From assembly GCA_019306185.1 (NCBI GenBank), contig JAFDMD010000003.1, positions 1 to 45,617 of the forward strand: DNA of 45,617 nucleotides, given 5' to 3'. The position numbers were made by a program, and so were the translations under genes. The DNA is from Deltaproteobacteria bacterium (GTDB lineage Bacteria > Desulfobacterota > Desulfobacteria > Desulfobacterales > JAFDMD01). The notes beneath the pieces were generated by a model that saw only the letters and a program-made list of their open reading frames with translations, was not told the DNA's origin and searched no databases. Positions 1 through 45,617 of the stretch are shown piece by piece. Within the stretch, counting starts at the first letter, position 1, and each line of letters opens with the position of its first letter.

Positions 1-458
1 TTACGTCTTTACCACAAGCGTTTGCGTGATTACCAAAAGCGTAAGCCCTTTTTAGTTTTTTGCGCTGTTTTCTATGCTGCTTTGCGCTAACAAGTGAAAA
101 ATATCAAGAAAAAATCTGCGTAATCCTCTATTGTTTCCGCCGCCCTTACAACAACAATAAAAGGCTTGTCATTTAATAAAGGAATTTCTCCTCGCTTCTC
201 CTCGCTTCTCCTCGCTTCGCTTGTTGACAAGACAAGGGAGAATAAAAAGCTACGCTGGTCAAACGGCAATAATAAACGTTAAAAAAGATCTAACGATTAG
301 GGCAATTCAATTAAAAAACCAAGACGCGGTTTATTTTGACAACGGACGCATAATATTCGATATAACAAAAAACATAGGCTCCCAAACCTCGACATATACG
401 AAAAATTATCGATAAAGGTTCATATAGCGATAGGAGCAATAAAAAAAGGAGCAACATT
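1..458. other. intergenic region with repeats, no convincing gene
   Basis: No convincing gene lies here. The stretch 188-217 is three exact tandem copies of a 10-base unit (CTCCTCGCTT) inside a degenerate copy of the dispersed 'aatttctcctcgctt' repeat. A 64-codon open frame at 221-415 starts inside this repeat with TTG, has no clear ribosome binding site, and its product is unrecognised; it could be the remnant of an older gene. The last bases before 459 carry a clear AAAGGAG ribosome binding site for the next gene. Confidence 0.5.
188..217. repeat. three tandem 10-bp units within a dispersed repeat
   Basis: CTCCTCGCTT occurs three times without interruption. The unit is the core of the dispersed 'ggatttctcctcgcttcg' repeat seen elsewhere in the window, so this looks like replication slippage within one copy. 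Confidence 0.8.
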
Positions 459-1394
459 ATGAAAAAAACAGATATAGGAGAATGTAAAAGCGTAAAAGTT
501 AAATGCGTATCCGAATTAGGTTGGTTTGATTCCGAAAAACTCATTAAGCAGATAGAAACCGCCGGAGGTTTGGATAAGGATCAATGGACAATACCGTGGG
601 ATTATGAAAACGCGGCTGGTTCTTGCAGTTTAATAGACATGGAAACCCTTGACGGCAAACATCATAAATTTTTATTGGATACCGGATGGAACAATCCGTA
701 TATGGATCGCGCTTTTAAAAGGGAAGGCATTGATAAAGCGCTTAAAAACGGGGAAATAGAAGCTTTAATAATAAGTCATGAGCATTTGGATCATTTTTGG
801 GGTTTGGAAACAACTTTAAAATATAAGCCTGATATTAAAATCATTATTCCGAATACATTTTCCGCCAAAGGCAAAGCTTTTTTAAAAGGAGCGGAGTTTA
901 AAGAGGCTAACGTTAAAAACGGAATTTCTCATCGGGGCGATACTATTAAAGTAGAGCCGGAAGAGGTTAAAAAATTGTATGACGGCTGCGCTGCGGTCGC
1001 GTTTGACCTGCCCATTATAATAGGAATTAGAGGCGAAGTCTCCTTATACTTTAATATAAAGGATAAAGGCATTGTTTGCGTTGCCGGATGTTGTCATCAA
1101 GGCATTATAACTTTTGCCGAATTTGCAAAAAAAAATATTGCGGGTTCGGACAAAATGCACGGGGTTTACGGAGGTCTTCATATTGCTCCTTTCGGGGTTT
1201 TGGATGACAAGGGGGAGAAGGTTATACAAGATATGGCAAAATATAATTTTAAAAAAATTGCCTGCAACCACTGCACAGGCGTCGAAGCAGTTCGTAAGAT
1301 GATAGAAACGGAGCTTCCTATTGTTAAAGGAACGGGCAGATACGGTTCCGCAAGCGATTTATATCTTGGCGCCGGCGACGAAGTCTTCTTTTAA
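459..1394 (+). CDS. MBL-fold metallo-hydrolase (COG1237-like)
   Basis: This 311-residue protein is a cytoplasmic-looking metallo-beta-lactamase-fold hydrolase. The metal motif SHEHLDH is at residues 106-112, followed by later motifs GCCHQGI, GGLH and CNHCTG. That set and order resemble the COG1237 branch, which includes archaeal dihydropterin ribofuranosyl-aminobenzene phosphate synthase homologues. The substrate cannot be told from sequence. The start is supported by AAAGGAG about 7 bases upstream of ATG. It lies 110 bp upstream of the rsbRD-like/dsr genes on the same strand, but a promoter-like sequence sits between them, so it is probably a separate unit. No signal peptide is visible. Confidence 0.8.
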   Translation: MKKTDIGECKSVKVKCVSELGWFDSEKLIKQIETAGGLDKDQWTIPWDYENAAGSCSLIDMETLDGKHHKFLLDTGWNNPYMDRAFKREGIDKALKNGEIEALIISHEHLDHFWGLETTLKYKPDIKIIIPNTFSAKGKAFLKGAEFKEANVKNGISHRGDTIKVEPEEVKKLYDGCAAVAFDLPIIIGIRGEVSLYFNIKDKGIVCVAGCCHQGIITFAEFAKKNIAGSDKMHGVYGGLHIAPFGVLDDKGEKVIQDMAKYNFKKIACNHCTGVEAVRKMIETELPIVKGTGRYGSASDLYLGAGDEVFF

Positions 1395-1421
1395 TCATTA
1401 AAGCGATAAGGCAAGTAATTC

Positions 1422-1450
1422 TTGACATAATTAGGGCGCTGCTATATAGG
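1422..1450 (+). promoter_or_regulatory. candidate sigma-70 promoter of the rsbRD-dsr operon
   Basis: A perfect -35 box TTGACA (1422-1427) is followed after 17 bases by TATAGG (1445-1450, 4 of 6 matches to the -10 consensus). It is 55 bp upstream of the rsbRD-like start and is the best promoter candidate for the following six genes. Inference from sequence only. Confidence 0.5.
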
Positions 1451-1504
1451 CGAGTTTGAAATTTTATGTGGCGGGACTGACTAATTAAGGAGCCTTTTTT
1501 CAAT

Positions 1505-2032
1505 ATGGATCTGATAAATTTTTTAAAAGAGAATAAAGAGAATATTTTAAAAAAATGGTTTAAGCATATATCCGAAACGTATCATAATGATACTTCCCAT
1601 TTTTTAATTAATAAAAAAGACCCTTTTGCAAACCCCGTAGGCGGCGCCATAATAAAAGGGCTTTCCGCTATATTAGACGTAATTTGCGGCGAAGCGGATA
1701 AAAAAGATATTTCGCCTTTTATAGACCCTGTCATAAGAATTAGAGCTATTCAAAACTTTTCCCCTTCCGAATCAACCGCTTTTATACTTTTTTTAAAAGA
1801 TGTTGTAAGAGAAAGATTTTACAAAGAGAGTTCCAAAGAAAATTTTATCGATCGACTTCTTGAAATTGAAACCCGTATTGATGAAATTGTTTTTATCGCT
1901 TTTGACATTTATGCGGAATGCAGAGAAAAGATAAACGATATTAAAGCAAACGAATTAAAAGATAGAACTTATAAAGCTTTTGAACGCGCCGGGTTAGTTG
2001 ATAAGACGGACAAAGTCTTACAAAAGCCTTAG
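1505..2032 (+). CDS. RsbRD_N-domain protein linked to dsrMKJOP
   Basis: This 175-residue protein is all-helical in character and resembles the N-terminal globin-like sensor domain of RsbR/RsbT co-antagonist proteins (RsbRD_N). It lacks the STAS domain that full RsbR proteins carry. Similar stand-alone proteins are known directly upstream of dsrM in sulfate-reducing bacteria, and here it is 68 bp from the dsrM ATG on the same strand. The ligand and role are unknown; a regulatory or redox-sensing part in Dsr function is inference. AAGGAG lies 11 bases before the ATG. There is no signal peptide or transmembrane helix, so it should act in the cytoplasm. Confidence 0.75.
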   Translation: MDLINFLKENKENILKKWFKHISETYHNDTSHFLINKKDPFANPVGGAIIKGLSAILDVICGEADKKDISPFIDPVIRIRAIQNFSPSESTAFILFLKDVVRERFYKESSKENFIDRLLEIETRIDEIVFIAFDIYAECREKINDIKANELKDRTYKAFERAGLVDKTDKVLQKP

Positions 2033-2060
2033 GCATGCCAATTCAACATGTAATTTAATC

Positions 2061-2082
2061 TCAACCTGTTAAAAGAGGTTGA
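2061..2082 (+). promoter_or_regulatory. hairpin just upstream of dsrM
   Basis: TCAACCT (2061-2067) and AGGTTGA (2076-2082) form a 7-bp stem. The stem contains the AGAGG that would serve a GTG start at 2086, whereas the TGAGGTG at 2087-2093 stays free for the ATG at 2101. This favours the ATG as dsrM start and could tune dsrM translation. Confidence 0.5.
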
Positions 2083-2100
2083 AAAGTGAGGTGTTTGCAG

Positions 2101-3102
2101 ATGAATATAAATTATTTGGCTTCGCTAGTAGCAGTTATTGTTTTGTTTCTGCTCGCTTATGTAGGCGTTGAAGCGGCGGGGCTTCGATATTTTTTCGGAG
2201 TTTTGCTCCCATATCTTGCAGTGATTATCTTTATTGTAGGTTTTGTAAAAAAGATAGTAGGATGGGCAAAAACTCCCGTGCCGTTTCGCATTCCCACAAC
2301 CTGCGGGCAACAGGAAACGTTAAGTTGGATTAAACCCGCAAAAATTGATAATCCGACTACCCGTTCCGGCGTTTTTGTAAGAATGCTTTTGGAAGTATTA
2401 TGCTTTAGGTCATTATTCCGAAACACTACAATGGAATTAAGAGAAGAGAATAAACTGTCTTATGAATGGGAAAAATGGCTTTGGCTTTTTGCTTTGCTTT
2501 TCCATTATTCCTTTTTAACGGTTTTATTGCGTCATTTAAGATTCTTTTTAGAGCCTGTTCCCGGATGCGTTAAGTTTTTAGAAAGCATAGACGGTTTTTT
2601 ACAAATAGGCTTACCCGGCATTATGATATCCGGCATACTTCTTCTTGCCGCCCTTTTATTTCTTCTTGTAAGAAGAATTATTATCCCCAAAATGAGATAT
2701 ATATCGCTTGCGTCCGATTATTTCCCGTTATTTTTAATTATAGGAATCGCTATAACCGGCATTTTAATGCGTTATTTTATTCGAGTTGACATAACCGGCA
2801 TCAAAGAGCTTACAATAGGTCTTGTAACGTTTCATCCGGTAATTCCGGAGGGCATAGGGGGACTTTTTTATGTTCATTTGTTTTTTGTAAGCGTTCTTAT
2901 AGCATATTTTCCTTTTAGCAAGCTTATGCACTTGGGCGGAATATTTATGAGCCCCACAAGAAATGTTACTACGGATACGCGGGCTACAAGATATGTTAAT
3001 CCATGGAATTATGACGTTGAAGTCCATACTTATGAAGAGTATGAAGATGAGTTCAGAGAAAAAATGATAGGAGCCGGGCTGCCGGTCGAAAAGGAGAGTT
3101 AA
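2101..3102 (+). CDS. dsrM: DsrM, membrane b-type cytochrome subunit of DsrMKJOP
   Basis: DsrM is the integral membrane haem b protein (NarI-like) of the DsrMKJOP complex, thought to exchange electrons between menaquinol and DsrK/DsrC. About six hydrophobic segments are visible. The family stretches 'PFRIPTTCGQQ', 'SLFRNT', 'LVRHLRFF'-like (here LLRHLRFFLEPVP) and 'PFSKLMHLGG' are present, and the C-terminus 'HTYEEYEDEFREKM' is typical. An in-frame GTG at 2086 would add MRCLQ; I prefer ATG 2101 because of TGAGGTG 7 bases upstream and alignment with known DsrM N-termini. The stop abuts the dsrK ATG, indicating translational coupling. Confidence 0.95.
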   Translation: MNINYLASLVAVIVLFLLAYVGVEAAGLRYFFGVLLPYLAVIIFIVGFVKKIVGWAKTPVPFRIPTTCGQQETLSWIKPAKIDNPTTRSGVFVRMLLEVLCFRSLFRNTTMELREENKLSYEWEKWLWLFALLFHYSFLTVLLRHLRFFLEPVPGCVKFLESIDGFLQIGLPGIMISGILLLAALLFLLVRRIIIPKMRYISLASDYFPLFLIIGIAITGILMRYFIRVDITGIKELTIGLVTFHPVIPEGIGGLFYVHLFFVSVLIAYFPFSKLMHLGGIFMSPTRNVTTDTRATRYVNPWNYDVEVHTYEEYEDEFREKMIGAGLPVEKES

Positions 3103-4731
3103 ATGTCAGAGCCTAAACCTGATGAATTAATAAGAAAAATGGAGCATAAGCCGCCTCAAAAGGGGTGGATGGATACTCCCGTAAACATTAGAAAAGGAAT
3201 GTATTGCTACGCTTCTAATCCTAAAAGCGTAGAATATCTTGGGCTTCCTAATGCGCGTCCTTGGAATCCGTTAGATGTTGACTGGAAGCTTCCTCCCGAT
3301 TGGAAAGAGATTATCCATAAAGGATTTAGAGAACGCCTTGATAAATTCAGGTCTTTTAAAATATTTATGGATGTTTGCGTTAGATGCGGAGCCTGCGCGG
3401 ATAAATGCCATTTTTTTATAGGAACCGGCGATCCTAAAAATATGCCCGTATTAAGAGCGGAGCTTTTAAGGTCGATTTATAGAAACGATTTTACCGTCGC
3501 CGGCAAAATTTTCGGAAAACTTGCGGGCGCAAGAGAGATGACAATAGACGTCTTAAAAGAGTGGTGGTATTATCTGTTTCAATGCACAGAATGCAGACGA
3601 TGCTCGGTATTTTGTCCTTACGGAATAGATACCGCCGAAATTACTATTATGGGAAGAGAACTTCTTAATCTTTTGGGGCTTAATATAGACTGGATAGCCA
3701 CTCCGGTTGCCAACTGCTATAGAACAGGAAATCATCTCGGAATTCAGCCGCATGCTTATAAGGATATGATCGACTTTTTTGTAGAGGATATAGAAGAAGT
3801 TACAGGAGTAAAGGTTGACCCCTCCTTTAACGAAAAAGGGGCGGACATACTATTTATTACTCCTTCCGGAGACGTTTTTGCGGATCCTGGAACATATACG
3901 GCTATGGGCTACCTTATGTTATTCCATTATTTAAAAGATATGGGATTGAACGTTACTTGGAGCACTTACGCTTCCGAAGGCGGAAACTTCGGCTTTTTTA
4001 CTTCGCACGAAACAATGAAACGTCTTAATAAAAAAATGTATGCGGAAGCAAAAAGGCTCGGAGTAAAATGGATACTCGGCGGAGAATGCGGGCATATGTG
4101 GCGAGTAATAAATCAATATATGGATACAATGAACGGTCCCGCAGATTTTCTTGAAGTTCCGGTTTCTCCTATAACAGGCACAAGATTTGAAAATGCAAAG
4201 TCAACTAAAATGGTTCATATAGCGGAATTTATGGCGGACCTTATAAAGCATAAGAAACTGAAACTTGATCCTTCCAGAAACGATCATCTTAAGGTTACTT
4301 ATCATGATTCCTGCAACACAGCGAGAGGCATGGGAATGCTTGAAGAGCCGAGATACGTAATAAATAACGTATGCAATAATTTTTATGAAATGCCGCCCAA
4401 TACCATAAAAGAACAAACATTTTGCTGCGGAAGCGGCTCCGGTTTAAACGCCGGCGAAAACATGGAACAAAGAATGGCGGGCGGATTTCCAAGAGCAAAC
4501 GCCGTTAAACATGTTCATGAAAAATACGGAGTTAATATGCTTTCCTGCGTATGCGCCGTAGATAGAGCCGCATTACCGCCGCTTATGGATTATTGGGTTC
4601 CCGAAGTAGGCGTTTGCGGTCTTACGGAGTTAGTCGCCAACGCCCTTGTTATACCGGGCGAAGCCGAAAGAAATACGGACTTAAGAGGCGAAGAACTATT
4701 GGGTAAGGAGGAGGAGAATAAAAATGTTTAA
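3103..4731 (+). CDS. dsrK: DsrK, cytoplasmic iron-sulfur (HdrD-like) subunit
   Basis: DsrK is the HdrD-like catalytic subunit of DsrMKJOP, which acts on the DsrC trisulfide/disulfide in the cytoplasm. Two classical 4Fe-4S motifs are present: Cys92, 95, 98, 102 and Cys161, 164, 167, 171. The C-terminal CCG-type domain is shown by ECGHMW, HDSCN and FCCGSGSG, the ligands of the special cubane cluster. At 542 residues it is of usual length. It follows dsrM with no gap and overlaps dsrJ by 8 bp. No signal peptide is present, as expected. Confidence 0.96.
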   Translation: MSEPKPDELIRKMEHKPPQKGWMDTPVNIRKGMYCYASNPKSVEYLGLPNARPWNPLDVDWKLPPDWKEIIHKGFRERLDKFRSFKIFMDVCVRCGACADKCHFFIGTGDPKNMPVLRAELLRSIYRNDFTVAGKIFGKLAGAREMTIDVLKEWWYYLFQCTECRRCSVFCPYGIDTAEITIMGRELLNLLGLNIDWIATPVANCYRTGNHLGIQPHAYKDMIDFFVEDIEEVTGVKVDPSFNEKGADILFITPSGDVFADPGTYTAMGYLMLFHYLKDMGLNVTWSTYASEGGNFGFFTSHETMKRLNKKMYAEAKRLGVKWILGGECGHMWRVINQYMDTMNGPADFLEVPVSPITGTRFENAKSTKMVHIAEFMADLIKHKKLKLDPSRNDHLKVTYHDSCNTARGMGMLEEPRYVINNVCNNFYEMPPNTIKEQTFCCGSGSGLNAGENMEQRMAGGFPRANAVKHVHEKYGVNMLSCVCAVDRAALPPLMDYWVPEVGVCGLTELVANALVIPGEAERNTDLRGEELLGKEEENKNV

Positions 4732-5116
4732 TAACAAGCTGGTTATCGCGGGCTTAATTATTTTCGTAGGCATTATTACTTTTCCGTTTTGGTTTAACCA
4801 TGCAAAAGTAGTCGCTCCGCCCGAAGTTAAATTAACCGAGAAAGCAAAAGAGGCTAAAGAATGCATTTTGCCGGATAAATTAAAAATGCGCGGCGAGCAT
4901 ATGCAGCTTCTTGACGTTTGGCGAGATACGGTAGTTAGAGAGGGCAATAGAAAGTATGTGGGAACAAACGGAAAAGAGTATGAAATGAGTTTGTCTAATA
5001 CTTGTTTGGATTGTCATTCCAATAAAGCCGATTTTTGCGATAAATGTCATGAATACGCATCCGTGGATCCCTATTGCTGGGATTGTCATATTGATAATCC
5101 GAAGGAGACAAAATAA
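4724..5116 (+). CDS. dsrJ: DsrJ, triheme cytochrome c subunit
   Basis: DsrJ is the periplasmic triheme c-type cytochrome of the Dsr complex. Three CXXCH haem-binding motifs are visible: CLDCH (94-98), CDKCH (105-109) and CWDCH (118-122). An N-terminal hydrophobic helix (about residues 5-24) serves as signal anchor. Cys47 in the ECILP context matches the family's conserved cysteine proposed to ligate one haem. The length of 130 residues is normal. GGAGG precedes the ATG, which lies inside the end of dsrK (8-bp overlap); the TAA stop shares a base with the dsrO ATG. Confidence 0.95.
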   Translation: MFNNKLVIAGLIIFVGIITFPFWFNHAKVVAPPEVKLTEKAKEAKECILPDKLKMRGEHMQLLDVWRDTVVREGNRKYVGTNGKEYEMSLSNTCLDCHSNKADFCDKCHEYASVDPYCWDCHIDNPKETK

Positions 5117-5913
5117 TGAAACGCAATAGAAGAGAATTTTTAAAATTGGCGGGCGTAACCGCCGCATCCGCATCCGTTATGAGCGTTACAAGCGGTTTAA
5201 TCACGGCGGAAGCTTCCGGCGCCGGCGTGGCAAAACCGACTACTATACTTAAAAAAAATAAAAAAGCGCTTACTGCAAAAAGATGGGGAATGGTTATAGA
5301 TACCAGAAAGTTAGAAACCGAATCGGATATAGAACATATTGTTTCCGCATGTCATAAAATTCATAATGTTCCTAAAATGGAAAATAAAAACCATGAAATA
5401 AAATGGGTATGGGAAGATGAATTTAAGCATGTTTTTGCGGAACAGGAGCATGAATTGGTAAATGAAAGACTTCGTCATCTTCCTTTTTTAGTCTTATGCA
5501 ATCATTGCAAAAATCCATCCTGCGTTAAGGCATGCCCTACAAACGCTACCTTTCAAACAAAAGAAGGGCTTGTAATGATGGATTTCCATAGATGCATAGG
5601 ATGTAGATTTTGTATGGCGGCATGTCCTTACGGATCAAGAAGCTTTAATTTCCAAGACCCCCGCCCTTTTATAAAGGAAACAAATAAAGAGTTTCCTACC
5701 CGTATGAAAGGGGTTGTGGAGAAATGCAATTTTTGCGCCGAAAGACTTGCGGTAGGCAAACAGCCCGCATGCGTTGAAGCATCTAAAGGCGCTATAATAT
5801 TCGGCGACCTTGACGATCCGCAGTCCGAAATAAGAGAAGTCTTAAATACAAACTATACAATTCGCAGAAAACCCGCTCTTGGAACGGGTCCTTCGATTTA
5901 TTACATAGTGTGA
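5116..5913 (+). CDS. dsrO: DsrO, Tat-exported periplasmic ferredoxin-like subunit
   Basis: DsrO is the periplasmic 4Fe-4S protein that links DsrJ and DsrP. The N-terminus has a twin-arginine signal (RRREFLK-like: NRREFLKLAG, residues 4-13) with a hydrophobic core and an Ala-rich cleavage region around residue 30-35. Cysteine clusters CNHCKNPSCVKACP, CIGCRFCMAACP and CNFC...C give the four-cluster ferredoxin pattern of the DmsB/NrfC type. The start overlaps the dsrJ stop (TAATG). The length of 265 residues is as expected. Confidence 0.95.
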   Translation: MKRNRREFLKLAGVTAASASVMSVTSGLITAEASGAGVAKPTTILKKNKKALTAKRWGMVIDTRKLETESDIEHIVSACHKIHNVPKMENKNHEIKWVWEDEFKHVFAEQEHELVNERLRHLPFLVLCNHCKNPSCVKACPTNATFQTKEGLVMMDFHRCIGCRFCMAACPYGSRSFNFQDPRPFIKETNKEFPTRMKGVVEKCNFCAERLAVGKQPACVEASKGAIIFGDLDDPQSEIREVLNTNYTIRRKPALGTGPSIYYIV

Positions 5914-5920
5914 GGTGAAT

Positions 5921-7078
5921 ATGCTTGAATTGGCGTTAAAAGGAAGTAAAAAATTTTATGTATGGCTTACCGCCCTGTTAGTTATAGCGGGGATAGGATT
6001 TGCCTTTTATGTATGGCAGTTTAATTTCGGGCTGGGCATAACCGGTATGAGCCGCGACGTATCTTGGGGATTTTATATCGCCCAGTTTACCTTTTTGGTA
6101 GGCGTCGCCGCCGGCGGAGTTATGGTTGTTTTGCCCTATTATCTGCATAATTATAAAGCATTCGGAAAAATTACCATATTGGGAGAATTTCTCGCGGTCG
6201 CCGCTCTTACAATGTGTATGCTTTTTATTATAGTCGATTTGGGGCAGCCTACGCGCATACTTAACGTATGGCTTCATCCAACTCCTCATTCGGTTCTTTT
6301 TTGGGATACTCTTGTATTAAACGGCTACCTATTATTAAACATAGTAGTAGGTTGGAAAGTTCTTGAAGCCGAAAGAAACGACGTTCATTATAAAAACTGG
6401 CTTAAACCGTTAATTTATATATCAATACCTTTTGCAGTCAGCATCCATACGGTTACCGCATTCTTATATTGCGGACTTCCCGGCAGAGGCTTTTGGTTGA
6501 CCGCAATATTAGCTCCGAGATTTCTTGCATCCGCTTTTGCGGCTGGTCCGGCGCTATTAATACTTTTATGTCTTTTTGTCCGCAAAGCAACCAACTTTGA
6601 TCCGGGTAAAGAGCAAATACAATCGCTTGCAAAAATAGTTGCATACGCAATATGTTTAAACCTATTTTTCTTTTTATGCGAAGTATTCGTAGCTTTATAC
6701 AGCGGCATACCGGAACATATAGATCATATAAAATATCTATTCTACGGACTTCACGGACATGGAGCGCTTGTTCCGTGGATGTGGACTTCTATGGGCTTAA
6801 TGGTCGTTGGAATAATCCTTTTGGTAAACCCCGGCACAAGACGCAACGAAGGCGTTCTTGCCGCGGCATGCGTTGCGGTTTTTGCGGGGACATGGATAGA
6901 TAAAGGGCTCGGAATGATCTCCGGCGGTTTTATACCCTCTCCGTTGCACCATGTAAACGAATATGCGCCTACATTTCCGGAACTTATGATTACTCTTGGC
7001 GTTTATGCGATAGGCGCTACGGTTTTGACTATATTGTTTAAAATAGCCGTATCCGTAAAAGAGGAGACAAACGGTTAA
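5921..7078 (+). CDS. dsrP: DsrP, NrfD-like membrane quinone-interacting subunit
   Basis: DsrP is the NrfD/PsrC-type integral membrane subunit with about ten transmembrane segments, thought to react with menaquinone and pass electrons to or from DsrO. The sequence is strongly hydrophobic throughout, with the NrfD-like 'GMSRDVSWGFYIAQFTFLVGVAAGG' region split over residues about 30-60 and 'PSPLHHVNEYAPT' near the end. A GTG at 5915 would add two residues; I chose ATG 5921, preceded by GAGGTG. It is the last gene of the operon and is followed by a terminator at 7109-7143. Confidence 0.94.
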   Translation: MLELALKGSKKFYVWLTALLVIAGIGFAFYVWQFNFGLGITGMSRDVSWGFYIAQFTFLVGVAAGGVMVVLPYYLHNYKAFGKITILGEFLAVAALTMCMLFIIVDLGQPTRILNVWLHPTPHSVLFWDTLVLNGYLLLNIVVGWKVLEAERNDVHYKNWLKPLIYISIPFAVSIHTVTAFLYCGLPGRGFWLTAILAPRFLASAFAAGPALLILLCLFVRKATNFDPGKEQIQSLAKIVAYAICLNLFFFLCEVFVALYSGIPEHIDHIKYLFYGLHGHGALVPWMWTSMGLMVVGIILLVNPGTRRNEGVLAAACVAVFAGTWIDKGLGMISGGFIPSPLHHVNEYAPTFPELMITLGVYAIGATVLTILFKIAVSVKEETNG

Positions 7079-7108
7079 ATCTTTTTATCATAAAAATTTT
7101 TAATCATT

Positions 7109-7143
7109 ACGGGCAAATTCAATTGAATTTGCCCGTTTTTTTT
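7109..7143 (+). terminator. rho-independent terminator of the dsr operon
   Basis: A near loop-less perfect palindrome runs from 7109 to 7136, with arms beginning ACGGGCAAATTC and mirrored GAATTTGCCCGT, followed by eight T. It lies 31 bp after dsrP. Confidence 0.9.
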
Positions 7144-7220
7144 AATTAATTCATCATATTATTTCCGAATATACTTTGACTTCAAATTAATCCTTCTACA
7201 TTTTTAAAAATTTACAGTTT

Positions 7221-7248
7221 AATTATTAACGTTATAATGTTAATAATT
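7221..7248 (+). promoter_or_regulatory. palindromic candidate operator with embedded -10 box
   Basis: A perfect 10-bp inverted repeat, AATTATTAAC (7221-7230) and GTTAATAATT (7239-7248), flanks a spacer that holds a perfect TATAAT (7233-7238). A protein bound to the palindrome would cover the -10 element of a promoter about 68 bp before the MNT/HEPN pair. Autoregulation is inferred by analogy with other toxin-antitoxin operons. Confidence 0.5.
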
Positions 7249-7305
7249 TTTTTTAAACGGGCATGTTTTTTTATACTTTTCAATATTTTTAAGGATTAAA
7301 ATATA

Positions 7306-7617
7306 ATGAATATAATATTAGATGATTTGAAAAGTCATTTATTGAAAAACTACGATAAATCTATAAAAGATATTATATTGTTCGGCTCTCATATATCGGG
7401 CAACTCAAAAAAATATTCCGATTACGATATTTTGATAATATTGGATAATTATTATTCCGGAAACGATGAAAATCGAATTTTAGACTTATGTTATGATATC
7501 AATTTAAAGCATAATATCTTATTAGACATTCATTTATTATCTAAAAGCGAGTTGGGATCTATTAGAGGGAAGCAACCTGTTTTTATTAATGCTTTAAAAC
7601 ATGGAATTTACGCATGA
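7306..7617 (+). CDS. MNT-type nucleotidyltransferase antitoxin
   Basis: This 103-residue protein is a minimal nucleotidyltransferase (MNT). The family signature is seen as GSHISGN (from Gly27) and SDYD (Asp39, Asp41), with a third acidic residue at Asp74 (LLDIH). In HEPN/MNT toxin-antitoxin modules such proteins neutralise the HEPN partner by AMPylating or otherwise modifying it. It overlaps the HEPN gene by four bases (ATGA), typical of these pairs. AAGGA lies about 11 bases before the ATG. The antitoxin role is inferred from pairing, not shown. Confidence 0.85.
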   Translation: MNIILDDLKSHLLKNYDKSIKDIILFGSHISGNSKKYSDYDILIILDNYYSGNDENRILDLCYDINLKHNILLDIHLLSKSELGSIRGKQPVFINALKHGIYA

Positions 7618-8015
7618 CAATTAATGACGAAGATAAAAAAAGTTTGATTAAGCATCGGTTGGTTCAAGCCGAAGAAACAATAGAGGACGTTCGATTACTT
7701 ATTAAAAATAATAGATTACGCTCGGCAGTTAATCGGATTTATTATGGAATGTTCTATTCATTATTAGCATTAGGCTTGGATAGTCAATTCAACGCGTCAA
7801 AACATACCCGGCTTATCGGATGGTTTAATAAGAATTTTATACATGAAGGGCTTTTGGACGCAAGGTATGGCAGAATAATCAATAAAGCGTTCAATCGAAG
7901 AAATAAAGGAGATTATGACGCTTACGTTCGATTTGAGAAAGGTATTGTAATTGAAATGTTTGATGAAATGCAGGAATTTATTGCCGCAATCAAAAAGAGA
8001 ATAGAAATCAATTAA
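7614..8015 (+). CDS. HEPN-domain toxin partner
   Basis: This 133-residue protein is a HEPN-domain protein of the PF05168-like kind, with the 'AVNRIYYGMFYSLLALGL' helix (residues 38-55) and the later FNRRNKGDYDAY segment (93-104). HEPN toxins are usually RNases with an R-X4-6-H motif; here the corresponding segment reads Arg96...Asp100-Tyr101, so the canonical His is absent, as in a number of HEPN/MNT partners. RNase activity is therefore uncertain. It is translationally coupled to the MNT gene. No gene follows on this strand. Confidence 0.85.
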   Translation: MTINDEDKKSLIKHRLVQAEETIEDVRLLIKNNRLRSAVNRIYYGMFYSLLALGLDSQFNASKHTRLIGWFNKNFIHEGLLDARYGRIINKAFNRRNKGDYDAYVRFEKGIVIEMFDEMQEFIAAIKKRIEIN

Positions 8016-8422
8016 TATTATTATTTATTGGAAATAAAACATAGCGGATGGGCTGTGAAAAAAAATAATAACCGATTGAATATAGACGCGTTGTAACTAT
8101 CAGTTTTTTTTGTTTGAATGGATTTTTCGCAGCGCTTACAATGACAACAGGGCAATAATTCAGGGATTTCTCCTCGCTTCGTTCGTTCGAAATGACAGGC
8201 AGGAATTTTTTCTTGTCATTTCGAGTGCCGCGAGAAATCCCTGAATAAAAAGCGAGGAAGTAATAACAAGCCCAACAGAATAGCAATAAAGGGATTTTTC
8301 GCTTTGCTCGAAATAATAGACTTTTTATTTCGGCGGGCATTTTTTAAAGCGTTTGGAGGATTAAAATTTTTATCCAACGCAGAAGTCGGGCAAATCACGC
8401 GGTTATCCGTCAATTTTTAATT
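8016..8422. other. intergenic region with palindromic dispersed repeats
   Basis: No gene is seen between the HEPN gene and rseP, which converge here. The stretch holds a large inverted repeat (8158-8246) and two fragments of the same repeat family around 8120-8150 and 8290-8318. Confidence 0.6.
8158..8246. repeat. inverted pair of 'ggatttctcctcgctt' dispersed repeats
   Basis: ATTCAGGGATTTCTC at 8158-8172 is mirrored by GAGAAATCCCTGAAT at 8232-8246, with inner GAAATGACA (8189-8197) and TGTCATTTC-like (8214-8222) arms. The whole can fold as one long hairpin. The same words recur at 22918-22957 and 25061-25156. Confidence 0.8.
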
Positions 8423-9493
8423 TTATTTGAAAAGTTTTGCTATGTCGCTATAAAAAAGGTAAACCGTAAGCGCCATAAGAAGCGAAAAGCCTATCTGCTG
8501 AGCTCTTCTTTTTATATTTATATTTACGGGACGTCTTATAATCGCTTCTATTAGAAAAATTAAAAGATGTCCGCCGTCTAAAACAGGTATAGGCAAAAGA
8601 TTTAATACCGCAAGATTTATGCTTAGAAGCGCGGTAAAAAAAAGTAGAGAAACAATTCCTTTTTTTGCCTGCTCCCCCGCCATCTGAGCAATCATAATCG
8701 GACCGCCTATCTCCATCTCTTTTGCGGAAAGTCTGCCCGATACCATTTTTACTATGCTTGTTCCTATCAGACTTACTACTTCAAAGGAACGCCGAGTTCC
8801 GTGTTGCAGGGCTTGTATGGGATTTAAATCCTTTTTTAAAAAATCGTCTCCGGCTATAATGCCTATTACATACTTTTTTTTTGCATCTCCGAAAATATCT
8901 TTGATTTCCCTTTTTTCCGGAATAATATCAAAATTTAAAGTTTCTCCGTTGCGGGATACGGATACTTTTAAAGTTTCTCCATTGCTTGCGTGGATATTTT
9001 CCGCCATATCGTTCCATGTTACAATTTTGTTATTATTTATCGCCACAATAAGATCATTTTTTTTTATTCCCGCTTTTTGAGCCGGACCCGCCTCTACAAC
9101 TTCGCCTACGCTTGCTTTTGGAATGGCAAGTCCGAAAGAATAAAAAATTCCCGAAAATATTATAACCGCAAGCAAAAAATTAAAGGCAGGACCCGCCGCC
9201 ACTATAAAAGTTTTCTGCCAAAGGGGCTTGTGGGTAAAGGATAAAGGAATATCTTCGGGGGCGACATCGGCTTCGGGGTCTTCTCCTATCATTTTGACGT
9301 ATCCCCCAAGCGGTATTGCAGATATTCTATAATCCGTTTGTTTGTACTTTTTGCCGAAAAGTCTGGGGCCAAAGCCGAGAGAAAACTTTTCGACCCCTAC
9401 GCCGAAAAGTTTTGCAAATAAAAAATGCCCGAATTCGTGAAAGAATACAAGGATTCCCAAAACAACTATAAACGCCGCAATATTATTGATCAT
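8423..9493 (-). CDS. rseP: RseP, site-2 intramembrane zinc metalloprotease
   Basis: RseP cleaves membrane-anchored regulators and signal-peptide remnants within the inner membrane. The zinc motif FFHEFGH is near the N-terminus (about residues 17-23), a PDZ domain lies in the middle (GPAQKAGIKKNDLIVAIN), and the second metal motif NLLPIPVLDGGH is near the C-terminus. The length of 356 residues, with one PDZ, suits the shorter bacterial members. The ATG overlaps the dxr stop by one base. It is the last gene of cdsA-dxr-rseP. Confidence 0.94.
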   Translation of the reverse strand: MINNIAAFIVVLGILVFFHEFGHFLFAKLFGVGVEKFSLGFGPRLFGKKYKQTDYRISAIPLGGYVKMIGEDPEADVAPEDIPLSFTHKPLWQKTFIVAAGPAFNFLLAVIIFSGIFYSFGLAIPKASVGEVVEAGPAQKAGIKKNDLIVAINNNKIVTWNDMAENIHASNGETLKVSVSRNGETLNFDIIPEKREIKDIFGDAKKKYVIGIIAGDDFLKKDLNPIQALQHGTRRSFEVVSLIGTSIVKMVSGRLSAKEMEIGGPIMIAQMAGEQAKKGIVSLLFFTALLSINLAVLNLLPIPVLDGGHLLIFLIEAIIRRPVNINIKRRAQQIGFSLLMALTVYLFYSDIAKLFK

Positions 9494-10653
9494 TAGATTA
9501 CTCCGATAAAAGAGGACGCTATTTCTCTTGAAAAAACATCTGCTTCTAAAATTTGTTCTATATTTCCGTTCAACGATTTATTATTATATTTTAACATGGT
9601 CTTTTCTATAATTTTGGGTATTGATAGAAAATCGGTTTTTTTATTCAAAAAAGCCTCCACTGCAATTTCATTTGCCGCATTTAATACGGTAGGCATAAGC
9701 CCGCCCTCTTTTAAGGCTTCGTAAGCGAGCCTTAAACATAAAAATTTATCAAAATTCGGCGTTTCAAAAGAAAGACTGCCTATTTTTGCAAGATCCATTC
9801 TTGTCTGCTTAATGGGCAGGCGCTTCGGATAAGAAAGGGCGTATGAAATTGCGGTTTTCATATCAGGGTTTCCAAGCTGCGCTATTACGGAGCCGTCTAT
9901 AAATTCCACCATAGAATGAATTATACTTTGCGGATGTATTAAAACTTCGATTTTGTCTTCGTTTATACCGAAAAGCCATTTTGCCTCTATTATTTCCAAG
10001 CCTTTATTCATAAGGGTTGCGGAATCGATGCTGATTTTTTTCCCCATACTCCAAGTCGGATGATTAAGAGCCTCGTCCGGGGTTATGGAGTTAAATTTTT
10101 TTCGGGGAAGTTTTCTGAAAGGTCCGCCCGAAGCGGTTAATATTATTTTGGTTAATTCCTCTTTTTTATGCCCTGCAAGAGACTGGAATATAGCGCTGTG
10201 TTCGCTGTCTATAGGAAAAATTTTAATCCTTTTTGCAAAATTCGGCTTTGTTATAATTTCGCCCGCCATAACCAAAGTTTCTTTGTTTGCCAACGCTACG
10301 TTTTTACCCGCCTTTATTGCCGCGATAGTAGGAACCAGTCCTGCAGCGCCCACCATTGAGGATATTACAATATCCGATCCGGAATAAGAAGCGGCTTTTT
10401 TATACCCTTTTTTTCCGAATATTATTTCCGTTTTTAAGCCTGCGGGAAGAAGCTTTACCAGCATATCCGCATTTTTTTCTTCATATACTACGGCTAATTC
10501 CGGCGCAAATTCTATTATTTGATCCGCTAAAAGTTTTATGTTATTTTTCGCGGTAAGCACTTTCACCTTAAACTCTTCCGGAAACATTCTTATTATATTA
10601 ATTGTATTTACGCCTATCGAGCCGGTAGAGCCTAATATGGAAATATTTTTCAT
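9493..10653 (-). CDS. dxr: 1-deoxy-D-xylulose 5-phosphate reductoisomerase
   Basis: Dxr (IspC) catalyses the NADPH-dependent conversion of DXP to 2-C-methyl-D-erythritol 4-phosphate in the non-mevalonate isoprenoid pathway. The NADPH-binding GSTGSIG is at residues 7-13, and NKETLVMAGE and PIDSEHSAIFQ match the catalytic and metal-binding regions. The 386-residue length is normal. It is flanked by cdsA and rseP, a common arrangement, and the pathway enzyme ispD is also in this window (17823). Confidence 0.96.
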   Translation of the reverse strand: MKNISILGSTGSIGVNTINIIRMFPEEFKVKVLTAKNNIKLLADQIIEFAPELAVVYEEKNADMLVKLLPAGLKTEIIFGKKGYKKAASYSGSDIVISSMVGAAGLVPTIAAIKAGKNVALANKETLVMAGEIITKPNFAKRIKIFPIDSEHSAIFQSLAGHKKEELTKIILTASGGPFRKLPRKKFNSITPDEALNHPTWSMGKKISIDSATLMNKGLEIIEAKWLFGINEDKIEVLIHPQSIIHSMVEFIDGSVIAQLGNPDMKTAISYALSYPKRLPIKQTRMDLAKIGSLSFETPNFDKFLCLRLAYEALKEGGLMPTVLNAANEIAVEAFLNKKTDFLSIPKIIEKTMLKYNNKSLNGNIEQILEADVFSREIASSFIGVI

Positions 10654-10774
10654 GATTTTATATTGTTTTTCGTAAAGCTTTTTTTCGTTTGGATAAAATT
10701 CAACATTTTTTGACGCGAACTATCCTATTTTATAAATTTTATTCTTATCTTGTTTTTCCGAAGGTATGATTTTT

Positions 10775-11572
10775 TTAAAAAAATTTAATTGTAAAATATG
10801 CAAACGGAGACGCAAATAAAAGAGCGTCTATCCTGTCTAAAACTCCTCCGTGCCCGGGCAGTATATTTCCGGAATCCTTCACGCCTGCGGAGCGTTTAAG
10901 CGTAGATTCAAATAAATCCCCGATTTGCCCTGCAATTCCTATTACAATGCAAAATATTAAACATCTCTGCCAAGATATATCGGGCAGAAGCAAATATCTT
11001 ATTAAAAAACCAGCGCAAACGCCGGATATTAAACCCGCTATCGAGCCTTCTATGGTTTTATTAGGGCTTACCAAAGGGGCAAGCTTATTGCGTCCCAAGT
11101 AAGAGCCGACATAAAAAGCGCCTGTATCGCCGGCAAAAACAACAGCAAGCAACAAGTATATCCAAGCAGCGCCGTTATCGGCGCTTCTTATAAGAATGGC
11201 AAAAGATAAAAACAAAGGAATATATATAAGCCCGAAAACCTGTTTTATAACGGCGTTGTCAAGCTTATTATCCTTATTATATCCGAACAAAGAGGTAAAA
11301 GCGGATATAAACAGATTAAAGATTATTATAAAAAGAACCAACTGCATATTCTTTATGTAAATTCCATATATCAAAGCCAAAGCAATCGGATAACTTATAG
11401 CGGGCAAAGGCGTAAATTCAGATTCGTTAAACGCTATTGTATTATATTCATAAAGAGCGATAAGCGAGGTTGCCGCTATAAATATGGAAAATACAAAAAC
11501 CATTCCGCATTCCATTGTAAGAACTATGAATAGAAGCCCCGTCGCTCCGGTAATTATTCTTTTAGCATGCAT
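10775..11572 (-). CDS. cdsA: CdsA, phosphatidate cytidylyltransferase
   Basis: CdsA makes CDP-diacylglycerol from CTP and phosphatidic acid at the inner membrane. The protein has about eight hydrophobic helices, and the C-terminal signature (QIGDLFES, then KRSAGVKDSG and LPGHGGVLDRID) is intact. The uppS and frr genes, often upstream of cdsA, are not adjacent here. The 121-bp gap to dxr shows no further gene. Confidence 0.94.
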   Translation of the reverse strand: MHAKRIITGATGLLFIVLTMECGMVFVFSIFIAATSLIALYEYNTIAFNESEFTPLPAISYPIALALIYGIYIKNMQLVLFIIIFNLFISAFTSLFGYNKDNKLDNAVIKQVFGLIYIPLFLSFAILIRSADNGAAWIYLLLAVVFAGDTGAFYVGSYLGRNKLAPLVSPNKTIEGSIAGLISGVCAGFLIRYLLLPDISWQRCLIFCIVIGIAGQIGDLFESTLKRSAGVKDSGNILPGHGGVLDRIDALLFASPFAYFTIKFF

Positions 11573-12021
11573 TATTTTTAAGCCTTTTCATATAACTTTT
11601 GTTAGTTAATAAATTTTTAAGCCGTCCTTATATTGCCTACTTTTATCGCTTATAAGGAGTTTGCGTAACTTTATTTTTTATAGTCGCATGAACGCCGTTT
11701 AATTTGCGCAAAAGTATCATTTGCCGTTAACAATTACAATAAATAAATTCTCCTCTTTAATGTAGAGGCTTAAAAATTCGGGAACAATAACGGACGTATT
11801 GTAAAGGCTACGGCTTAATCGATTATTTTTTTACTTTAAAAATGCGTTAAAAAAACATAGAGAAAAGTTCAAAAAAAATGCAATAAAAATTTACGCCGAA
11901 GATAACGCGCTGCGAGTTATTATGATAACAAAATAGAACTTTGCTTTTTTATATCCCAGATTTTTATTGATATAAATTTGAAAAGATATATATAAAGATA
12001 AATTGAAGCTCGGATAAAAGA
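11573..12021. other. AT-rich intergenic region, no gene seen
   Basis: About 450 bp between cdsA and tRNA-Arg. I find no convincing ORF and no recognised RNA. It presumably holds the cdsA promoter (minus strand) and the end of the tRNA-Arg transcript. Confidence 0.5.
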
Positions 12022-12098
<77 letters not shown>

Positions 12099-12157
12099 AC
12101 ATTTCCGAATAAGGATTAAGCCGTATAGCAGCCTATAAAAAAAAAGTCTATAAAAAA

Positions 12158-13102
12158 ATGAATTCTGACAATACAAAATCAAATAATTCCGAAAAAAAAA
12201 TAAAAATCGATAACAGAGCAAAGAGCGCTTTGGTAAAATCTACCGGCAAAGCCGTTAAGTTGTATGATCCTTTGGATAAATATATGAAGGAAATGAACAG
12301 GTACAGGCTTCTTAACAGAGAAGAAGAGGTTATTCTGGGAAAAAGGATACAAGAGGAAGGGGACCAAGAGGCGGCTTATATTTTGATTACCTCGAATCTT
12401 AGACTTGTGGTAAAGATAGCTTTGGAATTTCAACGGGTATGGATGAATAATCTGCTCGATCTTATACAGGAAGGAAATGTCGGTTTGCTGAATGCCGTGC
12501 AAAAGTTTGACCCTTATAAAAATGTAAAATTTTCATATTACGCTTCCTTTTGGATTAAAGCTTATATACTTAAATTTATAATGGATAACTGGCGCTTGGT
12601 AAAGATAGGAACCACTCAGGGGCAAAGAAAACTTTTTTTTAAACTTAACAAAGAAAAAAAGCGTCTTATGGAACAGGGTTTTGATCCTCAGCCGAAACTT
12701 CTTGCCGAAACGCTGGGGGTGGCGGAAAAAGAGGTGATAGATATGGAACAACGTCTTGATAATTGGGATATATCTTTAGACGCTCCCGCAAAAGAGGATT
12801 CGAACACTTCGCTTATAGATATTTTTACTGCGGAATCGGAATCGCCTGAAATAAATTTTGCAAAAAAAGAGCTTAAAGATATTTTGCTTTCTAAAATTAA
12901 AGAAATAAAAAAAGACTTTAATCCTAAAGAAAAAGATATTTTTGAAGAGCGCATCTTTTCGGATTCCCCTTTAACTCTTCAAGAATTAGGAGATAGATAT
13001 AATATATCGAGAGAACGAATAAGACAGATTGAAAAAAATGTAATAAATAAAATAACAAACAGATTTAAGAAAGATATTCCGGACTTTGATAAGATTGCAT
13101 AA
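12158..13102 (+). CDS. rpoH: RpoH-type heat-shock sigma factor (sigma-32)
   Basis: This 314-residue sigma-70 family factor has region 2 (SNLRLVVKIAL, DLIQEGNVGLLNAVQKFDP, FSYYASFWIKAYI) and region 4 with a helix-turn-helix (TLQELGDRYNISRERIRQIEKN). The RpoH box 'QRKLFFKL' follows region 2, which separates it from housekeeping RpoD and supports sigma-32. No obvious ribosome binding site precedes the ATG. The TTG start of the next gene lies inside its 3' end (17-bp overlap). Confidence 0.92.
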   Translation: MNSDNTKSNNSEKKIKIDNRAKSALVKSTGKAVKLYDPLDKYMKEMNRYRLLNREEEVILGKRIQEEGDQEAAYILITSNLRLVVKIALEFQRVWMNNLLDLIQEGNVGLLNAVQKFDPYKNVKFSYYASFWIKAYILKFIMDNWRLVKIGTTQGQRKLFFKLNKEKKRLMEQGFDPQPKLLAETLGVAEKEVIDMEQRLDNWDISLDAPAKEDSNTSLIDIFTAESESPEINFAKKELKDILLSKIKEIKKDFNPKEKDIFEERIFSDSPLTLQELGDRYNISRERIRQIEKNVINKITNRFKKDIPDFDKIA

Positions 13103-14855
13103 ACATTTAAAAAAAATAACGCATATCATGCTGTTAGCATCGCTCGTAGCTATTTATTCATGTTCCCTGATAAATACGAAAATCGAAAGAGGCAATATAA
13201 ATCAACCATATGAAGCGAATATTTCGGGAAAAAATATAAGCTATTATAGTTTTATGGCGTCCCTACTTGAAGTTAACAAATCGAATTATCAAGAGGCGCT
13301 TAATAATATTAAAACCGCCATAGAAAATAATCCAGACTCGGATTATTTAAAAAAAGAAAAAATTGACTTACTTATAACGCTTGAAAAGGACGCCGACGCC
13401 CTTGAAGAAATAGAAAGCCTGTTAAGAAGAAATCCAAAAGATACATATTTTATTATAACAAGCGGAGATATATATCTGCGCTTAAACAATGTAAAGAAGG
13501 CAGCGGAGAGATTTTTAAAGGCTATTGAAATCAATCCGAATTTGCAAGAAATATATTTTATTTTGGCGGATATATATAAGCAGGCAAACGACTTTAACTC
13601 CGCAACCCAAATACTTAACGCGTTTATACAGCGGTTTCCGAATTCTTACGAAGGGTATTTGGAGCTCGGTAAATTATTTGTTCAAACAGGTAAAATTCAA
13701 GAGGCGGACGAGGCGCTAAAAAAAGCGTTTGCAATAAACCCTAATTCCGAAGATATAAAATTTGAAATAATAAGGCTTTTAAAATTATTACGGGCAAATA
13801 GCAGCGAGGCAAATAGCCGAGGAATAAACGAAGTTATTGCCGGAATTTACCTTGACATTTTAGAAAATAATTCCGGCAATACCACTGCCGCTTTGGAACT
13901 TGCCTATTTTTATCAAACTGTCGGCGAAGCGGTAAAAAGCAGGAATTTATTTAAACAGCTTGGGGAACAAAGCTACGACAATCCTGAAATAATACAGTAT
14001 ATATTAGCGCTTTCCGAAAACAAACTTTACTTTCCCGCTTTAGTAATGTTAGAAGCGTTAATCCCGAACGCAAACGAAGCGGCTGCGGATTTTCATTATA
14101 TAGCGGGGCTTATTTACGAAGAATTAGACAATGTTAAGGACGCAAAAAAGCATTACTTACAAATAGCAAAAACCAGCAAAATTATTTATGAAAATTCTAT
14201 TTTAAGACTTGCTATAATATACAAGGACGAAAATCAAACTGAAAAAACCATTCAAGTTCTTAATAAAGCAATCGAAAAAGGAACGAGTAAAAATTCTTTG
14301 TTTTTTTTATATCTCGGACTTTTTTACGAACAGGCAAAGCAGCTTGATAAAGCGGAACAAGCAATATTACAAGGGCTTGAAACTGCGCCTGATAATGTCA
14401 ACCTTATATTCAGGCTGGGGGTAATATACGATAAAATCGGTAAAAAATCCTCCTGTATAAAAGAGATGAAAAAGGTGATAAAATATGAACCGGATAACGC
14501 TCAAGCGCTAAATTATGTAGGCTATACTTATGCGGATATGGGTAAAAACCTTAAAAAAGCGGAGGAACTCATAAGAAAAGCCCTTACAATTAGCCCGCAA
14601 GACGGATATATAATAGATAGCTTGGGCTGGATATTATATAAAAAAGGAAAATATAAAAAAGCTATAATTCAGCTTGAAATTGCCAGACAATATGTAAACG
14701 ACGATCCGATAATATTAGAACATCTCGGAGACGCTTATGTAAAAGATAAAAGACTTAAAGCCGCAATTCAATATTATAAAGAAGCGATAAAATTATCCGA
14801 AGAAAAAAATATAGATTTGGAAGATAAAATAAAACGTTTGGAAGATAAAAAATGA
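13086..14855 (+). CDS. TPR-repeat lipoprotein
   Basis: This 589-residue protein has an N-terminal lipoprotein signal with a Cys in the AIYSC lipobox (about residue 26) and then is built almost entirely of tetratricopeptide repeats, for example 'AERFLKAIEINPNLQEIYF' and 'AEELIRKALTISPQDGYI'. Such proteins act as outer-membrane scaffolds, but no partner is shown. The start is TTG at 13086; a second TTG at 13095 is possible, and an ATG at 13128 would leave an unusually short signal peptide. It overlaps rpoH by 17 bp and the next lipoprotein by 4 bp (ATGA), so the three are probably co-transcribed. Confidence 0.85.
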   Translation: MIRLHKHLKKITHIMLLASLVAIYSCSLINTKIERGNINQPYEANISGKNISYYSFMASLLEVNKSNYQEALNNIKTAIENNPDSDYLKKEKIDLLITLEKDADALEEIESLLRRNPKDTYFIITSGDIYLRLNNVKKAAERFLKAIEINPNLQEIYFILADIYKQANDFNSATQILNAFIQRFPNSYEGYLELGKLFVQTGKIQEADEALKKAFAINPNSEDIKFEIIRLLKLLRANSSEANSRGINEVIAGIYLDILENNSGNTTAALELAYFYQTVGEAVKSRNLFKQLGEQSYDNPEIIQYILALSENKLYFPALVMLEALIPNANEAAADFHYIAGLIYEELDNVKDAKKHYLQIAKTSKIIYENSILRLAIIYKDENQTEKTIQVLNKAIEKGTSKNSLFFLYLGLFYEQAKQLDKAEQAILQGLETAPDNVNLIFRLGVIYDKIGKKSSCIKEMKKVIKYEPDNAQALNYVGYTYADMGKNLKKAEELIRKALTISPQDGYIIDSLGWILYKKGKYKKAIIQLEIARQYVNDDPIILEHLGDAYVKDKRLKAAIQYYKEAIKLSEEKNIDLEDKIKRLEDKK

Positions 14856-15553
14856 AAAAATATATCCCCTTGTTTTTTATAACATTAATGCTGTTCGGCT
14901 GCGCCTTAAAAGCCCCCGAACCTTTTCCGCTTAATCCCGAACAGGCCGAAACTATCTATAAATTAAACATAAGAAATAAAAACCTTGTAAACGCAAAAGG
15001 TTTCGCAAAGGTAGAACTTCGGGAAACTAAAAAAAAGCCTATGTCGGCGCGTTGCGCATTTGCATATGCGCTGCCGGATAAAATCAGAATTACTCTTATA
15101 AATAATGTTAATATGCCGATAGTAAATATAATAAGCGATGGCTACTATCTTTTATATCATGATCTGCAAACGGATAGAAAATATAAAAAAAAGATAAAAG
15201 AAAATAATATTGTAGCGGAACTTCCCGTAAGTATATCGAGGCTGATTTCTCTTATGAGCGGACATGCCGGCATAAAATCCGAAAATATAAAAAAATATAT
15301 ATCTAACAATCAACAGGATATAATAATATTAAAAGATAACACAGGCATCACCGTTAATAAAAAGGATATGTCTATAATTAAAATAAAGGAAAACGAAAAA
15401 GATGTAGAGATTAAAGATTACAAAAAAATCGGAGATTATCTGCTTCCATATAAAATCGTATCAACCGAGCCTAAAAAAAACGCTTCTATAACAATTGAAA
15501 GATATGAAACAAACGCAAATATTAACAATGCAATATTTAACACCGGAGATTAA
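14852..15553 (+). CDS. LolA/LolB-like (DUF4292-type) lipoprotein
   Basis: The 233-residue product has a clear lipoprotein signal ending in LFGC (Cys17). The mature part has alternating short strands such as 'AKGFAKVELRE', 'ARCAFAYALPDKIRITLIN' and 'YYLLYHDLQTDRKYKK', the pattern of the LolA/LolB half-barrel fold and DUF4292 proteins. Together with the preceding TPR lipoprotein it probably acts in outer-membrane lipoprotein or envelope assembly; this is inference from fold and neighbourhood. It starts in the 4-bp overlap ATGA. Confidence 0.7.
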   Translation: MKKYIPLFFITLMLFGCALKAPEPFPLNPEQAETIYKLNIRNKNLVNAKGFAKVELRETKKKPMSARCAFAYALPDKIRITLINNVNMPIVNIISDGYYLLYHDLQTDRKYKKKIKENNIVAELPVSISRLISLMSGHAGIKSENIKKYISNNQQDIIILKDNTGITVNKKDMSIIKIKENEKDVEIKDYKKIGDYLLPYKIVSTEPKKNASITIERYETNANINNAIFNTGD

Positions 15554-15645
15554 CAACTCCGCGGATGTTAAAACTTTAGCATATTTTGTTTTATAGAACC
15601 TCCGGAAGTCAAAACAATGAAATCGAATTATTTGTCGTATGCTCA

Positions 15646-15686
15646 TCGAAATGACAAGCAAAAATAACTTATGTTAAATTTCCCCT
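15646..15686. repeat. 41-bp dispersed repeat copy (identical to 25086-25126)
   Basis: The 41 bases starting TCGAAATGACAAGCAAAAA and ending in TTTCCCCT are identical to 25086-25126. It lies in the short gap between two convergent genes. Confidence 0.85.
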
Positions 15687-15735
15687 TATAATAATTACAA
15701 TATCTATTATACTTTTTTAGTATCGACTAAATATT

Positions 15736-17601
15736 TTAAACCATCCCGCTCCTTTCAATCTCGCGCAAAAATCTGCTTTTCGGGTTAAACTGCCCTTTGC
15801 GGTAATCCGAGCAGGAAAGATACAAGTTATATTTTGCTCTTGTAGCCGCAACATACATAAGCCTGCGCTCTTCGGCAAGTTCCTTATCCGAATTTGTAGA
15901 TTTCCAGTGCGGAAGCAAGTTTTCTTCGCATCCTATTATAAATACCGTATGAAACTCAAGCCCTTTTGCCGCATGTATAGTTAACAGATTAACCTTTGCT
16001 TCATCTTCGGAATCCTCCTCCTTTTTATCCTCTTTTATTAAGGTGGCTTCTTCCAAAAATTCTTCAATGTCCCCTTTTTGAGCGGCGGAATATATTAGCT
16101 GGTCTATATTTTCTATTTTCGCAGTATAATCAGCGTCATTATTTTGAACATACCGCTTAAGATACTTCTTATAGTCCGTTTGCGTCATTACTTCTATTAT
16201 AGCCTCTTTCGGAGACATTTTTTTAATATTGTCAAGAAGCTTTATTAAGTTCGAAAGCTCCTTTTCCATTTTGGGAGCAAATATTTTTTGTCCGAGAATT
16301 TCCTTAACCGTTTCCTGAAGGCTTGCTCCGTCCGGTCTGTTATCTTCTATTTTTTTTAATAAAGCGGGACCTATTCCGCGTCTGGGAGTATTGATTATTC
16401 GTAAAAACGACGCGTTATCCTTAATAAAAAACGCGGATTGAAGATATGATAAAATATCTAATATCTCCTTTCTTTCAAAAAAACCCCGAGCGCCCACCAT
16501 TTTATACGGTATATTAAAAATCCTAAAGGCTTTTTCAAATGCAAGAGAACAGAACCTTGTTCTATAAATAACCGCAAACTTATCATAGGAAATTGTTTGC
16601 CCTTTATAATGATGAAATTTTTTAATCTTTTGAGCTACTGTTTCCGCTTCATCCTCTTCGTCGCCATACTCGTATATTTTAACTATGCCCCCCTTTAATT
16701 TGGAAAAGCACTTTTTATCTATCTTATTTTCATTTAATTTTATTATGCCGTTGGCAACGTTTACTATCTTATCCGCAGAACGATAATTCTGCTCCAACTT
16801 AAATATCTTTGCGTTCTTATATTTTCGGGCAAAATTAAGAAAATGATTTATATTGCTTCCTCTAAATCCATATACCGCTTGCCAGTCGTCTCCTACGCAA
16901 AAAAGCCTTCCGTCTTTTAAAAGAAGGGCGGTTAATTCTTCCTGAATATCATTGGAATCCTGATATTCGTCCACGAGTATATATTGAAAAAGTTCTTGAT
17001 ACTTTTTTTGTATTTCCGAAAAATCTCGTAAAAGATTTCTGGTCATAAGAAGGATATTGTCAAAATCCACGCAATTTTGCTCCTTTAACGCTTTTTCGTA
17101 AAGTTCGTAAATTTCGGCTATAGGAACCGTAAACTTTTTACGCGCAAAATCAAGATGCTTATCCGGATCGGAAGAATTTTTTGCTTTGGATATTTCGGCA
17201 AGCATGCCTTTTGCATATTTTTTATCTATATTCCCTTTTTTAAGTATCTCCTCTATTGTTTTTTGCTGTTGATACAGGTTGATTATTTGAAGCGGTTTTT
17301 GATATCCCAACAATTCGCAATGCTGTCTTAAAATAATATATGACGCGGAGTGAAAAGTTCGCACCCAAAAAAAATCTTTCGGGTCCCTTCCGGTTATCTC
17401 TATAAGCCTATTTTTCATCTCATCCGCTGCTTTATTGGTAAATGTAATTGCAAGTATTCGTCTCGGGTTTAAGCCGCCGGCTATAAGATAGGCTATTTTT
17501 GCGGTTAAAGTCCCTGTTTTGCCCGAGCCAGCGCCCGCAGCCACAAGAGCGGGGCCATCTATATATTTAATCGCTTCTACCTGTTGTTTGGATAGTTTCA
17601 T
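15736..17601 (-). CDS. UvrD/Rep/PcrA-family DNA helicase
   Basis: This 621-residue superfamily 1A helicase has all main motifs in order: Walker A AAGAGSGKT near residue 17-25, motif Ia-Ib region, motif II DEYQD, motif III GDDWQAVYGFRGS, motif IV LEQNYRS, motif V HAAKGLEF and motif VI YVAATRA. These enzymes unwind DNA 3'-5' in repair or replication restart. It is shorter than typical UvrD (about 720) and lacks the long C-terminal tail, closer to Rep-size proteins, so I give no gene symbol. The start is supported by its position just before motif Q (LSKQQVEAI). The gene is monocistronic on this strand. Confidence 0.92.
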   Translation of the reverse strand: MKLSKQQVEAIKYIDGPALVAAGAGSGKTGTLTAKIAYLIAGGLNPRRILAITFTNKAADEMKNRLIEITGRDPKDFFWVRTFHSASYIILRQHCELLGYQKPLQIINLYQQQKTIEEILKKGNIDKKYAKGMLAEISKAKNSSDPDKHLDFARKKFTVPIAEIYELYEKALKEQNCVDFDNILLMTRNLLRDFSEIQKKYQELFQYILVDEYQDSNDIQEELTALLLKDGRLFCVGDDWQAVYGFRGSNINHFLNFARKYKNAKIFKLEQNYRSADKIVNVANGIIKLNENKIDKKCFSKLKGGIVKIYEYGDEEDEAETVAQKIKKFHHYKGQTISYDKFAVIYRTRFCSLAFEKAFRIFNIPYKMVGARGFFERKEILDILSYLQSAFFIKDNASFLRIINTPRRGIGPALLKKIEDNRPDGASLQETVKEILGQKIFAPKMEKELSNLIKLLDNIKKMSPKEAIIEVMTQTDYKKYLKRYVQNNDADYTAKIENIDQLIYSAAQKGDIEEFLEEATLIKEDKKEEDSEDEAKVNLLTIHAAKGLEFHTVFIIGCEENLLPHWKSTNSDKELAEERRLMYVAATRAKYNLYLSCSDYRKGQFNPKSRFLREIERSGMV

Positions 17602-17764
17602 AATAATTTTTGCTTACCGGTTTTATTAATTATTGTTTTATATATTTATATTTTACTTTCTTGTGAAACGTCAAAAAATTATATATATAGCCGGACATAT
17701 AAAATGTCAAAAGAAAGCCCGATTATTAAAAAAGTTAATTGTAAAAAATAATGATAAAATGATA

Positions 17765-17808
17765 AAATTACGGCGGATAACAAAATGGGAAGTTGTCCGC
17801 CGTAATTT
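17765..17808 (+). promoter_or_regulatory. hairpin in the ispD leader
   Basis: AAATTACGGCGGA (17765-17777) and TCCGCCGTAATTT (17796-17808) form a perfect 13-bp stem; inner TAAC/GTTG adds a few pairs. The 3' arm ends 14 bases before the ispD ATG. The words CGGCGGATAAC are the same as the arms of the palindromic elements at 31979 and 34889, so this may be a short member of that family. It could also affect ispD expression. Confidence 0.7.
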
Positions 17809-17822
17809 AAACGGAGCAAATT

Positions 17823-18518
17823 ATGGTTTCGGCTATTATTACCGCCGGCGGCAAAGGCTTAAGAATGAAAAGCAAAATTTTTAAGCAATATATTAAAATA
17901 AAAGGAGAGCCTATTTTAAGCCGTACAATACGGATATTTGAATCTGTCGAGCAAATAAAAGAAATTATTCTTGTAGTTCCAAAAGGGGAAATTGATTTTT
18001 GCAAAGCAAAAATTTTAAGCTATGTCCATAAAAAGAATAAGATTAAAATAACGGAAGGCGGGGTTAATCGACAGGATTCCGTATATAACGGGTTAAAAAA
18101 GGTAGAGTATAAAAATGGAATCGCCCTTATTCATGACGGCGTCCGACCTTTTGTATCGCCTACAGATATAAAAAAATGTATAAAAAAAGCGAAAGAATGC
18201 GGAGCCGCAATTTTGGCGATTCCCGTAACCGATACTTTAAAACAAGTCGGGCCCGATAATTTTATAGAAAAAACCGTCCCGAGTGATACGATATGGATGG
18301 CTCAGACGCCGCAGGCTTTTAAATATTCTTTGATATTGTCCGCTTATGAAAAAATTTATAAGAATAAAACGATTGATACGGACGATGCTTCAAAACTTGA
18401 AAGAAACGGAGTAAAGGTTGCCGTTGTTAAGGGCGACGGATTAAATATTAAAATTACCCGCCCGGAAGATATAAAACTTGCTAATTTTTTGGCGGAAGCC
18501 GATTTTTATGAATGGTAA
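17823..18518 (+). CDS. ispD: IspD, 2-C-methyl-D-erythritol 4-phosphate cytidylyltransferase
   Basis: IspD transfers CMP from CTP to MEP in the non-mevalonate isoprenoid pathway. The CTP-binding glycine-rich loop AGGKGLRMKS is near residues 7-16 with the conserved lysine in FKQYI, and HDGVRPF is at about residues 102-108. The length of 231 residues is normal; there is no fused IspF domain. CGGAG lies before the ATG. The next gene starts within its last 11 bases. Confidence 0.94.
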   Translation: MVSAIITAGGKGLRMKSKIFKQYIKIKGEPILSRTIRIFESVEQIKEIILVVPKGEIDFCKAKILSYVHKKNKIKITEGGVNRQDSVYNGLKKVEYKNGIALIHDGVRPFVSPTDIKKCIKKAKECGAAILAIPVTDTLKQVGPDNFIEKTVPSDTIWMAQTPQAFKYSLILSAYEKIYKNKTIDTDDASKLERNGVKVAVVKGDGLNIKITRPEDIKLANFLAEADFYEW

Positions 18519-18828
18519 TAAAATAAATAATAATAATGTTTTTAAGTTAGGCGATTTTTTAACCGACGCTCTTGCAAAACATCGCATATCCTACGATACT
18601 TTTATGCTTAAAGCCTGGGAAGTATGGGAAGAGGCTCTCGGAGATTTTATGTCTTCTCAGACAAAGCCCGCCGCGTTTAAAGGCGGGCTATTAATAGTAA
18701 ATGTGGACAACCCCGCTATGATGCAGCAGCTTCATTTTTTAAAAAAGGAGGTCATATCCAAATTAAACAAGGCAATGGGGGAAAATGTAATAAAAGATAT
18801 AAAATTTAAAGCCGGAAGCGATGGTTAA
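18508..18828 (+). CDS. DUF721/DciA-like protein
   Basis: This protein of about 106 residues belongs by appearance to the DUF721 (DciA) family, whose members help load the replicative DnaB helicase in many bacteria lacking DnaC. Features are the N-terminal 'LGDFLTDALAKHRI', the 'AWEVWEEALGD' helix with its conserved Trp, and 'GGLLIVNVDNPAMMQQLHFLKKEVISKLN'-type strand and helix. I chose ATG 18508 rather than the in-frame TTG/ATG-like start at 18478, which would add ten residues deep inside ispD. It overlaps trmN6 by 8 bp. Confidence 0.75.
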   Translation: MNGNKINNNNVFKLGDFLTDALAKHRISYDTFMLKAWEVWEEALGDFMSSQTKPAAFKGGLLIVNVDNPAMMQQLHFLKKEVISKLNKAMGENVIKDIKFKAGSDG

Positions 18829-19555
18829 AAAAGATTTATTAACAAAGGATACCTTTTTTAAGGGGAAACTTAAAGCGTATCAACCTAAAAACGGCTACAG
18901 ATATTCGATTGATTCGATTATTTTGGCTACCCATGTATCTTCTACAAGTTCGGATAAAGATAAAATTATCGATTTAGGAACAGGCGCCGGCATAATACCG
19001 TTAATTCTATCTTTTAAAAAAAAAAATATTAATATTTTGGGAATTGAGTTGCAAAAAAGTCTTGCGGATATTGCAAAATTAAATGTCGCGGCAAATAAAA
19101 TGACCGAAAAAATTAAAATTTCGGAAGCCGATTTTAAGCTTTTAAAAAAAGATCCCTTTTTTATTCCCGCAGATATTATAGTATCGAACCCTCCGTATAG
19201 AAAAACCGATTCCGGCAAAATCAATCCCAATGCTCAAAAAGCGATAGCAAGACACGAAATAAAAGCCTCGCTTAACGACATAATAAAAACTGCAAAAAAA
19301 ATGCTGAAAGTTTCCGGAAAATTTGCAATTATTTATCCGGCGTCAAGGATAGTCGAGCTTTGTTATGAAATGAAAATAGCCGGAATAGAGCCTAAACTGA
19401 TTAGAAATATACATTCTAAACAGAATCAAGAGGCTAAACTGATTTTAACTCAAGGCGTAAAAGGGGGAAAAACCGGCGTAAAAATAGCCTCCCCTTTAGT
19501 AATTTATAATACAGACGGTTCTTATACTCGAGAAATCGAGAACATGTTTATATAA
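18821..19555 (+). CDS. TrmN6-like tRNA/N6-adenine methyltransferase
   Basis: This 244-residue SAM-dependent methyltransferase has motif I (IDLGTGAGIIPL, about residues 46-57) and the N6-adenine catalytic motif NPPY (in VSNPPYRK, about residues 125-132). The pattern matches the TrmN6 family that methylates A37 of tRNA-Val in E. coli, but substrate cannot be fixed by sequence alone. It is co-oriented and overlapping with the DUF721 gene and upstream of the peptidase gene. Confidence 0.82.
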   Translation: MVKKDLLTKDTFFKGKLKAYQPKNGYRYSIDSIILATHVSSTSSDKDKIIDLGTGAGIIPLILSFKKKNINILGIELQKSLADIAKLNVAANKMTEKIKISEADFKLLKKDPFFIPADIIVSNPPYRKTDSGKINPNAQKAIARHEIKASLNDIIKTAKKMLKVSGKFAIIYPASRIVELCYEMKIAGIEPKLIRNIHSKQNQEAKLILTQGVKGGKTGVKIASPLVIYNTDGSYTREIENMFI

Positions 19556-19611
19556 ATCGGAAAAAAAGAAGGATATTATAAAGTGAAATTAATCATAACT
19601 TACGAGGCGAC

Positions 19612-20727
19612 ATGCAGAATATAAAAAAAAGGTTAGATAAGGTAAGAAAAGAATTATTTGCAAAAAAGATAGAGGCTTTTATAGTCGCGTCCGCCGAAAA
19701 CCGTAGATATTTATCAGGTTTTACGGCTGTGGATAATCAGCCGGACGAACTTGCAGGCATTATTGTCATAACGCGGGATCAAGCTATTCTTATAACCGAT
19801 TTTAGATACGAGATACAAGCGGAAGCGGAAATCGATTCCGCTTTTCGGCTTTATATATATAAAAACAATCTTTTGGCTGAAACCGCAGATATTATAAAAA
19901 AAATAAATCCTTCGGCAATCGGATTTGAAAGCCGTCGCCTCACCTGTTTTATGCATAAACAACTTACTGCGTATTTTAAAGAAAAGAGAATAAAAGCAGA
20001 AACTATTTCCTGCAAAAACATTGTGGCAAATATAAGAGTTATCAAGGAAAAATCGGAAATAAAACTTATTAAACGCTCTCTTGATATAGCCGAAGCCGCT
20101 TTTGCCGATTTTATGAAAAAATTCAAGCTTGATATGAGCGAAAAAGAGGCTGCTTGGATGCTTGAACAGATGATGCGGGAAAAAGGAGCGGACGAGTTAT
20201 CCTTTCCTATAATAGCCGCATCCGGACCTAATGCGGCTATTCCGCATGCAATCTGCTCGGACAGATTATTTAAAAAGGGAGAATCGATCCTATTTGACTG
20301 GGGAGCAAAAAAAAACGGTTACTGTTCCGATATATCCAGAACCTTTATAGTCGGCAAACCGGACAATCTTTTAAAAGAGGCTTTTAACGCCGTTCTCGAA
20401 GCTCAAAACAGAGCTATCTCCTTAATAAAACCGGGAGCAAACTCTATCAATATAGATAATGAGGCAAGAAAATATATAGACAACGCCGGATTTAAGGGTA
20501 AATTCGGGCATGCTTTGGGGCACGGAGTAGGGCTTAACGTTCATGAACCGCCGGGTATAAACCGTATTGATAACACGATTTTAAAACAGGGTATGGTTTT
20601 TACGGTAGAGCCGGGAATATATATAAAAAACTACGGCGGCATAAGGTTGGAAAATATGGTTGCGGTAACAAAACAAGGCGTCGAAGTCTTAAATGCTTCC
20701 GCTCCCTCCTTATATTTAAAAATATAG
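19612..20727 (+). CDS. Xaa-Pro peptidase, M24B family
   Basis: The 371-residue protein has an N-terminal creatinase-like domain and a C-terminal pita-bread metallopeptidase domain. Metal ligands are visible in FDWGAKKNGYCSDISRTF (two Asp), GHALGHGVGLNVHE (His), TVEPGIY (Glu) and IRLENM (Glu). Such enzymes remove N-terminal residues before proline in the cytosol. A 56-bp gap separates it from the trmN6-like gene on the same strand. Confidence 0.92.
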   Translation: MQNIKKRLDKVRKELFAKKIEAFIVASAENRRYLSGFTAVDNQPDELAGIIVITRDQAILITDFRYEIQAEAEIDSAFRLYIYKNNLLAETADIIKKINPSAIGFESRRLTCFMHKQLTAYFKEKRIKAETISCKNIVANIRVIKEKSEIKLIKRSLDIAEAAFADFMKKFKLDMSEKEAAWMLEQMMREKGADELSFPIIAASGPNAAIPHAICSDRLFKKGESILFDWGAKKNGYCSDISRTFIVGKPDNLLKEAFNAVLEAQNRAISLIKPGANSINIDNEARKYIDNAGFKGKFGHALGHGVGLNVHEPPGINRIDNTILKQGMVFTVEPGIYIKNYGGIRLENMVAVTKQGVEVLNASAPSLYLKI

Positions 20728-20817
20728 CTTAACGCCCTTAAATTTTATTTGTTTTTATAGGCGCGCAAAATTTTGACATTAGAAGGCGGGTAAAGGTATT
20801 CTATTATTAAATCGGAG

Positions 20818-21438
20818 CTACCTGATTATCTTTCCGATTCTATTGAATCTCGGGCGTTTATTTTCTTTATTCCAAGACCAGAATATCATCAGCGCCTTTC
20901 CCCTTAATTTTTCAAGCTTAACAAAACCCCAAAACCTGCTGTCGTGGCTATGGTCTCTATTATCCCCCATTACGAATATAGAATTTTTCGGAACCGTTAC
21001 CGGTCCAAAATAGTCCCTTTCGGAAATCCATGGCAGAATAATATCAGGGTCTTTAAATCTTGCGGCTTTATACTTTGCAGGCTTATCATTAACAAAAAGC
21101 CTTTTTTTTATAATCTGAATTTTATCCCCTTCTATGCCTACCACCCTTTTAATAAAATCCTTTTTTTCATCCTGCGGAAATCTAAATACAACCACCTCCC
21201 CCCGTTTCGGTTCTGATACAGGAATAAGATTAATATCCGTAAAAGGAAGCTTTACCCCGTAAATAAATTTGCTTACGAATAAATGATCGCCTACCAAAAG
21301 AGTATCTTTCATTGAGCCGGACGGTATTTTATAAGATTGAATTATAAAACTGCGTATAAAAAAGGCTATTATTACGGCTATTATTATAGCTTCCATGTTG
21401 TCCCTAAAAACGCTTTTAGACGATTGATTTTTATTCAT
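20818..21438 (-). CDS. lepB: Signal peptidase I
   Basis: LepB cleaves Sec and Tat signal peptides on the periplasmic face of the inner membrane. One N-terminal membrane helix (about residues 14-30) precedes the catalytic Ser in PSGSM, the catalytic Lys is in the DFIKRVVG segment, and the conserved MGDNRDHSHDSR box follows. The 206-residue size is normal. Its start lies within the end of the M23 gene (8-bp overlap). Confidence 0.95.
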   Translation of the reverse strand: MNKNQSSKSVFRDNMEAIIIAVIIAFFIRSFIIQSYKIPSGSMKDTLLVGDHLFVSKFIYGVKLPFTDINLIPVSEPKRGEVVVFRFPQDEKKDFIKRVVGIEGDKIQIIKKRLFVNDKPAKYKAARFKDPDIILPWISERDYFGPVTVPKNSIFVMGDNRDHSHDSRFWGFVKLEKLRGKALMIFWSWNKENKRPRFNRIGKIIR

Positions 21439-22789
21439 TGCCCAACTGCTCTATTTTTGAAGTAATATTATTTTTTATCCAGCTCGGATCAAACCATTCT
21501 CTGGGGTTTACAAAAATATTATGAACAAGCATAGAAAAATGCAGATGATCTCCGCCTGCCATACCGGTCATTCCGCTAAGCCCTATAATATCCCCTTTTT
21601 TAACGTTAGCCCCTTTTTCCGCATCTATTCTGTTAAGATGAGCATATAAGCTAAAAAGCCCGAAACCGTGATCTATTATTACGGTATTTCCGTAAATTCC
21701 CAAAAACTCCGCAAAGACAACTTTGCCGGAATTTGCCGCCGGTATTGGAGCGTGAGCGGTCGAAGCCAAATCGATTCCCAAATGAACCTGACTATCAATA
21801 TTTTTTCCGTTATATTTATAAGTTCTTGCGTCTGCAAAACCAGCTCTGTTTGCAGACTGGGGGAATCTTAAAAATGTTCCTTTCCATAATTTTTTATGCT
21901 CCGTATTTGAGCATATATCCTGTATTTGCTTAAAATTTGCTTTTCTTATATCTCTGTTAACTTCCAAAAACTGCTCTATCAAAGAAGCCTCTTTTGTTTT
22001 TAAATTAACGGCGCTTGAAAATTCAGGCATTTTTTGCTCTAAAAAGCCGTCTGTTATATTAATAACATCCTGTTTAAACAGGGCTTTTTTTAAATATTTA
22101 TAAAAACCGATTTTTGCTTCGTTGCCAGCGTAATCTACGGCTTTGGCGGCGATTGAAGTATTTGTAGGCTGATCATAATTAAGCCCTATAAATGCAAAAA
22201 ATATATTTTTATCCTTTGACCCGCTCAAATATCCGGGAAAAAAATTATCTCCCGCTTGTATGCCGGAAATTTCACAAGGCTCCGATAGCTTATATATAAC
22301 AAGCCCCGCGCCGCCTTGTATAATATTATGAGCGCCGCTTAATATCTCTATTCTCGGAGGCTTTGTATCTATAACAATTTCTTTTTCTATCTGCGTTAAA
22401 TTTCCGTTTCCGGAATTTCTCCAAGAATAATCTGTCGCCATAGCCTTTAATAAGGCTTTGCCGTCATTAATTTGCAATGCTTTGGGTTTTATGGAGACAT
22501 TAAAATTATAAGTATAAACCTTGTTTGTTTTCGGGAAACTTTTTTCAAAAATAACCGTTTCGGTTCCGTCTTTTATTAATAATACGGATAAGCTTCTAAG
22601 ACCGCTTTTAGCGTCCAAAACAATGCCTGCAAGCTGGCTTTCCGAGCCTATTGCCTTGCTTGTATCGCCGGATAAGGCAAATTCCAAATCAGGTTTTTGG
22701 CTTTCGGTTTTTTTAATAAAAACAAATACGGCAAAAAAGATAAAAGCCGTTATAAGTATCATCGTAATTCTATTTAATTTAGACTTCAA
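21431..22789 (-). CDS. M23 (LytM-type) metallopeptidase, membrane anchored
   Basis: This 452-residue protein has an N-terminal membrane anchor (about residues 9-26), a long central extracytoplasmic region that resembles Ig-like folds, and a C-terminal M23 peptidase domain. The zinc motifs are intact: H-L-G-I-D (HLGID), DHG and HLHF. M23 enzymes cut peptidoglycan cross-links or activate amidases. The start is TTG at 22789, supported by AAAGGAG nine bases upstream. It is translationally coupled to lepB. Confidence 0.9.
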   Translation of the reverse strand: MKSKLNRITMILITAFIFFAVFVFIKKTESQKPDLEFALSGDTSKAIGSESQLAGIVLDAKSGLRSLSVLLIKDGTETVIFEKSFPKTNKVYTYNFNVSIKPKALQINDGKALLKAMATDYSWRNSGNGNLTQIEKEIVIDTKPPRIEILSGAHNIIQGGAGLVIYKLSEPCEISGIQAGDNFFPGYLSGSKDKNIFFAFIGLNYDQPTNTSIAAKAVDYAGNEAKIGFYKYLKKALFKQDVINITDGFLEQKMPEFSSAVNLKTKEASLIEQFLEVNRDIRKANFKQIQDICSNTEHKKLWKGTFLRFPQSANRAGFADARTYKYNGKNIDSQVHLGIDLASTAHAPIPAANSGKVVFAEFLGIYGNTVIIDHGFGLFSLYAHLNRIDAEKGANVKKGDIIGLSGMTGMAGGDHLHFSMLVHNIFVNPREWFDPSWIKNNITSKIEQLGNE

Positions 22790-22917
22790 TTTTTATTACT
22801 CCTTTAAAATTTTTCATTTTTTTATAGCGCATATAAAAGGCTCATGCAAGCCGTAATTATAAAGCTCTGCGCATAGCTTTTTATTTTTACCGCGTTATTT
22901 TGACGAATGTTATTTTT

Positions 22918-22957
22918 GCTTGTCATTTCGACGAGCGAAGCAAGGAGAAATCCCTTA
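22918..22957. repeat. dispersed 'gtcatttcgacgagcgaagc' repeat copy
   Basis: Contains TTGTCATTTCGACGAGCGA and AGGAGAAATCCCTTA, the reverse complement of the element at 25061-25098. Confidence 0.8.
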
Positions 22958-23146
22958 ATTGAATTATAAACACAAGGAAACCCACATTATTGAAAAATTT
23001 AACCGAAAAAATGCTATTGAATCTATCTATATAACAAGGCAATTTGTTTAAATTCAAAGCGAAAAAACCTTTTAACAGTAGGAATACTTGTGATTAAAAT
23101 TTTTATCTAATGCGGAAAATAAGCGTCGGCAATCCTTTCAATTATA

Positions 23147-23252
23147 TTTTACGTCCTTAAAATGTGATTTTCATCACGTTTTACGCCCTTAAAATGTGAT
23201 TTTCATCACGTTTTACGCCCTTAAAATGTGATTTTCATCACGTTTTACGCCC
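23147..23252 (+). promoter_or_regulatory. three tandem 32-bp repeats with CRP/HcpR-like palindromes
   Basis: Three identical 32-bp units start at 23157, 23189 and 23221; a further ten bases before the first (23147-23156) match the unit end with one mismatch. Each unit carries GTGAT-TTTC-ATCAC, or in wider form AATGTGA, six bases, TCACGTT, close to the TGTGA-N6-TCACA palindrome bound by CRP/FNR-family regulators, including HcpR of sulfate reducers. The array ends 44 bp before the ATG of the AAA ATPase. Regulator identity is inference. There are no spacers, so it is not CRISPR. Confidence 0.75.
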
Positions 23253-23296
23253 GAAATATATTGACATTTTCTATTTCATATAGCATTGTTCCCTTT

Positions 23297-24610
23297 ATGA
23301 AAAGAGATATTTACAAAAAATTGTCCGAATGGAAAGCGTCAAAAAGACGGAAACCTCTTTTGTTGCAAGGCGCGAGACAAACCGGAAAAACTTATATTAT
23401 CAAAAAGTTCGGGGGCAATGAATATGAAAAAATTTTTTATTGCAATTTTGAAGAAGATCCGCATCTTAACGATTTTTTCAAGCGAGATCTAAAGCCGAAA
23501 AGAATTTTAACGGATATTTCGACATATTACGGGGATACAATAAGGGCTAATAGCGACTTATTGGTTTTTGACGAGATACAACTATCGAACAACGCCTTAA
23601 CCTCTCTTAAATATTTTCAAGAAGAAAAAAATGATATTCATGTTATAGGGGCAGGCTCGCTGTTGGGCGTAAAGCTTTCGGAGCCGGGGTCGTTTCCCGT
23701 AGGAAAAGTAAATCTTTTAAAACTATTTCCTATGACATTTCCGGAATTTCTTAACGCCATAGGAAAAATCGGATACAGGTATATGCTTGAAAATATAAAA
23801 AAACCGACTCCGCTGCCCGACGCTATTCATAATGATCTGATTGCTCTGCTTAAAAAATATTATTTTGCCGGAGGTATGCCGGAAGCCGTAAAATGCTTTG
23901 TAGAAACGGGCAATTCAAAAAAAACAAGGCAAATTCAGGAAGAGATTATCAAATCTTATGTTATGGATTTTGCAAAACATGCTCCGGTTCCGGACATTCC
24001 CAAGCTTACGGCGCTTTGGAATTCTATCCCCAAACATCTTGCTCGGGAAAACAAAAAATTTGTTTTCAGCGCCGTAAAAAAAGGAGCGCGCGCTAGAGGA
24101 TACGAAAACGGGTTAATGTGGCTTAAAGCTGCGGGACTTATTTACAAGGTAAAATCGGTTGAAACGGCAAAACATCCGCTTGCCCATTATTCGGACGCTT
24201 CATGTTTCAAAATATACGCCCTTGACGTAGGTCTTCTCGGAGCGATGGCGCAAGCGCCCGCGGAATTGCAAACGCATGGACAAAGTCTTTTTGAAGAGTA
24301 TAAAGGAGCGTTTGTAGAAAATTACGCCGCCCAACAATTCGCGGCGCATTTTGAACGCCCTCTTTACTATTGGAGAAGCAAAGGAGGCAAGGCGGAAATC
24401 GATTTTTTATCCGAATTTAAAGGAGAAGTTTTTCCGATAGAGGTGAAATCAGGCGTCAACGCGAAAAGCAAAAGCCTCCGTTCCTACGATCTTCAGTTTT
24501 CGCCGAATACGCTTATAAGAACTACCTTATTGAATTTTAAACAAGATGGAAAAATCTTAAATCTGCCGCTCTACGCTTTATCTTTGTCTCATAAATTTAT
24601 AGGAGAATAA
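23297..24610 (+). CDS. AAA-family ATPase with DUF4143 domain
   Basis: This 437-residue protein belongs to the ATP-binding AAA_14/DUF4143 family. Walker A (QGARQTGKTY, about residues 22-31) and Walker B (LLVFDEIQ) are intact, and the C-terminal part has the nuclease-like 'YWRSKGGKAEIDFL...FPIEVKSG' motif (E-I-D...E-V-K) typical of DUF4143. Function in this family is unknown; members are widespread and often accessory. I chose the ATG at 23297 rather than 23228, because the longer start would lie inside the tandem repeats and adds 23 non-conserved residues. It is monocistronic. Confidence 0.88.
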   Translation: MKRDIYKKLSEWKASKRRKPLLLQGARQTGKTYIIKKFGGNEYEKIFYCNFEEDPHLNDFFKRDLKPKRILTDISTYYGDTIRANSDLLVFDEIQLSNNALTSLKYFQEEKNDIHVIGAGSLLGVKLSEPGSFPVGKVNLLKLFPMTFPEFLNAIGKIGYRYMLENIKKPTPLPDAIHNDLIALLKKYYFAGGMPEAVKCFVETGNSKKTRQIQEEIIKSYVMDFAKHAPVPDIPKLTALWNSIPKHLARENKKFVFSAVKKGARARGYENGLMWLKAAGLIYKVKSVETAKHPLAHYSDASCFKIYALDVGLLGAMAQAPAELQTHGQSLFEEYKGAFVENYAAQQFAAHFERPLYYWRSKGGKAEIDFLSEFKGEVFPIEVKSGVNAKSKSLRSYDLQFSPNTLIRTTLLNFKQDGKILNLPLYALSLSHKFIGE

Positions 24611-24701
24611 ATTGTTTTTTTTGCCGGACATAAAAAGTCTGTAAGCTTGACATTGCGGCGCATACCAAATAAAATTAATTAAAAAATAACATATAACCAT
24701 A

Positions 24702-24941
24702 ATGAAAGTTTATATAAAGCTATATGCAGGGTTGGAAAAATATATGCCGGATAAAAAAAAGGATAATTTATGGGTTGTGAGTATTGAACCAAAAACTACC
24801 GTTGATAGCCTGATAAAGAGACTAAATTTGCCGGAAGATAAAATAAAAATAATTTTTTTAAATAATCGTCATGCAAATGGAGAAAAAATTTTAAAAGATA
24901 AAGATAGGCTCGGCTTTTTTCCGCTTGTCGCGGGCGGTTAG
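24702..24941 (+). CDS. MoaD/ThiS-family sulfur-carrier-like protein
   Basis: The 79-residue protein has the ubiquitin-like pattern of MoaD proteins: 'MKVYIKLYAGLEKYMP' at the start, 'TVDSLIKRLNLP' in the middle, 'GFFPLVAGG' at the end. The C-terminal GG is the site adenylated and thiocarboxylated in this family. A role in building the pterin cofactor of the tungsten oxidoreductase encoded 1.2 kb away on the other strand is plausible, as MoaD-like genes often accompany such enzymes. No good ribosome binding site precedes the ATG. Confidence 0.82.
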   Translation: MKVYIKLYAGLEKYMPDKKKDNLWVVSIEPKTTVDSLIKRLNLPEDKIKIIFLNNRHANGEKILKDKDRLGFFPLVAGG

Positions 24942-24990
24942 TTTCTACTAAAACAATGCTCATTTCGGCGTTATGCTAAATACTATTTAG

Positions 24991-25036
24991 TCGATGCTGA
25001 AAAACCTGCATTTTAAGCATAAACGGTTTTGCCAAT
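24991..25036. repeat. 46-bp repeat, second copy at 37912-37957
   Basis: The two copies begin TCGATGCT and end TTTTGCC(A/G)AT, and match at 39 of 46 positions without gaps by direct comparison. Confidence 0.75.
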
Positions 25037-25060
25037 ATCTATTATTGATCGCTTTTTATT

Positions 25061-25156
25061 AAGGGATTTCTCCTCGCTTTGCTCGTCGAAATGACAAGCA
25101 AAAATAACTTATGTTAAATTTCCCCTGTCATTTCGACCCGAAGGGAGAAATTCCTT
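25061..25156. repeat. 96-bp inverted dispersed repeat
   Basis: AAGGGATTTCTCC at the left is mirrored by GGAGAAATTCCTT at the right (one mismatch), with inner TCGAAATGACA and TGTCATTTCGA arms. Bases 25086-25126 are identical to 15646-15686. Confidence 0.85.
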
Positions 25157-25237
25157 TATTAGCGCCTTCTGATCTTATCCTTTGTACATATCTTTTTGCG
25201 ATTAAAAACCTTTTTTTAATAATGAGGATTTTATTTT

Positions 25238-25292
25238 AATATTTGCAAGCGTTCAATACTCCTCTTAACATTTTCTTGCAAATATTAAGAGG
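25238..25292. repeat. overlapping, mutually exclusive inverted repeats
   Basis: AATATTTGCAAG (25238-25249) pairs with CTTGCAAATATT (25275-25286). CCTCTTAA (25261-25268) pairs with TTAAGAGG (25285-25292). The two stems share bases 25285-25286. Confidence 0.7.
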
Positions 25293-25318
25293 AAATACTC
25301 ATTACTACCAAAAGCGGT

Positions 25319-25392
25319 AGTTTTATTTGCGTAGCGGCTCTTGCAGTCGAGAAAAATCCGAGACGACAAGCAAAGCGAGGAGCAAACAAACT
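25319..25392. repeat. 74-bp element with GTTTTATTTGC / GCAAACAAAC ends
   Basis: It starts AGTTTTATTTGCGTAGCGGC and ends AGCAAACAAACT. A second copy with the same ends, the same GTAGCGGCTCTTG and the same TCCGAG core is at 35921-35993. Confidence 0.75.
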
Positions 25393-25480
25393 ATGATACT
25401 GCCAAATTGAATTATCGGATAATTAACCGAACGGCTCATTTTTTAAGTTTTTTTTTAACTTTTTCAGCATCGGCTATTTA

Positions 25481-26071
25481 TTATGAAAATGTTGCCTTTA
25501 AATTGATAGCTTGCAAATCGGATATTAAATATTTGTTAAAAAAAATCTTTTTATCCTTTTTTTTGCAATCCAAATATATTGACCTTATATGAGGCAAAAG
25601 ACCCTTTTGATAATTTTTTAAAAAAAGGATTAGCGTCTCATTTTCTATCGATACTCCGCGCTCAAAAATTATATCCGCAAGCTCCTTCGCAGGCATATTA
25701 AAAAGTTTTAATATTATCTTACCCTCTTTATTTTTTTTAACGCCTATATTATTCGTATAAGTTATCTGCTTTCGCATAGCCGAATAGCGTCCCCGCTTTC
25801 TGAAAAGCGCCCCCGCCGTTCCGGGCATAGCCGCAGACAAAGCAAGAGTCGCTCCGTTTTCAAGCAAGGCGTTATCAATATTGTCTATAGGTTTTGAATT
25901 TAAAAAAAGGGTCTGAATTCTATCGGAAATATAGTCTTTCTTTATTTTAATATTTTTTGATAAAAAATTTTTCACGCTTGGATTACCGTAAATTTTTACG
26001 GTTACCCCGCAATTAAGAAGAGAGGAAAAAAAAAAGACGCCGGCTTCGGCTGCAATAATATGAATTTTCAT
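25481..26071 (-). CDS. conserved unknown protein linked to tungsten AOR
   Basis: This 196-residue protein is not assigned a function. It has no signal peptide or membrane helix. Its N-terminal 'MKIHIIAAEAGVFFFSSLL' and central 'GATLALSAAMPGTAGALFRKRGRYSAMRKQIT' segments resemble, from memory, proteins encoded beside aldehyde:ferredoxin oxidoreductases in Desulfobacterota. Here it follows the AOR gene by 64 bp on the same strand, with a perfect hairpin in the gap. A role in cofactor insertion or electron transfer for the AOR is possible, but no metal-binding cysteine motif supports it. Confidence 0.7.
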   Translation of the reverse strand: MKIHIIAAEAGVFFFSSLLNCGVTVKIYGNPSVKNFLSKNIKIKKDYISDRIQTLFLNSKPIDNIDNALLENGATLALSAAMPGTAGALFRKRGRYSAMRKQITYTNNIGVKKNKEGKIILKLFNMPAKELADIIFERGVSIENETLILFLKNYQKGLLPHIRSIYLDCKKKDKKIFFNKYLISDLQAINLKATFS

Positions 26072-26089
26072 GAAATTCTTCTTTATTCT

Positions 26090-26126
26090 TTATATCCTGC
26101 TTCGCTTGTTGCGAAGCAGGATATAA
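26090..26126 (-). other. intercistronic hairpin between AOR and the next gene
   Basis: A perfect 16-bp stem, TTATATCCTGCTTCGC (26090-26105) with GCGAAGCAGGATATAA (26111-26126), and a 5-base loop. There is no T-run after it on the minus strand, so it looks like an mRNA-processing or stabilising hairpin, not a terminator; it could lower expression of the downstream gene relative to AOR. Confidence 0.75.
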
Positions 26127-26135
26127 ATTAAAATT

Positions 26136-27872
26136 TTACCAATTAAAAACTTGATCCAATTCCTCGTCGGTTACTGCAAAAGTAACGTTATGAGGCGGTA
26201 AGGCTTCATTTTTAAAATATTCCGGAAGTCTGTCATGTTTGGATGTGAAACCGGCTTTTGCATTAAAATCTCTTTCGTTTTTAAGCACCGATTTTCCGAG
26301 TTCGGCAACGTCGTCCGCAGTAAAATCTTTTCCCAAAAAGCCGTTTAAAAGCTCTACCATAGCGTTAAAAGTTTCCGGCTGATCCAAAATGGCAAAGGCT
26401 ATAAAAAGACATAAGCCTGTTGAATCCAAAGCCGCAGTGGCTATTTGAAGATTGCGCGAAAGTTCTACCTGTCCGTCCGGTTTTAAAGGATCTGTTTTTC
26501 CGCCTACTCCCATAATATTGGAGCCTACCGCATAACCTGCCGTATGATCCGCCCCCATCGGACTGGTTGCATAAGTAACCGCCACTCCTTGCACTGCGCG
26601 CGGGTCGTAAGCCGGCATAGCCTGCCCTTTTACTACCGGAACCCTTTCAACCCCAAAAACTTTGCCTGTAACGGCGGCTCCGTTTCCGAGAATGCGTCCT
26701 AACGGGGTTCCTTTTCCCACCTCTTCTTTTAAAAGTCTGATAGCTCCGTTTGCGTCTCCGAATTGTAAAAGCCCTGCTTCCATAGCAACCCCTATGGAAG
26801 CGCCCATCTCTATGGTATCAAGCCCTAAATCGTCGTCAATACGGTCCAACATGGCAATTGCATCCATATCGTCAATTCCGCAGTTTCCTCCATGCGCCCA
26901 TACGGTTTCATATTCCGGCTGTTTAGTAAGATAATTTCCATCTTTATCATTATAAATGCCGGAACATTTAATTACGCATCCTTTATGGCAGCCGTGAGTA
27001 GCCAAACCGCCTCTTGCGGTTTCGGTTTCGGCCATAGTTTCGCCGCTAATTTTAGAGGCGCCTTTAAACTGTCCGGAAGAAAAATTATTAGTCGGATATC
27101 CGCCGGCTTCATTCAGAATGTTAGTCAAAACATTCGTTCCGAAAGCCGCTAGCCCTTCTCCCGTAACCGGATGTTTTTTAAGACCTTCGGCAAAAAGCTT
27201 ATTTGCATTTTTAAATCTTTCCTTGTCTTTCGGAGCGCGAATAGCGGTTCCGCTGTCGTCTATAACAATAACCTTTATTCCTTTGGATCCCATAACCGCT
27301 CCTACTCCGCCCCGCCCTGCATGGCGGGTAGGTCTTACTCCGGTATCGGTGCAGGCTATTGATGCCGCGGACATTTTCATTTCTCCAGCAGGTCCTATAG
27401 ACATACATCCGATTTTATCGCCGTAAGCCTCTTTCATTTTATCAATCAAATCGTAATTGCCGAGCATTGAAAGACTCTTATCGGCAGTTATCTGAATCCC
27501 GTCTTTATTTATAAATAATTTATACAAATTATTCGTTTGCGGCTTGCCCTCTATAATAATAGCCGCATAACCGAGTTTGCCAAGCATTTGAGAAGGCTGT
27601 CCTCCGGCGTTAGCCTCTTTAATGCCGCCGGTAAGCGGACTTTTACATCCTACCGAAAGTCTGCCGGATATAACCGCGGCGGAACCGCTCATAAGTCCGG
27701 GCGCTATAACCAACTTATTATCTGAGCTAAGCGGATGAGATAGCGGCGGCACCTCTTTATAAATAACAGCGGAGGTTAATGCCCTTCCTCCAAGCCCTTC
27801 ATAATCTCCTAATCCTTTGATTGTAAAATCCGGCGACTCGCCGGACATATTTATTCTTAATATTTTATCCAT
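26136..27872 (-). CDS. tungsten-containing aldehyde:ferredoxin oxidoreductase family protein
   Basis: The 578-residue protein has the AOR N-terminal domain ('LMSGSAAVISGRLSVGCKSPLTGG') and the cluster ligands CHKGCVIKC (C-X3-C-X3-C, about residues 290-300) plus the distal Cys in DSTGLC. These bind a 4Fe-4S cluster next to a tungsten bis-pyranopterin. Such enzymes oxidise aldehydes to acids, or the reverse, with ferredoxin. The exact substrate is unknown. AAAGGAG lies 8 bases before the ATG. An AOR-associated unknown gene follows, and a MoaD-like gene lies beyond it on the other strand. Confidence 0.92.
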   Translation of the reverse strand: MDKILRINMSGESPDFTIKGLGDYEGLGGRALTSAVIYKEVPPLSHPLSSDNKLVIAPGLMSGSAAVISGRLSVGCKSPLTGGIKEANAGGQPSQMLGKLGYAAIIIEGKPQTNNLYKLFINKDGIQITADKSLSMLGNYDLIDKMKEAYGDKIGCMSIGPAGEMKMSAASIACTDTGVRPTRHAGRGGVGAVMGSKGIKVIVIDDSGTAIRAPKDKERFKNANKLFAEGLKKHPVTGEGLAAFGTNVLTNILNEAGGYPTNNFSSGQFKGASKISGETMAETETARGGLATHGCHKGCVIKCSGIYNDKDGNYLTKQPEYETVWAHGGNCGIDDMDAIAMLDRIDDDLGLDTIEMGASIGVAMEAGLLQFGDANGAIRLLKEEVGKGTPLGRILGNGAAVTGKVFGVERVPVVKGQAMPAYDPRAVQGVAVTYATSPMGADHTAGYAVGSNIMGVGGKTDPLKPDGQVELSRNLQIATAALDSTGLCLFIAFAILDQPETFNAMVELLNGFLGKDFTADDVAELGKSVLKNERDFNAKAGFTSKHDRLPEYFKNEALPPHNVTFAVTDEELDQVFNW

Positions 27873-28063
27873 ATAAATCTCCTTTCAATATAATTCGATT
27901 AACAGGTATAAGAGTAATTACAAATAATTATAATATAAAGTCAAGAAAGATATATTGAACGAACATAAAAAACAAATATTTTACGCATAAAAAGCAATAA
28001 AAAAATTGACAATTAACCTTTTAATTGTTAGCCAAACGTTACTTATATAATATTTCAGACTTG

Positions 28064-28136
<73 letters not shown>

Positions 28137-28453
28137 TCTTTAAAATTATTTGGAACATAATTCGCTTATACCCGCTTTCTTATCGCTTTTTACCGCTCAA
28201 TAATTTTTGTCATAGGCGGCGGCGCTTCTGACGTATTCGCAGACTTTTTTATAAAAACCGTCGCAATAAATATATTTGCATTCCGAATTGTTATTAAATG
28301 TATATTTATCACAATACCTATCCCCTTCCTTTGCCTCTCTTTGTTAAGCTCCGCAAATTTATTTGACGTTATAGATAGATGACGATGATAATTTTTTCCG
28401 ATCAAATTAGAATAATTCGGCTATATGTAAAAAAAACAATGAATTTTATTAAA
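28137..28453. other. intergenic region, no gene supported
   Basis: About 320 bp between tRNA-Lys and the cyclase promoter. A 71-codon minus-strand open frame (28190-28405) has no family resemblance and low-complexity composition, so I do not call it. Confidence 0.4.
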
Positions 28454-28481
28454 TTGACATGCAATCAAACAAACGGATAAA
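28454..28481 (+). promoter_or_regulatory. candidate promoter of the cyclase gene
   Basis: TTGACA at 28454-28459, then 16 bases, then GATAAA (28476-28481, 4 of 6). It lies 76 bp upstream of the ATG. Confidence 0.4.
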
Positions 28482-28557
28482 AAGAATAAATGGAAATTCC
28501 CTTCTTCTTATATTGAAAAAAGGGGTAAAAATTATAACCGTATTAAAGGAGGCTGTA

Positions 28558-29495
28558 ATGAAAAAATCGATCTTAATGGCGATAATTTTATCCGTTATTT
28601 TTTTTACCGGATTTACGTCTGCCGCTCAAGAGAAAAGTCAGGGGCTTTGGGATGTGTATAACAATATATTTAAAGAGGCAAAATATATTGACCTTACTCA
28701 TGCTTTTGAGCCTGTTCAGGCAGTATGGCACGGCTTTGGCTCCGCTAAATTTAAACCCGCAAAAGCCGGCAAGAGAATCGAAGGATATATTGAAGCGGGC
28801 GAAGAGTTTACTTACGAAAAACATGGTTTTGTAGCGACAGCTTACGAACTTCCGACAGATCAATACGGAACGCAACTTGATTCGCCGGCTCATTGGGAGA
28901 AACTCGGAGCTACAATAAGCGATATTCCCGCGACCTATGCAATACGTCCGTTGGTTGTAATAGATATTCATAATAAAGTATCAAAAGATAACGGGTATCA
29001 TCTGCAAGTGGAAGATATAAAAAAATGGGAAGAAAAATATGGCATAATCCCAAAAGGCTCCGTGGTCATGGTAAGATCCGATTGGCATAAAAAATGGAAA
29101 GATACGGAGAGATTTAATAAAAAACCTTTCCCGGAGTAGGTCTTGAGGCTTTAAAGTTTTTACACCTTGAAAGAAAAATACTTTTTCATGGACATGAGCC
29201 GTTAGATACGGATACTACCCCTAATTTGGAAGGAGAATATTGGCTTATGCACAATCATTTCGCTCAAGCCGAAGGGGTTGCAAATCTTGATAAGGTTCCG
29301 GAAACCGGAGCTTTAATTATTATAGGATTTGCAAAGCCAAAAGGAGGCACGGGAGGTTATGCCCGCTATATTGCGGTAGCTCATAAAGACTGGAAACACG
29401 GAGTTTCCGTAAATCAGGTTCCCGGCGCGCCTCTTCCAATTCAAAGCGCCCCTCTTAAAAGAGATGAAAACGGAGTTATGAGACCGACGCCATAG
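28558..29495 (+). pseudogene. cyclase-family (kynurenine-formamidase-like) exported protein, frameshifted
   Basis: Two adjacent frames together encode one cyclase-family protein. The first (28558-29139) has a Sec signal peptide (KKSILMAIILSVIFFTGFTSA) and the metal-site region QYGTQLDSPAHW; it ends at TAG after KPFPE. The second continues from about 29133 in the -1 frame with GVGLEALKFLHLERK and runs to 29495. The join sits at TTTCCCGGAG; adding one G restores a single frame of about 312 residues. A one-base deletion or sequencing error is most likely. TTTCCCG fits the X-XXY-YYZ slippery pattern, so programmed frameshifting is a remote alternative. A strong AAAGGAGG precedes ATG 28558. Confidence 0.8.
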
Positions 29496-29531
29496 AATAT
29501 ATTTTATCCGCTTTTTACAAAAAGAGCTAAA

Positions 29532-29575
29532 AAAAGGGATATAAGCCTTTTGTACAAAAAGCTTATATCCCTTTT
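29532..29575 (+). terminator. terminator hairpin after the cyclase gene
   Basis: AAAAGGGATATAAGC (29532-29546) pairs with GCTTATATCCCTTTT (29561-29575), with further pairing in the TTTTGTACAAAA loop. It could stop transcription from either side. Confidence 0.75.
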
Positions 29576-29580
29576 GGATA

Positions 29581-29658
29581 TGGCGTCCCCAAGGGGATTC
29601 GAACCCCTGTCGCCGGCGTGAAAGGCCGGTGTCCTGGACCGGGCTAGACGATGGGGAC
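29581..29658 (-). tRNA. tRNA-Glu (UUC)
   Basis: Minus-strand cloverleaf with acceptor GTCCCCA/TGGGGAC, T arm GGTTCGAATCC, anticodon loop CTTTCAC (anticodon TTC) and encoded CCA. Confidence 0.97.
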
Positions 29659-29680
29659 AGATAAATAATATCTAATAAAA

Positions 29681-29756
29681 TGGTGGGCCGTACTGGGCTC
29701 GAACCAGTGACTCTCTGCTTAAAAGGCAGATACTCTACCGACTGAGTTAACGGCCC
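29681..29756 (-). tRNA. tRNA-Lys (UUU)
   Basis: Minus-strand cloverleaf with acceptor GGGCCGT/ACGGCCC, T arm GGTTCGAGCCC, anticodon loop CTTTTAA (anticodon TTT) and encoded CCA. It lies 22 bp upstream of tRNA-Glu, so the two are probably one transcript. Confidence 0.97.
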
Positions 29757-30058
29757 CTCCGTAATCAAAAGTTGCTTAATACATATATAACCCGCCACAT
29801 GTCAACAAAAAAATATGTTATATTTAATTTTTTTTTACATTTCTCATAACTTAATAAAACGCTTTGTTATATAAGAATTTTTTCTATCGAAAAAACAACG
29901 CCATATTATAGATATAAAAAAATATTATATAAAGAAGACCTAAAGCGATCTTTTTACCTTGACTACCAAGACATCAATTTGTATAACTATTTGTAATTAC
30001 AAAGCAAATGTATTAAATAAGCAATAAAAACTTAATTCCGCCAAAAAGAGGCTGATTT

Positions 30059-30562
30059 ATGGATTACAAATATTTTATGGAAAAGGCTTTAGAAGAGGCA
30101 AAAAAATCCTTAGATACCGGAGAATTTCCGGTAGGCTGCGTTATTGTTCATAATAATACGGTTGTTGCCTGCGGACAAAGAATTTCGACCAAATCTTCGA
30201 TTAATGAGTTGGATCATGCCGAAATAATTGCGCTCCGCAATTTTTCCAAGTTAAAAAAAGGTTGCGATTTAAATAAAGCGACTTTATTCTCTACGTTAGA
30301 GCCATGCCTTATGTGTTACGGGGCAATTATTATTTCAGGAATAAAAAAAATAGTCTATGCTTACGAAGATATTATGGGAGGCGTAACGAACTGCAATATA
30401 TCTTATCTTAAAACTTTATATAAAAAAAGCAGCGTTTCTATTGTATCCGGCATACTGCGTGAAGAAAGCAAAAATATTTTTAAAAATTTTTTTTCCGACC
30501 CTAATAATAAATATTTGAAAAACACCCTTTTGGCGCGGCATGCTTTAACTCATAAAGGTTAA
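30059..30562 (+). CDS. nucleoside/tRNA adenosine deaminase family protein
   Basis: This 167-residue zinc deaminase has the catalytic HAE motif (in LDHAEIIAL, about residues 55-63) and the zinc ligands PCLMC (in LEPCLMCYGAII), with GEFPVGCVIV at the N-terminus. The pattern is that of TadA (tRNA A34 to inosine) and related guanine or cytosine deaminases. The DHAE context and ends differ somewhat from classical TadA (usually TAHAE), so substrate is left open. AGAGG precedes the ATG. Confidence 0.85.
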   Translation: MDYKYFMEKALEEAKKSLDTGEFPVGCVIVHNNTVVACGQRISTKSSINELDHAEIIALRNFSKLKKGCDLNKATLFSTLEPCLMCYGAIIISGIKKIVYAYEDIMGGVTNCNISYLKTLYKKSSVSIVSGILREESKNIFKNFFSDPNNKYLKNTLLARHALTHKG

Positions 30563-30712
30563 AATTTTCTCCGACTAAATATAAAAAAATTCTCTCTTTA
30601 CTTGAAACGGCGGAATGACATTTTTGCTTTTTATTTTAACTGATAAACGATTTTTTTGTTAGTTTGACGGTTAAAAAAACGGATAATAAAAAAATGAGCG
30701 TAGTTTAAAAAA

Positions 30713-31333
30713 ATGGATAAAGAAGGCATAATAAAATTTAAGGTAATATTTACAAAAGAAGCTTCTGTTTTAAAAGAGGATATATCGGCTATAAACAAAT
30801 GGCGAAATACGCTTTTTAACAAAAAATTAATAGGATGTTCAAACGGAATAGGATACGGCAACGCCTCTATACTGGCAGATAGGCTTTATGATAATAAAAA
30901 AGCCTTTATTATTACAGGAAGTCAAACCGGAAGCATCTCCGAACTTGCAAATAAGAATTACTGCGCCGTTATAGGCTATGATTTTAAAAAAAATTTAATT
31001 ATTGCGAAAGGAGAAACAAAACCTTCTTCGGAATCTTTATCGCACGCCTCTTTTTATGATACGGACAATAAAATAAAATCGGTAATTCATGTTCATTGCG
31101 CAAAATTATGGAATCATGCAAACAGTCTTGATATTCCTATGATAGATAAAAATGCCGAATACGGCTCAAAAGAGATGGCTGCGGAAATAATTAAAACTTA
31201 TAAAAAATATAAAAAGAAAAAAATCAATCTGTTTTGTATGGCGGGTCATAAAGACGGCTTAATATCTTTTGGAAAGGATCCGGATCAAGCCGGACACGCA
31301 ATCCTAAAAGCTCTTAAAAGATTGGAAAAATGA
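30713..31333 (+). CDS. class II aldolase/adducin family protein
   Basis: The 206-residue protein has the class II aldolase/adducin fold signatures: a substrate-phosphate-like 'SNGIGYGNASI' segment, the zinc motif HVH (in SVIHVHCAKLW, about residue 120) and a third His in GHKDGLISFG. Family members cleave or epimerise sugar phosphates or act on methylthioribulose phosphate; the substrate here is unknown. Its last four bases overlap the start of the acyltransferase gene. Confidence 0.82.
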   Translation: MDKEGIIKFKVIFTKEASVLKEDISAINKWRNTLFNKKLIGCSNGIGYGNASILADRLYDNKKAFIITGSQTGSISELANKNYCAVIGYDFKKNLIIAKGETKPSSESLSHASFYDTDNKIKSVIHVHCAKLWNHANSLDIPMIDKNAEYGSKEMAAEIIKTYKKYKKKKINLFCMAGHKDGLISFGKDPDQAGHAILKALKRLEK

Positions 31334-31977
31334 ATAAAATACAAAAAAAAATATTTTCTTCGGAAATAGTAATTTATCTGCTTTATAAAATATTTTTAAT
31401 ATACTGCTTTACATTTAGGATTAAGGATAGAAATACAGATAATCTGTTGGCTCGTTTTAAAAACCGAGAAAAGACGATATGTTGCTTATGGCATCAGCAT
31501 ATTTTCGGACTTGTATTTTACGCCCGAAAGCTTAAAAACTATAATCCGGCATGTATGATCAGCGCAAGCAACGACGGAGATATAGCCTCAAAATTTATGC
31601 AAAAAGCAGGATGGAACGTAGTAAGAGGCTCCTCTTCAAAGGGCGGCAAGCAAGCTTTAAAAACTTTAACCGAAAACAAAAATTATTTGTTCATAGCTAA
31701 CGCCGCGGATGGGCCGCAAGGTCCTATAGGTAAAATTAAGGCGGGTTCCGTAAAAATCGCAAGAGAAACCGGAGCGCCTGTAATTCCTGTATATGTTACG
31801 GCGAGCAGATATTGGCGGCTTAATTCATGGGATAAACTTATAATACCGAAACCGTTTGCAAAGGTTAATATAATATTCGGAGATGCAATTTTATTTAACA
31901 AAAATAATGACTCGGAATCTTTTGAAAAACAGCTTAAATATCTTGAAGATATTATGCTGCCACATTTAATTTTATAA
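31330..31977 (+). CDS. DUF374 lysophospholipid acyltransferase-like protein
   Basis: The 215-residue protein matches the DUF374 branch of lysophospholipid acyltransferases: an N-terminal hydrophobic segment, 'LWHQHIF' (His-containing catalytic box), 'ISASNDGD', 'GGKQAL', 'AADGPQGP' and 'GAPVIPVYV'. Members acylate lipid A precursors or phospholipids at the inner membrane. It is translationally coupled to the aldolase-family gene. Confidence 0.85.
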   Translation: MNKIQKKIFSSEIVIYLLYKIFLIYCFTFRIKDRNTDNLLARFKNREKTICCLWHQHIFGLVFYARKLKNYNPACMISASNDGDIASKFMQKAGWNVVRGSSSKGGKQALKTLTENKNYLFIANAADGPQGPIGKIKAGSVKIARETGAPVIPVYVTASRYWRLNSWDKLIIPKPFAKVNIIFGDAILFNKNNDSESFEKQLKYLEDIMLPHLIL

Positions 31978-31978
31978 A

Positions 31979-32118
31979 ATTTCGGCGGATAACTTCGTAG
32001 TTTGCCCGTTTTCGGCATTGAGAAAAATTTTTAATCCTCGAAATACTTCGCGTATTCCTGCGGTTAAAAATTTTTCTCGCTTTGAAACCGAACAAACTAC
32101 TTTGTTATCCGCCGAAAT
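31979..32118. repeat. 140-bp palindromic element with 15-bp perfect terminal repeats
   Basis: ATTTCGGCGGATAAC (31979-31993) is mirrored by GTTATCCGCCGAAAT (32104-32118). Inner arms GAGAAAAATTTTTAA and TTAAAAATTTTTCTC surround a core with CCTCGAAATACTTC and GTATTCCTGCGG. It lies in the gap between the acyltransferase gene and trpA, and could also work as a bidirectional transcription block. A related element with different outer arms is at 37759-37902. Confidence 0.85.
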
Positions 32119-32190
32119 TCAATCATACTTTTGTTATCTTGCCCTTTTGTATCCGTTTTATAATTATCCTTTTTTGGCGTTTAATATTAG

Positions 32191-32991
32191 TTATCGGTTT
32201 TTTGTCGCTTTTTTATATTCGTCCGTCTGTTTTGCAATTATACTTTCCAACTCGGGATTATCGATATTCTTTTCTATGGTTTTTTCAAAAGCGCTTCCTA
32301 TAACTATGCCGTCCGCAAAGGAGGCTACCGAAGAAACATGCTCCGGCGTAGATATTCCAAACCCAACGCATACCGGAAGATCGGTAATAGAACGAATTAT
32401 TTTAAATTTATCGGCAGATAACGTCGTATCTATTCCCGCGCTTCCGGTAACTCCGATTTTTGACACAAGATATAAAAATCCGGAAGCGGAATCGGCTATT
32501 TTTTTAATTCTATCTTTCGGCGTAGTTAAGGCTATAAGACGGATTAAGGCAAGTTTATTTCCTTCCCATTCGTTAGTCATTTCGTCCGATTCTTCGGGAG
32601 GCAGATCAACTATCAACAGCCCGTCCGCTCCGGCGGATACGGCGTCGATATAAAATTTTTTATTTCCGTATAAATGTATAGGATTATAATAGCCGAATAA
32701 TATTATCGGAATATTTGTAAATTCTCTTATACTTTTTGTTAATTTTAAAACGGCTTTTATATTTACGCCCTGTTTTAAAGCTCTTGCCGAGGCTCTTTGT
32801 ATTACAGGTCCGTCTGCCGTAGGATCCGAAAACGGTATGCCAAGCTCCAATATATCGACGCCGGCTTTATGCATATTTTTTATAATGCTCAAAGACTTTT
32901 TTATATTAGGATCTCCGGCAGTTACAAAAGCTACAAGCGCCTTTTCATTTTTTGCTTTTAATTTTTCAAACGTTTCTTTTATGCGATTCAT
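32191..32991 (-). CDS. trpA: tryptophan synthase alpha subunit
   Basis: TrpA cleaves indole-3-glycerol phosphate to indole and glyceraldehyde 3-phosphate in the TrpAB complex. The catalytic Glu and Asp are in ELGIPFSDPTADGP (about residues 46-59), and the phosphate-binding GFGIS loop is present near residue 209. The length of 266 residues is normal. It is the last gene of the trp operon, 16 bp after trpB. Confidence 0.96.
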   Translation of the reverse strand: MNRIKETFEKLKAKNEKALVAFVTAGDPNIKKSLSIIKNMHKAGVDILELGIPFSDPTADGPVIQRASARALKQGVNIKAVLKLTKSIREFTNIPIILFGYYNPIHLYGNKKFYIDAVSAGADGLLIVDLPPEESDEMTNEWEGNKLALIRLIALTTPKDRIKKIADSASGFLYLVSKIGVTGSAGIDTTLSADKFKIIRSITDLPVCVGFGISTPEHVSSVASFADGIVIGSAFEKTIEKNIDNPELESIIAKQTDEYKKATKNR

Positions 32992-33007
32992 TTTTATATC
33001 CCTTTTA

Positions 33008-34204
33008 TTATTTCAAATTTATTTGCTCCGATACAATACCCAAATCCTTATCTCCTCTGCCGGAAAGATTAACCAATATAATATCCTCTTTTGATCTTTT
33101 CGGAGCCTCTTTTATGGCGTAAGCAAGCGCATGAGAACTTTCCAAAGCGGGAATTATGCCTTCGGTTTCGGAAAGCGCTTTAAAAGCGTTTAAAGCCTCC
33201 TTATCTTTTATAGATACATATTTTATACGTTTTAAATCTTTAAAATAGGAATGCTCCGGTCCTACTCCCGGATAATCTAATCCCGCGGAAATAGAATGAG
33301 CCTCTTTGATTTGTCCGTTATTATCCTGTAATAAATATGATTTTGAGCCGTGTAAAACGCCTATATTTCCGCATTCCAAAGTCGCGGCATGTTTTCCTGT
33401 TTCTATGCCTTTGCCTGCGGCTTCAACGCCTGTCATTTCCATGGAATCGTTTATAAAAGGGTAAAAAAGCCCCATTGCATTGCTTCCGCCTCCTACGCAG
33501 GCTACAAGCATATCCGGCAATTTTTTCTCCTGTTTTAATATCTGCTCTTTTGCTTCGATTCCTATGATTTTTTGAAAATCCCTAACCATTACGGGATAAG
33601 GATGAGGTCCCGCTACCGAGCCTATAACATAAAAAGTATCTTCCACCGCTTCCGTCCAATACCTTATAGCCTCGTTCATCGCATCCTTTAATGTTCCGGT
33701 TCCGGAGTCTACCGGTATTACTTTTGCTCCCAAAAGCTTTATTCTGGAAACGTTGGGGGCTTGCCTTTTAATATCTTCGGTTCCCATAAATATTGTGCAT
33801 TCCATGTTAAAAAGAGCCGATGCAGCCGCTGTTGCCACTCCGTGTTGTCCCGCTCCTGTTTCCGCTATGATTTTGCTTTTTCCCATATGTTTTGCAAGCA
33901 GGGTTTGACCTACGGTATTATTGATTTTATGCGCTCCTGTATGGGTAAGGTCCTCCCGTTTTAAATATATTTTTGCTCCGTTACAGCAAGCGCTTAATCT
34001 TTTTGCATAAAAAAGAGGGGTTGGTCTGCCTATATAATTTTTTATCAAAAGATTAAATTCGGTTTGAAAATCGGGGTTATTAAAAAATTTATTGTATGCC
34101 TTATTAAGCTCTATAAGAGCGGGCATTAATGTTTCGCCTACATATCGTCCGCCGTAAATTCCGAAATGCCCGTTTTGATCCGGCATCTTTTTATTTTTCT
34201 TCAT
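33008..34204 (-). CDS. trpB: tryptophan synthase beta subunit
   Basis: TrpB condenses indole with serine to form tryptophan using PLP. The PLP lysine is in HTGAHKINN (about residue 88), the phosphate-binding GGGSNAMG loop is near residue 233, and 'GRGDKDL' is at the end. At 398 residues it is a standard TrpB1. The ATG abuts the trpF stop codon. Confidence 0.97.
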
Positions 34205-34876
34205 TTAAAAAATTCTCCTTAATTGACGTTGTTCGTTTTTTATATCGAAAAGTTTGCCGATAATGTTTTTTACCTTTAAAATATCTTTGTTTCCCGGAAA
34301 AGTTTCCGCTCCGGAACTTATATCGACTGCATCCGGCTCGGCGGATATAACCGCGCTTAATATGTTTTCCGCATTTATGCCTCCGGCAAGTATTAACGGG
34401 CGAGTTGTTCCGAAATTTTTTGCTTTTTCCCAATTCCATTCCAATGCGTTGCCTCCGGGAAGCGCCCCTTTTCCGCATTCTATAAGATATGCGGACGCGT
34501 TATATAAAGGGGCTTCGGATATAAAGGGTTTTTTATTTATAAATAAGGCTTTTATTGCGAATATTTTTTTTTTTATAAGATTATCAATATATTCCGGCGG
34601 TTCTGCCCCGTGTAACTGAACTGCTTGCAATCTGCATTTTTCAACTGTTTTTAAGACGGAATCTATTTTTTCATTTACAAATACTCCGGTTGTTACTATT
34701 TTTTCGGAAAGCGCCGAAGTTATTTGTTTTGCTTTCTCCGGCTTAATGTATCTGGGGCTTTTATTATAAAAAACAAGCCCTATGGCGTCTACTCCGGCTT
34801 TTTCGCATTTTACCGCCTGTTTGACATTTGTTAATCCGCATATTTTAATCTGCGGTTTTATAAGTTTTATATTCAT
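34205..34876 (-). CDS. trpF: phosphoribosylanthranilate isomerase
   Basis: TrpF catalyses the Amadori rearrangement of phosphoribosylanthranilate. The catalytic Cys is in IKICGLTN and the catalytic Asp in VDAIGL or the later DISSGAE phosphate-binding region. The reading frame is open to 34951, but I chose ATG 34876 because GGAG lies five bases upstream and the extra 25 residues would be translated from the palindromic element at 34889-34945. The stop abuts the trpB start. Confidence 0.93.
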   Translation of the reverse strand: MNIKLIKPQIKICGLTNVKQAVKCEKAGVDAIGLVFYNKSPRYIKPEKAKQITSALSEKIVTTGVFVNEKIDSVLKTVEKCRLQAVQLHGAEPPEYIDNLIKKKIFAIKALFINKKPFISEAPLYNASAYLIECGKGALPGGNALEWNWEKAKNFGTTRPLILAGGINAENILSAVISAEPDAVDISSGAETFPGNKDILKVKNIIGKLFDIKNEQRQLRRIF

Positions 34877-34888
34877 TTTACTCCGTTT

Positions 34889-34945
34889 ATATTTCGGCGG
34901 GTAACGTTGTATTTTGCCCGTTTGCGTTGTTATACGCCGAAATAT
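34889..34945. repeat. 57-bp palindromic element between trpC and trpF
   Basis: ATATTTCGGCG (34889-34899) is mirrored by CGCCGAAATAT (34935-34945); the left half reads GGCGGGTAAC then TTTGCCCGTTTGCG, very close to the left half of the element at 31979. It lacks the CCTCGAAATACTTC core. Confidence 0.8.
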
Positions 34946-35024
34946 CATCATCCTTTTTTATAATTAAATCTAGTAGCGAGTTTTAACGCCGAACAAACGA
35001 ATAAATTATTTTATCGAACAATTA

Positions 35025-35825
35025 TCAAGTTTCTCCTCGCAATTTTTTTAAAAAACTAACCGTATTATCTGCGCGAACAAGGCTTTCCCCTATTAAAAAA
35101 TTATAAAGCCCCGCTTTTCTGCTCTCTTCTATATCCTTTTTATTTTTAATACCGCTTGCCGCGATCGAAATTATTTTTTTATCTATCATAGAAGCGAGCC
35201 TTGCGGCATTTGTTATGTCTGTTTTAAAAGTATTTAAGTTTCTGTTGTTAATTCCTATTATTTCGGCGTTTGCAAAATGAGCCTCATTTATGCTTTTTTC
35301 CGAATCTACCTCTACAAGCGCGCTCATGCCGAGTTGACCCGCAAGGCTAACGTAATCTTTTAATTGCTCTTTTGATAATATTTTAGCTATTAAAAGTATG
35401 GCGTCCGCTTTTAAAAGCGCGGCGGATTGAAATATCTGATAAGAAGATATTATAAAATCTTTTCTTAATACCGGAAGCAAACCGCTTTTTTTTGCGATTT
35501 TAAAATCGTTAAAGCTTCCTTTAAAAAAATAGGAGTCCGTTAAAACCGAAATTGCGGCGGCTCCTCCTATTCGGTAAGCTTCGGCAAGTTTTGCGGCGTT
35601 AAGATCAATTTTAATTTCCCCTTTTGAAGGGGACGCTCTTTTTATTTCGGCTATTATGCTTATGCCGGAATCGCCTGTTTTTTTTAAGGCGTTATAAAAA
35701 AAAATTTTATTGCCCGCAGACTTTTCCGCTATTTCTCTAACGCTTTGTTCCGAATCTGTTTTTTTATGTTCCGCTATTTCTATTTTTTTACGTTCTATTA
35801 TTTTTTTTAAAAAATTTTTATCCAT
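35025..35825 (-). CDS. trpC: indole-3-glycerol phosphate synthase
   Basis: TrpC closes the indole ring of CdRP. The signature 'IIAEIKRASPSKGEI' with catalytic Lys and Glu is at about residues 56-70, 'VLRKDFIIS' follows, and 'IGINNRNLNTF' and 'AASGIKNKKDI' are present. At 266 residues it is a single-domain enzyme without TrpF fusion. About 150 bp separate it from the trpF ATG, filled by the palindromic element. Confidence 0.96.
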   Translation of the reverse strand: MDKNFLKKIIERKKIEIAEHKKTDSEQSVREIAEKSAGNKIFFYNALKKTGDSGISIIAEIKRASPSKGEIKIDLNAAKLAEAYRIGGAAAISVLTDSYFFKGSFNDFKIAKKSGLLPVLRKDFIISSYQIFQSAALLKADAILLIAKILSKEQLKDYVSLAGQLGMSALVEVDSEKSINEAHFANAEIIGINNRNLNTFKTDITNAARLASMIDKKIISIAASGIKNKKDIEESRKAGLYNFLIGESLVRADNTVSFLKKLRGET

Positions 35826-35881
35826 AATCTTCTCCGGTTAAATTGGTTGTATAGCCTGATTACTATAAATTGATTGTAAAA

Positions 35882-36026
35882 GTATGCCATAAAGAATGCT
35901 TACGATAAGGATATGCCCGAAGTTTATTTGCGTAGCGGCTCTTGTTGTAAAGGAAAATCCGAGCAAACAAGCAAAAAGCGTAGCAAACAAACTCGCACAT
36001 AGACAAATTGATTTAAATCGGCATAC
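35882..36026. repeat. palindromic element between trpD and trpC
   Basis: Outer ends GTATGCC (35882-35888) and GGCATAC (36020-36026) enclose the 73-bp unit 35921-35993, whose ends and core (GTAGCGGCTCTTG, TCCGAG) match the copy at 25319-25392. It fills most of the 261-bp trpD-trpC gap. Confidence 0.7.
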
Positions 36027-36086
36027 GCTTATTACCCAATCCGGCAAATCTTTTTAAATCATTTTATTGGAATCTATCTATATCTA

Positions 36087-37106
36087 TTACAGGCTGTTTT
36101 CCCTTGTAAATTCTATAAGTCTTTCCAATTTGTCTTTTGCCTCGCCGGAATCTATCGATTCTTCCGCCATTTTGATTCCCGCTTGATACGAATCCGCTTT
36201 TTCCGCCGCAACAAGAGTCGCCGCCGTATTTATAAGAACAATATTTCGTTTATCCCCTTTTTCTCCGTTAAGTATATCATTTGTTATTTTTGCGTTGAGA
36301 CGCGCATCTCCGCCTTTAATGCTTTCTATAGGGGCAAGCCTTCCGAAATAATCGGACGGATTTATGTCGTAACTTTTTATTTCCCCTTTTTTAAGTTCGG
36401 ATATTCTTGTTAAATCGCATACTGTTATTTCATCTAATCCGTCGTGTCCGCAAACTACGGAGGCTTTTTTTGAACCGAGTATTTTTAAAACATTGGCAAA
36501 GGTTTCCGTAAGATGTAACGCATATACTCCTATTAACTGGCAATTTGCGCCCGCAGGATTTGTAAGGGGACCAAGCATATTAAATATGCTTCTTATTCCA
36601 ACCTCTTTTCTTGCCTTTGCCGCATATTTCATTGCTCCGTGATATAAAGGGGCGAATAAAAACCCTATCCCTATTTCATTTATAGCCTCTTCTACTATTT
36701 CCGGATGCGTCTCTATTTTTACTCCAAGCGCTTCTAATACGTCCGCGCTTCCGCATTTACTCGATACGGAGCGATTGCCATGTTTTGCTACGGTTACGCC
36801 GCATCCTGCGGTAACAAAAGCTGTAGTTGTGGAGATGTTAAAAGTGTTTGAAAAGTCTCCTCCGGTTCCTACGGTATCCGCTACCGTAGCGCCTGCTACT
36901 TGTATTCTAAAAGCTTTGCGCCTCATCGCAAGAGCCGCTCCCGCAATTTCTTCAAATGTTTCTCCTTTTGAGGCAAGAGCCGCCATAAAAGCGCCTATCT
37001 GAGAGTTCGCGCATTTGTTTGTAAGTATTCGGTCTATCATGTATTCGATTTCTTCCGTAGTAAGATTTTCGCGATTTATGATTTTATTTAAGTATTCTTT
37101 AAACAT
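36087..37106 (-). CDS. trpD: anthranilate phosphoribosyltransferase
   Basis: TrpD joins anthranilate to PRPP. The PRPP site GTGGDFSNTFNIST is at about residues 81-94; the usual GTGGDG has Phe in place of the last Gly here, a mild variant. The later KHGNRSVSSKCGSADVLEALG region is intact. The length of 339 residues is normal. It is not fused to TrpG. Confidence 0.95.
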   Translation of the reverse strand: MFKEYLNKIINRENLTTEEIEYMIDRILTNKCANSQIGAFMAALASKGETFEEIAGAALAMRRKAFRIQVAGATVADTVGTGGDFSNTFNISTTTAFVTAGCGVTVAKHGNRSVSSKCGSADVLEALGVKIETHPEIVEEAINEIGIGFLFAPLYHGAMKYAAKARKEVGIRSIFNMLGPLTNPAGANCQLIGVYALHLTETFANVLKILGSKKASVVCGHDGLDEITVCDLTRISELKKGEIKSYDINPSDYFGRLAPIESIKGGDARLNAKITNDILNGEKGDKRNIVLINTAATLVAAEKADSYQAGIKMAEESIDSGEAKDKLERLIEFTRENSL

Positions 37107-37164
37107 TTTGAATATTTCCTTTTTTTATTCATTTTTATTTGCGGTTAAAATATTATTCCTTATG

Positions 37165-37743
37165 TTATACCGCTTCTGCGGTTAAATTTAAAAAATTTCT
37201 TAAAAGTCTTTTTCCTACGGCGGTCATTATTGATTCCGGATGAAATTGTATCCCTTCTGTTAAGTCTTTTTTATGTCGGATTCCCATTATTTCACCGTCT
37301 TCGGTTCTTGCCGTTATGTATAAGCTGTTCGGGAGTTTTTTTTCGGACGCCGCCAAAGAATGATAACGCATTGCGTAAAACGGCTTTTTTATTCCTTTGT
37401 ATATTTTTTTGCCGTCCGCCGTAATTAAAGATGTTTTTCCATGCATAATTTTTTTCGCCTGTATTATTTCGCCCCCGAATGCCGCGGCAATGCTTTGATG
37501 TCCCAAACATACTCCGAGTATCGGTATTTTACCGGTAAATTCTTTTATTGTATTTACGGATATGCCCGCGGATTCCGGTCTTCCGGGTCCGGGCGATATT
37601 ATTATTCCCGCAGGTTTTAAGGTTTTTATTTCGGAAATTTTAATTGCGTCGTTTCTTACGACCTTTGTCTGCGCGCCGATTTGCTTTACATATTGAACAA
37701 GGTTGTATGTAAATGAATCGTAATTGTCTATTATAAGTATCAT
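37165..37743 (-). CDS. trpG: anthranilate synthase glutamine amidotransferase subunit
   Basis: TrpG supplies ammonia from glutamine to TrpE. The class I amidotransferase triad is visible: Cys in GVCLGHQ (about residue 78), His and Glu in FHPES near the C-terminus. The 192-residue size is that of a stand-alone TrpG/PabA. About 58 bp separate it from trpD and 300 bp from trpE, the latter gap holding repeats. Confidence 0.95.
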   Translation of the reverse strand: MILIIDNYDSFTYNLVQYVKQIGAQTKVVRNDAIKISEIKTLKPAGIIISPGPGRPESAGISVNTIKEFTGKIPILGVCLGHQSIAAAFGGEIIQAKKIMHGKTSLITADGKKIYKGIKKPFYAMRYHSLAASEKKLPNSLYITARTEDGEIMGIRHKKDLTEGIQFHPESIMTAVGKRLLRNFLNLTAEAV

Positions 37744-37758
37744 GTTTTTCCTCTATTG

Positions 37759-37902
37759 AAATTTTGTAGGATAACTGCGCGGTTTGTCCGTTTGCGGCGT
37801 TGTATAAAAATTTTAATCCTCGAAATACTTCATGTATTCCTGCGGTTAAAATTTTTATACGCCTTGCAAACAAACAAACCGCTTTGTTATCCTACAAAAT
37901 TT
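37759..37902. repeat. 144-bp palindromic element between trpE and trpG
   Basis: AAATTTTGTAGGATAAC (37759-37775) is mirrored by GTTATCCTACAAAATTT (37886-37902), 17 bp and perfect. The core AATCCTCGAAATACTTC, then GTATTCCTGCGGTTAAAA, is the same as in the element at 31979, but the outer arms differ in sequence on both sides in a compensating way. Confidence 0.85.
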
Positions 37903-37911
37903 ATTAATTAA

Positions 37912-37957
37912 TCGATGCTTAACAAACTGTATTTTAAGCTTAAACTGTTTTGCCGAT
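37912..37957. repeat. 46-bp repeat, first copy at 24991-25036
   Basis: Matches 24991-25036 at 39 of 46 positions. It adjoins the 144-bp palindromic element in the trpE-trpG gap. Confidence 0.75.
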
Positions 37958-38044
37958 GCCTGAAGTTAAAGTTTAATAAAAGATATAAAAAATAAATCTG
38001 TTATTTATCCCTTTATTGTTTTTTATAATCATCTTTTTTTCCGA

Positions 38045-39544
38045 TTAAATATCTTTGCCAATCGCCTTTCCTCTGTTTTTAAGAAGCATAAGCGCTTTTT
38101 TTATTGCCTTTGCCTTATTTATACATTCCTTATATTCGGCTTCCGGATCAGAATCTGCAACTATTCCCGCGCCTGCGGTTACGGTTAATTTATTATCCTC
38201 TGCTACGGCTGTTCTTATTATAATAGCCATGTCCATGTTCCCGCTAAAAGATATATAGCCTACGGCGCCTCCGTAAGCTCCTCTGTAATTATCTTCGGTT
38301 TCCGCTATTATTTCCATTGCTCTTATTTTAGGCGCGCCGGATAATGTTCCCGCGGGAAAGGACGCCTTAATTAAATCCCAAGCGTCTTGATTATCTTCAA
38401 TATCGCAGGTTATATTGGAAACAAGATGCATTACATGCGAATAACGCTCCACTACCATAAGATCGGTTACCTGAACGGTTCCGGTTTTTGCTATTTTACC
38501 CAAATCGTTTCGTCCCAAATCAACAAGCATTAGGTGTTCCGCTTTCTCTTTTTCGTCCGCCAAAAGTTCGTTTGCAAGCTTTACGTCTGCAAGTTCATCT
38601 TCTCCTCTCGGTCTTGTGCCCGCTATTGGTCTTAATGTTGCAACCCGATTTTCCAAACGAACCATTGTTTCCGGAGAGGAGCCTATAAGAGCGGTTTCGT
38701 CTATGTTTAAAAAGTAAAGATAAGGGGACGGATTTATATATCTTTGCGCTCTATAAAGTTCGGAAATATCCGAAGGCGCTTTTGAAACAAAGGATTGAGA
38801 TATAACCGCCTGTATTATTTCGCCTGATTTTATATAATTTTTTACTTTTTTTACCTTTTCAATGTAATCCTCTTTTTTGCATTGAGATATTAATTCAAAA
38901 TCATCCTCCGTAGTCAAAGTTTTTTCGGGAGATTTTTCTCTTATTTTAGTTATTAGTTTGTTAAGTTTTTTTATTGCCTCGTCATATAAGTCGCCGGCCT
39001 GTTTCTTATCTTTTATAAAGGCTATTGCGGCTCCGGTTATTGTATGTTTTACATTGTCGAATATTATAAGGCTGTCCGGAATTATAAATTTTGCCATTGG
39101 TTTATTATTCGGAAACGATACCGGTATTTTTTCAAAAAAAGATACGGTTTCATACCCGAAATATCCTACTATGCCTCCCCAAAATCTTGGCAATTCCGGC
39201 ATATTTGCAGGTATGTATTGAGCCATAAACTTTTTTAAAACATTTAAAGGGTCTCCGTTATGATTTATCTTTTTGGTTTTGCCTTGATTTTCTATTTCAA
39301 CATAATCTTTAAAAACCTTTATGTTGCCGGAAGCCGAAACCATTAAAAAACTATATCTTCCCCATCTTTCCTTGCCTTCAACGCTTTCAAAAAGGGCTAT
39401 GGGCTTTTGAGGGACGTAAAATTTTTTAAGCATGGTTACCGGAGTTTCCATATCCGCAAGCATTTCAAAGCATACCGGTATTACGTTATATTTTTTTGCC
39501 ATGTCGCAAAATTTTTTTTTATTCGGAAATTGATTTATAAGCAT
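38045..39544 (-). CDS. trpE: anthranilate synthase component I
   Basis: TrpE converts chorismate to anthranilate with ammonia from TrpG. The chorismate-binding core is intact: 'FPAGTLSGAPKIRAMEII' near residue 395, 'GRNDLGKI' and 'AGAGIVADSDPEAEYKE'. The N-terminal 'ALFESVEGKERWGRYSF' corresponds to the LLES-type tryptophan feedback site. At 499 residues it is full length. The start has AAAGGAG 6 bases upstream. It is the first structural gene of the operon, below the attenuator. Confidence 0.96.
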   Translation of the reverse strand: MLINQFPNKKKFCDMAKKYNVIPVCFEMLADMETPVTMLKKFYVPQKPIALFESVEGKERWGRYSFLMVSASGNIKVFKDYVEIENQGKTKKINHNGDPLNVLKKFMAQYIPANMPELPRFWGGIVGYFGYETVSFFEKIPVSFPNNKPMAKFIIPDSLIIFDNVKHTITGAAIAFIKDKKQAGDLYDEAIKKLNKLITKIREKSPEKTLTTEDDFELISQCKKEDYIEKVKKVKNYIKSGEIIQAVISQSFVSKAPSDISELYRAQRYINPSPYLYFLNIDETALIGSSPETMVRLENRVATLRPIAGTRPRGEDELADVKLANELLADEKEKAEHLMLVDLGRNDLGKIAKTGTVQVTDLMVVERYSHVMHLVSNITCDIEDNQDAWDLIKASFPAGTLSGAPKIRAMEIIAETEDNYRGAYGGAVGYISFSGNMDMAIIIRTAVAEDNKLTVTAGAGIVADSDPEAEYKECINKAKAIKKALMLLKNRGKAIGKDI

Positions 39545-39687
39545 ATATTCTCCTTTTTTCTTTAGTTTTATTTTTGTCTTATAAATTCGCGGCTTGCACG
39601 ATTTTCGCGTTAAACAAACCGTTTTTTATAAGCCGAAATTTTATTATTATTTTTTAGCGCTTAATATTTAATCAGTCGTATAAAAAC

Positions 39688-39720
39688 AAAAAGGGCGCGA
39701 ATTGAATCCGCGCCCTTTTT
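39688..39720 (-). terminator. second terminator-like hairpin in the trp leader
   Basis: A perfect 12-bp stem, AAAAAGGGCGCG (39688-39699) with CGCGCCCTTTTT (39709-39720), loop of 9; on the minus strand it is followed by T-rich DNA. It lies between the attenuator terminator and trpE, where a constitutive terminator would be unexpected. Confidence 0.8.
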
Positions 39721-39737
39721 TAAAGTTTATAAAGCAT

Positions 39738-39770
39738 AAAAAAAACCGCGGAGGGTTAAGCCGCCGCGGT
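39738..39770 (-). terminator. trp attenuator terminator
   Basis: On the minus strand ACCGCGG (39770-39764) pairs with CCGCGGT (39751-39745), followed by seven to eight T (39745-39738). It lies 29 bp after the leader peptide stop codon, as in classical trp attenuators. Confidence 0.85.
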
Positions 39771-39798
39771 CTTTTTTTTAATTATTATATAAAAATAT

Positions 39799-39882
39799 TC
39801 ATACGCCGTCGGCAAGCTTGGTTTTGTAACCCTGCCAACGCCAATTTTTTAATTTGTTATTATTTGATATGTAAATATTCAT
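39799..39882 (-). CDS. trpL: trp leader peptide (attenuator)
   Basis: A 27-residue open frame on the minus strand, ATG at 39882 and TGA at 39799, with AAGGAA 7 bases upstream. Residues 14-16 are Trp-Arg-Trp (TGG CGT TGG). The DNA from codon 15 can form a 1:2 hairpin: 39840-39831 (CGTTGGCAGG) with 39816-39807 (CTTGCCGACG), ten pairs including two G-U. Segment 2 can in turn pair with the 5' arm of the terminator (GCCG with CGGC at 39763-39760 and flanking bases), though more weakly. Ribosome stalling at the Trp codons would cover segment 1 and favour read-through. No long ORF covers this gene. Confidence 0.85.
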   Translation of the reverse strand: MNIYISNNNKLKNWRWQGYKTKLADGV

Positions 39883-39913
39883 AAAAAAATTCCTTATGTA
39901 AATTTCAAGAATA

Positions 39914-39943
39914 AAAATAACCGAAAAAATTAATTTATGTCAA
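39914..39943 (-). promoter_or_regulatory. candidate trp operon promoter
   Basis: On the minus strand a perfect TTGACA (39943-39938) is followed after 18 bases by TATTTT (39919-39914, 4 of 6). The start of the trpL peptide lies about 32 bp downstream. Confidence 0.6.
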
Positions 39944-39993
39944 GATGTTTTTATTTTCTACGCTATAGAATTTTGAACGGATTAATAAAAAAG

Positions 39994-40404
39994 CTAAAAA
40001 ATATTAGCCGCTTTTTTAATTTTATTAGCCGCGTCCAAAGGCTTTTTTTTTATTTCGCATTCCCAAATTCTTATAACTTTCCAACCTAAATTCGCAAGAT
40101 GAGAATTTACCTTTTTATCTCTTTTTATATTTCTATCAATTTTTTTATCCCAATAATCTTTGTTGGAAGCGGACTTTGTATTTCTGCAGTCGTGTCCATG
40201 CCAAAAACAGCCGTCAACAAAAACCGTAATTTTATATTTATGAAAAACAAAATCCGGCTTGCCGAATACTTTATAATTTCGTCTCCATCCTTCTATCCCG
40301 TATTGTCGAAAAATTTCTATTAATTTTAATTCGGTTGACTTATTTTTATTCGATTTAACCGCTCTCATTACTTTTGAGCGTTTCTCTTTTGAAAAAACGT
40401 CCAT
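39994..40404 (-). CDS. vsr: Vsr, very short patch repair (T:G mismatch) endonuclease
   Basis: Vsr nicks 5' of T in T:G mismatches that arise when 5-methylcytosine deaminates at the sites of a partner C5-methylase. The 136-residue protein has the family pattern: 'RSKVMRAVKSNKNKSTELKL' at the start, GKPDFVF with the catalytic Asp, and VFVDGCFWHGHDC with zinc and catalytic residues. It is intact. Its ATG lies six bases after the end of the broken restriction gene, suggesting translational coupling in the ancestral methylase-restriction-vsr operon. Confidence 0.93.
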   Translation of the reverse strand: MDVFSKEKRSKVMRAVKSNKNKSTELKLIEIFRQYGIEGWRRNYKVFGKPDFVFHKYKITVFVDGCFWHGHDCRNTKSASNKDYWDKKIDRNIKRDKKVNSHLANLGWKVIRIWECEIKKKPLDAANKIKKAANIF

Positions 40405-40410
40405 AATTTT

Positions 40411-41148
40411 TTACCTGTTAATTGCAACCCAATTTTTTTGAAAACCGATTTGTTCTATAATTTTTTCAAAATCTAAAGGTAAAGGTTTTTTTATACGGAA
40501 TCGAATCGCCGAAGCGGGTATATAAGAATATATAATAGTAAACTATCCTCCGCTCGGCTGCCATGTAAACTTATGCTCTTTATTGACTTTATTAATTCCT
40601 TCCAAATTACCGTTTTTATTTTCTCGCCACTCATATTCACCCGGAATGAATTTGTTAGTCTCGGTTTCAAAAAGCGTAAACTCAAGCTTATTTATGTTTC
40701 TTATAAGAATTACGGTTCTCATATAATCATATTTATCTAAAGCTATATTAATACGCTCGTTTCATATGTTAATTATTGCTTTTCCGGTTTCTTCCAAGTT
40801 CTTGCGAGGCTCGCTAATACCGTAAGAGTAATCCGGAGAATTTCTACCGGAGATTATTCTGATTTTTTTACAAGAATGAGGGTTTTTGTTTTTAACGCTT
40901 TTCACAGACCATGCCTGTTTTTTAAAAACCACATCGGCTAGCCCCAAAGGGCGCGCCAAATGTTTGCCGTTTATAGAACTTGCAAAAATATTTCCCCAAT
41001 CTTCTCCGCTAATATCCGCTTTACCTATAGCAAAATTATATACTAACCTTCGGCTGATTTCGTATATTGCTTCCTTTGGAAATTCTCCGAGAGGATATAA
41101 TTCGCTTCCTGTTCTCTCTTTTGCATCTCTCAATTTTGGACGTCGCAT
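40411..41148 (-). pseudogene. type II restriction endonuclease gene with two in-frame stops
   Basis: A single frame of 246 codons runs from ATG 41148 to TAA 40411, with TGA at codon 129 (40764-40762) and TAG at codon 202 (40545-40543) and no frameshift. Translation between and after the stops stays protein-like (for example NERVNIALDKYDYMRTVILI, then EHKFTWQPSGG, then FRIKKPLPLDFEKIIEQIGF). Asp72 and the SVKSVK segment (81-86) fit a PD-(D/E)XK site. The family is not identified to target level. The start overlaps the methylase by 113 bp. Trp (TGG) and Gln (CAG) are likely ancestral codons. Other genes here use TGA and TAG or TAA as stops, so recoding is unlikely. Confidence 0.85.
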
Positions 41149-42037
41149 GTATAACCTCTTTGATTACGGCTTTAATTATCGTTACAGGAACCGCGTTGCC
41201 GACTTGCTTTTTGGTTTGGCAATCGGAACAAACAATTTTAAATGTTTCCGGAAAACCTTGCAATCTGAGCATTTCGCGCGGAGTAAGTCTTCTTTTTCCG
41301 TTAACGAGAAGATAATTATAAGAGGCGCCGGCGCGCAACGCGCATGAATAAGGATAACTTGTAACGTTGCCTCCTTTATTTTCATGCCAAATAGCCAAGC
41401 TGTATTTACTTTTGTGTTTAATGCGTCTTTTTTCGCAAATTTTATCGCTGGCATAATGTTTTTTGTCAACTTTGCTTTCGATTATTTTGGAAAGAGGAAT
41501 ATATTCTTTTTTGGGGTAAGGCCATTTAAACTCTACGGAATTATTAAGAAAACCGACTATAATAACTCTTTCTCTTTTTTGGGGCAACCCGTAATCAAGA
41601 GCGTTAAGAACCCGCCAACCAACTTTATATCCAAGCGTTTCCAATGATTCTATAATTCTATTAATAGTCTGTTTTTTATTATGAGCCGCCAGTTGTTTGA
41701 CATTTTCCAAAATAAAGGTAGAAGGTTGTTTTGCTTTTAATATTCTTATGATTTCAAAAAAAAGAGTCCCTCTAATATCTTCAAACCCTAATCTTTTCCC
41801 TATAATGCTGAAGGGCTGGCAAGGGAAACCGGCAAAAAGCATATCGTGGGTAGGAATATCAGACGCCTTTATCTTTGTTATATCTCCGCTTACTTTTATT
41901 CCGTAATTCGCTTCATAGGCTTTTTTTGCATAAGCGTCTGTTTCGCTGGCAAAAAGGCATTTTCCGCCGAGCGATTTGGCGGCGAAATGAAAGCCTCCGA
42001 TTCCGGCAAATAGGTCTATAAAAGTAAATTTGTTCAT
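41036..42037 (-). CDS. DNA cytosine-5 methyltransferase (Dcm-type)
   Basis: This 333-residue C5-methylase has motif I FIDLFAGIGGFH (residues 6-17), motif IV PCQPFS with catalytic Cys73, motif VI ENV (from Glu111), motif VIII QKRERV and motif X GNAVP, in the usual order, with the target-recognition region between VIII and X. The recognition sequence cannot be read from this. It is intact and is followed by an overlapping restriction-gene remnant and by vsr. The last 30 or so residues come from the overlap and may be dispensable. Confidence 0.94.
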   Translation of the reverse strand: MNKFTFIDLFAGIGGFHFAAKSLGGKCLFASETDAYAKKAYEANYGIKVSGDITKIKASDIPTHDMLFAGFPCQPFSIIGKRLGFEDIRGTLFFEIIRILKAKQPSTFILENVKQLAAHNKKQTINRIIESLETLGYKVGWRVLNALDYGLPQKRERVIIVGFLNNSVEFKWPYPKKEYIPLSKIIESKVDKKHYASDKICEKRRIKHKSKYSLAIWHENKGGNVTSYPYSCALRAGASYNYLLVNGKRRLTPREMLRLQGFPETFKIVCSDCQTKKQVGNAVPVTIIKAVIKEVIHATSKIERCKRENRKRIISSRRISKGSNIRNQPKVSI

Positions 42038-42133
42038 TTAAACGGTATTTATTCTTTTGGTTTATTTATTGTCTATACGTTTTATTATTTATATTAATAA
42101 GATGTTTTTTCAAGTTTTTCATTTGTTTTATAA

Positions 42134-42937
42134 TTATTGTTCGGCAGGCGAAAGATGTATTGCCGGAAAATCTCCGGCGGGGCTTTTCCCTACAAATATT
42201 TCGCATTCATAGACTTCTTGAAGAGTTTCTTTTGTAAGGGCGCAAGAAGGATCGCCCACGATTTTTTTTTCTCCGTTTTTCATTAATAATATTTTTTCCG
42301 CGTACATTGAAGCAAGATTAAGGTCGTGAGATACCATTATTATGGTTCTGTTTTGTTTGGTTTTTAAATTTTTTAAAAGCTCCATTAATCTGATTTGATG
42401 CGCCGGATCAAGAGACGCCGTAGGTTCGTCTAATATTATTATTTTAGGCTGCTGGGCTATTGCTCTCGCTATAAATAACCGTTGTCTTTCTCCGCCGCTT
42501 AACTGGTCAAGCCTTCTTTCCGCAAACTTTTCGGTATCCGTAAAACGCATAGCCTCTTTTGCTATTTTTATATCCTCCGCGCTTTCTATTCCAAGTATTC
42601 CTGTATGAGGGTATCTTCCCATATAAACGATTTCTTTTGCTTTAAATGGAAATGAAACCGGTATTTGTTGCGGAACAAAGGCTATAAAGCGAGCAAGCTG
42701 TTTTGCGGAGAATGAGGATATTGGAGAGTCGCTTATTCGAACCTCTCCTACGCTTGCTTTTATTATGCCCGCTAATATTTTAACCAGAGTTGTTTTGCCG
42801 GATCCGTTTGGTCCTGCAATAACAAAAAATTCTCCCTGATTTATATCAAAGGATATGTTTTTTACGGCGTTGAAGCTTTTATAATTATAATTGATCGATA
42901 GCGCTTCTATGGCTTTTTTTATGTTTTTATTTGTCAT
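42134..42937 (-). CDS. ABC transporter ATP-binding protein, FecE/BtuD type
   Basis: The 267-residue ATPase has Walker A GPNGSGKTT, the Q loop, signature LSGGERQR, Walker B IIILDEPTASLD and the H loop VSHD. The 'EIVYMGRYPHTG' segment is characteristic of ATPases for iron-siderophore, haem or cobalamin import (FecCD partners). No permease or binding protein lies next to it, so its partner must be elsewhere or just outside the operon. The function is inferred from subfamily only. Confidence 0.85.
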   Translation of the reverse strand: MTNKNIKKAIEALSINYNYKSFNAVKNISFDINQGEFFVIAGPNGSGKTTLVKILAGIIKASVGEVRISDSPISSFSAKQLARFIAFVPQQIPVSFPFKAKEIVYMGRYPHTGILGIESAEDIKIAKEAMRFTDTEKFAERRLDQLSGGERQRLFIARAIAQQPKIIILDEPTASLDPAHQIRLMELLKNLKTKQNRTIIMVSHDLNLASMYAEKILLMKNGEKKIVGDPSCALTKETLQEVYECEIFVGKSPAGDFPAIHLSPAEQ

Positions 42938-43032
42938 TCAAAATTTATTTGGTTTTATTTTTATTATATTATGGGAAGTCCTATTTCGTTAATAATAGAA
43001 TTTAGACTACCTCCGAAAGTATGTATATTTAA

Positions 43033-43956
43033 TTATTTGGCAAACAGATTTAATTGAGAGAAGCTTGCTTGATGGTTGATTACTTTTTCAATATAATATT
43101 CTTTTTTTATTTGATTGTTATTCATTTGTTTTTGACAAATATAAAAATTAACTTTTAACAAGTCTCCTTCTTTAAAGGATACTTTTCTATTTTTTATTTT
43201 TTGTATAAAATCGTTATCTTGTATTTCGGCATAAAAAATATCCTTTTCCTCCTTAAACCGCCATTTATATTTTTCTACAAATGATATACTAACTATCTTT
43301 AATATAGCTCTACGTCTCTCTTCATTAATTATCTTTTCTTCTTCTTGAAAAATAAAATAATTACCTTCGCTTTTCTTAATAATAAAAAAATCCGCTTTAT
43401 TTTTATCTATACTGTTTGTACAAGCAAAAGATTCTATCCCTTCGCTTTTTAAAGGTTTTGCAATAGCTTGTTCTAACGACTTCCTAATTTTAGGATTGTT
43501 AAGTAATTCGACTGTTTTGGGTTCGATATTTTCTATATAATCATTATCCTCTGTGATTATTTTTGCGCTATTCTTTTTGATTTCGGTTTTTTTTATCTTT
43601 CTATTTTTTAACCGCTTAATAACATGTACAAGACCTTTAACTCCATCTTTAACATTAAAACCCAGCATGGACATTATAGTAGCAATTTCAAATATATTGT
43701 CACTATCAGGTATAAAATTCGAGAAAATTTGAAAATTTTGTGCTATAGCTAAATCTATTCCAAAACTTCCTTGTTCAAATGAAGCTTTTACTTTTACAGA
43801 TATTTCTGTATCCTTTTTATTTAGTATGCGATTTGTCTCTTCAAATACATCTGAAATAGCTAATAACGCAGGAGCGAGCTCTCGTATATCCATTTCATTA
43901 TTTTTTAACGCGCTGCCATCATATACTACATATAGATTTGCTTCTGTATTTTTCAT
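43033..43956 (-). CDS. uncharacterised 307-residue protein
   Basis: I cannot assign a function. The N-terminal 'LYVVYDGSALKNNEMDIRELAPALLAISDVFEETNRIL' region (about 7-44) resembles a widespread family of unknown function that I recall from accessory or prophage-like loci, but I cannot verify a family name. A central hydrophobic stretch (about 85-100) is not clearly a membrane helix, and a basic segment follows (RLKNRKIKKTEIKK). No catalytic motif is evident. GGAG lies 5 bases before the ATG. It stands alone between an ABC ATPase and a retropepsin-type lipoprotein on the same strand. Confidence 0.75.
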   Translation of the reverse strand: MKNTEANLYVVYDGSALKNNEMDIRELAPALLAISDVFEETNRILNKKDTEISVKVKASFEQGSFGIDLAIAQNFQIFSNFIPDSDNIFEIATIMSMLGFNVKDGVKGLVHVIKRLKNRKIKKTEIKKNSAKIITEDNDYIENIEPKTVELLNNPKIRKSLEQAIAKPLKSEGIESFACTNSIDKNKADFFIIKKSEGNYFIFQEEEKIINEERRRAILKIVSISFVEKYKWRFKEEKDIFYAEIQDNDFIQKIKNRKVSFKEGDLLKVNFYICQKQMNNNQIKKEYYIEKVINHQASFSQLNLFAK

Positions 43957-44037
43957 AGCGCTCCATAATTGTAACTATTTATATAATCAACCGACTTTTT
44001 TTAAAAGGCTAATAGCTGTTTAATATTAATCAACTGT

Positions 44038-45264
44038 TTATGAATTCCCAAAAAGTTTTTTTTTGTTCAGGGTTATATTTTTAACCTGATTATCGCTTAA
44101 ATATTTTAAATTAAGTTCTGTGTTGTTTCGAGAAATATTAGCCATATCTCCTATTGATAAATCTTCTGTTTTTATTGAATTTATTGAAATAACCTCGTCT
44201 CCTATTTTAATTTGCCCGTTATCTGCTGCGGAGCCGCTCCATATTCCCATAACAACGGTTTTATCTTCAAGTTTATTAAATGCTATTCCAAAAGATTCCA
44301 AATCGTTTTTCAATGTATTGCTTTTATTACGGGTTAAAAACAGTTTTGAATTGGGATAATCAATAGTTATTTTAAAATTGGATAAAAAACGTTCTCCTAT
44401 CAGCAGATTATCATCTTTTGCATTCTTGGAGATTAAAGGAGCGTCGGTTATAATAAAACCGCCTATATTTAATTTATCTGCAAGTAGTATAAAGCTTTTT
44501 TCATCCGTTCCGAATGCTCCGCCGCTCATTGTTCCTTTTGCTTCTATTACATTGCCATTTTTAAAAGCTTTTATTTTTTTCATTATCGAAAAAGGTATGC
44601 CTGCCAAAAAAGGCGCGCCTGTATCTATTATACATTTTGCGGATATTTTGTCGTCTATATAGCAGGCTATAATCGGAGCATATCCATATTTAAGTTTTTG
44701 TTGAAAAGGTATTTGCAAGGTATTTTTGTAAATTTTAGTAGGATTATTACTATTTGAAAAAATTATCTTTTGAGTTTGATAATCAATTGTTACTTTAAAA
44801 AATCTTAAAAAATTAGAGCCTAAAATTCCGTCCACATTTGAACCGATTTTGGATAAATCAATTACGGCGGCAGCGCATTGGTTTACTTTAATATCTTCAA
44901 CTGTAATACTATCCAATTGAACCAAAGAAACATCTTTTTTTGTATTGCCCGCGCTATCTTTTACTCCGATTTTAATTCCATTATTTAATCCTATCTCTTT
45001 TGCAACTTGCTTACTAATTGCGGTAAGGGCTCCTGTATCGAGTATAAAATTATATTCTTTATCCGATTCGTTTATATGGGTTTTAATTATTAGAGCATGT
45101 CCGTTTTTTTCAACAGATATTTTTTGCTCTATGGCACTTGTAAGCTGAATTTCTCCGGCTTTTATTGTATTAACCGCTTTTATTGTTGTGCAGCCAGTTA
45201 TGGAAAATATTATAAGCGTAAATAAATTGGATATGAATAAAAATCTATATATATACTTTTTTAT
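44038..45264 (-). CDS. lipoprotein with two retropepsin-like domains and a PDZ domain
   Basis: The continuous frame from 45264 to 44038 encodes 408 residues. It starts with a lipoprotein signal (KKYIYRFLFISNLFTLIIF, then SITGC, Cys25). Two retropepsin-like halves follow, with DTGA at about residues 76-79 and 214-217, each followed by the ILGSNFL/LLIGERFL hydrophobic motif (147-153 in the first half). A PDZ domain occupies roughly 325-400. The first codon of the natural N-terminus is ATA; no ATG, GTG or TTG lies in frame between it and the upstream TAA. The nearest normal start is TTG at 44925, which would drop the signal and the first DTGA. Confidence 0.7.
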   Translation of the reverse strand: MKKYIYRFLFISNLFTLIIFSITGCTTIKAVNTIKAGEIQLTSAIEQKISVEKNGHALIIKTHINESDKEYNFILDTGALTAISKQVAKEIGLNNGIKIGVKDSAGNTKKDVSLVQLDSITVEDIKVNQCAAAVIDLSKIGSNVDGILGSNFLRFFKVTIDYQTQKIIFSNSNNPTKIYKNTLQIPFQQKLKYGYAPIIACYIDDKISAKCIIDTGAPFLAGIPFSIMKKIKAFKNGNVIEAKGTMSGGAFGTDEKSFILLADKLNIGGFIITDAPLISKNAKDDNLLIGERFLSNFKITIDYPNSKLFLTRNKSNTLKNDLESFGIAFNKLEDKTVVMGIWSGSAADNGQIKIGDEVISINSIKTEDLSIGDMANISRNNTELNLKYLSDNQVKNITLNKKKLFGNS

Positions 45265-45617
45265 TTTGTTTGCTCTTTCTCTTGTTTAATATTTAATTTC
45301 ACAATGATGTTATTGATAATAAAATTAGGCATAATGGAAGTCAAGTTTTTTGTTTTATGAAACCTCGTTTATATTTTTTGTTCGCGTAGAATTTCACTGG
45401 CAAGCAAAGCAAAAAATTCTTTGATTATTTTAATAACCAATCTTTTTTATGTTTAAATATATTAAATAATGGTTTATAAAAATAGGTCGAATAAATTTTA
45501 ATTTTAGGGTCTGTTGACATTTTCGGAATAACAGCTTGAAATACCATCGCAATCTTGTAAGTTATTTTTTTTTACATATAAAAATAATAACGAGATTGCG
45601 ATGGTTCGACTAATGCT
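45265..45617. other. right edge, no gene seen
   Basis: No gene is supported. The last 75 bases hold a perfect 13-bp inverted repeat, ACCATCGCAATCT (45543-45555) with AGATTGCGATGGT (45593-45605), 37-base loop; the sequence is cut by the window end. It may be part of another dispersed palindromic repeat. Confidence 0.5.

What the first reader, a model, noticed from the sequence alone, without database searches (positions are those of the whole stretch)
39688..39882. trp attenuator with leader peptide and two terminators in series
A 27-residue leader with Trp-Arg-Trp, a 10-bp 1:2 hairpin and a terminator form a classical attenuator outside the enteric bacteria. A second perfect terminator-like hairpin then stands before trpE. 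A tandem arrangement would need read-through of both, or the second may act as a processing or stabiliser hairpin.
Basis: partly seen in the sequence, partly recalled or inferred. Interest (0 to 1): 0.6.

Follow-up and report, generated by a model that had tools for sequence, protein, structure and literature searches.

The report
Trp attenuator with two linked terminators
The tryptophan operon of this sulfate-reducer-type bacterium is led by an RNA switch in which one tryptophan-sensing ribosome appears to control two successive transcription stop signals through a chain of alternative RNA pairings, a design that recurs across related families in front of many amino-acid genes.

Summary
On the minus strand a leader peptide with Trp-Arg-Trp (39882-39799), a 1:2 hairpin, terminator T1 (39775-39740) and terminator T2 (39720-39688) precede a complete trpEGDCFBA operon. 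T2 is not an unrelated extra hairpin. In 125 trpE upstream regions of the same order, 113 have a Trp-rich leader and 101 of these have both terminators. The 3' arm of T1 with its U-tract (arm 4) pairs with the 5' arm of T2 (arm 5) in 99 of 99 genomes analysed (mean 12.6 bp). True partners pair 2.4 kcal/mol better than swapped ones (0 of 2000 shuffles); the control pairing 3:6 gains only 0.6. The RNA is therefore a six-arm chain (1:2, 3:4, 5:6 against 2:3, 4:5). A ribosome stalled on Trp codons is predicted to switch off both terminators at once. The same coupled pair occurs across the phylum before trpC, trpD, trpB-like, DAHP synthase, ADTH synthase and ilvB genes, with leaders rich in Trp, Phe/Tyr or Leu/Val/Ile. 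Precedents are ermK (two terminators, one leader) and the his leader (six arms, one terminator), so this is a new variant of a known kind. No experiment was possible.

The parts
39914..39943 (-). promoter-like site: TTGACA 39943-39938 and a -10-like hexamer
   Evidence: consensus scan, 10 of 12, not above chance as a count; TTGACA conserved at the same place in both congeners
39891..39895 (-). Shine-Dalgarno AAGGA of the leader peptide
   Evidence: sequence
39799..39882 (-). leader peptide ORF, 27 aa, Trp-Arg-Trp
   Evidence: NWRWQ.YK.KLADG conserved in both congeners
39835..39843 (-). regulatory codons UGG CGU UGG, inside or next to arm 1
   Evidence: Trp codons in or next to arm 1 in 99 of 99 relatives
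39828..39842 (-). arm 1
   Evidence: 1:2 cognate -17.5 against -13.3 kcal/mol swapped
39805..39819 (-). arm 2 (pairs with 1 or with 3)
   Evidence: 2:3 cognate -18.3 against -14.9 swapped
39756..39771 (-). arm 3 (5' arm of T1; alternative partner arm 2)
39738..39754 (-). arm 4 with U-tract (3' arm of T1; alternative partner arm 5)
39740..39775 (-). terminator T1 (3:4), -19.7 kcal/mol
39706..39721 (-). arm 5 with A-tract (5' arm of T2; alternative partner arm 4)
39688..39702 (-). arm 6 with U-tract (3' arm of T2)
39688..39720 (-). terminator T2 (5:6), -21.4 kcal/mol
38045..39544 (-). trpE
   Evidence: NCBIfam trpE_most 506 bits (cut-off 517.7)
37165..37743 (-). trpG
   Evidence: TIGR00566 above cut-off
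36087..37106 (-). trpD
   Evidence: TIGR01245 above cut-off
35025..35825 (-). trpC
   Evidence: NF001377 above cut-off
34205..34951 (-). trpF
   Evidence: best NCBIfam hits all phosphoribosylanthranilate isomerase, below cut-off
33008..34204 (-). trpB
   Evidence: TIGR00263 above cut-off
32191..32991 (-). trpA
   Evidence: TIGR00262 above cut-off

Best explanation
This is a ribosome-mediated trp attenuator with two coupled terminators, a six-arm chain. With enough Trp-tRNA the ribosome reaches the stop codon just behind arm 2 (or, without translation, 1:2 forms). Arm 3 is then free to pair with arm 4 and T1 terminates transcription. Polymerases that leak past T1 meet T2, which can form because arm 4 is held by arm 3. 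When Trp-tRNA is short the ribosome stalls on the UGG codons in arm 1 and 2:3 forms. Arm 4 with its U-tract is left single-stranded and captures arm 5 as it emerges, so 5:6 (T2) is also prevented. One ribosome decision thus sets both terminators, giving tighter repression without costing induction. Shown here: the anatomy, the conservation, and the co-variation of all five pairings. Inferred: leader translation, termination at T1 and T2, and the kinetic order of folding.
For: Tandem layout in 101 of 113 leader-bearing trpE upstream regions; 39 families among the 99 analysed. Duplex energies, true against swapped partners: 3:4 -20.0/-15.1, 4:5 -17.3/-14.9, 5:6 -21.2/-15.7, control 3:6 -11.2/-10.7. 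With one genome per family, 4:5 z is -6.7 and 3:6 z is -1.9. Arms 1:2 and 2:3 also co-vary; control 1:3 hardly. On an alignment of 37 families, 4:5 is 92% paired with 21 double-change cells against 5.4 +- 2.5 in shuffles (0 of 500); 3:6 is 80% paired, and its pair and pair-type counts do not exceed shuffles. At one column 4:5 is U-G, U-A or C-G in 37 of 37, where 3:6 would be mismatched in 28. In congener G001 arm 4 and arm 5 changed together (UCCGCG/CGCGGA to UCCACG/CGUGGA) although this leaves a mismatch in both T1 and T2. An independent set of 41 elements at other genes or in other groups of the phylum repeats it: 4:5 -19.5 against -16.8, z -7.4. In four genomes the 3:4 hairpin has lost its U-tract while 3:4, 4:5 and 5:6 pairing potential is kept. 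Folding of the window: naked RNA gives 1:2, 3:4, 5:6; with 2:3 locked, 4:5 holds until the last 2 nt of arm 6 emerge.
Against: No transcription data. At equilibrium T1 and T2 win in the window even with arm 1 masked, so the switch must be kinetic. Over 99 genomes 4:5 still beats 5:6 in only 53 once arm 6 is fully out, and in 89 three bases earlier. In the window 4:5 carries a G-G mismatch (6 bp, then 8-9 U-A/U-G pairs). A few relatives do with T1 alone. The cognate test cannot fully remove shared ancestry, although the one-per-family and same-genome cross-element controls agree.
Confidence: 0.8

Rival explanations
1. T1 is a classical attenuator and T2 is an independent, partial terminator that merely lowers basal expression. 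The 4:5 complementarity is a by-product of T2 having arisen as a copy of T1 or of a shared terminator vocabulary.
For: T1 and T2 share the core ACCGYGG/CCRCGGT, and similar hairpins exist elsewhere in the genome.
Against: A copy would make 3:6 as complementary as 4:5, but 3:6 is about 6 kcal/mol weaker and carries a conserved mismatch. True 4:5 partners beat those from another element in the same genome (12 of 17, p 0.004). An independent T2 would also terminate under starvation.
Confidence: 0.1
2. T2 is an RNA processing or stabilising hairpin that protects the 5' end of trp mRNA.
For: T2 is a strong hairpin that would stay in read-through transcripts whenever 4:5 is displaced.
Against: A median of 7 U in the 8 nt after the T2 core and the conserved alternative partner are not needed for a stabiliser.
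Confidence: 0.04
3. A his-type chain: 3:4 mainly transmits the ribosome's state and only T2 matters as terminator.
For: Four relatives have lost the T1 U-tract but keep 3:4, 4:5 and 5:6.
Against: In the window and nearly all relatives T1 keeps a full U-tract (mean 7 of 8).
Confidence: 0.06

Closest known systems
Enteric-type trp attenuator (Rfam RF00513 Trp_leader)
   Same: leader with Trp codons in arm 1; 1:2, 2:3, 3:4 logic; trpE downstream
   Different: four arms and one terminator; no Rfam match (19.3 bits against a gathering score of 41); here a fifth and sixth arm form a second, coupled terminator
ermK attenuator of Bacillus licheniformis (Kwak 1991, as cited in PMC4335068)
   Same: one leader peptide followed by two adjacent Rho-independent terminators
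   Different: senses macrolides through drug-stalled ribosomes in a Bacillus; here amino-acid codons, in another phylum, with comparative evidence for the linking helix
his operon leader of Salmonella (PMC4046918)
   Same: six-arm chain, A:B and E:F against B:C and D:E
   Different: only E:F terminates there; here 3:4 and 5:6 both have U-tracts
rimP leader with tandem terminator in some Gammaproteobacteria (PMC2965389)
   Same: two terminators in tandem with a potential anti-terminator
   Different: no leader peptide or amino-acid codons are described in the passage read; the signal differs
mgtCBR tandem attenuators of Salmonella (PMC3641672)
   Same: tandem attenuation in one leader
   Different: two ORFs that sense two different signals independently
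trpB motif (Rfam RF04312; PMC11109978)
   Same: two hairpins with a U-tract, and a sub-threshold resemblance (41.3 bits against 59)
   Different: reported from Firmicutes and Fusobacteria as a riboswitch candidate; below its gathering score here

Membership tests
ribosome-mediated amino-acid attenuator (trp type) | short leader ORF with tandem regulatory codons | tested here: met
   Trp-Arg-Trp in a 27-aa ORF; Trp-rich leader in 113 of 125 relatives
ribosome-mediated amino-acid attenuator (trp type) | regulatory codons in arm 1, stop codon behind arm 2 | tested here: met
   99 of 99; stop median 5 nt past arm 2
ribosome-mediated amino-acid attenuator (trp type) | mutually exclusive anti-terminator 2:3 and terminator 3:4 | tested here: met
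ribosome-mediated amino-acid attenuator (trp type) | termination responds to Trp-tRNA charging | not testable with these tools
   needs transcript 3'-end data
Rfam RF00513 Trp_leader | score above gathering threshold | tested here: not met
   19.3 bits against 41; no gathering hit for the element in the window or in 20 loci
Rfam RF04312 trpB motif | score above gathering threshold | tested here: not met
   41.3 bits against 59
ermK-like double-terminator attenuator | two Rho-independent terminators behind one leader peptide | tested here: met
   sequence features only, termination not assayed
ermK-like double-terminator attenuator | stalling by macrolide, erm gene downstream | tested here: not met
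   Trp-codon leader, trp operon downstream
his-leader six-arm chain | alternative pairings 2:3 and 4:5 against 1:2, 3:4, 5:6 | tested here: met
his-leader six-arm chain | only the last hairpin is a terminator | tested here: not met
   both have U-tracts, except four relatives

The most novel reading that the evidence does not exclude
A phylum-wide, undescribed class of double-checkpoint attenuators: one amino-acid-sensing ribosome controls two terminators through a co-evolved 4:5 anti-terminator. It is used for Trp, Phe/Tyr and branched-chain genes, with surviving one-terminator forms that bridge the trp-type and his-type leaders.
Probability: 0.6. Interest if true: 0.68.

Novelty: new variant of a known kind. 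Interest (0 to 1): 0.62.

Why it matters
Textbook attenuation makes one decision at one terminator. Here the same decision is passed on to a second terminator, which could multiply repression while leaving induction intact, a gain in dynamic range that is directly testable. Conservation across the families sampled, several amino acids and many genes suggests it is a standard design in this phylum. The natural one-terminator variants offer a route between the trp-type (four arms) and his-type (six arms) leaders. The anti-terminator is predictable base by base, so it also offers a compact part for building tight amino-acid-responsive switches.

Tried and rejected
The + strand was folded first by mistake; the operon and leader are on the minus strand. 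Chance similarity of terminators as the source of 4:5 was rejected by swapped-partner, 3:6, one-per-family and same-genome controls. Rfam gave nothing above gathering score for the element. The own genome gave no ADTH synthase or AroF-type DAHP synthase with two 70-aa probes, so the element could not be shown at a second operon of this species; its weaker model hits (for example L203) have no convincing leader or gene. Eight genomes from other phyla gave only background model scores (best 33.5 bits, none at E 1e-4). Literature searches found no description of coupled terminators in trp leaders of this phylum, but most subscription papers, including the comparative attenuator studies I recall from 2004, were not searchable.

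Full report
Observation. The trp genes run on the minus strand as trpE-G-D-C-F-B-A (39544 down to 32191). Upstream of trpE lie a 27-codon leader (39882-39799) with Trp-Arg-Trp, a 1:2 hairpin, T1 (39775-39740) and T2 (39720-39688), followed by 143 nt to trpE. The stretch folds at z -7.6 against dinucleotide shuffles.

Congeners. The only two congeners held (public titles: Deltaproteobacteria bacterium WB1_Bin_3 and Desulfobacterales bacterium GMC8_bin_28) keep the TTGACA promoter, the leader (NWRWQ.YK.KLADG), T1 and T2. The T2-to-trpE spacer differs in length and cannot be aligned. T2 therefore appears to be under selection together with T1.

Order. TrpE was used to collect upstream regions from the same order. 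Of 125, 113 carry a Trp-rich leader and 101 of these have two terminators in series; 99 were used further (two pairs were judged spurious), from 39 families. The two core ends are 41 nt apart at the median, and both are followed by a median of 7 U in 8 nt.

Chain of pairings. Arms are numbered 1 to 6. If T1 and T2 were unrelated, only 1:2, 2:3, 3:4 and 5:6 should be preserved. Duplex energies of true partners against partners swapped between genomes were: 1:2 -17.5/-13.3, 2:3 -18.3/-14.9, 3:4 -20.0/-15.1, 4:5 -17.3/-14.9, 5:6 -21.2/-15.7. Controls: 3:6 -11.2/-10.7 and 1:3 -11.0/-10.5. The 4:5 advantage was reached in 0 of 2000 shuffles and holds with one genome per family (z -6.7; 3:6 z -1.9). 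Every genome has a 4:5 duplex of at least 8 bp, mean 12.6, including pairing of the T1 U-tract with the T2 A-tract.

Base by base. On an alignment of 37 families, 4:5 is 92% paired with 21 cells changed on both sides (shuffles 5.4 +- 2.5, 0 of 500). 3:4 is 97.6% and 5:6 93.4%. 3:6 is 80%, and its numbers of co-varying pairs and pair types do not exceed shuffles. At columns 41/72 the 4:5 pair is U-G in 29, U-A in 5 and C-G in 3 families, whereas 3:6 there is mismatched in 28 of 37; T2 is thus not simply a copy of T1. In congener G001 arm 4 and arm 5 changed together (UCCGCG/CGCGGA to UCCACG/CGUGGA) at the price of a mismatch in both T1 and T2.

Independent set. A covariance model of T1+T2 finds further copies in the same genomes and in 132 of 297 genomes of the phylum at E 1e-4. 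Eight genomes of other phyla gave at most 33.5 bits. Inspected copies follow Trp leaders before trpE, trpD, trpC, a trpB-like gene and DAHP synthase; Phe/Tyr leaders (such as FYWYFY and YYYYYF) before ADTH synthase and DAHP synthase; and a Leu/Val/Ile leader before ilvB. Seven downstream genes were confirmed by NCBIfam; the others are named by their resemblance to these. In 41 such non-redundant elements 4:5 again beats swapped partners (-19.5/-16.8, z -7.4), and true partners beat partners from another element of the same genome in 12 of 17 cases (p 0.004).

Variants. Three genomes of one family and one of another keep 3:4, 4:5 and 5:6 pairing potential but have lost the T1 U-tract, which resembles the his leader. 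At least five others keep T1 only, which resembles the enteric trp leader.

Mechanism in the window. The naked leader folds into 1:2, 3:4 and 5:6 (both terminators). Isolated energies are 1:2 -20.3, 2:3 -17.7, 3:4 -21.1, 4:5 -16.8, 5:6 -25.0 and 3:6 -9.3 kcal/mol. At equilibrium the terminators win, so the switch has to be kinetic: 2:3 forms before arm 4 exists, and 4:5 forms before arm 6 exists. With 2:3 locked, 4:5 holds until the last two bases of arm 6 emerge. Over 99 genomes, with arm 1 masked, 2:3 leads in 89 when arm 4 lacks three bases; with arm 3 unavailable, 4:5 leads in 89 when arm 6 lacks three bases, and in 53 when arm 6 is complete.

Known relatives. The element works like a classical trp attenuator plus the chain logic of the his leader (PMC4046918), with two terminators as in ermK (Kwak 1991, as cited in PMC4335068). 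It meets no Rfam gathering threshold. A search of the open-access literature found no description of coupled terminators in amino-acid leaders of this phylum, but that library lacks most subscription papers. I file it as a new variant of a known kind. Shown: anatomy, conservation, covariation. Inferred: leader translation, termination and kinetics.

Noticed in passing
L184-L202 and L156-L183: The same coupled double terminator stands before trpD, trpC, trpB-like, DAHP synthase, ADTH synthase, ilvB, a phenylacetate-CoA-ligase-like gene and an ABC substrate-binding protein, with leaders rich in Trp, Phe/Tyr or Leu/Val/Ile.
   Followed up: partly
L138, L140, L146, L045: The 3:4 hairpin has lost its U-tract while 4:5 and 5:6 remain: a his-like derived form of the trp leader.
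   Followed up: partly
window 39994-42037 (-): A vsr mismatch endonuclease and a C5 cytosine methyltransferase lie directly upstream of the trp leader; a vsr 3' end is also visible upstream of the leader in both congeners.
   Followed up: no
window 2086-7078 (+): By sequence resemblance (not searched) a DsrMKJOP-like membrane complex, suggesting dissimilatory sulfur metabolism.
   Followed up: no
L033 upstream of trpE, between T2 and trpE: The spacer holds imperfect inverted copies of a TTTCTCGCTTTGCTCGAAATGAC-like sequence, possibly a small palindromic repeat element inserted between attenuator and trpE in this congener.
   Followed up: no
G000:C135:4855-4904, C75:2362-2421, C8:9678-9723: Hairpins closely similar to T2 (AAAAAGGGCGCGG core with flanking A and T tracts) recur elsewhere in the genome, suggesting a shared terminator vocabulary.
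   Followed up: partly
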